Positions 1 to 64,000 of a stretch of DNA of 64,000 bases are shown here, in pieces; the first letter of the stretch is position 1; each line of letters opens with the position of its first letter. The translations under genes and the position numbers were made by a program. The stretch lies in NCBI GenBank assembly GCA_009869945.1, contig WIXG01000122.1, positions 1-64,000 on the forward strand, written 5' to 3'. Origin of the DNA: Mesaphorura yosii. Taxonomy: Eukaryota; Arthropoda; Collembola; Poduromorpha; Tullbergiidae. Below the pieces are notes generated by a model that did not search any database, was not told the origin of the DNA, and was given only the letters and a program-made list of their open reading frames with translations.

Positions 1-194
1 ACATTAAAATCCTAAGACATAGAAAAACATTGCCATTAAGAACACCTGAGGATGCAGAGACAAAGCAAAGGTGCGTCAGCGTTGATGCGTCAGCATTGAT
101 GTCGGGAATACAACGCATAACTCGAGATTGTATTTCGTTCTATTTTACAACAATTACTGTTTCTGCGATATCGTCCGCGGTATATTGAGGCACT

Positions 195-516
195 TCAAAT
201 GTTTGAAATTGAAAAATGATGTCCAATCAATGACTCAAATTGCTCTAAATCCTGTAATTTCTTTATAATTTCATCCGGTGTCTTAGACTTTGTTAGCCAT
301 ATATCTTTAGCAATTTTGGGGTGTAACCCTCGTAAAAGATGGCTAACTTTCACAGAGTCTTCCATTTTATTGTCTTTTCTCACAGAGCCTTAAAATTTCC
401 CAATAATATTGTTCAATCGTCTCGTCTTTCTTTAATTTACGCGCATTCAGCTGCCTTTAGTATTCCTCCCGAGTCTTCCAGCTTTCGTACGCGGAAACTG
501 GCAAGTGCGCCGCTTA
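195..516 (-). pseudogene. Decayed gag relic of an LTR retrotransposon
   Basis: The minus strand holds a fragment resembling the capsid region of retrotransposon gag polyproteins: an aromatic/basic helix segment followed by a Leu-rich HLLRGL-type motif and a Lys/Glu-rich helix. The lower 62 codons (195-383) are open. Upstream the similarity continues only in another frame, so there is a frameshift near 370-380 and an in-frame stop further upstream. No zinc knuckle, protease, polymerase or LTR is visible nearby. It looks like a non-functional fragment of an old Ty3- or BEL-like insertion. The family is inferred from the gag pattern alone. Confidence 0.45.
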
Positions 517-1068
517 TAGTAGCGGATGCGAAAAATAAATATTACATCAATTTCTGAACTTATATCAGCCCTATTCCTAATTATTGTTCCGTAATTTTAT
601 TTTCCGCAATGTAGTCCTCGTTACAGGAGTATATTTTTTATTTTCCAAAAAAATGGTAGAATGCACTAATGTACTAATACACTTAATAAAATTCATTTCT
701 GTATATTGTATGATTATATGTTGCATAATTTCTTCCGAAACCTTCATTTTCAGCGAGGATCATTCTCGTGGACACCAAGCAACTTTCTTTCTACTTTGGC
801 AGAATAAAATGAACACGTCGCCATTCGTATACATTAGTTGACTAAAGGTTATGTTTGCCCACTTTCCGAATACAAGAGAAATGAATGGATTTACACCTAC
901 CATTTAGCGCCAATCAATTCCTTGTCCGGTTTTCTGGCGAGGTGGCTTTCTTGGTTATTTATAGCCCAGAAAGCTACTATCAAGTTGGAAAAGGAAGCAC
1001 TGCTGCCAGGAACCTATCATCGGATTTCTTCAGTCGTGAATACCGTGTACTGTTTAGCAAATTCGACG
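517..1068. other. Intergenic, upstream of the first gustatory receptor gene
   Basis: This is AT-rich sequence without a convincing coding exon. The receptor frame stays open back to 838 but without similarity to the paralogue, so the first ATG that aligns with the paralogue (1069) was taken as the start. Confidence 0.4.
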
Positions 1069-2830
1069 ATGAAGAAGCACGTCATCCTAAAAGTGCTCAG
1101 CCGGCTCACATTTTTGCAGCCTGCTTTAATTCCAGATTGCAATCTCCAGTTCCCGATCACCAAGCAGCAATTTTTGAAGGGTCGTTGCGGTCGGAATACA
1201 AGGTCAAGATGGTGGTTTGCGAACCCGCAGTTTGTCACCTGTTTCTTCGTCATGATCCTCGTCCTATACTTCACGCTGCTGCAATACTTGTACTCGGGAA
1301 AATTCGATGACTCTTTTAGGCCCTCTCCTCCTAATTCAGAGAATAGTGGTACCACTCAAGCAGTCTCACAAAGCGAGGGGGCGCCGCCGCTGCCACACGG
1401 AAGTGTATCCTTGGCCCAACCTGTTGCGGCTGCGGCTCCTGGAGCTCCTCCGCCTGGAGATGGTGCTGGGCCTACGTGGGTTATCGTCTTTGCAGTCGCC
1501 TTGCAACTGGGCAACATGCTGCTCATGAACGTAGCTCTTCGCTTGTTCGTGTTGTGGTTCTTTCCATCAGTCCTTCATCTCATTTCCAGAATGGCAGACC
1601 TGCATTCGCACTCAAAGCACCCAAGGCAATTGACATGGCCACTTGAGTGGTCCAAGAACGAAATCGCATACTTTTGCGTCATGCTCGCCAGCCAATCAGT
1701 CCGTTTGGTTCAAATGCAGGCAGATTTGGTCGAGTACATGGGAACTTACAGATGGTCCTTCATTAGAGGTGGCCTAATCAGTAACGGAGATTTAAACAGT
1801 AGTCCCTCTGCATTTCTGACCGTTGACGTAATCATTTACTGCTTGGCGTCTTTCATGGGAGGAACAATCGTAAACGAATTCATTGGCTTGTTGCTCCTGA
1901 ACTTGGTGACGTTTGTCTCGAGAAATGTAAAAGCAGAACCGCAGATGGAATCGTCAGGGGGGGAGGAAGATCTAATCAGCGCTGAATCAGTTGGGCGAAA
2001 CAATTTGCATCCGGTGATATTTGCGGACGAAATATCTCGTGAATGGATCAAACAGCTGAAGATGAGCAAATTAAATATGAGTCGTTTGTCTATCAAGCCG
2101 CAAGACTCACTGGATCAAGTAGAGGACCGTCAGCATTTGCAGAATAGAGCAATTAGCACCAAGGCTGCTTTCTACACCTCGAGATATTTCGAATGGTATT
2201 TATTCTGGCGAGAATGCGCGGATGCCGTCGGGTTGGCGATGCTCGTTATATTCCTCAACACCACCATCGAACTGTGTGTCTCTTGCTTCATTGCAATTAC
2301 TGCCTCAATTGACCAAGAGCCCACAAGCCAGCTTTCAGTAGAAAACGAACTCTACGTACTCCTGGCCATATGCAAAATGCTATGCTTTGGAAATGCAAAC
2401 CAGCAATTACGAATTGCGGTAAGAACGGTTCAGAAACAACGCAGAGTATTGAGTGATGAATCGCTATCGCTAGCACTTTGATTTCCTACAGACAAATTCG
2501 GTCGGAGAAATACTCGTAACGGACAGACACTCGCAAGCAGCAATCATTGGCAGCCGCTTCCGAAACGATGGAGCCACAGCCAGCCTCCAACAAAAGGTTT
2601 TATTGAGACTCATCATTTTCGTAAAAGGGTCGCCGCTTAGAATTTCAGCCCTGAAATTCTTCGATGTCTCTCGCGGGGTCTTGTCCAGCGTAAGTAAGTA
2701 TGTTTTACTAAAGTGCTCGGTTTACCGGCAATTATTTCCGACTATTTGAATACAGATGGCTGGCGTCATCATTACGTATCTCATGATTTTACTCCAATTC
2801 TACTTGTCACAGCGTTCAACTTCAGCATAA
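1069..2830 (+). CDS. Gustatory receptor-like seven-transmembrane chemoreceptor, copy 1
   Basis: Predicted exons are 1069-2418, 2492-2689 and 2756-2830, giving 540 residues. Both introns are phase 0 with GT-AG ends. The protein is a multi-pass membrane receptor expected in sensory neuron membranes. Hydrophobic segments occur near residues 55-75, 133-165, 200-220, 245-285 and 385-410, with another before the first intron. The last exon encodes TYLMILLQF, which matches the arthropod gustatory-receptor signature TY-x5-QF. A Pro/Ala/Gly-rich insert of about 50 residues lies between the first two membrane segments. The start at 1069 aligns MKKHVILK with the start of the downstream paralogue; an extension to 838 would need a TTG start. 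The neighbour at 3594 shares the exon layout and most of the membrane core, so the pair arose by tandem duplication. The ligand is unknown. Confidence 0.8.
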
Positions 2831-3593
2831 GTTGAAAACTTGTCCTTCGATCAAATTTTTCAAACTCGGCGACATCTGAAAGAATCCATGTACCACACCT
2901 CGTATTGCCTCAGCACACTCCACATCATCATGGTGGCACACCTCATTAGATGAACATATTCACTGACACTGCGGAGCACCACTTCGACGTCTACCAGCTC
3001 CAGGTGGGAAAGTATACTAGTCTAACGACAAAAACATGAACTAGAGGGCATAAATGTTTCAGTTTCAGTCATATAAATTTTTTGATTGATAACAAGAAGA
3101 AAAATAATCGGAGTTCCTGGGTGCAAGTCCTGCGTTAACTATTAACTTTCATTCACAAGGTCCCAGTTGGGAATTAAGGGTACGATCATCAGCAGATCAA
3201 TAAGTTTTCAGTAAACCATGTTACCTGTTGGGTCAATTCGTATCAATACTACTGGGACAAAGGGTGGAATTTAGAAAATGGAGAAACTACAAAACCCGAA
3301 CCATGATGTCCAAGGACGAATCGTGGTAATTTCGCTCAATTATCCTCACTGCTGGTTCCAACGATTATGGCAGTTCTATGGGTGGGGTCGTGTTGCCAAT
3401 GGTGTCGTAGTGCTTGGTAAAGGTCAATGCAATTACCGGGGTTTGAAGTTTCCGGTTGATTTGTTGACTCGTCCCAGACGAATGCACACGGTAATGATCG
3501 TAAGCTACCCGCGATGAAGCATTTAAGAACATTCACATTAAGTCGTTCCCCATTCGCACATCCTGACTCAAAACCTGCATTTGGGCTTTGGTC
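2831..3593. other. Intergenic between the two receptor genes
   Basis: This spacer of about 760 bases separates the tandem receptors. Short ORFs occur on both strands near 3278-3536 but resemble nothing and overlap each other. I see no clear poly(A) signal for copy 1. Confidence 0.4.
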
Positions 3594-5310
3594 ATGGCCA
3601 TAATCAAAAAGTATATTGTACTAAAAGCTTTCAGCTGGCTGATTCTCTTGCGACCAGCACCTACTCAAAACCACATTATTCACGGCGTGAAACAAGACCA
3701 TGCACTAATCAGTAATCAGGACTCACCGTTATCAAAATGGTGGAGGTTGAACCCAGAGTATATCTTGCCGGGCTTCACGGCGAGTTTCGTCTTTTACTTC
3801 GCACTAATGAATTACATGTACTCGTGGAAATTCAGTGGTTCCCTCGCTCCGTTTGGTATTTCACAAAATGAGAGCACGGCTTCTAGTCAGGCTGGGGCAG
3901 AGACATTCTCAGAAACCGGGATCACTTCGGCCAGCAGTCCAGTCAATCCTGGGTGGGTTGTTTTCTTTGCACTATCTCTGCAGATGGGCAACATGATTGC
4001 CGGCAATTTTATCCTTCGACTTCTTGCGTTGTGGAATTTCCAACGTGTCTTGAGCTTCATTTCTAGAATGGAAAGCCTCCATGCCCACACAAGGCACGCC
4101 AGACAATGGATTTGGTCACTTCAATGGTCCAAGAACGAAGTCGCGTACGTTGTTCTTCTGCTTGCCAACCAATCGTTTCGTTTGTACGGACTATCGAGAG
4201 AGATGGCAGACTACCTGCGAACGTATCCATGGTCATTCTTGTACGGAGGTCCAATTAGAGATGCAAAAGGGGAACGACCTGCTGCACTTATTACGATCGA
4301 CACAATAATTTTCTGGTATGCTTCATTTTTGGCTGGGCCAATGGTGAACGATTTCCTCGCGCTGCTGCTCTTGAGCTTGGTTACTTTTGTCGCTAGAAAC
4401 GTAAAGGTCGAACGAAGAACGGGATCGATACAAACTCTGGCTCTGAGGTCAGGATTGAGTAAAACTCGTCCGACCATATTTTCGAATGAAATCGCCGGTG
4501 AATGGGTTACTCAATCAACCACCCGCTCACGGTCCAACACACTCCAACTGCCCGTTTCATTTCATGAAGATCCAAGTAGTGTGGACAATTTCAAGAGTAG
4601 CTTCTACACGACACGGTACTTTGAGTGGCACACATGTTGGTTGGAAATTGCTGATCTGGTTGGGATCGCTACTCTTGTCATCTTCTTCAACACGACCATC
4701 GAACTCAGCGTCTCGCTCTTCCTTGCGATCACTTCAACTAGGGACAACGGCCCAGATTTTTCAGTATCCATTGAAAACGAAACCATCGCGCTTCTTGCCA
4801 TCTGTAAAATGCTGTGCTTTGGAAATGCGAATCAGCAGTTACGGGAGGCGGTAGGACTTTGACATGCATGAACATTGTGCCATTGAATAAACTTCACGAA
4901 GTTTTTCTCCAAACAGACAAACTCAGTAGCTGAAATGATCGTGACGGACGAGAAACCTGGCGTTGGTATTCGTAAACCAGCCTCCAGGCGCCGGATTTGG
5001 GAGGAAGACGAGAGATTGCGCTATGAGACCGATATTCAAGAGAGAATTTCACTGTCAGTTACTGAATTCCTGAATGAATCACAAATTACAATCTCGGCCC
5101 TAAATTTCTTTGAAGTATCGCGAGAAACTTTAACCAACGTAAGCATAAACTCTATGAGTCTCTATTTTACTGACATACCTACATTTATTGTTCTAAATGG
5201 TTCGAATTTAGATGGCAGGGGTCATCTTCACGTATCTCATGATTTTACTTCAGTTTTATTGGTCACAGCGTTCTGCAGCCGCGGAGGAGATGGCGGCAGA
5301 ATCACACTAA
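3594..5310 (+). CDS. Gustatory receptor-like seven-transmembrane chemoreceptor, copy 2
   Basis: Predicted exons are 3594-4850, 4917-5138 and 5212-5310, giving 525 residues with two phase-0 GT-AG introns at the same places as in copy 1. It shares with copy 1 the start (IVLKAFSWL versus VILKVLSRL), the WSKNE segment, the TRYFEWH/SRYFEWY segment, the block CKMLCFGNANQQLR and the terminal TYLMILLQF, the arthropod gustatory-receptor signature. The loop between the first two membrane segments is Ser/Gly-rich here, not Pro/Ala-rich. The loop encoded by exon 2 is highly charged (RRRIWEEDERLRYETD) and differs from copy 1. The ATG at 3594 is the first in frame; the codon two before it is TTG. A poly(A) signal follows at 5537. 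Ligand and expression cannot be read from the sequence. Confidence 0.82.
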
Positions 5311-5812
5311 TGTCTCTAGGCGATAGCCCTAAGTAAATATACCAAGAAAATAACTTGGCAAAATATCATCCTTTTCAGTGTAACAGCAGAATCCAAGAAT
5401 TTTAGGTGTAGAAGAATTTCGCAACAATTTTTGGAAGGCAGACTTATCCTAAGTTTACTAACCAAAAACGATAACAAAGAAGTTATGAAAAACAATTTGA
5501 AACGTTAAACTTGTGAAGTCACTACAATGAACTATAAATAAATCTATCTCGAAGCATTAACACACCTTGCACACTTTGCAGTATTTCCAGCATTGATGGA
5601 CAGTGAGGAAACTGGAGTGGACGACTTCTAAACTTCGAAACTTTGGTTGCAACGCAATCAGTTTTAGTTTCGAATTGCATCACCGAGAATACGAGTGTCC
5701 TCATGTTGGCAATAACGGCTTGTTGGAAGGTCTTATCAGCAGGTCGAGGCTGGACATGGAAAGCGTAGATTTCAATTAATTAAAGCTTAATTTTTCTTGC
5801 TTGCACGTTTTC
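5311..5812. other. 3' flank of receptor copy 2
   Basis: This stretch holds the AATAAA at 5537-5542 and otherwise no convincing coding exon. Around 5620-5700 the plus strand has faint receptor-like similarity, too weak to call a third copy. Confidence 0.35.
5537..5542 (+). terminator. Poly(A) signal AATAAA for receptor copy 2
   Basis: An exact AATAAA lies 227 bases after the copy 2 stop codon and before the minus-strand gene at 5813. The assignment is by position only. Confidence 0.4.
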
Positions 5813-6147
5813 TCAAAACCATTGAGGTCCTGGAGTCGGTGGTGGCTGCTGTGGCGGTGGTCTGAGTGGAATCCTCTTGATGGCCTTGAGGGGCGTGCAT
5901 GGAGTCACCTGGGCACGTTCGGCTGGAGTCCTCGTCTTTATCTTCATCCGTTTAATTTGAGGAGTATTCATTTCCTCAGGAGCCGTTCTTTTCCTGGTAA
6001 CTTTCTGGTTGACCTTCTGTACATGAACACCAAAATAACCGAGTAAGATCAACTGCCCAGTGTAGCTGCCCGATAGTACGTACTTACTTCTTCCTGATTT
6101 GTTTTGCTCTTCTTATCAGTGTTCTTCGACCCGACTTCGTTCTCCAT
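5813..6147 (-). CDS. Small basic Thr-Pro-rich protein, function unknown
   Basis: Two exons, 6147-6088 and 6016-5813, join in phase 0 across a 71-base GT-AG intron and encode 87 residues. Exon 1 encodes a Lys/Glu/Asn-rich start (MENEVGSKNTDKKSK). Exon 2 encodes a strongly basic segment (KVTRKRT, IKRMKIKTRT) that could be a nuclear localisation signal, then a proline-rich tail (RPPPQQPPPTPG) ending in PQWF. Five Thr-Pro dipeptides, several flanked by basic residues, would suit proline-directed kinases such as CDKs or MAPKs. The donor and acceptor fit consensus, and the joined frame has no stop until 5813. I do not recognise a family. The frame is also open upstream of the ATG, so further 5' coding sequence is possible. 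Nuclear location and phosphorylation are inferences. Confidence 0.5.
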
Positions 6148-7113
6148 CCTTCCAAATTTGTGGCACAGATTCGAGATTCCTAAGACTAATCTACTTCTGA
6201 TGAAATGTGATACCTTCAGATGAGAAGGCTCTGTAAACTATTCTTACTTCAAAGTGTGCAAACTTTTGAAGACTATTCCTTCAAAATTGTTGTTAGAATT
6301 GGTGAAAATTCATCAAGTGACAAGTTGGACCAGTTCATTGTCCTGGAAATAACCCTGAGTTGTCATCGTCCATATTACAGTTCTTGTATTGCATCAGTGT
6401 TGTCGCGAACCAACAGTCATTGCCTTGCGTTTAACAGGGCGAGTCAGTGAGAGGCAGGTCTTGAAGGCGTTGTCCTTTCAAACTGCAAACGCTGCGAAAT
6501 CAGCACTGCGAAATTTATGCTAGCATAGAAGCCTTGAGATTCATGGACTCTGCCATCGTGAGGCGATGGCTTTTGTGAAAACAGAACAGCTCCACCAGTG
6601 TAAGCCAGCCAGAGCCAGTACTGCATGCTTATGGAAGAGCCACCACGAGATACCTGGGTCCGAAGGACCGAAGCACAACGCAACATTTCGCAATTTGAGT
6701 AACTTCTCGAAATCCTAAGTATTTTGGGAGCGTGTAGCGTATGAACAAGCGTAATTCAACGTTACATTGAATTCTCATTGTTCGATGCTCACATGGAAAA
6801 TTATGAAACTTTAACGACAAATTGGACTATTTGAATAATCGGCCGATACGAGAGATTCACGTATCGTTGCATCCCTATATGCAAGTGTCTTGGTTAATTT
6901 TGTTATTTTTATATCTCCCATTTCCCGTATGCTCCAAGTAGATATTCAAGAATTAAAATTCATCATGTTGATGAGAATTAAAAATTTTACTCACAGATAA
7001 AAATAATTCGACGTATTTTACAATTTGATGCGTAAGCAATTTGTAGGCACCCAGTGTGTGATTCGTAATTTTGAAGCGTTGACTGACTTCGAATATGTGT
7101 TTTCGTCAATGTC
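6148..7113. other. Intergenic between the small protein gene and adenosine deaminase
   Basis: Both flanking genes are on the minus strand, so this holds the deaminase 3' region and the promoter of the small gene. Short overlapping ORFs at 6220-6820 resemble nothing. Confidence 0.35.
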
Positions 7114-8768
7114 TCACAGCGTAGCTCCAAATTTCTTCGACAAGTCTTGAATCAAGTCACTCTTCTCGTTTTGATTCACAAAGCAAGCCCGAGCAGCATT
7201 GAAGCTCTGTAAAAAAATTATTTTATGCCTGGCACTGCTGGCACTCAAAACGCTCATTCACCAACTAGCTTATCGATGAGCTTACAGATTTAACAAAATG
7301 CATCTCATTCAAGCCCCATTTTGCGAGAAGACGGAACTCGTCATCGATCGATGTGCCTGTCACGGTTGGATCGTCTGTATTGATGGACACATTGAATCCA
7401 TCTTGGAAGAATCTACAGACCAAAAAAATAATTCCGAAGGTTCCAACCGCTTTAGCGCAGATAAGTTCCACCTACTTACTTAACAATTGGATGAGGAAAT
7501 GTGTGCGGGTGAATTGATCCGGTCAGAATGGAGGACCAAGCACAGCATTCCAGATGAATCTGATCCTTACGCACTCGGTTGTAGATGTCATCATTTTGTA
7601 CGATTCGATATCCATGCCCAATTCGATCCGCATAAAGAGTGTCTAGTGCCTTGACCACCTGGTGGCAGTCTCCGGACTCTCCAGCATGTAGGGACAAGGG
7701 AAGTCCGAGTTTCTTGGCTTTCGAGCAAAGTGTCACTGAAGGTTCCTCTAGCGACAGCTCCTCTGTCAAGTGTATCGTAAGAAAAGACTGACAGGCTGAA
7801 GTTGACACAGTTTCATGCTATGAATAAATTTAACTACTGTACCTGACGTGTTGGCAGAATCCCCAGCAATATCAATTCCAACGATACGACCATCATGAAA
7901 ATTCTTGTCAGCCACAAGTTCGAGCGTTTCTTCGAACGTGTGCTTCGGCAGTCCTCTGATGCACGTTGCAATCAAGTAGACTCTCGTCCCGAAATCGGAC
8001 TGGCCCCTCTTCAGTCCCTTGATAAGCGCTTCCGTGACTTTCCACACCCACTTTTTGGCTTCGGCTTCATCAGTCTGTTACAAAACATAATGTCAGTCGT
8101 AATATGAAGATCACAAGGCAAGGATTACCGGTGCGGCAAACAGAAGATGTGGACAGAAGCGCGCTTCGACGTAAATGTGGCCAGTCTTTGCGGAATCTTC
8201 CACAAATTCGAACGCAATGCGCTCCAGGGCTTTCAGGTCTCCACTTGCATAAAGAAAAACTGATTAAACGGATTCACATCTCATCGTAAGCATAGCAATT
8301 TCAAGCTCTCAATAGTTTACTTTATACTGCGTACATGATGCAATTCAGAATGACATCAAAGCGAGAGAGAAAATCCTTTAAGCTCACGCCCTTTTTCACA
8401 ATCAAGTAGTTTTGTAGATCCTTGAAGGTTCCGTCCCCAGGAAGTGGCAGTCCTTTAGTTCTGAGAGAAAGCAAAGAGAAAGCATGTGTTAGCAGAGCCG
8501 CTTCTAGAATTACTAGCAGCTACTTCTAGCCACAATACAGCTCAAGCGAATTTCTTACTTTGTCAGCTCGAAGATTGTCTCGTGTCTCAAAGCACCGTCC
8601 AAATGAACGTGAAGCTGAACCTGGATGAAAACCACGTCAATGTCAATTAAAGTTTCGTACTTAATAAAAAAGCGTCGTCGCAGAAACTGCAATTAATCTC
8701 ACCCGGGTTAACGGAGTATTTACACTGTATGGAATTTCGTAGTTTCTGAGTCTAGACACGCCAATCAT
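7114..8768 (-). CDS. Ada: Adenosine deaminase, ADA1 type
   Basis: Eight exons: 8768-8703, 8620-8559, 8460-8335, 8243-8129, 8074-7843, 7762-7480, 7412-7286 and 7206-7114; together 367 residues, close to the usual ADA length of about 360. The enzyme converts adenosine and deoxyadenosine to inosine and deoxyinosine in purine salvage. Zinc ligands and catalytic residues are all present: HVHLDG (His26, His28), HAGE (His226, Glu229), GHG (His250) and NTDDP (Asp308, Asp309). There is no signal peptide, so it is the intracellular enzyme, not a secreted ADGF/ADA2. The acceptor of exon 6 was chosen at 7763-7764, because nearer AGs give a stop and this one restores ungapped alignment from IDIAGD to HAGE. 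No key residue is missing. Confidence 0.93.
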
Positions 8769-9991
8769 TTTGGATAGCCGGTCGTCGGGATGAAAAATAA
8801 AATGGGGGGCTGAGTGCGAATGAGTTCAGAACTGGACCGCAGAGCCACACAGCTGATGAGCAGTTAAACTCACTTTGAAGATCTGAAGTAGACTCAACAA
8901 CTCTGCCGCACACTGCACAACAAGGTCTCAACCGGTAAACAAGATTGCACGAGGCTCGCACGACTATGTTACGTAACTCGGTTCCAGCATCCACAATTCC
9001 TCCCTGCCGGCGAATAAAATTTAAATGTGTCTGATCAGCACATGAAAATGAGAGGAGCTGCAATAATAATTCAGTGATAAATTGCTGATCCATTAAATCC
9101 GTGCAACTTAATTGTGATCGTAACATGCAGACACAAGAGCCATAATTGTCCTTGACATTGTTGACCTTTCAAGTAGTACTCAAGTTCAAGTTCATGCCTT
9201 TTAAATCACTTTTGGTTTATTATCTTAGAATCTTGGAATAGATTGACTTATTTAGCTGCACCGTGTATAATGTATTAATTCATAATTACTAATTACTTTC
9301 GCCCCTGCAAAATCCACAAATACTTATGATAAGACATTTTCTTACTGTTCGCCCATGCCGCCCGGTCTAACCTAAGAATCTTAGTTTAATTAATCATATT
9401 ATCGTAGATAAGGCTACCCCTTTACTCCGCAAGTACTAATTTACTAACTAGTTCCGACCGGGTTGCGAATTGAGGTTGTAAAGACAAGTCAAACTCAATT
9501 TGACAGCTAGGCAAAAGTGGCAGCAAGAAATCAGATAAAAATGGAATAATTCCAAGGTGATACGTGAATTAATTAAATTAAAAATATAGGTTCGTAGGTA
9601 CTTTGAAATTCTGAATTTTAAGCACTTGTAAAAATGGAATTCATATTCGTTAATTAAATTGGAATACCTTTAAAATCACACACTGACCTAAATTTAGTAT
9701 CCACAATCTATTTTTAAAATTATAAAAATAAAATCACGCTCCTGGTTACAATGAATAGGCCGCCTTTAAGTAAAGAGTATTGGAGATAATTTCGAAAAGA
9801 CATACGTTGACACAGAATTTGTATTACATCATCGTAAAAGCATAATTTTGTAACGTAAATCTTAAAGGTTAAAATTTTCACTCTTAGAATGAAAATGATT
9901 AAGAAGCCGATATTGTAAATTAAAAAATCAGACAATGCTTTAGCAATTTATAAGTACAGTTTCTGAGATTTTCGTTTTAATGAAGATTCGT
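8769..9991. other. Intergenic between adenosine deaminase and the phosphatase
   Basis: This contains the deaminase upstream region (8769 onward) and the phosphatase 3' flank. The sequence from 9200 to 9950 is AT-rich. I see no coding exon, RNA gene or repeat I can support. Confidence 0.35.
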
Positions 9992-10789
9992 TCACAGCTT
10001 GTGTCCAAGTCCAAATGACTCCAAGAATGCAATACATGAACGGCGGCACTGATCGTAGCACTTATGGAATCCTTTCTCATTATTATCCTATGGGGACAAT
10101 AAAAATTAGTCATGCCCCAAGATACCAAGTATTAGTTCGCTAGGTAGATTAGTTATTAATTTTAGCTTACATAGTAAGGATCTCGAATGATGACTTCCTT
10201 ATTAGGGTCGTATTCTCCCAAGAGACCAATTTTGCCCTTGAAACCTGCCGGCGCAAGTTTGTTCAATGTGTCGATATTATTCTTATCCATGCCAAAAATA
10301 TAGTCATACTTCAGAAAATCTTCGTGGTTGATCTAAAATAACAAATAAAAATAAAGCTCTAATTAATACCATAAGAACCTCGTCAAGAAATGATTGGCCT
10401 TATTATTCGTACTCGTTGATTACCTGACGTACAATATGACTATATTTAATACCCTTTTGTTCCAACACCTTCGTAGCGCGAGGATCCGGTGGATCGCCGA
10501 CGTGGTACGATGCCGTAGCGGCGCTATCAGTTTCGAAGTAATCAGTAAGCTTCTTGGATTTAATCAAATGAGAAAACACGGCCTCCGCAATTGGCGAGCG
10601 ACAAATATTACCTGGTAAATGGAATATACAATAATTACACGTAAATTGGTAAGGCAAACGTGCTGTCGATAACAGCTTTAATTGCTATTAAAGTCAATTG
10701 TCTAGCATACCAAGACAAATAAAAAGGACTTTCGTCTTCGTTTCTGGCCGAGCCAGGTCCAAGACGTCTTCACCACCGTTGTCACTCAT
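9992..10789 (-). CDS. Low-molecular-weight protein tyrosine phosphatase
   Basis: Four exons, 10789-10711, 10611-10424, 10332-10171 and 10087-9992, encode 174 residues. The protein is the ACP1/LMW-PTP class of cytosolic cysteine phosphatases. The catalytic P-loop reads CLGNICRS (Cys25 nucleophile, Arg31), and the general-acid loop is DPYY (Asp140). DSAAT after the P-loop is also typical of the family. An intron splits the P-loop codon for Gly27, so exon 1 carries the catalytic cysteine and exon 2 the arginine. The N-terminus has an acidic extension of about 15 residues (MSDNGGEDVLDLARP) relative to the mammalian protein; the C-terminal helix ends FLESFGLGHKL. All splice sites are GT-AG and phases agree. 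Substrates are not evident from sequence. Confidence 0.93.
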
Positions 10790-11201
10790 TCTGAATGTGG
10801 GATGTAAACCAGCAAGAGTAACAGAGTACGTTACTAATCGGTGGTAGCCACCAGTTGATTGCTCACGAAAGAAAACTACTGAGTGCGGCAAGAAAGACGA
10901 GCGAAATATTTCACCACCGATGTGAAAGAATCTGGAACCAAGTTGTAAGTCCCTCGCAACCGACTCTGAACAACAGCACGTGAATAATGTATGAATGAAT
11001 GAAAAGGAAAAGAACCGCAGCACAACAAGGGCGCTGATATCCACAGCCTTTGTTCCCAGACCCTCAATATAACGCACACCGAACTTAAATCAAAATTCCC
11101 GCTAGAGCGATAAACAATTCAGCGGAATCACTTGTTGATTAGTCATAATATAGAATACGCTTTTATTATCCTACAGGTGTGCTCATACAAACGCAGTTGT
11201 C

Positions 11202-11226
11202 TGTGTGTGTGTGTGTGTGTGCGTGT
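11202..11226. repeat. (TG)n microsatellite
   Basis: Ten TG units in a row followed by GCGTGT, about 400 bases upstream of the phosphatase start codon. Confidence 0.9.
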
Positions 11227-11388
11227 CTCCGTTTATTTTTTAGGGGCTTCTGAATGTTGCTTCAATTTTTCCCGATTTATTGTAATAGTGTATCGAATGT
11301 AAGGTTCTTCAAAGAGCCAGGGCGGTGGATGCATTTCCACACCGCCTGCCAAACATGGAATTTGATATATAATCACGCACGGAGGGGA

Positions 11389-11402
11389 GGGGGGGGGGGG
11401 GG
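11389..11402. repeat. G homopolymer run
   Basis: Fourteen consecutive G bases, preceded by GGAGGGGA. Such a run could form G-quadruplex structure and is also prone to sequencing-length error. Confidence 0.85.
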
Positions 11403-11861
11403 AATACCCAGCTTCTTACTTTGGAACACGAAGTCTGGGATAGAAGCCATATAGAATGAGGAATTGATACATTGTAAGATATGAATGCAGAAGGTCGCGT
11501 TTCACTACCACGCATTGGCTACTTTCTCGAAAGGAGAAATATGCTACCAGCATGAGGTGGCAGCGTTGGAAGCATATTTTTCCCGACTTTTTAATTTGGG
11601 CGTACATTGCTATTTAATCAATAGAGCCAGTGCCGTTATCGAATATTTCCTATCGTTTTTGCTTCTTGCACGGAAGCTTAACGAAGCTGAGATAATCTGG
11701 TAACTTCACGACTAAATATAAATGGGCCTAATTGGAATTTAATAAGAAAACTTCCAGAAGTTTAGATTTCAAAATAGTAGTGGCACTCAACGATGAAGCA
11801 ATCTATAGCCACAAAAAATTGACCCTACTAGCCGGCACATAGTTGACCCCCTTCGCCGTCA

Positions 11862-12102
11862 GTAGTTCAAACCACTGAAAAACGCCATTGCCACATGTGT
11901 CATGTATGCCGTCGTGTAAGCATTGAACTCTAGCAAGCCATTCGCTCTTATGGAAGTCTTGTCCAAATTTATTAAAAGGCACTGTGATGGGTGACCTTCT
12001 AGCAATTTCCTGAGCCTGAACCGAAGGCGAGGTACGCTGGAGGGTGAGGTGAAGGCAAAAATTAGACAGCTATTGAGAGAGTACACCGCCACATTTGTAG
12101 CA
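11862..12102 (-). pseudogene. Possible chemoreceptor-like C-terminal fragment
   Basis: A minus-strand frame preceded by a possible acceptor (TTCTAG, ending at 12103) encodes about 80 residues: a hydrophobic helix, a basic stretch RLRFRLRKLL, and a segment IRANGLLEFN followed by a second hydrophobic helix and a stop. The pattern resembles the end of arthropod gustatory receptors (loop, short polar turn, last membrane helix), but the TY-x5-QF signature is absent; SGLNY stands in its place. No upstream receptor exons were found. It may be a decayed receptor or chance. Confidence 0.15.
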
Positions 12103-13136
12103 ATGTAGAACACTAGAATCGATTGTCATCACGTGGAAGTTCAGGCGCTGACTAAATCCAATCTGATTCACAGATCGAAAACAGGGTGACTACGTTTAAC
12201 AAGTGATATTAATTTACAACCTCACTGTTTTTGCGGAAAGGATGTGCTCCTTTAGACATTACTTGTAATGTAGCATTCTAATTCACTGGTAAACGACCAT
12301 GATATCATCAATCGGCAGCATCAGAAACCATTGATATTACACTAAATAGATATTACAAGTGGCCGATTCTCTGTGTGACTGAGGACTTGTATCGAGGGTA
12401 CATGTTTGTACCGAATCACTGCGGATTGCAATTTTACCTTAGCATTTAATTCAAAATCCGCTGTCTCTTATAATTGAACAAGAAAATAAAGGAAATGGGA
12501 ATGTAGTTCAGAAGTTGTACGTTCTTTTCTAATTCTCGGTGGAATCCGCTGCTTTGTGCTACAACAATTGAAATAAGATTTAATTAAGAGTGTGAAACTT
12601 TGATTGCGAGTGATATTACAATTTGAGTTCGTTAGAATTATTTAAGTGTGTGAACGGCGATTCGAGCTTCAAAGATGAGTCGAAAAAGTGCATTATCCAG
12701 AACTGTGAAACTGATCAAGATTCAAGTGCCACGTCGCTACATCAATAAGCATAATTCAAGAACCATTTACGGCAGGCAGCCCCAGTGGGTCACGTGGGCC
12801 TCAAACTTGATGATAAGTCATTAATTTCTGCATGCAGGCATGGAAAAGAAGTTTATTGATATTTAACAACCTGCTCTCCTATGAAAATATGCCGTGACAC
12901 GGCACGTGTTACTACGCACAATTCTTCCAGCCTAGGATTCTGGCCTGGTTTGGCCATGGCTTGGCTTGACATGGTTCGAGGTCATCTCCATGCTGCTCCT
13001 CATTTCCTGCTGCGTCGTTGAAGGTGAAAGGGAAAGTAGGCCTGGCCTGTCCTTTCTCCTGCCGCCGTGTTGCTGCGTGACCTACATGAGGACTTGGAAA
13101 CGAGATGGTGACGGCAATGGATTTAAACTGCCATAA

Positions 13137-13637
13137 TCATGTACGCACGATACTCGTGCTCTCCTCTGCGCTCGCCTTCTTCTCCATCACGATGATGTAG
13201 TCGTAGTCTCCATTTGTGATGATCCTGAAGCTATTTTTTTTTACAGGCTCGACAGTTTGGCAGTTTTGGATTTTGGCTTTGGTTCGGATTACCCTGGCAT
13301 CTCGCTGCTGGCCCCTCAACGCAACTTGCGATCACGCTGTGGACTGCTGCTGCGGTGGCAAGATAATGGGGTCCTAGTTTTTGGAAGTCTACCATGCCTC
13401 GCCAGCCTTGCCTTGGCGTGAGTCAGTGTTTATATTCTTTGCCTTGAAAACCATGCTGAACCGAGACAGAAAACGGATTTGACCTACTTTCGACGCATCC
13501 ACCGCCTGCTCCTGCTCCGGCTCAGCACCATGGCATGGCACGAGTCTCGAGACGAAGAAAGAAAAATAGATTCCGCGTACTCCGTCTGGTGCTAGCAACA
13601 GAGTAACGGCCAACAAACGAAAGTCTAGCATGTGCAC
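13137..13637 (-). other. Candidate two-exon secreted protein, unproven
   Basis: A minus-strand ORF starting at 13637 opens with a signal-peptide-like segment (MLDFRLLAVTLLLA) followed by a Glu/Gln-rich stretch. A second minus-strand ORF at 13319-13137 is hydrophilic (RVIRTKAKIQNC, then NGDYDYIIVMEKK). A donor GTAGGT near 13490 and an acceptor GGCCAG near 13312 would join them in frame, giving a protein of about 105 residues. There is no recognised family and no strong consensus at the acceptor. Confidence 0.15.
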
Positions 13638-16600
13638 AATTCATTTCTGCGTGCAGCAATAAAAGCTCTAGTTTCTAGGTTGGATTCTCTGTCTAAATGC
13701 GTTCCACTTTGAGACCGTCGAGACTTTCCATGTTTTGACTGCACGTAGCAAAAGAAAGCGTAGGTGAGCTGGCGTTGCAGAAGCTTCGCCTGAAAGTTGA
13801 GAAAATAACCGCGAGCCAGACTGAAGCCAGTTTCTAGGAAACTGCGTAGAACCAGTAAACAGCGGAGAAGGAATCATGCAACGATTCCATTCTGCCGTCG
13901 TTCCATCGATGAACCAACTGCCTGTGGTGGCGGCTGCTTGGCTTGCATTGGAGACGAGAGGGCATCGAGAGCGAGAGAACGGAATTTATGGGAACTGAAA
14001 ACAGGAAATGAAATAACGCGAGATGAGGGAACGAGCTTGCTGCCTGCCTGCGCGTGCATGCCAGCCACGTCTCGATGAAACGCGTCTTGTTGCCAATTTC
14101 TAAAAGCCGTGTCTGAATCGGTTTAATCCAACTAATTGCATTCAACGTCTTCGTCACAGGTCAGTAAGTCGTTCTTGATTGGCAATAAATAAAGACAGAC
14201 CGCCAATGCAATCGCAGACGACATTTAGCATCGCATGAAGTGAATGATTCATAAATTCGCAAATACGCCAGTCGTGAGTCGTACACAATTCCAAGAATCG
14301 AGTCAAATTACGTGTTACGTTGTTCAGGTGAGTAATGACAGGATGAACTACCGTGTTGCTCAATAATTTGGATATTGATTGACGGTTGCTAAATGGCAAA
14401 GCAACACAGTCATTCAATGAACCCGGAGTATTGTCAATATTCTCAGGGTCAGTCCGCACTGAACACTGCTGAGGCACGGCGACGGCAGACAGAGCCCACG
14501 AGATATTGTCGTCCGCCCAAATTCAACAAATTCAAGGTGATGCTTCGGAATTAATCAAACAGCGAACGCAGTCGAACTTCTTCGCAGGAGAACTTTCTCT
14601 TTCTTTATTAACGCTTAGTTTACATTTATAATATATAATGCATTTTATTACACATACTTAATCCCATAAGCAATACGGCAAATTTGTTTTGCGCTGTTGT
14701 CTTCCTGAACTGAACTAATTTGTTTAGGTGACCTCACCCTCTGCCCTCGGCTTCATCTATGCCCTAATCCGAATGTTGTATGTACACACAGAAATAGACT
14801 TACTGGACCTCAAACTAGCATAGCGATTCTTACGGCTACCGGTATCAGCGTCCCTGATTCTCGTTCCTACCATTATAGTATGGTTGCGCATGTCGCACGA
14901 TTACGATTACAGCTATTATCACTTATAGGTCTATGTATATGCGTCTACACGTCTAAGGTATCGTAGTCGTATCGTAAGCAAGGTGTGTTTAAGGTATGCA
15001 CTTGGGAAAGCGAGTAGAGAAAATTAATTAAGCAAGAGAAAGCAAGAAAAGACTCAAATTCTTCTCCTCGTGGAGTACTTGCTGATATTGCCATTGAAAA
15101 TGCGCAAATTTGTCAATTTCTGGATCACAATTTGGCAATTTTTGAGATAAAGGGCAAAGCTACAATTCACGTTCACGTTCAAGTCAATAGCTATCAATTA
15201 AAATCGTTGGCAAGGCTGTCGGAATTCGAATTGCGTAACTCAAAACAATTGCAATTTCTTGCATAATGCAATATACATTTCCAGCAAAACGTGCCCGTCT
15301 ATAAACAATACGTGAAAACTGCCAGTCTTAAACTTGTGATAAATCAACGTGATTTACGGTGTACAACAATTCAGTAGCAGTGCTAAGTATAAGAGCTTTA
15401 GTCATTATAAGTATGAAATACAAAATATGAGCTGGAGCGGAGTGGCGGCAGCTTTACCGCCCTCCGACTCCGTCTCCTTTCGCCCTCACATGTTGTATAA
15501 ACAAACGTACATTTGCACAAAACATAATCGCAAATTGCCATTCCTGAACTGAATCATTTGCTCAAGCAATCAAGCAAGCATACGCTTAAAATTAAACTCA
15601 GTCCGATTTTCCCAGCAAGTTCGCTCGTGCTGGTTGAAGAAACCAAGAAACAAGTCAAGTCAAAGGCAACGGAAACTACGACTAATCTTTGGGTCGCCAG
15701 CTTCCTGCTTAAGTTAGTTTGACTTTTGAGTTTGGGTGAATCTCAGCGCTTGAGATACGAGAACACGACCAATGACGAGCAAGCACTTGGAAAGATTAAC
15801 GAGAAATGAATGGAGAAAGTGGAAGAAGAGCGAACCCAGTTACCAAGCACACACAGACGTTATTGCCATTGCGAGAACGAATCAGTGTTGAAGAGAACAC
15901 CAGGAATTTGATTGTTGTGGCGTGGTAGGAAAAGAAAAGCCAGCCTTCGTCTGGCGTATTAAATTTGACTATACAGCCCAACTAGCCTAATTTGCATGTC
16001 AGAGAAGATTAAACACCGAGCAGTGCTGTATTTGCAAAGTAAATACATAGAAAGAGTTGATCACCATTATCATTAGTCAAATGCATGATTTAAAATTGCA
16101 AATTCTAAGATTGCAAATGTTTTGCGTGGAAAGTAAGTCCTAAACTACGATCTCACTACTAAAATAAACGACTGATTAAAATGCGTCCCGGTTTACGAGT
16201 GAGTTGATTGAAATCACAAGTTTTAAATTTAGCTTTTAGCGTCGCGGATAGTTGAGAATTTCTTTGCGTAATTGCGTTGAGGTAAAGCGGAGTTTTGTAC
16301 AATTGCAATTTAGGTAATTCCTAATGCGATACGATGTCATGCGACAGTTCACGGCCAAGAGTTCCAGTCACTTTCGCACACCAACAACTCTTGACTCCAT
16401 CTGCATTTTGATCCACGTAGACATGACAGGCTAAGGAATGCAATCTGGAATATCGCTGTTAAGAAACTCTTCCCGTGTGCGCCACGTACGTAACTGAACG
16501 TCCCAATCTCGATTGGTTTGACGAGGACGCTGTGTCGCGTCGTGTTTGTCATTCGATATTGCTGCTAATATTCGTTTGGGTTGGTAGATTAATCAATAAC

Positions 16601-17980
16601 ACACAGCACATTCAATTTCTTACCCAGCCAGTCACCAGCCTCGTGCGTGCGTGGCTTGGCTGGTCGGTTGACAATCCACTTTTGTTGGGTTCATGGATAT
16701 TGATTCCTTCCGAATACCATTGCACTTTACTTGCGACTTCTGTACAACTTGTCAATAGCATGAAATTAAATTTCATTGAGTCAAATTCGATTGCCTGGCT
16801 TTCAAATTAAATTCAAGAAATTTTTAGAGGTTCCGGTTCCAATTAATTTATGGAGCGCTGTCCAGAACGAATCGCTTAGCCTGTCAAGACTCCCGTGTTC
16901 ACCTACTCATTACTCGTTGCATACCACAATTTCTTATCTGAATAATTTCCACCATAATTAGTACACCCAATTCTTAATCCTTCATCTAAGTGCCTTATCA
17001 ATTCCATCTACAACTCTTATTCCTACACGCACAAATGCGCATATTTCGTACGATTATCTTAGAATAAACTTGATTACAGCGGCGAGAGCGTGCGAAGGTA
17101 AAATAGTATTTATAAATGCGAATCAACGTCTTCATTTCATTTTGGATCAATATATATTAATATATCTTCTGCATATATATAATATGATTTATAATATAGA
17201 TTTCTTTTCATTTCCAACTCTGAAATCGAACCATTTATGCACACATTCACTCTCCGGCCGCGTTGCGTTGCCGAATTCTTTTCTGGGCCTGCCTGCTGAT
17301 CGGAATCGGAATCTGAATTTAGATTTGAAGCGGCTGCAGATGTGTGGCTATGCTGTATGGATTTTCTGTGGAACGAGCTGGCTGGTTGTGCAATGTCCTT
17401 CATAGTCTACTTACATCAGTGCCTGTACGCTGCACAAGCAGCACGTAAACTAGAGGACACAAACTGTTTTTTCGGTTTCTGCTCCCTCGTGAGAAGATGG
17501 CTCGAGTTCGGGGTTCGTATCGGATCGTATTCTGATTTGATTGATTTTTGCTCTGTAATGGCGCATTACGTTAATGCTCCGCCGTCAATAAATATAAACG
17601 TCAGAGAAGAGCTCACGTCTAATTTGAGTGAACGCAAATGCCCAATGCTATGGCTAATGAAACTAATGATGAACGCACTTAAAACAGGTTTCAGGTTAAT
17701 AACATTAGTGTATTGCTGAAATAATCTGGGTAAAATACGCAAAAAAAGTCTTAATTTATACATGTACAGAATGTAAAATGAATTTGCTGAAGACCGACAA
17801 GCGAGAGAAAAATGAATTTGATTGGAGCTCGGAGAAGACTTGTCTGGCCTTTTCACAGTTAATTGCAGCAGAGACCATTCACTCAATTTGCGATTTCCCA
17901 ATCCACACTCAAAAGGACACACTTGTACAAACTAGCGATAAATTTCTATAAATTTCTAATTTGGTTTAAGGTATTAAATA

Positions 17981-20900
17981 CTATAGCTCCATGTCTCGCG
18001 CTTCGTCCTCGCTGAAGTCTGACATGGAACTCTCCGAATCAGAGGAGAGGTTACCATTCCCGTTTGCGGATTGGTTTTTCTCGGAGGACTCTTTCTCTAC
18101 CTCTCGAATTGCATCTTCGTTTGCGTATTTTCTTACGTACTCTGCAGTGACAAGAAATAAACCCAAAATAAGAAAATCATAATGCGGGTCAAATTGGCTA
18201 ATTACATTAATCAACAAGTCGGGCCAGCCTTACCTTGAACTTTCTTTTTGTATTCTTCTGGTTTGTGAAGGTACATTGCAGCAGCATCACCATTTAAAGG
18301 ATCTATTGGATTCGGGTATGTGAGGAGCTGCGGCAGAAACGCCTCGAAAATGTTGGACAAATCTGAAAACACAAAAATAACACGTTCATCATTCATGTAT
18401 ACATGTCGCATGTGTGATTCGAACCGCGCTCACCAAAGTTCCAAGCCTCATACGCATTTAAACAGACTAATTATCATGACGCTTCCGCGAAATAGAGCAG
18501 AAACTAAGAACATCCTTCGTCCAGGCAATTCGTCTTGCCCGCCTCTGTGTATAGAACCTTGAGATTCGTTGAGATAATTTGCTGCGCTGCTTCTCCTCAC
18601 ACCCTCAAGTCAAGTGTTCATCTGCGAATTCTTAAAACGCTCGTATCTACACTTTCAAGGTACCACTGTCGAGTAAATAAGAAATGAGATGCGAATCCTC
18701 GATATTCTGCATACGTTAACAGCGTTTCGCTCAGAGCCAGGCTGTGCCTATTTGGCTGAAACTTATTCATAACTTTGGTCTTTGAGCGAAGAACTCAAGT
18801 AATACGCAAATCCACTTACTCATGCATTATTCTCTTTTACTAATTGCAAGTGAAGTGAAGAAGAGTCGAGCCACTTCTGACTTTAAAGTTCATCTTGAGC
18901 ACACAACAAAGGCATTTTCACCCGCGCAGCGCAGGCCCGTAATTGCATACATTAACAGAGAAGTGAATCGCGAGTAGTAAATCCGCCTACGCGCGAATGC
19001 GACTGCAAATTGATCGTAACTGCGTACACAATGGCCAAGTGGGATTGATGACTGCTAATAATTCGGAAAGTCATCTTCCATCGCCTCGTCTTGGAGGGAC
19101 CCGAGCACATAAACAACAAACTCGTACTAGCATTCGTCTTCGCCGTGGAGGTCAGTGACTCTCATGAATCGCGAAGACGAAGTTTAAGAGTTACGAATTT
19201 AAATTCATGGAAGACAGAAAACGAGCAAATATGATTACGAATTCAGAATTGCGAATTGACAACCGAATTGACGTATTGTGCTTCTGAGAGACCGAACTAT
19301 TCGCCGTTTCGCGAGAGGACACGTCATATAACGAATTAATTATAGAATGGTCATGCGAAAAGTTAAAGTCGTGTAGGCCTGGGAAGAGTTCGGAAACACT
19401 CGCACTCGAGTGGCTTGCAGAAATGAAAACATTTGCAAACGCTGCGGCATGCCATACGACAAACGACAAATGGAGTTTAAAGTCAAAGGTTGAGAGTCGC
19501 CACGGATGATTCAAAGGCCAGCTTATTTCGCATGCAAGTGAACCTTTGACCATGCCAATCCTGTCCTGTTGCTCTGCTGTTCTCTGTTTTTGTTTCCTAA
19601 TCCTTCATTAAGCATTCAATTCTTTCATTCTGGCTATTGCGAGCGTTTTAATTAACTGTTAACTCTCAACTGTCTTGACTGCGGTCGCCTCGTCGTTCGA
19701 AATAATCTCACCACAAAGGAGCTGACAAGTAGCCTGAATATCTGGATTTGAAAATGTTCGAATGGCTGAAACACGAAATGAAACAGCTGATGGAATGACC
19801 AAAAGCATCACGAATCACGCAGCAATGCTTTGATGGCTTCAGTCAGGTCAAAGGAAAACCGAATATTTTTAAATGCGCAGTTTGAGGAAAAGGCTCAGCG
19901 GAATCCTCAAAGTGAGGCGGACAATGAGCTTAAATTTTAAACTCGAACACTGCTGCCGTGTGCAGCACAGCTGACCCAATGCTCTTTGGAGTTGATTCAT
20001 GGTAAATATCAGCGCGTTGGCTGATTGTGCGGAGTACAATGGTAAAACTCCATCAAAGCTACTTTTGCCTGAATGGAAAATCCAGAAAGTACCAAAACGA
20101 AGCGAAACCTCCAAGTCATTTGCTGGTCGCTGGCGTTTGTGTACTTTGCCAGCAGTTTTATTGCTCAACTCCGTTCGCCAAAGCACAATGCGTAAATTAC
20201 GCAGTTATCATCGAGCCATGCAAACACGCTCACATGTTTAGTGGCAATGTTGTTGCCAACCAGTAACCCCTTCCTGTCCTGTGCTCATTTCAGACAAAAA
20301 GGCGAGCGGGCGAGTGTTCCGAAGAAAGGAAGTACACACGAGCAGCCCTCGACCACTTTTTCTTTATTGGAGAGAATCCGTCACCGTCTGAAATGAAAGC
20401 TCCCAATTGCCGTGCAGTACAGGCAGATGAAATGATGAAAATGAGTGCTGTGTCATGGTCGTGGCATCCGCAATTCGCATAGCAAAGTTATACCCTGAGA
20501 ATTCATAGCAGGCAGGGCACGCCAGGGCAGCAAAATCAAAGACGTGCGGGCCGCGGCCGTCTCGACAGCAGTTAACGATCAATTAGGAAGTTGGACACTC
20601 GTTCGATACAGCTGATTGCTGATATTGGCTAATACTCGAATACTCGTTGGCAAGTGGTAGCATGACATTGAGTATCGTTATTGCAGCATTCTTCTACTTC
20701 TGCTCCTCTCCGTGCTCCCATGTATGCAGTTCTTAAGATCGTATGTCGTACATCGACTCGTTTCTTTTCTCTCCAGAAGTTTTTCCCTGCCGTGCCAAGC
20801 GCGTAGATAAAATGCATTAAAATTCTAACAACTTAGCAACAGCGGGCAGGAACAGGAAAGGTTTCCTTTCTCCATCGCTTGCGAGGACTCGCACTCCTAC

Positions 20901-23900
20901 ACTGCGACGCAGAATGCAGACTGGGAAAAGCCTCATCGCATGTGCCTTGGCCCTGCACTGCACTCAGAGGAGTCGCTCGAGGACGAAGCCAGCAGGAGCA
21001 GGAGTGCTTTCGACTACGACTAAACTCACTAAAACGAAAATGTGGAACATTTGGATTGATATGATGTTTCTTCGTGGTTCGGTCCGTGCGTGTGTTGCTG
21101 AGAACAAGAATGAAAACTTGCTCGCTCAGCGCTACGCTCCTACATTCTGCAAGGGGAAACACTGACTGAGGAGAATCTGCGTAATACGAAATGATGTACA
21201 AAGTCTCGATATAATTTACAATATATTTTTCCTACGCTGGCCTACGTACGCAATAATGACGAAACCAAGACGGGCAGGACAGAAAAGACAGCCAGGATGG
21301 CATAATGGCATGGCAAGGGGAAGTGAATGAATAAAAGTTCTGAACCGTGGCTGTGACTTTCAAGTACTCCAAGCAAAAGATTTTGGGCTGCAGGCACAAG
21401 ATTAGTGAGTCGCCTTAATGAAAACATTATTGCTGTGAGGAATTGTCAACTCTTTCTGCAATTATTTTGGGCTCGGCAGGGAAAGGCAGGGCAGGTCACG
21501 TCGAAAGTCGATTACGAATTCGAGTCCAAAGGGAGCATGATTCTGACAAGCCAAGCCAAGGTTTGAGGTTAATGATAAAAACGATAACGCACATCGCACT
21601 CTATCGCTGTCCTAATGACGATGACGATGGCATCGAAGGTTCAAAGGTGCAATTTGTACAGCAAAATAAGGACGACGCGCATTAAGTCTCATTATAGATC
21701 GAAACCTTTCACTGCTGCCTTGCCTTCTGCGTCGTAGGTTTTCTTTTCTGTTTGCCTGTTCAACAAAATCCTGCGTTTGCTTAAAATTTGGTCGTGGTCG
21801 ATGTGCTGCTTCTCGCCGACGAAACGAAGTTAATCGTAAATAACATGAACTGGAGTTGGCATACAGTGGTCAAGTGCCGTTTTCCATGCCAAGTGCTCAA
21901 CTGATATTTGATATTGACATTTAACAATTAATGTACTCGTTATCAGGGTCGTACAAAATAAAAACTGGGCTGTTACGCAATCGAAATTCGCAATGGCAAT
22001 CAGACTTTTGAGAGCACAATAAAAATTCACAATTTAATTTACTGCATTGCAGGGGTTTCTCATTCCTGGACCACGTGTGTGGCACGACAAAATGGCCAAA
22101 ATGATGTAATTGTAATTAAGAGCCACTGTATTTTGCCTGCCTTAATTGAAACCATGGACTTACCATATAAAGCGGTCCACGCTTGATTAATGACGTCAAG
22201 GCAAACAGTTCCAGATACTTCGTCAATATTTGGATGATATATCTTGTTTATGAAGCCAATAGAAGGTGATTTAAATGGATAATGCTCAGGCAGATGAACA
22301 CGAACTTTCCATATGCCCCCTTCATATGGAGCTAGAAGGAAAGGGAAAGCAATCATCGATTAGAATCACATGCCTGAAATAGAATGCATCGCGTAATAGA
22401 GTTTGGGCATCTGCTGCAAAAGCAAAGATTTGTTTGATACTACCATGATTGATCATATACTTACTTGAACGTGGACCGAAGAATTTAACACAGAATTCAT
22501 TGAGTCCTCCAAGAATTGTCACCTCAAACTTCGCCTCGATTCTGGAATTCAAAGAAAAACAGAACGTTAGTCTTTAATTGATGGAGAGCTGTAAAAGTAA
22601 AACCTCTATCAAGTCATAATTGCAATTGTAGCCATTTGATATCGACATAGGTGAATTTTCCGTAAATCAAAGCTGGTCGGGTCTCAGTCTCACTCAACTC
22701 ACCTCATGTCATGAGCGCCCTGCTGGCTCGTTTTACTGGCGATTTCCTCATAAAATGCGACATTGGAATTATTCACGCTGCTTTTGCCTTTGCCATGACA
22801 CGGCGACCACTTTACTTTCAGTGGAAAAGTCATTCAAGCCTTTCATGCATTTCGGAAAATAGTGCACACTAAAAGGAACGAATCAATATCCTATTGTGAA
22901 GCATCATTTCATTTTTATGTCTACGAGAGTGCGGCCCCACTACAATCGCAAACGAAAACGAAGCTGAGCTCTCGCGAAATATCAAAACGTATTCGTACAG
23001 AAAAGCAGCAACAGCGCAGTTTGCCTTGCTCATTGAACTGCCATAACAAATTTTTAGATTCAGCCAGAACACCAGAAATTTCGGTTCGGTCTTCTTGTTA
23101 GGGTTGCCTATTAAAAATCAACTTCTCTCTTCTCGCAGACGGCAAGAACTTTAGTTTTAATTGACTCCATGTCAAACGAACACTGCGTACATCAGCCAAC
23201 AAAGGCAAATGGCAAAGTGCTCTATTTGTCGTTGTTTGTTGTTTGCTTTTGATTTTGCTATCGCTCTATGAATTGTCTGCATCTGTCTGTCAGTCTAGCC
23301 CGCTGTTGCTGTTCCACATTGGTGATTGGTACAATGCGCCGTCCCGAGCCGTATTAGGAACAAATCGCAAATTTGCATACACGCAACATAGTTTGCCTTT
23401 TGCCATTTTCCACGCGAATGGCGAATGTATCAGTTGCCATTTCGCAGCTTATCATGTGTTTAGTGTCACAGCCTAGCTTGCAAGGTGTCTATATGTTCCT
23501 TCTTCATTGAACGGATCATTGTAGGCCAGCCCTTACCACAATGTACGAGGTACTTGTATACTAATGAATGTACGGTGGTGACTGTTTTGTCGTTACTGCA
23601 GAACAGATTAGCTATTAACCACTTCTCGTGAAGGTTTCACGGCTGCGAAATGTGAATGCGCTGCAGTTTGCAGATTTTGTTGCTGATGGGTTTCGTGATC
23701 GAATTCAGCCAGAAACAGAAACCAAGTCATGCAGGACGTAAATGGCGAATCGCGAATACGAATGGCGAATAATACAGCACGGTTACTTAAAACCTTGCTG
23801 TTGCTGTTGCTTTTGCCACTTCAACGTAGCTCAGGCAAGGCATGGCACAAGTCTTTGTATATTTGTGTCTGTGTGCGAGGTCTATATAAAAAATAGAAAT

Positions 23901-26900
23901 GGCATTGAGAAAATTACATACTTAATGCCAGTCTATGCTGGTAGTACGTTGCTTTGCGTTTGCTCGCATGTGCAGTCGTGGTCGTGGTCCGCATGAGAAA
24001 ATGTATTTTTTCCACTAATTCTGCTCAGCGCTGAGAGCACATGCAAAAAAAGTTTGTCGTCTTTTATCTTGCATTCTGCCACGTTCGGGCGACTGCCTAT
24101 TTACAATTCTGCAACTCACCTGCAGCCACAGCCTGCCAAGTGCTGCGAAATGCAGGTAAATACAGACAGAACAGCACAGAGGTAGTTTAGAGATTAGCCG
24201 CTTGCTCTTTCCATAATACGCAAAATGATCATCAAAGGACTTCATTACCACGATACAGCGCAGCTCAACACACCTCAGCGTTATTGCATGACAGGCAAAG
24301 GCATGGGCAAGGAAATAATACGAATAAGATGTGAAGAACAAGGACTTTTCTGATGATGACGATATTTTATAAAATTCTGAGCAAAAAGTTTTGCTGCAAT
24401 TACTCCGCAGCGCGTGGTGTTCCGATTTAACTTTTAGCGGGGCAGAGGCAAGACGGCCATAGCCACATCACGAAAATCTGCAATGAAGCTTGTCATTGAA
24501 CCAGCATTTTCTTTTGTGCCAGCTGAATAACCCAATCATCTTGAATTACATAAACTCACGCGTCTCAAGTCTCATCGCATCTCGTCTGAGAAACATAAAT
24601 AAATTGGCATTTGCAGGTTTAAATTTAACTTTCTCCTGCGACGTACGAATAATTGCACAAATTACGCTGCGAGTGTGAAAGAGACACGCATGTGATCAGA
24701 GCGTGATCAGCTGACGAGCGGATTCGGTGGGGCTTCGCGTGTGTGTGGTTGCCAACATGCTGATGCTGGTCATTCATGCATGTGGACGAAAATATCATTT
24801 CACACGTCATATGCACAGAACACAAGAAATCTCGGATTGGCCTGGCCAGACCAAGAATGATCTCAAGCGCCGCGATTGCGAATGATTTTACGATTATTAA
24901 TGCGCATAATTGCCTTTGCGGCTCGTCGCTCAATGCATGATGCTATTCTTACTCTGATAATTATTGCAAGCCATAAATTATACGAGTTGATGTAAGGTAA
25001 GGCAAAAGAGTGACAGATTCATTACATCGAGACTTTCGAGACTCACACTCGACGCTCATATGGTACAAAGGCACGTTGAAGATTCGAGGCGAGTTCAGTC
25101 ATGCATGAAAATAAAACGTAATGCGATTTGTCTTTTTTCACAATTAACTTTTTAATCACACGTTTAATATCAATTAAACCCAACCACACTGCCACATTGC
25201 GATTCGCGAGCCGCAAATGCAAAGTCACATCAATTCGTGTTTTGTGGGTATTATTACATTAACCTACTTCAGGCTGGCTCTGCTTGGATACGCGTACACT
25301 TTGAAAAATTAGCACAGAGCAGCGCAGAAAAACAGAAAAGCACAACACAAAAGCTTAGCCGTTTTTTGTTCATTGGCTGTTGCCGTTGCTCTGCTGCTTT
25401 ATTCTCATAAATCTCGTTGTCGTCGTCATCTTCCTCCTCAGCTGCTCGCTCGTTCCTTCGTTGTTGTCGATCCGAAAGCACAACACAGCGCAACTCGCGA
25501 AGTTATTATGCAAAGTTGTGAGATGAAATCAACAGAGTTTAATGAAAACGAAAGAAATGAAGAAGGTAGACAAAAAGCTGCTGCGGCATCGCACGGCACG
25601 GTACGACAAATTTCTTTTGCGACCATGCATTACGAATACCGAATACGAAGAACGATGATGATGCTTCGATTACTGTGCCTCGCATTGACGAATATAATCG
25701 AAGCAGCAAAGCACATGCACACCGCAAAGCGTCGTTGGAATACTTTCTGGGGCTGCTGCACAAAAGACTCATTCATCGTGCTGCTGATGCACTGCAGCAC
25801 AAAGATTTTCGTAGCTCGAATTTAAAGCTTAGAAATGGGCAGGGAAAGTAAAGTGCAGCAAGTCATGTGTACAGTTGCAATGCAGGCAGGGATGTTTTGA
25901 CACAAGTGCAACAAACGATGATAAAACCGCCGTGCATCGGCATCGAGTATGACACGGGCAGAAGGCAGCAGCAAAAGTAGGAACAACGAGTAAAACGAAT
26001 AACGAAGAAGTAAAAACTCTCACAAGCGCGACTAGAAGGAGCAGTGTAAATATTGCCGTATCTAACCAAGAAAGAAATTCAAAGGGCTCTCTCTGGCTTG
26101 GCTTTGGTAGTCACTGCAATAACTACGCCCTCGTTTAACGTCTGACGCAATGCAATACATGGTGGTGTTATTCTAACGATCACATGTCCAGCTCTCATTT
26201 TGGATAAATATGGACTTTAGACCGAATTATCAGGCTCATTACGAGAGTGTGCAGAGTAAATACGTGTCTGGGTCTGAGCGCAATGGATTACTACGGACCG
26301 AACTGTGGAATATCTCGCGTCGTCGGTCGTCTGACTTGGCGGCAATGGCAGCAACAACAACAGCCAAATTCCTTTTCTATTTTTCCAACGCGAACCAAAT
26401 CAAAGATGCAAAGTGCATTCACCAGCTCGCAGCGTAGCGTTGCCAGAAACCAAAACAAAGTCGAGCAGCGTTTTAAAATTTAAATTGTTTAATTGCAGAC
26501 TTCATGTCTCCATTCCAGCAGCGTCACCGTCCCCTGAAGAAGTTGACGTATTTATAGCACGACGTGTACGACTTGCGACTTCGACGTGGGATGCGTGAGC
26601 GTGTGTATACGTAATGAAATACGAGAAGTATTGCGACATTCCTCGGTTTAATTTAATAGACATTCACATCTCTCGTCTCGTCTCCAGCTCTGCCCGTTCC
26701 TCGCGCTTCGCCTACACGCATCGCGCTGCATAGCAACAGTAATCGTAAATCGTAAAGTGGAAACCTTGTCTGCAGTTATTGACTTTGAAACTGTGTTGAT
26801 GTAACTCAATACTCAAGAGGGAAGGTTGTCAGGTGCAAATCAAGAAGCATTAAATATCAATATTAATACATTAAATGGGAGTATTTTAAAACGCGCTGTG

Positions 26901-29900
26901 GCGGTCATTCCGTCCAATGGTGCTTTGGATCCGTCTGAGGAGTTTTTGAAAACCATGTTCCTGTATGAAAGACTCCAGCAGTACGGCATAATTTGTTTGT
27001 TAGGGTAGACAAATAATTCGTTCATTTTACACGATTAAAAACTGTCCACTTGACCTTTTCAAAAAGCCCCGAGATGAATTCAAGGCGCTATTGGACGGAA
27101 TGACAGCACGCACAGTAGGAATGGCCACAGAACGTCTTAAAATACTCCAAATTAATGTATTAATAGCGATTTTTAATGTTTCTTGATTTGCATCTGACTA
27201 CCTTCCCTCTTCAGTACGCAATGCCTTCCGTCTGGCAATCCGAGCAAGGAATCCTGCAAAGTTAAGGCCGAGACACAAATTGTGATTGGCGATTGCGATT
27301 GCGACATGCGAGTCAGCGAAGCCAACAAGCCAGTAATTTCTTCATCGTTCACCGTTTGTCATTTCCCGGAGACTGGGGAGACCCAATCCCGTTTCTTAGT
27401 CGGGCTCCTACTCTAAAACTTTAAATTAGCTTCCATTTCTACTCTCTGGCAGTGCTAAGTAAGTCCTTCAAGTCCAAATACACGTGCAGATTATGAAAAC
27501 TGCACAAATACATCAGGCAATGCCGTGGCATGGCACAGTTGAGCCTTGGCTTTCCGCATGAACAGCAGGAGATGATGATCACGCGGCAGCGGCAGCAGCA
27601 AAGAATTTGCAAGACTCTTTTTAAATAGTTTCTGTCCTTGAATCACAACTAAACACAAAGTAGCAAAGTAGCATGATGCATGAAGCATAGGCAATAGAAA
27701 CAGCTTATTTGCTTTGCTTGGTCGTTTTTGAGGTACTGACTTGACTGACACGTTTTCTGAATAAGGAAACTTTGCTAGAAGATTACGCACTGATGCTAGT
27801 TTTGGTTTCGCCAATAATAAACGCTTGCTTGGAAGCAGCAGCGGTAGAAAAGAAACGAGTACTAACAATTTAATGAACCGCAGAGCGAAGCTGGCTTAGT
27901 GTGTCTTACCATGCCGCTTTAACCAAACCGATGCTGATACCAGGCTGCTGGCTGCCTTGCCTATTGCGAAGAAAAATAAGAAGAGTCCATACGCGTCCGG
28001 CCGTGTCTGTGGTGTTTGTGTTTCGTATTTTGCAACTGCAAGATGATGTCATGGCTCTTTCTATTCTATTCGTAATCGGCTCCTTTGTAATCATCATCAT
28101 CGCTCTCGACGATTACCGATTGCAAAAATTAAGTTGAAAATCGCATCGCCTTTAATTCACGAATTTACCTCAACGCTGAAGGTTGCGCTGCGAAAACACA
28201 AACCTAGCTCGTAAGGAAGGATTAGAATGAAAATGACTGGGCTTCAGGCTCACGCCTTCAACGATCGCCTTCTACAATGGGAAATGGAAATGTTATGCAT
28301 GAATGAAATGATCTTCCACCAGCTACGCAGGCGCAAACACAGATGCCTTTGCCTTCGGACACGGTCCATGTCCCAAGTATCACGTCACACGTGTTTCTGT
28401 GTCTGTGACTAGTTTCCCGTGTTTCCAGGCAGAGCATGGCTAAATTTATTACGGGAAGAAGGACCACAGTTGGATGCACATTCATAAAACATCGCGCATG
28501 TATGCAATGTAAATGCATTTAGCATTTTATGCGTCTGCGTTGAAGCTTCGCTTTGCCTAGCTTTGGGTTTGCTGCTCCCCAGCCACCCAGCCAGGTTTGC
28601 TCGAAAGAAGAAAAAGAAAGAACCCAACATCCTATTTTTATTTCACAAAATTATTATTGTAATGGCTCTCCCTTTATTACGTATTATCAGATGGTTGCAA
28701 CAATGCAGGAAAACGTGGCTTGCTGTACGCAGCAGTGAATCAAATCTTTGTCTCAGTTTCAGATTTCAACCAGACAGGAATAACGAATAATGATTAACAA
28801 TAATTATGCTGTGTGCTGTGCAGCAATCCATCACAACGCATCGCAACGAACTGCGTTGAGATCTGCGGTTGGAAATGCTGCCCATTTCGTATAAATAATT
28901 TCATGCTGGATGTGGAGAGCAAAGAACCGTCCAACAATCATTCGTATTCGTGGGTTAATGGAAGAACACTGGCTGGATAAGCACTTTTTTAAGCACTCGT
29001 TTTCAAGAATTCGCTACATTTTTATCGATAAATACAAATCTGGACTCGCTATGTCAGGCCGATGCATGATGAGGGCTATGGAGTTTGCATGTTCGAGATA
29101 ACACGGAAATGAAGACCGACCCGAATATTACGAATTAGGAAGATAAGTCTTGAAAGTATAAACAAGCACGTATGCCAAGGCAATGCCAAGGAGTGCACGC
29201 CAGAACAACGACTGGCCATAATGTATCTAAATCTCAAGCTTGACTTGCCTACTGCCTGTAGCACAAAGCGCAGTTCAGCAGAACTAAATTTACGTCCGAA
29301 GATCTTATGATCTTACCCAGTCACAGCAGCTTTGCCGAGGTTTTGAGCTTCAGCCAAACGCAAAAGTCAGTATAATCAGAGGCACACAAGCTTTGTGCAA
29401 TGTTTTCCCATTTGCATGAAACAAGACACAATCGCAAACAAATCTACAGAAGAAAGAAAGTGAAGATTGAAGACTGATTTCGAGTCGGTTTAGGAAAATG
29501 CCAAGTGCAACAGAATGCAAAGTGCACAGACTGTAAACACAATTTGCGTATTGTTGAGCTGAAAGACAATGCAACGCGACACGGCAAAATTGCATTCTCA
29601 TTAAGAGGGCTAGACGAATGCCGAGCAATTGGTAATTGGCAACTTAATGAAATTAAGACGCTCAAGAGAGCAGAAAATTCGTACAGTAATCACAAGCGGT
29701 TTGTTCGCTTTTGTTCTGCGCACTTTCTGAACTTTACGCGTTGAACATTTTCAAGACATCAGCCAAATTCATCGCAGTTGCAATCGCAGCAGTAAGATTT
29801 CTGAGAAAACAAAACAGCAAACAGGATGCTCAATGCTCACTAAGTAAAGACTGACCTTTTAGATTCGACCATCATTCAAGATTCGGGATTAAAATTAATC

Positions 29901-32900
29901 TGAGTGTACTCTCAATCGATATGGCTTCTTCTTAATTTTGCATTAAAATTTAAATTGATAATCGATTCATTGAAATCGCAAACGCGTTCACAATCGCAAC
30001 CGCAGTCGTCGGACGACAAGTGTGCATGCAGCTGTTCGCTGTTTCGCTGGTTGGTCGTCTCCCTTGCAGTACAAAATCAATAACTGGTTCTCTCGCTCTG
30101 GCAAAATTGGTTTGGGCTCAAACTATTTCATATTTCTGGTTTACTTTCTTTTAATCTGCACATCTGCAGGAGATAACTTGATCTGATCTGACGGGGCTCG
30201 GGCACCATAACGCAAGTGCCATTGCCATTGTAGAGTAAAGAGTAGCGTCAGCGTTCCATGTGCAGTGCATGCAGTACGCGTTACTCTGAGTTGATGTTAA
30301 TAGTCAAGTTACAATTATTACAAGTTGTCTCTCGAGCAAGAGCATCTGTATCTGTTAGCAAGAGAGAGTTAATTGACGACCCAGAAGCCGAAAGTTCCTG
30401 TGCTACGACTTACTCACATCAGACCGGATCAGATGCATAATTGCGCTTGATTGTAAATTAAACAGTTAAACTCGTTCTGTATTCCCTGTGCTTTTCGCTG
30501 CTCGCATCTTCACATTCACATAATCGTACGACGTAATATCGCAAGCAGGTTGCCGCCTGACTTGGTTGTCTTGCTCTGTATTTTCACCTGCAATTATCTA
30601 ACAACTTGGTCGCCCGACGTCGATTAGTTGTCTCGCAGCATATTGACGTACGGGAAATTTGTCATTGCACAGCACAGCTCTCAGAAGGGCGAGAAGACAT
30701 GCGGGTTTAAATTTAAATATGAAATGACTTTCAGTCGCCTCATTTGAATAGCCTCAATCACCAGCACAGCATTCGATAATTGCCAATGCTTTTAGCATAC
30801 TCGAATTTGCTGCTGTTGCTGCGTGGCGTGGTTTGCAGTATTTTGCAAACCAAATCAGAGTGATTGACTGCACATCTACACACATTCGGCAGTTGACAGG
30901 ATGGACGACTATGAACGAAATTTACCATTTACCACAAACAAAGACTCGCACGCACACGCGATGGTGATGACAATGATGGCAATGCCTCTCATAAGAAGAC
31001 GAAGAGGATCCATATGCGTATTTACTCGGACATTAGCGACTCTTTGTTAAACATATGGCACTTGAGGGGATTGCACTTTGGTTTATTTAGCTTATACACT
31101 CGATACGCTACTGAATGCTGGAATAGTTTACGCGTTCGCTTGGCATGGCATGGCATAACAACATATTCGTATTCGTATTCAGTCTCGTTCTCGTACGTAC
31201 ATCCTCGAATTCTGATCCTGCCCAGGCCAGGCCATGGCAAAGACAAGTTTATCCTGCAGCAGAAGCAGCAGATGATTATGATTGTGTTCATGGCATGAGG
31301 CATGGGAAAGGCAGGCATGAAAGGCTGCGGTCGAGTGGAGAGATGAGTCAGTGCTGTTAAGAAGTCTTTCATGCCTACCAGAAGAGAAAGACCAACACAA
31401 ACACGGCAGCACGGGCCGGAGCCACATGAATTTAAGCCATCTAAGTTCATCACCCTTGAAAGTTGAAAAACATACCTCCACCATCGCATCCATCGCATCG
31501 CAGTTTCACAACACTCATTTACTTTACTCGAAAAAAAACACATGATTCGACTAACTGCATTTTTGAGTCTGAACCTTCTGCCTGGCTAGCTCAGCTTGTG
31601 GCATGGCGGTGTGAATGTAAATGCTAATGAAAATCACATTAGTATTCGAACAAACCAATTCAACATTCAATCCACAATCAATTCGAAGTACGAGTACGAA
31701 GGCGATACACGAGTCGACAACGACAACTACGCATGACACGACGCATTTTATTGCCAGCACAGATTCACTTGACTTGGCAGAAGCCTGACTTGAAAGACGG
31801 ACACACAAATGCCAGTTGCCAATTGCAATTCATGTTGGAGTTCATGTCGTTGAATAATAATAAGCTTAATGCTAATCACGAGCATTAGTTGATGGTTGAA
31901 CGTATTAATTTCAAAACCTTTGCAGCGCTATCGCTATCGCATCGAACCACTCTGATTCCGATTCCTAGAAATAATCTGCGTGCGAGGAATCTAAGATTGA
32001 ATAGACTGCTTGGCTGTGCTGTGCTGAAAAGTGCAAGCTCATTCATTCGCATGGATTTGAATGTAAACGTTTAATGTTTTTATTAGAACGATAAATTCTC
32101 TAGCTACGCCAATTTAAGACGCTGCGTTTAGCACTGCAGTGACGACTGGAATCAAGATGACAATGTTCGAATGCCGCTGCCATTCTTTTCTTACTTAATA
32201 TTGACCTTCTCATCGCGATCGCGATTGCGACTGAGATTCCGTTCATTGCAGTTCGCAAGCTGACGCGCAATTTGATTAATTTCAGGCTACGACGACGAGT
32301 CTTGTGATATTTGTTTTGCGCCGTGCCTTGGAATGCATGGGAATGGGAAATTGCAACGGGTTCAAATCACAGCCTCATCATCAGTTTGTGCCTAGCCTGT
32401 TATTTGGGACTTCCTCTCATCATTTCAATTATTACAACTTCTTCAATCAGACAAGAATTTAGGACGACGACTGCGACTGCTGACTTTATTTATTGACTTG
32501 GCTGTGGCGTTGCACGCACACTGCAGTTGCAATTTCTCAAGCTCAGCGTCTGACTCTGCGTCTGCGGTAACTGCAGTGCGATGCAATTGAATTACACCTG
32601 CTTCTTAATTCGCACTGCAGTGCAGTAAGGTCGAGTGAGTATCGAGGCTGTTCTGTTCTTGTTCTTGGTTTGGTTGAAATTCAATGTTTAACCCAAATGC
32701 AGCCGATGCATTCGACGACTCCACGATGAGTTTCCGGATCTCATCAGCAACCTAACAGCCCAGCCGCCGCAAGAAACTCTCAAGCTCTTTATGCAATAAT
32801 TACTACAATTATTAAAACAGCGCTGACCATAAACGCTAAGCGAGTGTGGCCGTCGAACGCCAAAATCAGAATCAGTCCCGTAAGAAGGCAATGCAAATCC

Positions 32901-35900
32901 AAAGGCAGGGCAACATCACAATGCAGCAGTGCAGGCAGGCAAGAGGCAAAGGCAGTACGCAATGCACGAAGATCTCACCTGTTGTAGAAAAAGAAAGTAC
33001 ACGGCTCGCAGCCTGCAACAATGTACGGTGGAATAATGAGCTGAAGTAAGTTAACTGTATCTAACCTACTTTTTTACTTTTGTAGGATTATTATTATATT
33101 ATATTATACATTTCTCAATTCTCATAATAATATTACACAACAATGCAGCAGTAGCAGACTGACTTTATAATACCAAATCCTCGTCCGCTTCGCCATTGCC
33201 GAAAGCCCAAAGCCTTGCCTTTTCTCAGCTAAGTTTCGCGAAGTAAATTCACTGCCGACTGCGTACTTCAAACGATTGTACGTAGAATTTTGCATTTTGA
33301 TCTCGCACGAGGAATAAATGAGCAAATTATTTATTTATCTTTGCGAATTAATGTGTGGATTTATCATGCAACAAAATGTGGTCTCGGTCTCGCAGTCACT
33401 TGCGATAATAACTGTAATTATTTATTCTATTGCACTGACACCCTGCTTTGTGTGTCTGTGACGTGTCTTGAACAATTAAAAGTCTTGGCACAATTCAGGA
33501 TGATTTCAATGAAAAGGAAATCGGTGTCGACCGAATCAACGACAATTTCGAAAGTAGCGTCTGGACGACAATCAGACAATCTGCGCTACAACTCAACTAC
33601 AAATTCCCGTTCGTGCGTGTGTCCGTTGTGATCACTTAAATGTGGTTGGTTTCAGGATTGAAAATCAAGTTGTGTGCATTTCTAGGTCAAGTGGTTCGGA
33701 GGATTGATTTTTTAGACCACGGTACAAAGCAGCAGTGCTCAGTTCGCATGACGTACGGACGGAGCACACACACAAAATTCAAGACAGAAAATCCACGATA
33801 CGATACGCAGAACTCTGAAGCGAAGAAAGAGCACAGCAGCAACAGCAAAAAGGCAAGTCAAGAGAGATTTTTGTGCGTCAACGTCGGCGGAAGAACACGC
33901 ATTACATTACACGACGACGACGACAACGAGAACCGAGATGGCAAATTTGCTCGAAAGGCAAAGGTCTAAAGCCAAAAGTCAACAAAAGTGTATATTTCGC
34001 GTAAATCCTTTAAAACAGAAAATATTCGCGTTCATGTCGGGAAAGCAGGCTTACAAATTAAATTCTATGAAGATGCGATTGCGATACAAAGCCATGCCAT
34101 AAAATTTCAAGACTCGACTGCGAATGCGGGGTTGAACTTAACCGACAACACGCAACGGTAAGATTTTAATTAGATTCTGAATAAACATTGAGCACATGCT
34201 CTCGCTCAGCTTGCAGCAAAACCGCTGTGATTTTTGTTTCGAATCACAGTTATTCGCTCTCATCAACAACCTCTTAAATTCTGGTTTTGTTTTCTCGTGT
34301 GTGTGTGACCTAATTAAGCGTGTGCACACGCACTTTGTCCGAAGGCTCTCGAATGACTGTGACTGTCTTTGCTCCTTTATTCATTGTCACGGCTTCAGCT
34401 TTAACAGGCCGTTTGCTTTCGACCGGATTTAAGATCCAAGGCGCAACGCTCAACCCGAACGGCGAACGTAACAAATTAAAGCCTGTCAAAGACTCGCAAT
34501 GTGATGCAAAATGGACGGCCGCGGTTGTGGCACAATAGGAAATTATCTCCGACATCCTCCTTCTTCGTTTTCTGTTCTGCCTTGCCTTTATCTCGTTACA
34601 TCTTTTTTTCTTTTCATTTCGCTCATTGTCATCGTCATCGTCGAGATACCTCTTCTCATTACTACACTTAATTGCGCTGCACTCCAAATTGCAATGCAAT
34701 TGGTGAATCACGTAAATACGCAGGATTTCTTGCTCATCTTCGCTAGGAATGCAGCTATCTTTGTGCGCGTCCAGAGCGAGGCCTACCTTGTCAAGCTGAT
34801 ACTTGGCTTGGCTTAAAATACGTAATTCTTGTATTGTATGTAAAATACTGTTCACGGAAGGGACGAAAAGCGAGTGTATGTGAAAATAGAATTATGATGT
34901 ATGCGTATGTTTGCCGAGTTTATTCACATCTTGACAGTGTGGGCGCATGGGAGCCAGTTTCCAAATCCCAATCCCGTGGCTAAATCCGATAGGTTGGCCA
35001 GTACCAGTTTGATTGCGCTGTAAAGTGTGTAAAGCGTAAGCGTGCATGTGGCTGCGTTGTTATGCGTATTGGAATTGGAATCTTTTGACTCACATCCTCA
35101 ATTCTCTCAACATCATCGGCTTCGGCGTCGCAGAATGGAAAATTGACAAACATACACGCGGTTGACAGAGACACACGTGTTACATTTCGTTGCTCTTTTT
35201 ACTGCTGCCTATGTAAACGTATGACTTCTCTGGCAGCAGCGTATTAGGCATTAAGCAATAAGTAGTTGTACTAGTAATAATAATATTATTTCACATTCAT
35301 CTAGTAAAGGATTGTCTCTCACATCGAGTAGCAAAACCAAAAGGAAGTTGCCCTCTTCTGAAGGAAGATGCGCCCGACGACGACGTGACGTGATGTATTT
35401 GCCATTTGCCTGTTTAACGAAGCCTCGGCTCGGTTGCTTTGCCTTGCTTGCTTTGCTATTGACTATTGACATACAAAAGAATTCCTTCGCCAAAAGACAT
35501 GCCAGGCGAGGAGAGAGCATTTTTATTTCTATAAATTCAACTCAGGATGAGAAATGCGAGTGCGAAAGAAAAAAATACTTGCATAATGGATTCACATTCG
35601 CATCAGGCAGCGACAGAGAGCAATTTTCCGATTTTTTATGCAAACGCGAGTGCGACTTGCGACGTGTGTAATTTACAGCAACAAATGCGTACTGCGGATT
35701 CACTACATGCTTACTGGCGTGTGTAAATTGAGCGATTGAAGCCCGATTAGATCTGCACAGCCGCACAAGGCAGGCAGGCAGGCGAGCGCTAAAATTAATT
35801 TTCGAGTGATGATGACGCGTAAATGGTAAATCTGGTGTATATTGGTCGTAACCAGTCATCATTATCAATACTATCTTCAGCCAGCAGTGCCATGATACGG

Positions 35901-38900
35901 TAACTAAATGCTAGGCTTTTAATGGTAATGACTTTTAACTGCTAATCGTCAAGCTCGTGTCCTGTTCCTATTCTCGTAAACGTTCAAGTACACATCCTCA
36001 GTCCTCCGCTTTGCCTTATCTCGAAATAAGTACGAATAATAACTACCTAATCAGTAACTGCATGCTTGAAAATGAAGATGAGGCCAAAATAATAAATGCA
36101 AGGGTATTAAATGAGTGAAACGAAGAACCTTTGCGTCAATGCACGCACGTAACACACGTACGAGCGACGGCGAACGTGTTAATGGTGAAAGTCATTAAGC
36201 TCATTAGTCACAGGCCTGTCGGGCCATGCAGCAGCTTAAATTCAGCTCAGGTCAACTGCATAGCTATGCTCGAATGGTTTACGAACTCAACCCAGCAGCA
36301 CAGCAGCATTCAGCCTGAAAATATTCCATGCCACGTGTGAACGGTCGGCCACTCTCCAAATGAAGAAACAAAAACAAGAAATGAAGAATGGTGAAAGTAC
36401 TGTCATGTCCTGTCACTTTCTCAATATCTTTCCTTGAATTCGGTCGGTCGTCGGTCTGCACAATTAAACAATGGTCACAGCAACAAACCACTTGAATTTG
36501 AATCTCATGCAGGCATCCCAGAAATTCCTACACGCTCCAGGCACTCGGAGATTTTAGCAGAGGCGAATGCAGAATACGAAACATGAAATCACGAGTGAGC
36601 CGGCCATTCAGCTTCCCAACAATCTGAATTTCATTTCAAGACTCGACTCTGTCCCTGACTTTGACAGCAGCGTGAACAACTTATTTTCAAAGTCACTGGC
36701 TGCGGGTATTAATTTTAAGTTTTCAAGAAGATATGAAGAAGAAAAACGAAGAAATGCATTCAGGGCTCAACTCATGAGTCACGAGCCTCAAGTCGAGTCG
36801 TGGATCGAGGGAAAGAGTACCCCTTCCCTGCCTACTGCATTTTTCTCATGTTCGTCATCATCTGGTCTGGTCGATCTGACAATGCCTCAGTGCATCATCC
36901 TCTTATGTAACAATGCAACGCAATTCAATCGCTTCCATGCCTGCCGTTTTGTGAATTAGAATTATTGCAAAGTTCTCTGACAAAAATATAAAGTAACCCT
37001 AATAAATCCAAGTCTCCACACTCGTACTTCGTGCATGCATGTTTAACTTAACCACATAACCCAAACCTACAAAACCCCAATGGCTCCTGTTGCACGCTTT
37101 TGCGGGATTGCCTGCCTGGCCTGAGCGTCTGCGTCTGCTGTTCGCTGCTGACTGTAGCCTGGTTGTGCTCTACTTTTATTGCACATATTTTAAGCTGGCA
37201 ATATCAGCAATACCTGAGACCTTTGAATTAAAAATTCCCCACATCTTCATCTTTATCCTCTTTTCTTACGCAAGTTTAAAGTGCCAATAATTTCTGCTCG
37301 GGCTGTTTTATGTTTATGATGTAATATGAACGCAAATAGTAAAACAGTTTATTGCGTAAATTACCATTTCATTTTCAAGGCTGCGACTTTAAAAATAATC
37401 ACGCGGAACACATCAACAATACACACAGGTGAAAATGTGAGGGACTGGAAAACTAAAGAGTTTTATTGGTAATGAAAGACGATACTTATTTTGCTAATGA
37501 GCATTTACTTGTTGCTATACTTCGAATTCTAAAAATAAGGTCCTTGAACCTAGCATTGATCTCAATGCCATTTCAATGTGCGTTAATCATCCTCATTCTG
37601 TTCAAGTCAATTAACCCCATTCCGATTCTCTCCGAGCACTCGCACTTTTCCGCCTGATTCAGAACTCAAGAGCCTAAGTGCGTGTGTATTTACTAAAGAT
37701 CGATTCCGAAGCAGAAAGTGCACGCGTGGGAGCCCGACGTGAGGAACGGACGGGAAGGCAACCTGTAACAGGAGCAAGCGAAACTGGGGAAAAGGGTAAT
37801 AACACTGCAGTTCCAAATGCTATACAGCCAGGCACAAACCACATGTACACGTAAAATGTAAATACCGAAGACCCGACCGTCCGTCTGCAGGGGCTTGGCA
37901 TGCCTTGGCGCATCGCGCATATGAGCCATGAGCCTAACGCAATGGCACGGGGGAGACGTAAGAATCCAAATACTAATGTGGCATGGTAGTGGATAGATTG
38001 AGGAAAACTGTAGCCAGCACGTGATAGAATATGGCCATGCTGCCGTAAAGAACTGCAGCTACGTTTGGAACGACTGAATGCCAGACCAGCAGCGGACTAT
38101 ACCAGAACTTGGCCGATCGTTTTTACGAGGAAGAAAGGGAGTTTAGGCTTAGACTTGTTTTAGTCTGGCAGAGGGGGAGTAGAGTGTAGAATAGAATAGA
38201 ATAAAGAATAGAACGCAAGAGCCACAGCCACAGTGAACAAACGACGACTGCAAAAGAACGATATAGACAAGACAAGATGGTTGGTTTCACGACTGTATTT
38301 GTATTCTCCGTGTATGGCTCTGTCTTGGATACAGAGGGTGTTTATACTCGTGGTCGCCTTTCGGCTCCCACTTCACCACTCTGCTGCTGCTATGCCCATG
38401 CATCGACCGACGTAACAAGGTCGATCAGCTGTTTTCATCGCCTTCAACAGCCACCATCAGCTGTACAGGCTCCTGAACAAAAAATCGCGTCCAAAGCGTT
38501 CAGCGTTCACTCGTGTTCAGGGATATTCATTCCATTTATCCATTTGCCTTGCTTGCTCTACTGCTAATGAATGCGTGTTCGTACTGGTCGGTCTCGGGCA
38601 TTATCTTGGGCCTGCTGTTATGGAATTGTTGGCACGGCTCGCAACTGGTTTATGTAATGGCCGTGGACGTGAACGAGTGAAGGATGATCAGCCCAACATA
38701 TGATCGCTCTGCTATGCTGCGCCATGCCAAACAAACACGAGTTTATCTTGTGGCATGTGGTATCTCGTTCGATTCGTTGTTGGCAACCTGACCAGTTAAA
38801 ATACCTAGCCAGCCAGCAGATGACGAGGACGAGAAGAATGAAGAATTACAAAGGTCCATAAAATTGCTGCCTGATGACGATGACTGCCTGCTGCGTCGTC

Positions 38901-41605
38901 CTTTTCATAAATACCCAACGCACATGGTATAAACTTATTGCTGCAGTGGCAGTGCCATTGCTATTGAGTTTCTTTAAATAAGAAATTCTGCCCAACACAG
39001 CCTCAACCCGCAATGCAGTGCTTTCTAAGACTCACATGTTCGTCAACTTCCATCACGCCAGAGCTCAAGTTAACACTTAAGTGATTTTATAAGACATATT
39101 TCTAATCTTGGTCGCTGTAATTTGCTGCGGAGTGTCCAAAAGTCATTTCAAACCAGAAAAATTCCCAGGCCTGCCTGTAATTTTAAAAATTAAAGACCCT
39201 TCTGGCCTGACTACCCTTCCTCACTCGACTCAGTTCCTATCCTTTCATTTACTTCTTCATTACAGTGCGATGACAAGAATGAGAGAAGACTCAGAAGAGT
39301 CGAGTGAAGACCAGCAGACCCTCTTCGAAGTGGAAATGCACTTGGGGAATGCTGGCTAGCAACAATATAGGACAGGACAGTCTCCGAGCTCAAGTATCAA
39401 GTTCAGTGTTCCCAGAATCAGAATGAGTGCGAGGGTAAGTCGAATCTCGCAAGTGCACTGTCCTTTCGTCAAAACACAAGTTCCATTTTTCGAAAAGGTG
39501 GTATGCACAAATTTAGACGGCAGTCAACAGTGGAAATTGGCAACAAATTATGAACTGTCTGATTACTCATTTAAGCAGGCCCAGGGACGGAAAATTACGG
39601 CGAAATTGGTCAGAGTCTAATGCGATGCAATGGTCTGAATGAATCTGGACTCTGAAGCAAGCAAGGACGAGCAATCGAAACCTGCTCTCAGCCAATATGG
39701 CAACAGATTCGCGGACTTCGACTCTTCTTTGTGTTTTGCATTTTGCGCAGATGTAAGAAGAATTTAAATGGCAAGACAACGATAATTTTTTATTGTTTCT
39801 CCTCATTACCATTTTTACTGTACGCTTGACCTTGTTTCTGTTTCTGCAGCGAAGGAGAAGTAAGAAGTAAAGTACGCATCTCGCAACGCAAAAAGTGTGA
39901 GTTGCGCTGCAGCACGAGCACATACGTGAAGATGGAAATGTTGCGAATTGCGAATTAACACGAGCTGACGGAGTCGCATGGCTGGTTTTGTTCCGAACGC
40001 GTCGTGGAGCCGTGCCCCTGGACAAAGCGATGGGAGTTTCATATTTTGTCATTTTATGGGCATGAAATATAAACCGTCGTGTGGTGAGCCTTTGCCTTGA
40101 TGCTTTATACTTTATGCGTAGCTTCCTGGCTTTGGCTGTTTCCATTTGGTTTGGCTTGTGTACAGAAACAAATGCGAAATGAATTGATTTTTCCCTGATA
40201 GACTTTCAGCCAGCGACAACGGGCTCGAGGACGTTTCGACACGCGAGAGGCGATGATTTCTGCTTCAAAATATTTATTGCAGAATTTGGAAGCGAAGCAA
40301 ATGCAAGGCACAATTTGCTACTGGTTTGACGAAGCAGGACCTGGCTCTGGCTCGAAATCTAATTGAATTGCAGCAGACATTGGCAAAGTAAAGTAAATAA
40401 GTAATGTGACACTGCTCATCATCGCTGTGATGTGCTGTGTTACATTGCATAATCCTAATTACGCATTCTGTTATCGTTTAGCAGTTTACACGTACACGTT
40501 TCAAAAATACAAATACAACGAGATGACGACGAGAAATGACGAGGACGAGATTTCTAAACTGAGACCTGCTAAATGCTAAACGCTAAACTGACAAGACAAA
40601 CTACGCTGAGCCCTGAGCTCTTGTACGATTCCACATCCACTGCGTCGTGTTTGCTGTTTGTGGCTGTGGTATTCTCCGCTCAGGGCTGCCAGGCCAGACT
40701 CCACACCGCACGCAGGCAGCAATTTGAAGCACACAATTCAGAATGTTACTTCCTTGTTAAATTTCAAACGAGCGACAAGATAACTCGTCACTCATGCGAG
40801 TACGCAATAGCAGCAGCAGCAGTAACAACGTGACATATTCGTTTTCGTATCAGCTACAATTTACAACCCTTTGCAGTTGCCAATTTGCAATGTTCACAGC
40901 CAGAGCTCAAACGCCAAATGCGATGTGTTGCAGCAACGCGATACTCAACGGAGGCCAGCGACAGACGAAAGTCTCAGTTTCGATCTCAGCTTAAATTCTT
41001 TCTAATTCTGACTGTCAATGCCACGCCACGCCACGCCAAGCCACGCTAAATGCGTACGTAAAATTAGATTCGCGATTGTATGACTACGACTTCGACTATG
41101 ACTATGATTGCAATTTGTAATGGGGATGTTTAAACCTGTACTTTGTGTCTGCAGTCTGCGTCTGGCGCAGTCGAAGTAAAATGCTAACGTAGAATGAGTC
41201 GAATGGGCAGGAGCAGCAGACCGATTGGCATTGACAATTTTGGCATACATTTACTTTTATGCACGTACAATATTACAATGCCATTATGCCATGCTATTTT
41301 GAGACTGATGAGGAGCAGACAAAGGAAATTCAGCTTCTTAAAACAACAATTAAGTCTTAACTGCTATCAGCCTGCGTTGCGCCTTCCTCGTGTGACCTTC
41401 TCGTTATTCTCGTAGCAAAAGCAAATGCAATTCTGACGCCTGACCACCCAGCCTTTGTTTCTCCACTTCTTCAACTTGCAGCTTGCCCAGATCGTCTACG
41501 ACTGGGGACTAAGCTGACTTGAGACTAAGAAAGCTAGAAGCTCGGGACTTACAATTTGATTACATCCGTGTCCATCCGCCGTTTCCCAGCACTTGGAGAA
41601 GACAT
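17981..41605 (-). CDS. UBE2H: Ubiquitin-conjugating enzyme E2 H
   Basis: Five exons, 41605-41553, 22541-22465, 22331-22164, 18362-18234 and 18141-17981, encode 195 residues. The E2 accepts ubiquitin from E1 on Cys87 (motif [13 protein letters not shown]) and passes it to substrates, with the CTLH/GID E3 complex in known systems. The sequence follows mammalian UBE2H throughout, including [33 protein letters not shown] and the acidic serine tail [16 protein letters not shown]. Exon 1 was located 19 kb upstream by its protein match; its donor GTAAGT leaves TT, which pairs with the A opening exon 2 to give Leu18, as in human. Phases agree at all four junctions. Intron 3 is 3.8 kb. The tail is slightly longer than human (Asn/Gly/Ser insert). 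Confidence 0.93.
18363..22163 (-). other. UBE2H intron 3, 3.8 kb
   Basis: Bounded by GTAAGT (minus strand, 22163) and TTTTCAG (18363). Its content is AT-rich and cryptically simple, with short meaningless ORFs on both strands and no nested gene that I can support. Confidence 0.7.
26812..27213. mobile_element. MITE-like element with long terminal inverted repeats and TA target duplication
   Basis: Two arms, about 26812-26952 and 27057-27213, are imperfect reverse complements of each other over roughly 140-155 bases. The outer ends read CTcAAGAGGGAAGG and its complement, and both are flanked by TA (26810-26811 and 27214-27215). TA duplication is the hallmark of Tc1/mariner transposition. The central spacer of about 100 bases encodes no transposase, so this is a non-autonomous element. 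The second arm carries a short insertion (about 17 bases) relative to the first. It sits in the UBE2H first intron. Confidence 0.7.
35768..35782. repeat. (AGGC)n short tandem repeat
   Basis: Nearly four AGGC units in the UBE2H intron. The word recurs singly through the surrounding kilobases. Confidence 0.6.
38188..38213. repeat. AGAAT tandem repeat
   Basis: Imperfect tandem units of AGAAT/AGAATA within the UBE2H first intron. Confidence 0.7.
41021..41045. repeat. (CCACG)n pentanucleotide repeat
   Basis: Three perfect CCACG units, one CCAAG variant and one more CCACG, close to UBE2H exon 1. Confidence 0.8.
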
Positions 41606-43807
41606 GTTTGAAAACGAGGAGGAGGTTTTCGAAGTAATTTTGGAGACTTGTTTAGACGACCAGGCTCCAAGAAAATGATGAGAGAAGACCCAAATAATTT
41701 TCCTCGCAGAAAATTATTGGGCTGGATCGATTCGCAGACTCGCCGGAACGCAAACACTCCAAAACTCGTCACTCTCGACGGAGATACGAAACTCAACTGT
41801 CCTTCGTTCGATCTTCGATGACTGCCAGCTCACTGCTCGTTAATTTTTTTGCCAGACCCACAACACTGTCAAATAATAAACGGACGCAGGTCGAGATCGA
41901 CGTAATTGCGACGCACTTTGCTCCTTGAACTGAATTCAGTAAACTTTGCTTTGTCTCAGCAGCAGCCCCAAACTTCAGTCGCAGTTTGGCCCCACGCACG
42001 GAAATCGCCTGCTTGCATTTGTCTTCTGTTTGGGATTACGATACGGGGTCGTAAATTGCAAATGCAAAGCAATTCAACTAACTCGGGATCGCGACAACAG
42101 AGACAATTATCACATTTGCGTCTCATGTATGCTCGAACGTGGGGAACGCGACAGAGTCGTAGACTCGAATGTTGCGCAGTGCAGAGCGTAGCGAGAGATG
42201 CAGATTTACAGATGCAGCGACAGAGTCGATGTTTACAACGCCAGAGACAAAGAACAACTGCTGATCGTCCTTCTCGCCACGTACATCCTTGGGCCGTTGC
42301 ATTCGAGAGGAGGACGGAGCAGCATGTGTACGGGGTACATGAAAGCTATTGTATTGGGTTTCTAGTTTCAGCTGAGGCACAGCGCAACGGAGCAGATCTG
42401 AAACCAAATACGCACAGACACGGCGTATTGCGTACTCGTTCAGTGTATTCACTTCAGAATGAAACGGCGAGCGTGAACGAAAGGTTCAACAGGAACGAGA
42501 ACGTAGGCAAGAATTTAGGCGATTAAGCAAAAGCATACTTTGCATCAAGTACCCCAAAAGTTAAAGGTACACGAGTCGATTCAGATTCAGGACTCGAACT
42601 AAACTGTAACGGTATTGCTGTGATAAGTTGATAAGGCAGCAGAAGACAAGTTGATAAGCAATCCACCAGCATCTGGGGCTCGTGAGCGGCGAGCCAAGCT
42701 AGATCCAGCCAGCAACTAGCAACTACTCCGGTCGGTCAAGCCAAGTCTCCTGAGAGTTGTCAAGTGATCAAGAGGCAATACAAGACGTAAGCCCCATATC
42801 ACATTAATTAACATTTCAACCATAAGTAAAGCCAGTAGCCAGCATGGATGAGGAAAACCAGGATCAGAGAGAAGTTTTCACCACACGCCATGGGTACAAT
42901 TACAACCCTGCAAGGACCTCCGCCCTCGTCGCATGTTGTCTACTGCACCCTCACACGTGCACTTTTCTGGGTTTTTCAAGAAAATCAGTATTGTCGGGAT
43001 GGATATTGGGATGTCGTTCCCCTCCATTCGGACCTGCTTCGTAGGAGCAACAAGAGATGGGTCATGTTCACTCATTACTCTCCTCTGCATGCCGTAGCAA
43101 TAGCAGCAAACCGTCGAATGTGAATTTTGTGAATATGAGCACTGCACTGTGAGCGATGCATACGCGCATATTTCAAATGAAAAAAGCCCGAAACCTACAA
43201 AGCCTGTGAAAGGCAATGCTTCCCTTGCTGCTATGACTTCTTTGTGCATACAAAAACCTGAGCCGTGTCTTGTGTTGTCCGTTGTTGTGAGTGCGAGTGT
43301 CTCGGACGTTTAATCCAACCGCCAACGGCCAACAAACTCTGAGGAAGAATTTAAGTTTACTTGCAGGTTACGCGTTCAGCGGTCATCACTGCCATCGCAT
43401 TCCTTCCAGACGAGACTGCTACTGCCTTAATTAGTGATTTCGTTTTAGTCTTATTTTAGTCATAATTCAAGTGCTCTTCTATCTTAGTTCCTTGTAAATA
43501 GAACGTTCACTGCCCAAGTTGCTCTCTTTTTAAGACACGATCGGCTCAATATTGCCTTGAATAATTATTGTTAAGTTAATACTTAGTGTTAAGTGCTATT
43601 TTAGTAACGTTATCTCTTATCCTGTGTTCATCGGCTCACATTCGTCTTTCTGCACCAGAATCCAGTCGAGTGGTCTTTGAATGCTGAAGAGGTATGAAGC
43701 CCGAAATCGTTTATTGATCCTGAAGTAACTTTGTAGTTGTTAACTCGCTAATTGGCGAAACTTTTTTTTTCATAATTTCAGTTCTGCAAGCTAGAAGGAA
43801 AGGTAAC
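41606..43807. other. Divergent intergenic region between UBE2H and Polo
   Basis: The two genes are transcribed away from each other, so both promoters probably lie in these 2.2 kb. A plus-strand ORF of 206 codons (41906-42526) has low-complexity Arg/Gln-rich translation and no family likeness. A 66-codon ORF begins at an ATG at 42844, also unrecognised. A spliced Polo 5' UTR is suggested by a GTATG donor at 43692 and a pyrimidine tract plus TTTCAG at 43781. No TATA box was assigned. Confidence 0.4.
43692..43781 (+). other. Probable 5' UTR intron of Polo
   Basis: GTATGAAG donor and a CTTTTTTTTTCATAATTTCAG acceptor enclose 90 bases ending 26 bases before the Polo start codon. It is predicted from splice consensus alone. 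Confidence 0.45.
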
Positions 43808-46838
<3,031 letters not shown>

Positions 46839-47059
46839 ATTTAAGATCCCATTACTTTTAAATTCAGCGCAAATTTATAGTTTCCTACCAATTAATTGCC
46901 ACTGCCAATATTTCTATTTCTTTGGTAAAATAGGTGTACACTTATCATTGCAGTGTCATAATCTCAAGAGTGAAGCCTCCAATTGTATTCCAGAATTAGT
47001 TCAATTAGGATAAACTCCAATACGAAACTCAGGTGTACTTTTACTGAAACACACTTGTA

Positions 47060-47065
47060 AATAAA
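47060..47065 (+). terminator. Poly(A) signal AATAAA, proximal, Polo
   Basis: Exact AATAAA about 220 bases after the Polo stop codon. Confidence 0.45.
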
Positions 47066-47137
47066 ACGCTAATGAAATCTGCGCGGTCCAACTTTTGTAA
47101 TCTTAATTAGAATCCACATGTGATCAAATTTTCCAGT

Positions 47138-47143
47138 TTTATT
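47138..47143 (-). terminator. Poly(A) signal AATAAA, ARL3
   Basis: TTTATT on the plus strand reads AATAAA on the minus strand, about 245 bases after the ARL3 stop. It is the nearest exact signal I found. Confidence 0.35.
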
Positions 47144-47300
47144 GTATCAATGCTCGCTTGTATTCTTGTAAGTTTTACTGAATCACCGTTTGGCCAATTT
47201 TAGTTTCGTTCCAATGTAATTTTAATATTGCTCAGTATTTTCATACATTTTCGTACTTTTATAATTCAATTGTGTACTTGAAACAGTGATTTGAACTGTG

Positions 47301-47306
47301 AATAAA
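47301..47306 (+). terminator. Poly(A) signal AATAAA, distal, Polo
   Basis: Exact AATAAA about 460 bases after the Polo stop. Its use would bring the transcript to within about 80 bases of the ARL3 stop codon. Confidence 0.4.
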
Positions 47307-47386
47307 GAAATGAATGAATTTTCCCTTGCATGCAAATATTTGCGCCTTGTCGCCATTTATAACAAAACATTTAACATATTTGAAGT

Positions 47387-48203
47387 TCACTTCTTTCGCA
47401 TGGTCTTTAAAGCCCATTCAATCCCATCCTGAAATCACAAGAGACACGTCGAAAGTAAGCCAACGCCAATCCGTAAACCTTGCAAAAAGTTGACAATCTT
47501 ATTACCTTCACACCTTCGCCCGTCGCTGCCGAGCAGCCCTGAATTTGCCAAGCTCTGTCTCTCACCGTGTGGAGGTTCAGCGAGCGAGCAATTTCGGAGG
47601 CGGACGCGGAGTCAGCCAAGTCTTGTTTATTTGCAAAAACCAGAAGCGGCACACCGCTCATTTTCTCGTCCTCCATCAAATCAAACAAAATTTCGCCGCT
47701 TTCTGTGAGCCGCTTCCGATCAGCACTGTCGATCACATAAATCTGAAACGGTCGAATAGGACAACCAGAAAAAGTCATGACTAATATTCATGCAGATGCA
47801 AATGCTCATGAACTCCTGAAGAAATACCAGAGCGTCAGCGTTTTCGAGGTAATTTGTCCAGTATGGTCGAATATTCCTTTGCCCACCGACGTCCCAGACA
47901 TTTAACCGGAACCCTCCTTCTGTCTGTACCGTCTTCACGTTGAATCCTCGAGTCGGACTCGTCTTTGTGTGTTCGTCAGACTCATTCGCTAGCATCTTAA
48001 GGAGTGTCGTCTTCCCAGCATTGTCTAATCCTAGAAGAAGTATTCGGTACTGCGTCATTCCGCTGTTTGACGACGTGTGAGACGCCAGTTTCCTCAGCAG
48101 TGCCAGTAAACCCTGTAGAGAAAGTTCATGACAGGTCTTAGAAGAAAGTGCGAACAGGTTCAAGGCCAAAATTCAATGGAAGAGTTGTTTTCGTTCTCAC
48201 CAT
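47387..48203 (-). CDS. ARL3: ADP-ribosylation factor-like GTPase ARL3
   Basis: Four coding exons, 48203-48201, 48112-47828, 47742-47506 and 47428-47387, encode 188 residues. ARL3 is a small GTPase that releases lipidated cargo from UNC119 and PDE6D carriers into cilia. Nucleotide-binding motifs are complete: P-loop GLDNAGKT (29-36), switch I around TRGFNVKT, switch [13 protein letters not shown] (134-137) and CSAATGEGV. The N-terminal helix [10 protein letters not shown] and [13 protein letters not shown] match ARL3 better than ARL2. The first coding exon is only the ATG, directly followed by a GTGAGA donor, so the protein reads M-GLLALL. A Ser/Asn-rich insert ([11 protein letters not shown]) lengthens the turn before the first strand compared with human. 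The neighbour Polo is convergent. Confidence 0.93.
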
Positions 48204-48920
48204 GATTAACGAAAGTGAAAACACAGATTCAGTTTATTCAGTTACAGATTTTGATGAGCTGATACGCCACGATAGCATTCAATGAATGGGCACAGCTGTT
48301 TCAGTTCTTATCACTGTTGCTTTATCTTTATCCGCTGCCTGAGCAAAATGCACACTCGGTCAAAATACTGTCGATTGCAGAGGACGACGGGTCAGAGGTT
48401 AAAAGCTCCAGCCCAGAATGTATGAAGTTCACTGAATGAACAATGGCTCCTTGTTGTTTGTGAGGTCTTGCTTGTGTAGTCGTTGAGTCGTTGCAATCTT
48501 GGACTGCAGATTGCGAAATCTTCAATGTATTAATGGAACGTGCACGGACCGATTAAAGCGAATAGCAAATTGGTCTAAATTACAGCGTAGCGTAAAAGTT
48601 GTATCGTGGTGCACGTAATATGGCAATATAAAGTTGAGTGCTTGACGGTTTGTAAGCCTCTCGACATGAGTCAAGCCAAGTCAAGTACAAGGTCTTGGAA
48701 TGGAGAAAGCATGAAGCAATTCAATAATCACCATTTTGTTGTGATTCTGGCGGATTTCAGTCGTCATTAGTTACGTTGAAGTTGAACCAAACAATTCGAA
48801 GTGAAAGACGAATGAGATCCAAGAGACAAGCAAACTTTTCACAATTTCCACTCCGTTCATGTCGGACGCAATGCTGGAAATGATACTGACAACGATCCAT
48901 TATTTTCAAATGAACTGAGT
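48204..48920. other. ARL3 upstream region
   Basis: Contains the ARL3 5' UTR and probable promoter. There is no coding exon or repeat I can support. Confidence 0.35.
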
Positions 48921-49142
48921 CTAGACATTTTTCTTCTTGCTATTCAGCTCCAATCCTCTTCGTAGTCTGTGTCGATCTATTCTTTCCCCCAGGCGGAGGT
49001 GGCTGATGCCGAGTCTGGCGTCATCCTCACCCACTTTTCTTGTAGTACCTGATGCCAGCTCCGTAGACTGCTCCTCGGGTTTCCATGGATTGTTCCCTAT
49101 CAGACCATCTGGGGTCTTCCTCATCATACGTAAATTTACCAT
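48921..49142 (-). CDS. Candidate small ORF or terminal exon, unknown
   Basis: Seventy-three codons on the minus strand with coding-like composition: hydrophilic, beginning MVNLRMMRKTPDG, then NNPWKPEEQS, a charged middle VGEDDARLG and a basic end RHRLRRGLELNSKKKNV. I do not recognise it. It could be a short gene or the last exon of a gene extending to higher coordinates; no convincing upstream exon was found, and no AATAAA follows closely. The opposite strand is open too, which weakens the call. Confidence 0.25.
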   Translation of the reverse strand: MVNLRMMRKTPDGLIGNNPWKPEEQSTELASGTTRKVGEDDARLGISHLRLGERIDRHRLRRGLELNSKKKNV

Positions 49143-49899
49143 ACAACATCCTTTGACAATAATAACTGGACAAACATACAGTATTTATATATTTATACAA
49201 TAGATTATCGGACGTAAAAGGCCAAAATTAGGAACCATTTCTAATGCAACATTTAACTTACAAAATCATTATTTGCAAACAGGATGAGAGAGTCTAATTG
49301 TCCAAGTAGAACACCGATGAGTAAAGCACAGATAAGTTGATTTGCTAGCTAGATTTTAGATATCTCTTCTATCTTAATGCTTCGACTTTAGAGTCAAACT
49401 AGAAACAACAGTTAAATTACAGTCCAACTACAGTTTCCACAGAATTCACCACTTCACAGCAAAAGACGCTCGGGAAATTCTTCTCGTGCATTGATGCTTG
49501 TTTTCCATTTCATTACATAGATCATAGGGAGAATCACTCCTGTCTTGAAAACTGTGTTGTGAATGATTCAGACCTTTTCCGTAAGTAAACTGCTAGTTTA
49601 ATAATTCAGCTGATCGAGCATTGGTCCACTCAGAATTTGGATCGGACCAACTCACTAAAGGAGTCTGCAAAGATAAGGTAAACTTATCACGAACTCAGAA
49701 TCACCGAACTACATCGCATTGATGAGTTGTTTCAAAGTTACAATTCTGCCCTTTTATTTATCCATTCACCCAGATGGCAGATACGAAGCCAGTCGGTAAC
49801 AAAGTCGAGTTTGGTTCCAAAGACTGAGCCTAGAGGTTTTGAAGCCCCGCTGAAACGGAAGTCAAACACGATAATGCCATCAGAGGTGGAATAACATAG
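49143..49899. other. Unassigned region upstream of the 49.9 kb coding candidate
   Basis: No firm exon. An ATG at 49774 opens a 17-codon frame. A block near 49843-49863 repeats a block at about 50013-50033 (see the repeat entry), suggesting related coding sequence whose exon structure I could not resolve. Confidence 0.3.
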
Positions 49900-50033
49900 A
49901 TAAAGTCGAAGCCTACGGACTGTGAACTTTGGAAGAATTCAAAACCCTTGGATATCAAAGAACACGATGGTGGCAAAGGCGGAACAAAGAGTGAGGTTGC
50001 AGCTGCACACTCTGAAGCCCCGCTGAAGGAGTC
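49843..50033 (+). repeat. Imperfect direct repeat pair
   Basis: TGAAGCCCCGCTGAA occurs near 49843 and again near 50013, with similar bases following (CGGAAGTCAA versus GGAGTCAA). In the second copy it encodes SEAPLKES within the candidate gene; in the first it encodes FEAPLKRKS. Confidence 0.5.
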
Positions 50034-50244
50034 AAGGCCCGTCGATATCATCACAGGAACAGGAATCTCAAACAATGATGACCCCAATGGTGGTGGTGGT
50101 GGTAGCGGAGAAGCGTCCAGCAACTCCAGACCAAGATGGCAATGGCCAAAGAACGGCAAGGCAAAGGCGCAAGAGGAGTCCATCGTGGAGGTGCCGGTAA
50201 TCGGGTCGGACGTCCAAGATAGCCAACGTCGACGCGAGGACTAG
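49900..50244 (+). CDS. Candidate 3' coding exon of a hydrophilic protein, unknown
   Basis: An open plus-strand frame of about 114 codons starts right after an AG (catag, 49895-49899) that could be an acceptor, and runs to TAG at 50242-50244. The product is hydrophilic, with Lys/Glu-rich parts, a run of five glycines after NNDDPN, and an SRPRWQWPKNGK segment. A poly(A) signal follows at 50496. There is no ATG in the early part and no identified family, so it is at best the last exon of a gene whose upstream exons I could not place. Confidence 0.3.
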   Translation: MKSKPTDCELWKNSKPLDIKEHDGGKGGTKSEVAAAHSEAPLKESRPVDIITGTGISNNDDPNGGGGGSGEASSNSRPRWQWPKNGKAKAQEESIVEVPVIGSDVQDSQRRRED

Positions 50245-52490
50245 AAGGCTAAAAGAATGAGAAGATGCGAAATACGAAGGCGCGAAAAACATCCGTCATT
50301 GCTGTACCCATTTTCTAAAGCACAGCTACGCGCGATGAACCTTCTAAGTTCGGATACTGATTTTGACTTTGATTAGATTAACGAGCATTACTAGGCATAA
50401 AATAGTGCACTGCGGGGACATTAAGAGTATGATACCTGTTGAACTAAAAGTAAGGTATGAATTAAGTTATGCTTTAATGTTTTACTATTTGTTACAATAA
50501 ATTTTATTCAGTAACGTTTCAGTGTTTGTTAACGATGATCGTTTGTTCTTCTGCGTTTGGGCATATCGCCATTATAAAAACTTTCCGTTGCCAGCTGCTT
50601 GCATGCCTTCAGATTCCAGACGACTTCGACTCCGAGCAAGTGACTGCACAGCAACTGAATGGTTTTGTCATTCCGGCTTTCATCTTTCGGTTCCAGATGG
50701 AGAAATTGAAGTCCACCGGGACCGAGCCTCATCATTCCAGTAGTGCTGGAAAATTCCACATGTTCAGCTTTAAATTTGCAACTAAAGAATAGCTTGCTGG
50801 GCTCTCAAGTACTACAGCGGCCGGCGGCCTTGGCCAGAGTTTTCTAGAAGTCATGAGACAAGACAAAATGCAGTACAGGAGTGAGACGGAGCCAAAGCCA
50901 AAACAACGACTTATCAACACTTCATGCTTTGTAGTGGCAGTTTCCATCTTGAGCTTTGTCGTTGTCGTAAACTGGAATGCGACACTCCGTTTTGAGATAG
51001 GCAGCTAAGCTTAAGAGTGGATTGGCTTCGGACACTTGACATTAGCACTTTGAACCAGTGCTGAACTGGACTGGATTTGCTTTAGATGACATAATTACGA
51101 CAAGAGATTACGTGCAGTTCACTTGCATGACACCCATTCAATGTTTCTTTTGTCACATGCAAAATTAAGCCAAGTCAAGCCATAATTACTGTTCGTGATC
51201 CGTGATCATTCTGTCAAAGTCAAACTCCGGGGCTGATCATTTCATCACCAACATCATCGTAATCATCTTGCATTGCAGAGACTTCATGATTAACGAATGT
51301 CATGTAAAAAACGAAAAATAAATCGCATCGCAGTCGCAAGAAGAGTGCTGCAAGCCAAAGCCATGCCTGGCATTGCAGCAGGGTAACGAGTAACTGAATA
51401 ACGGACGACGTCCGTCCAATCAACACAAAGAAACCACTAAACCTGAATACACCAGCAAAAGCATTTGAAAATCACAGGATTAGCAACACTGACGACTGAT
51501 GAGGATACGCAGTGAGAAGTGAGAAACCAACGCAATTGAGCGAGCCACAAGCATCTCCACAATTAAGTTCATACATACTCGAATACTTGTGCTTAATACA
51601 CGTCGTAGAGCTAGAGCCCACCAGAAGAGCTGAATGCTGAATCCCATTTAGCAGTTAGCTCATAATGTACGCTGCTAGCCATGGTTTGGCTTTACATCAC
51701 CAGTTTCACAAGGTTATAAAAAAGATCAAGTTGTTCGTGAACATTCGTCATTCAGCCTCATTAACTTGAAGAGCCAACATCGGCAGCACCACCACAGTTG
51801 ACGACGGACGGGCCCGCCACGCGTGTATCATGCAGTGCACAGCGACAGATTCGAATTAATTAAGGACAACAATGTGCACTGCCCAGCGCAGATACGATTT
51901 TAGAGTATCAGTTTAATTTTGACTAATTCAAATTAACTTACTCGTAAATTTTGAAGTTTGCATCGTAGTGCAGTGTTTTTGCATAACTTTACCTAGTTAA
52001 GATACGTTTTATCAAGCTGACCACCGGAATTACCGATGAAAATTAATGGAAAAAGCTTTTCTTGGGTTCTTCTGTACTGCATCTCCTGTCTCTCGCCAGC
52101 GATATCATTTCTCTCACAATTGTGGCTGTTATGGTCACCCAACACCAACATCAACATTAACTTCAAGTACAACAAGCAAGCCGCCTTGTCAAGTTTGTCA
52201 AGATTCCTAATTGGAAACGAATTTTGGATCTTGTACTAGAGACGAGTGCTCGAATCTAATTTAGTCTCGCATTCGACGTAGCTTCTTTTAATATTCTTGT
52301 CATTAGAGTTTAGCTTTAGTTTACTTAGTTAACTTTCCTGAATATCTCGCTTTAACGTTGTTTGTGCCGCCTTCTGTTCTTTGGAGGCCGTTCAAGTGAT
52401 CAGTTAGGTTAGTTTTCAGAAGAGTTAAGGTTAGGAGTTTCGATTCGCATCGCGTCTGTTAGGCAGTCGATAGCTTTGATATCTACAACA
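50245..52490. other. Intergenic upstream of the acyltransferase gene
   Basis: Holds the AATAAA at 50496 and the presumed promoter and 5' UTR of the acyltransferase. Short overlapping ORFs on both strands at 50522-50792 look like chance. Confidence 0.35.
50496..50501 (+). terminator. Poly(A) signal AATAAA
   Basis: Exact AATAAA about 250 bases after the stop of the plus-strand candidate ending at 50244; mild support for that being a real transcript end. Confidence 0.35.
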
Positions 52491-55400
52491 ATGGCAATTT
52501 TGGAGCCGATTCTCTTCGTCCTTCTGGTTATCCCAATCTCGTGTTTTATGGTCACCATCTTCGTCCTCGCCGCTCTCGGAAAGTCGCTTGGATTTCGGAA
52601 GAAGTACGTCGAATTCCTTCTCTGGATCTTTGAGGTAAGTTCAGACAGCGTTTTAGCTTCAACTTTTAGTTCGAACGAGTAATTATCGATACAGACTTCT
52701 CAGTTTTGTTTAATGAGATCAAGATCAAGAGGTTCATACAATTCTAACGAGCAGATGCAAACCTAATGTAAATGACCGCTTTTGAATCAAGTCCTTTGAT
52801 CTGCCAAAATTTCACAATTCGCAGTGTTTCATCTTTTATCTGCAAGTTGGATCAATTGACTTGGCCTGAGCCGAGCTAAAATTAACACTGATAAAGCGAT
52901 CAATCCTCCCGAGCAAGTCTTCAAGGTCAAACCAGTCGTAGTCGTATTCGTGTCCAGCACGGCATAAGCATTTGGCAGTGGGCATTTTTCACATTATCTT
53001 ATGGCTTGTTTATTCTTCGTGTACACGCGTGAGTCAGACGTATTTATATTCTTCCAGCTTGAGCTTGCGTGTCTTGGTTGAGTTGGACTCGACTGACCTT
53101 GGCACTTCTGCAAACGCGTTACCTGTTACAGTACATCATTGCGAATTTCGATTCCAGGACGATTTGGATATTATTTTGATGCGATTACCTGTCCCGCCCA
53201 TTTCAAGTCCAGGGCAAGCCAAGATTTATTCTGCATTCGCCTTCCCGCTGCGACATTTGACATTTGCATTGTTCTCGATGAATTGCAAATTATTGGTACA
53301 CGTGTGAGAGTGAGTTGAGTAGGTCGTCGAGCGAGTTGCGAGTGAACTCATTGTGTTACTGTGACACATATTTCATTTTTTCATTGCACATGGAGATGAC
53401 TCATCCTGTCCATGCATGGCAAAAATTGTGTGATTACGATTTCGACGGTCATTGTCATTTGTCACCGTGCCGCGCGGCATTGCTCGCGTCGCAGATCAAT
53501 TTTGGGTGAAAATGCTAGTTTTCACAAGCCATTTAGTTGATGTCTAGTATTATTTGCCTCGTCGATTGTCGGATGAGTTTTTATTTTGCACACGTTACTG
53601 TTCTACCTCAAGCGTCATGTCAGTCAGTCGAAGCGATTGGTTGATTGCGATTGACGTGACAGGCATGCATTTCTGAATAATCTCCACTTTGCTCTTAATC
53701 CTGGTCCGGTCGGTGCAAATGAACTTTGCTTTAACAAGCTTAAGTGATAAAATGGCTTTACTTTTCTCACTTTTCTGTACCTCTTTGCAAAGGAGTGTTA
53801 CTCAGTTAAACATTTTGCCATATCGCATCAGCCGTAAAATCCTTAAAATCGGTTTATATTTTACAATTCCCGTTTACCACAAATTCATTTAATATAGAAT
53901 GAAAAAGTAATACAAGGAATATCCATTTGCAGATTGCGGGCTGCATTTCATACGGGATATGTGCATCCGTGTATTAAAATTGCAATTCTAAATTTTAAGA
54001 CGAGTATCAAGCATGATGATGACCGTGATTGCCAGAGGAAATGAAAACGGTGATTTCACATTACAATTGTGAATCACAATCGTGGTTCTCTGTCGGTAAT
54101 GCGAATGAAATGCGTGGCAATGGCATGTGAATGTGAAATGACGTGTCTGCAATGTATATATATGATTTGGTAAACAAGCACACCTCTTTTTTGCCAATTG
54201 CTACGCTGTGATTGGTGAAAACTCTTGTCAGAATGTCAGCCTTTATTATGCTACTAAATACAAAGTAAAAGTTTGTAAAGTTTGCACTGCATTGCATGTT
54301 CAGTTTTTGTAACTGGCGAGACTTGTTTCGTTTAGAAAGAAAAGTGCAGTAATTCGCTTTTGCAATCCTGTTGTGTCTGGAAATTATTTTGGCAGGCATG
54401 GAACTGAACCAATTACGATTATTATATTTACGATTGCTTAATTGCTTAATGGAGACTTAATTTTATTGTTTCACCGTCGCAATTCGCAAATGTCACTCGC
54501 TAACGTATACGCATACGCAAATGTTGGATAATTGCATCTGTATTGATCTTCCAGAGTCCTTGAAAGGTTGAGCTCGCTATTTTCCTAATGTAATTTGCGG
54601 CATTGACGAGAAGACATACGAACGGTTGACTTTTACTCGGATAGATTATTTCTACAAAATAAACTGCGCCGTTGCACTGCACTGCGGGCGGGGAGGCACG
54701 AACAAGTAATTTTCCATGCCTGAATTCAAACTTTATGTACACAGAAAATTTACTCCACGTACGCCGTTGTTCGTTTGCCAGAAGCCGCACATGCCAAAGG
54801 CGAAGACTTTTAGTCAGGGTCACCGTGAAAGCTTTTGAATCCGATTAGTACTTGACGTGTGCAAGGAAGTTCTAAAATATGATAAACTAGTTTGTGCAAA
54901 TGTCAAGTGTGCAGATGCTAAGATACATAGATGTATCTGATGTATCTCAAATTTTTTCAGCATTCTGGACGATTCTGTTTTGAACACGAAACGTAGCATA
55001 CATTTCTGTCACTATGCTTTTTAATTATGTTGGACATCATTTTCCTGATCTCTGAGTACAGAGTACTCGAATTTTAAGAACTTATGTACTTGAAATTTGA
55101 ATTTGTACTTTCGTGTGAAACAATGTTCACGTTCAACAGATACTTGAGTTTTGACAACACATTTAACGCAAATTGCAATTGAAACTGTTCTCCACAAAAT
55201 GGCATGATATCTTTCAGAGTTGACATGGTCAGCAATGACTCAAGTAATTCAAGCAGAAAAATGCATCTCGTCTTGCCTTGCAAAACACCAATTTGCGATT
55301 GCGAATAAATAATGAACCTTCAGGCTATCACGTGATATAAATCATCTTCGGCTCATATTTCTAAATGCATTAAACATCTTTACGCAATTTCTTAATTGAG

Positions 55401-58400
55401 TTGATTCTAAGATTTATTGCTTGAGTTGCACAAATTTTCATTATCGACGATCGCTCGTCTCTGTGCTGCAGTAATGAAAGTTGGCAATGTCAAAGTCAAG
55501 GTTGCATGCACTTAACTTCAATGATATCGGTTGAGCCAAGCCAACTGTCAAGAGTTCGAATGGGGAGTGACCTTTAGCCCACCGTCCGCCATCCTGCTGC
55601 TGTGAGATTCCTGAGTGTTCACTCCGAGAAGAGATCAAATCCATGCCCGTCCATCTGTTCTTACATCATTGGGATCACGATTAGTAAAAAAAAAACCGTA
55701 GCTTTGTCCTCGCCTCGCCTGTACATTGTATTGTAACTGTCTCCATCGAATAGCATGACATATATTGATACAAGTCCCACTTTCCTCTGTGCATATTCGT
55801 AAGATTAAGCCTGATAAAGCGAGTAGACAAACAATTGCTTGCAGGCACAACCACAACATAAATTCATCAATTCATGTCACACATCCGAATTCGAATATAC
55901 AATTTACTCGGCTCCAAGTCGGAAAGTGGCACAGCTAGCCACAGCCGAAACACAGTTCACAGATCGCAAAATTCATCATTCATTGTGGCTATGACAGCGA
56001 CCGATTGCCGATTGGGTGCCGGCAGTGCTGGTTTCAATAAGCATGCATTGCTTGACATTTGGCATTGCTGTAGCCCACCGGCAAATGACAATTGGAAATG
56101 TGAGGCTGTCGTTTAAACAAACGCTTAAGCGCTACGCATGCATACAAGCCTTCAATGATTCAATGCTACATTCACAATGTTCCTGTCACGAATTTGACGA
56201 GTGCTCGCAGTGTAATTAAACTGTGTACGTTTAAATGCGTAAGCAAAAGGTTTATTACTGCTGCATTGAATTATGGTCTTTGGTGTTGATGCTTTGGCTT
56301 TTTCTGTACTGTACTGATTCGAGAGAAAGAAAGAACGCCAACACAATGCGAATGCGACGGACCAAAGGGAAGTGCAGTGCAGATTTGCAGATTGCTTTCA
56401 AGGCCCTCGCCGCCGCTGTCATTTAAGCGAGCAATTTATGGTCGTGTTAAGCTGAATAGTACTTAAATGAATGGTTACGTAATTCCTTCAATTACAGCAG
56501 CAGCGGCAAGGCAATTGGAAATTGCAGAGCATAGCAGAGATAAATTTTGCAGACCCATTGTGAAGTACAAGCTTGGCTCACTGATCTATTCTGCAATTGC
56601 GTAAGAAGCAACGGTAGAGCAAACGCAAAGGCAAAAGCAAAAAATCCGCAAACCAGTTGATTAGCGCAGCATCACAAGACCAGAGATCAACTCTGGCGAA
56701 GTATTCCTCACATTCACGTGTCCAGCACAGGATCAGCACGAGCCTTTGCTCGATTACTGGTTATGGTCTCTTTGTCGCAACACATCTTGATTGCTCTAAC
56801 TTACACCCGTGACCGGTGGCCTGAACTGGAAATGGAAGCCGATAAAGAGTTCTGTCATGCTATCGATGAATGCAGCCGGCAGGCAGACCGCAACCGGCCT
56901 TTGCCCTGCTCCAGTTTTAGTTTTCTCGATGCAAGATGCATATTCACCAATCTCCGCGGCTGCGAGCCAGAGCTGAGCTTTGACTTGACTGCTTTGACTT
57001 TGACCGTTTCTCACTTTGATCCGTATTTTTGGGGTTATCTGCCCTCATGCTGCATGCGTGAAACTTGAATGATGCAGGAGAGGAAGTTTGAAGTTCAGAA
57101 TGAAGATATGAGCGATTGACTGACCAAATGAATGACGACTTGGCTAGACCCAAATAATAAAGTACAAAGCAGACGCCTGGACTTTAGAATCTTTTGATAT
57201 GAAAATTAGGCTGTACGGTGTGACGCACAAGACACAAGGCAGGATCGTTCAACTATTCGTTGTTCCTGGTACATTATATCATTAAATTACTGCATGGTCC
57301 AGTCGGTCAAAGATCATACGACAAAGTAAATAAAAACATGCAAGGGTAATGCTCAGCTTGAAAGCAAAGAAAGGTCATGACGCTCATGAAAAAGTTTACT
57401 AAAGTTTATGAAGCTAGTTGACTTTATTTTTTGACTCTCTGGGCCTGCGTCCTTTGGATTGTTGACTTTTTTTAGTGTAACAAATTTATGTTTTAAATTT
57501 TCTTGCACAAATTGTAATCAAAGTGTTGTTGATTTTCTAATTTTCATTAAAGTTTTAACTGTACTATTTGTTTGACGATGAGCCTCTGTGAACCCAAAAC
57601 GTTTAAAAAGCTTCTCTGCAATGTTTTGGCAAAGTGTGGCTTGAAGATGTGTCACGTAATTTGACAAATCACGGAAATGCTGCCGTTTTTCCATCAGCGA
57701 ATGTTGTACAGCAAATCGGTATGCGAATGTGAAACGGGATAACTTTCACGAATACTAAATACGAAATCTTGATTTTGATCTCAATTCGAATAGACAAGGC
57801 AGAAACGTCGCGGTGCTGCATTAAAGCCAATGATTACTCAATGCAAATTTTGTTTTGCTTCCAGTATGGACACAAGCGAATTGAGCATGCTCAGCACAGT
57901 AAGAGGGGAGAGGAAGAAGACGAAGATGACGCGTCCGACAGCGGTCAAGAATCTGGAGAAGAGGACGCCAACAGCAACTTGAACAAGAATTTGGTTGTTC
58001 AGGGAAAGTCGCCCGCAGATTTGAAGAAGAGCAGCTTTAGTCATCTGTCAACTCACGACAATGACACGGCCACTGTGATCAGAAACCGAACCAATTCATT
58101 CAGAACCAGATACCCTTCTGGATCGGTGAGAATATTAATATTTCTGCAAGTTGGCCTTCAATTCACTCGTACATCTTCAATTTTCATTGTAATTTTCAGG
58201 ATGAGCCTGCTGACTACGAATTCTCGGATGCGTTCGAGTTTATTCAGTCTGGAATCGAAGCAATTGTGAATGATCAAGTAACCCAACGCTTTGTCGCAGA
58301 AGAATTGAAGGTACATGACATGAATGAATTCTAATTCCGGTCCCTTAAGCTTTACCCGACCCGACCTGACTGCAAAAATTGAACCTTGAACGTAAGAAGT

Positions 58401-61233
58401 TGCCCTGCAAGATTTCCTAATCCGAGCAGAGTTCAATTACTTTCAAGGGAGTCGAGGCAGGGCAAGATTGCCATTACACCATGGAGAACTTGAACTTTAT
58501 CACTTGCTGCTAAAATTTTTCTTTCAACATGATACAAGATTGTGCAATGAGTACGCAAAAGCAAAGAGCAGCAACATCTCCCACAAGATTAGCAAGACAG
58601 AATGCGAATAATTTAAACCCTTTGCGCAATGCTCGTGACTCATTTTAAATCATGCGAAATTAATGAAATGTTTTTATGCATTTATAGTCATGGAATTTAC
58701 TGACAAGAACAAATCGTCATTACGAGTTCATTTCTTGGCGTCTTTCACTTGTCTGGGTTGCTGGATTCTTCCTTCGCTATTGCATCATGCTCCCAGTGCG
58801 CATCACCATTTGCTTTATTGGGGTGAGTCCAGAAGTTTCTTAAATTATATTATAAATCGATGACATTCGAAGATAAATATATTTTAACAAGATGTAGAAT
58901 TTATTTGTCACATGCAGAGGGATTATTAGTATGTAATGTAATAGCTTTGGGTCTTCTGGGTGCAGAAACGTAGAAAGAAAGCTGTTTCACGCCTATCGCG
59001 TTCACATTCTATTTTTGGTAGCACATTTGTTAATCTTTCACATTTTATTTTCTTTGGCTTTCTTTCTTGGGTTTGGGTTTCGTACTTTGCGTCTTCCTTT
59101 CGGGTTTCGATTTCTTGGGAATTTGATATGCTTTTACTTTAATTGGGGAACTTGATAGACCTCCACTCTTTTGCTTCTGACGTTTGTGATTGGTCTAATT
59201 CCGGAGAGGTGGGCCATCAAGCAAGAGCTGAATGACGTCGCATCGAAATTTTCGTTTCGACTTCTCTCTCGTGCTTTCTCTGCAATTATAACCTACCATC
59301 AAGTGGGAAACAAACCCAAGAAGCATGGGATTTGTGTGGCTAATCACACATCGCCCATCGATGTTGTAGTTCTCGCCTGCGACTCTTCGTACGCAATGGT
59401 ACAGCGGCATCAGAGTCTGTCTGGATCGGACGCTCTGAATTTTTCCTTATAAATGTGCCTACGCTTTTTCTGTCTATCGTTTGCCTGACGCTTACACGCT
59501 TTCTAAAACACTCCCGCTGCATGCATTGTACTCTGAGATGTCAGCACTCTAATTAAAGTCTAGGTGTATTTTAATAATTTTAATAACATTAAGAAATTCA
59601 GCGACGGAAGACGTGGAATTCTAGTTGTGTAGTTAATTGATTGACTTGACTTGCATTCCCCCAAAGGTTCTGTGTTTGACGCTTTCAACATTCCTGATTG
59701 GCCTTATCCCCTTTGGCTACACAAAATTTCGCCGGGACGTCTACCACTTTGTGTGTCATCACACGTTTGGACTCTTGTCATGGGCAATCTCAGCTGTCAT
59801 TCGTCACCACGACGTGGAGAACAGACCTGGAAGTAAGTTTTACAATGCATTGCATGCCATTTATAATTGCATTATTGCGTAATTGTACTAAATTGCGTTC
59901 AAATTTGACTTTCTTTTAGGTTGGAAGCTTACGAATGACGGGAAATTAGTGAAAGCCAAAGAAGGCCACGGATTTGGTGGTATTTGTGTAGCTAACCACA
60001 CTTCTCCAATTGACGTCCTCGTTTTAGCAGTTGATAATACTTACGACTTGGTAAATTTTACATGATATATCGGGGAAACTATTGGGCTATCTTGGCTATC
60101 TAAATTATGGCCAGTCGCTAACGATAATGAGTTTCGAGTCACAATAATTAGTTCTGAATTAGTTCAGTTTCTTGCCTAAACTTGTGATTACGCTTTTTCA
60201 TTTTTTTATGCCACCGTTTCACTGCATGAAGTTTTTGCATGCACAATTGCAGGAACGTTGATTTCCGTCTCAAGTCGCCATTTCTCGTTCTGTCTTTGTC
60301 CGCACTCGCTTTTGTAATCAACTCTCCTCCATTGAATAGTATTTTCATTGATGGCTTTTGAATGTATAGATTGGACAGAGCCACGGAGGCTTTCTCGGGG
60401 TCCTCCAACGGGCATTAGCTCGAGCTTCCTCTCATATCTGGTTTGAGAGATCAGAAATTAAGGACAGAAGCGCTGTCGCAAGAAGGTTCGTCACAAATTC
60501 GCTTTGTTGGTTTATTTTTAAGTGGAACCCATAAATTAATAATTTCTTGTATTGTGTCTGCAGATTAAAGGCGCACGTGGAGGATACGACAAAGTTACCT
60601 ATTCTCATTTTCCCGGAGGGAACCTGCATCAACAACAGTGCTGTCATGCAGTTTAAGAAAGGCTCGTTTGAAGTTGGGGGAATAATTTACCCTGTGGCGA
60701 TCAAGGTAAGATTGGGTCGTTATTTACTTATCGGCAGATTTAACACGCAGATTCAGAATTCTATGTTTTTATGCTTTTGCTGTAGTACGATCCACGTTTC
60801 GGTGATCCGTTCTGGAACTCGAGTGAGTTCTCCATGCTGCAGTATCTCTACATGATGATGACGTCCTGGGCGATCGTGTGCGATGTTTGGTATCTACCTC
60901 CCATGACCCGGAACCCGGGAGAGTGCTCCGTTGACTTTGCCAATAGAGTAAGTGCTTTAAATTAATTAAGAATTAAGAAATGGTAAGACTAAGACAAGGG
61001 CCATTGCGGTGCTCATCGTATTTCTTATTTAAACGCTGCAGGTCAAGAAAGAAATTGCGGACAAGGGTGGGTTGGTTGATCTCGACTGGGATGGCCAGCT
61101 GAAAAGGGCGCCGGCCAAGCCCGAATGGAAAGAAAAGCAGCAGTTGGAATACTCAAAGAAATTTGCAATCTCTTCTCGCCATATCGTTTCCAAAACCGAC
61201 GCAACCCGTGATAGTCCTAACCCAAGCACATAA
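52491..61233 (+). CDS. Glycerol-3-phosphate acyltransferase, GPAT3/4 type, with duplicated motif I exons
   Basis: Common exons: 52491-52634, 57865-58125, 58200-58310, 58688-58822, then a variable cassette, then 60370-60485, 60564-60705, 60786-60947 and 61042-61233. With 59159-59398 the protein is 500 residues; with 59667-59832 plus 59920-60050 it is 519 (human GPAT4 has 456). An ER membrane enzyme that acylates glycerol-3-phosphate to lysophosphatidate for phospholipid and triglyceride synthesis. Features: an N-terminal membrane segment, an acidic linker (about residues 60-80), SWNLLTRTN, motif I NHTSPID (HxxxxD) in the cassette, WFERSE, motif III FPEGTCINN, motif IV YPVAIKYDP, then TSWAIVCDVWYLPPMTR. 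Intron 1 is 5.2 kb. All splice sites are GT-AG and frames join exactly. Confidence 0.93.
52635..57864 (+). other. GPAT intron 1, 5.2 kb
   Basis: Between GTAAGTTC and TTGCTTCCAG. It is AT-rich with recurring short words; the ORFs inside (for example 56718-57068) lack family likeness. No nested gene or RNA was recognised. Confidence 0.7.
59159..59398 (+). CDS. GPAT cassette version 1 (single alternative exon)
   Basis: Eighty codons, phase 0 at both ends, with acceptor ACTTGATAG and donor GTACAG. It encodes the membrane-proximal helix LLTFVIGLIP, SAIITYHQVG and motif I GICVANHTSPIDVV, ending DSSYAM. It aligns with human GPAT4 without gaps in motif I and joins cleanly to the upstream CFIG and the downstream IGQSHGG. 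The acceptor has a poor pyrimidine tract, which may make inclusion regulated. Confidence 0.8.
59667..60050 (+). CDS. GPAT cassette version 2 (exon pair 59667-59832 and 59920-60050)
   Basis: Two exons totalling 99 codons, phase 0 at the outer ends, with an internal phase-1 intron of 87 bases. It encodes LSTFLIGLIPFGYTKFRRD, AISAVIRHHDVENRPG, then about 20 extra residues (SWKLTNDGKLVKAKEGHG) absent from version 1, then motif I GICVANHTSPIDVL, ending DNTYDL. It replaces the same segment of the enzyme as version 1. Splice consensus is better than for version 1 (CCCCCAAAG acceptor, GTAAGT donor). Confidence 0.85.
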
Positions 61234-61379
61234 GCATTTCTTACCTCAAATCACTGAACTCTACCTGTACTAGAAAAATGAGACTGACTGAAGATAATTT
61301 AATGATCTAATTAATTTCAAAATACAATATATCGTTATATTATTGTAAGGAGATTGTGTGATGGAAAAAGTGCAATGCC

Positions 61380-61385
61380 AATAAA
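61380..61385 (+). terminator. Poly(A) signal AATAAA for GPAT
   Basis: Exact AATAAA about 147 bases after the GPAT stop codon. Confidence 0.6.
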
Positions 61386-61404
61386 TTCTATCGTTTGCCA
61401 ATGA

Positions 61405-61410
61405 TTTATT
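61405..61410 (-). terminator. Poly(A) signal AATAAA for the 658-residue gene
   Basis: TTTATT on the plus strand reads AATAAA on the minus strand, about 96 bases after the minus-strand stop codon at 61506. Confidence 0.6.
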
Positions 61411-61505
61411 GATCCAAATTATGAGTTTCTTATAAGGAAAGGTGATTCAAACTGAAGCCATCAGAATAGAATGAAAATGTTGTGATTAAAGTGGTAAACT
61501 TGTTT

Positions 61506-63712
61506 TCAAGTAAAAAGATAACGAAACGAGCGGCTTCCATGTGAATAAAGATGATTGGCGTTTTCAAGTAGCTTTTCCTCATCCGACAACTCCTCAATGA
61601 ATAAAGTTCCATGCTGGTCTCGAGAGTATTCAAAGTCCGAAATGGTTAGATCTTCAGGAATGTCGACTGATCCTTCATACTCTCGTCTACCGCGTTCAAG
61701 TTCATATTTTGTGAGAGTCCGAGCAGTGATCTGAAAAAGGGCACAACAAAGAAAGCTGTAATCCATGTTTAACGCTTAAGGAATAGGTTGTGTAATATGT
61801 GAGAAAGAAAACTTACGTAGATGGTATTCGTCATGTACTCGAGCGTGATTTCTTTATTTTGGAATCCTTCAACCGGAAGCGTTGCAAAATATTTGTCAGA
61901 CGGGATTTGACGTTTCACAACTGGCTTAAGTGGATTCAAAGGATTTTTGTCTGGAGTACTGTAAAGTAATTATTAAGCTTGAACACTCGCGGGCCCTTGT
62001 TTTTAATTATGAATTGAAATTATCACACTTACTGTCGTTTAGCAAAAGTGTTGGCCGTTGTTGTATCGTAGAACGGGTAAATGACTCGACCATCCACAAC
62101 GTTGAAGCCCTTCTTGATCACAGGCAGCTGCTCAAGGTCCTTCTTGAATTTTGTGAGGATCTGCTGCACCCAAACCAGCGGTTGGCGAAGGCGTTTAAGA
62201 ACAGACGTCTCCAGCCATTCATTGACCTTCACAGTGTTCTTTCTGGGGTAATGCTTCTTCCGAGAAGGATCATCGACGTGGATTTTGGAGAATAACTCTG
62301 GCATTTCAACATTGAGGACACCGTCTCCAGACTTGGCGTTTTCTTGGAGCAGTTTCTTGTACTTTTTGACTCCAAATGGATCAGTGACCGAGTCGCCCAG
62401 TTTTCTGATGTGCTTGTATTTTTCCTGCAAATAAAATTCACGAGTCTTTCTAAGCATCTTTGAATTGATTTGATAGTTTGTGGCTTTGACTTACCGGTGG
62501 GTCAATTTGGTTTTGGATCTTTTCTAACTCTTCGTCTGCCTTCTTTGCGTACTCCTCCAGTTTCTTCGCATGAAGAGCTATTGGAATTTGAAACTGTAAT
62601 TCTTGAGCGGCCATCGCGTTTGCGTATCTCGTAAGCGCTTGCCAGTCGGTGTGATCGAAGTCAATCTTCGGATATTGATACCAAGCCTCCATCAGATGGG
62701 TTCTCTTGGAAGGGTCACTCGGTGGCGGGCCGAAGATCATGCTGGTGTCTTCCCTTTCTGTGAGTCGCATGCTTCCATTAATTGCAACCAGGGCTATCGT
62801 CTTTGGTGTCTTAGGCTTCGAAGGTGGTGCTGGTAGCTTCTTGGGGGAAGAAAATGAAATAGGCTTAGCTTTAGTTGCTGACGAAGTTGCCCTCGACTTG
62901 GGCTTCGGATGAACTTGTTTGTGATGCTCCAATGCCTCTGCTCTCTTCAGCAGCTCGACCAGGGCCTCGTGTCTTTCGGCAACCCCGGACGGGTGTTCTG
63001 GTTTACCCGCGTGTTCCACCAAAGCAGCATCAGGATAATGTCCAGGTCCAGCGACTGGGAATTCTGGAAGAGCAGGCTTCTCTGTAGTATTCTGAATGGA
63101 AGGGATCTTTCCTCCGACGATGTCACTTGAATTAATGTCAAACGGCTTGTGCTTCGATGGACCATCCGTAATCCCGAGACACCTGCGGCGCATAATCTTC
63201 ACAGCCAGAGCCTTCTGCATTCTTCGAAGCAAAACGTTGCCAGAGTTAGCGATTGTATTATGGTTTGTGATGAGATCCGTGAAGTCCGACTTGTCGTAGC
63301 AAGCAAGCGAGGAGCATTGACTCAAGAACCGGTTCTTCAGAATCGGCTTCCTCGGCTTGTAGTTCTGGTTAGGGAAGGGTAGTTGGAACTCCACTTCAGA
63401 TGGGGGCTCCAGTGCTTCTGATCCGACTGAGACCTTTGGGTTGAACTTGATTGTTGTAGTTTTAGGGGCTGGATCAGGAGTCGATTCAAATTTTCTTTCA
63501 TGCGTCTCCACATAATCAAACAGGTCCCTCAGGCGAGAAAGACTGTGAATTCTCTTACGTTGTTCCAGATGAATGCGAGTGTGGAATGTTCCAGTTTGGA
63601 CAGGTCCAGTGTGAAATGCGCCAGAGTGGAGAGTTCTAGTATCAGTTGTTGATCCAGTGTCTGTCAACAGTGAAGTTTGCTTTTTGGTGTATCTGACTGT
63701 CGACAACGCCAT
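61506..63712 (-). CDS. Uncharacterised 658-residue protein
   Basis: Four exons, 63712-62495, 62424-62033, 61958-61817 and 61730-61506, join in frame through GT-AG introns (phases 0, 2, 0). No signal peptide or membrane helix is seen. The start has short imperfect repeats (HSGAFHTGPVQTGTFHTR) resembling repeat modules of microtubule-binding proteins. A Pro/Lys-rich low-complexity stretch (about 265-305) follows, then a more ordered part: LTEREDTSMIFGPPPSDP, EAWYQYPKIDFDHTDWQALT and a Glu/Lys coiled-coil-like helix at about 380-405. Exons 2-4 are ordered and charged (DPFGVKKYKKLLQENAK, WLETSVLKRLRQPLVWVQ, ITARTLTKYELERGRREYEG). I do not recognise the family; an axonemal or cytoskeletal role is only a guess from composition. 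The ATG at 63712 is the first in a long open exon. Confidence 0.75.
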
Positions 63713-64000
63713 AGTGGATTAACAGGAATTAGTAGAGAAAGCAGCAGGAGATGAAAGCCGATTAACTGATTGTAATTTTGTATATCCCGATATTAAGTAC
63801 GAAGTAAAAAATTTTAATAGATAATTGGTTGCGCTCTAATCGTTTGAGACCAGATAAATAAATAAAACGAAAACACCGAGAGAAGAATGGCAACGGCAGA
63901 ACGAAAAGCCCAAAGCCGTAAAGCGAATTTGCTTAGAGGAAAGAATTCAGCAACACGCCCAGCATTTGTATTGAATTCGGACTCTGGGAAGAGAATTTGC
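63713..64000. other. Upstream region of the 658-residue gene
   Basis: Presumed 5' UTR and promoter of the minus-strand gene. It is AT-rich from 63760 to 63850, with nothing else identified before the window ends. Confidence 0.35.

Follow-up and report, generated by a model that had tools for sequence, protein, structure and literature searches.

Two tandem catalytic-motif cassettes in a predicted GPAT3/4-type acyltransferase gene of Mesaphorura yosii, a probable case of mutually exclusive splicing

At the endoplasmic reticulum, GPAT3/4 enzymes catalyse the reaction with which the synthesis of triacylglycerols and phospholipids begins, and mammals have two GPAT3/4 genes. A swap of tandem exons exists in human ketohexokinase (KHK), where single exons are exchanged and both isoforms are established; that enzyme is a sugar kinase, whereas the present case concerns an acyltransferase. 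Among arthropods, the muscle myosin heavy chain and Dscam genes likewise have homologous exons side by side that code for one region of the protein in a common frame (PMC3923563 and PMC3912159). Unlike these two, the locus described here encodes a lipid acyltransferase, one of its two choices is made of two exons and is 19 aa longer, and its splicing is predicted. It lies in the first 64,000 nt of contig WIXG01000122.1 (assembly GCA_009869945.1), the stretch analysed as a whole and called the window below. An earlier sequence-only reading had proposed that the segment of the enzyme reaching from the membrane-proximal helix to the end of motif I is present there twice in a row, as mutually exclusive alternatives.

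The gene (52491-61233, plus strand) belongs to the acyltransferase family PF01553, as do human GPAT3 and GPAT4 and fly dGPAT4 (CG3209), and comprises eight coding exons common to both forms plus the two cassettes. The spliced stretches matched this family with 92 bits (314 aa, with cassette 1) and 85 bits (333 aa, with cassette 2) against a cut-off of 23, and the motifs NHTSPID (HxxxxD) and FPEGTC can both be read directly in the gene. The product is a putative GPAT3/4-type glycerol-3-phosphate acyltransferase, assigned to this type by comparison with human GPAT3/4. The predicted proteins are 500 aa long with cassette 1 and 519 aa with cassette 2.

All exons are on the plus strand. The first coding exon (52491-52634) provides the start Met and an N-terminal hydrophobic helix in an open frame with the donor GAG/GTAAGT, and its product is similar to the N-terminus of a paralogue on contig C25. 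It is followed by an exon for an acidic linker (57865-58125, GT-AG, phase 0), an exon reading DEPADYEF...AEELK (58200-58310) and the upstream flanking exon (58688-58822, SWNLLTRTN...CFIG), which ends in phase 0 at an ordinary donor. Beyond the cassettes lie the downstream flanking exon (60370-60485, IGQSHGG...) with a weak acceptor, the exon with the FPEGTC motif inside the PF01553 match (60564-60705), a further exon (60786-60947), and the last coding exon with the stop codon (61042-61233). Adjoining the gene, a 422-aa open frame on the minus strand (62450-63718), without a Pfam match above the cut-off, is possibly an exon of a tail-to-tail neighbour gene.

Between the two flanking exons, the proposed tandem duplication of the motif I segment is indeed present, in the one-exon and two-exon layout that had been described. 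Cassette 1 is a single exon of 80 aa (59159-59398, 240 nt, phase 0 at both ends) that runs from the membrane-proximal helix to motif I, NHTSPID. After an inter-cassette intron of 268 nt (59399-59666), cassette 2 encodes 99 aa (297 nt) in two exons: the first (59667-59832, 55 codons, phase 0 to 1) extends from the membrane-proximal helix to ENRPG, and the second (59920-60050, phase 1 to 0) holds an extra loop and again NHTSPID. Identical residues occupy 40 of the 80 aligned positions, with an alignment score of 150, whereas none of 500 shuffles scored above 32, and in a tblastn search within the window each cassette finds the other (E 6e-13 and 7e-14). The finer points of the reading also held: the His and Asp of HxxxxD are present in both cassettes, every boundary is GT/AG, the outer boundaries are in phase 0, and both versions fuse in frame to CFIG upstream and to IGQSHGG downstream. 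The first 15 residues of each cassette would likewise align to the human enzyme without a gap.

Within the window, tblastn revealed no third copy of the cassette (all remaining matches at E of at least 1.8) and no second copy of the gene's other coding exons (further matches at E of at least 0.16). Across the whole genome, with E up to 0.1, cassette 2 matched only itself, cassette 1 and the C25 paralogue. The genome also contains 66 matches to the cuticle protein family PF00379, which fits an arthropod, whereas a look for COX1 found none. In viral and prokaryote contig collections, 13 and 199 stretches fit a search pattern, none of them confirmed as a relative.

The divergence between the two cassettes follows the codon structure, with 35, 19 and 58 of 80 codons differing at positions 1, 2 and 3, a dN of 0.45, and a dS that is saturated and has no value. 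Since 58 of 80 third positions differ as against 19 of 80 second positions, the duplication is old and both versions have been maintained as protein; judged from the codons, purifying selection has acted on them for a long time. Against the C25 paralogue, the corresponding counts are 33, 19 and 55 of 80 for cassette 1, and 40, 21 and 48 of 81 for cassette 2. The frame of cassette 1 is stop-free, a property shared by only 81 of 5000 mononucleotide shuffles.

Two arginines of cassette 1 (codons 59258-59260 and 59270-59272) are found in the C25 paralogue and in human GPAT3/4. Cassette 2 has Gly and Trp at these two positions and is extended by 18 residues immediately ahead of motif I, at the site of its internal intron. 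Because of the lost arginines and the additional residues, cassette 2 looks like the derived version. Cassette 1 is identical at 37 of 79 positions to the human GPAT4 sequence used for comparison. When solved structures were searched with the cassette 1 form, one relative was returned, the bacterial 1-acylglycerol-3-phosphate acyltransferase 5kym (PlsC, E 0.0014), whose alignment starts at the end of the first helix of cassette 1. As the cassette covers the junction of the membrane anchor and motif I, it could reasonably influence which acyl chain is chosen or how the enzyme sits in the membrane; a difference between the two forms in acyl-CoA preference or location is conjecture.

The paralogue is a second GPAT3/4-type gene on contig C25 at about 388.7-390.1 kb (L014:3916-5287), encoding 433 aa from the first suitable Met and carrying a single version of the cassette segment. 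This version is closer to cassette 1 (43/80 identical) than to cassette 2 (38/81), and 130 of 189 residues are identical to the window gene over the C-terminal exons. The C25 gene has one intron only (L014:4407-4476), a phase-2 intron that lies 8 nt further downstream than the boundary position of the window gene, whose other introns are absent from it. From this layout, it appears to be an RNA-mediated copy that gained one intron later. In a tree of the cassettes, C25 and human rows, cassette 2 and C25 were grouped with 41% support, too little to order the C25 split relative to the duplication of the cassettes. If the copy postdates the duplication, it would preserve, as a fossil, the splicing of one cassette alone.

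The splice sites were rated with donor and acceptor matrices trained within this genome, on 37 introns deduced from its myosin genes; 79 of the 93 match rows were used, and 10 of 47 candidate pairs were left out. Among the ten acceptors of the gene, the three lowest scores belong to cassette 1, the downstream flanking exon and cassette 2; among its ten donors, the two lowest belong to cassette 1 and to the outer end of cassette 2. The acceptor and donor of cassette 1, both very weak, rank last of the ten with the genome matrix and with a generic matrix, two matrices that are not independent because the training of the first began from the second. These two sites and the downstream exon acceptor score below all 37 comparison introns, and the upstream exon donor is ordinary, at their 35th percentile; the comparison scores lean high, as the matrices were refined on introns that they had themselves selected. 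Taken together, the six choice sites, upstream donor included, are weaker than the other fourteen (one-sided p 0.0003 with the genome matrix and 0.004 with the generic one), in a grouping made by position but after the scores had been seen. Under regulated alternative splicing, such weak sites would be expected at the junctions of the cassette choice.

The 1010 nt of cassette introns contain four copies of TGCATG, all in the sense orientation (59518, 59851, 60223 and 60236), against 0.44 expected by shuffling; none of 2000 shuffles reached four. This hexamer, the motif of RBFOX proteins, was picked after being seen and ranks 9th of 769 hexamers, with an uncorrected p of 0.0027 that is not significant across all hexamers, and the cluster is a lead only. 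A search for the Fox-1 C-terminal family gave no match, with an equally silent control.

The proposal of mutually exclusive splicing was upheld in part: the constrained tandem duplication and the weak choice sites favour it, and its strict form, in which every transcript holds exactly one cassette, is a prediction for which no enforcing lock was found. Judged by the traits of mutually exclusive exons given in PMC3923563 and PMC5740500, the two versions are homologous neighbours (40/80, above all 500 shuffles) with the same frame and compatible splice sites, cassette 2 having an inner boundary in phase 1; a mechanical lock, which is common but not required, was not seen. The lengths of 240 and 297 nt are both divisible by 3, which leaves no frameshift lock, and double inclusion and double skipping both keep the frame open. 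Nor is a steric lock evident, with 268 nt between the cassettes, whereas the 37 introns inferred for comparison range down to 63 nt. By eye, without scoring, none of the four donors involved (GTGAGT, GTACAG, GTAAGT and GTAAAT) is of the U12 type. As for competing intron pairing of the docking/selector kind, the whole-intron duplex energies of six intron pairs were matched by 40-87 of 100 shuffles, and the best exact complement (10 nt, pairing the inter-cassette intron with the one that divides cassette 2) was reached by 5 of 200 shuffles for this one of the six pairs. With no evident lock or pairing, exclusivity would rest on unseen regulation and on the logic of the protein, whose catalytic domain needs one motif I directly next to its remaining part.

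The weak sites are at the same time the best argument for another scenario, in which cassette 1 is an old alternative exon falling out of use and nearly all mRNA contains cassette 2 only. Both sites of cassette 1 fall below every comparison intron and are the weakest in the gene with both matrices, yet the downstream acceptor, needed by both forms, also lies below all 37, and a low score alone does not denote disuse. Moreover, cassette 1 is free of stops and keeps NHTSPID and both arginines, the C25 paralogue resembles it more than it does cassette 2, and its codon pattern against C25 (33/19/55 of 80) is that of a constrained protein, all of which makes disuse unlikely in our judgement. The open frame and an inter-cassette intron long enough for splicing would equally permit an mRNA with both cassettes, in whose protein product helix and motif I would each occur two times. 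Only one copy could then adjoin the rest of the catalytic domain, although both are constrained with their motif, and the C25 paralogue does with a single copy; we consider double inclusion very unlikely.

That an allele or a paralogue fragment was stitched into the gene during assembly has to be considered in a draft genome of 1127 contigs (93 Mb), but half of the residues differ and the third positions are nearly saturated, which is too far for alleles. At E up to 0.1, the genome-wide search left only the C25 gene and cassette 1 as matches of cassette 2 besides itself, and both cassettes fit their flanks in exact phase, so that an artefact is hardly credible. We regard regulated use of one cassette at a time, giving two enzyme forms from one gene, as the likely explanation; the duplication, the frames, the constraint and the weak choice sites are the basis that the sequence provides for it.

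Mechanistically, a tandem duplication inside the gene would have left it with a pair of alternative cassettes, each encoding the last membrane-proximal helix, a linker helix and motif I. The upstream exon would be spliced to either cassette and the chosen cassette then to the downstream exon, yielding a 500-aa form with the canonical-looking cassette 1 or a 519-aa form with the diverged cassette 2, the rest of the protein being common. We infer that the choice would be made by regulated competition between weak sites and not by a lock of frame or spacing, and that motif I may face the membrane or the acyl tunnel differently in the two forms. Probably, cassette 2 is the default and cassette 1 needs help, this direction being less certain than one-at-a-time use itself. 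If the proposal is right, a single gene diversifies by swapping the segment with the catalytic His-Asp and the membrane anchor, and it would offer a natural experiment on acyl-chain choice with two proteins that are the same except for a stretch of 80 to 99 residues.

As such, the GPAT cassettes are a probable further case of mutually exclusive tandem exons, a known kind; the unusual points are the swap of a catalytic motif and the pairing of a one-exon with a two-exon version. The predictor defaults given in PMC3923563 ask for a length difference of at most 20 residues and the same frame. The cassettes differ by 19 aa when taken whole (80 vs 99) and by 25 when cassette 1 is set against the first exon of cassette 2 alone. 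An exon-by-exon predictor with those defaults would be expected to miss the pair, because cassette 2 is split, its inner boundary is in phase 1, and its first exon is 25 codons shorter than cassette 1.

Among the literature matches listed, as far as their text was available, no description of a tandem motif I cassette in GPAT genes was found. The word 'acyltransferase' is absent from the main texts of five papers on mutually exclusive exons (PMC3303723, PMC3923563, PMC9741552, PMC7954323 and PMC5740500), and 'GPAT' from those of PMC3303723, PMC3923563, PMC9741552 and PMC5740500. In the set analysed in PMC7954323, catalytic sites are affected by 9 mutually exclusive events, which suggests that catalytic-site swaps are known but few. 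In a network of developmentally fluctuating fly exons, the entry 'CG3209:4' appears in the top-regulator column of an exon-module table (PMC4603746), the available part of which does not state what CG3209 exon 4 is; CG3209 is dGPAT4 (PMC5035145). Given this listing, similar exons may already be annotated in Drosophila. More tentatively, and with doubt outweighing belief, the cassettes could belong to an ancient arthropod GPAT4 switch of the catalytic-motif segment, controlled by stage or tissue and altering acyl choice or placement, with fly CG3209 exon 4 as the same switch.

Two observations concern the myosin genes of this genome. A muscle-like myosin heavy chain (L016; C369:3292-5373, minus strand) has its whole motor domain (Pfam 1-679) in one open frame of 1862 aa, which leaves no room for alternative exons there; muscle myosin genes without such alternative exons are reported in copepods (PMC3912159). 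A further myosin-head match (15-636, at C457:5235-7637, L018) contains two in-frame TGA codons, which reflect either introns or a broken copy.
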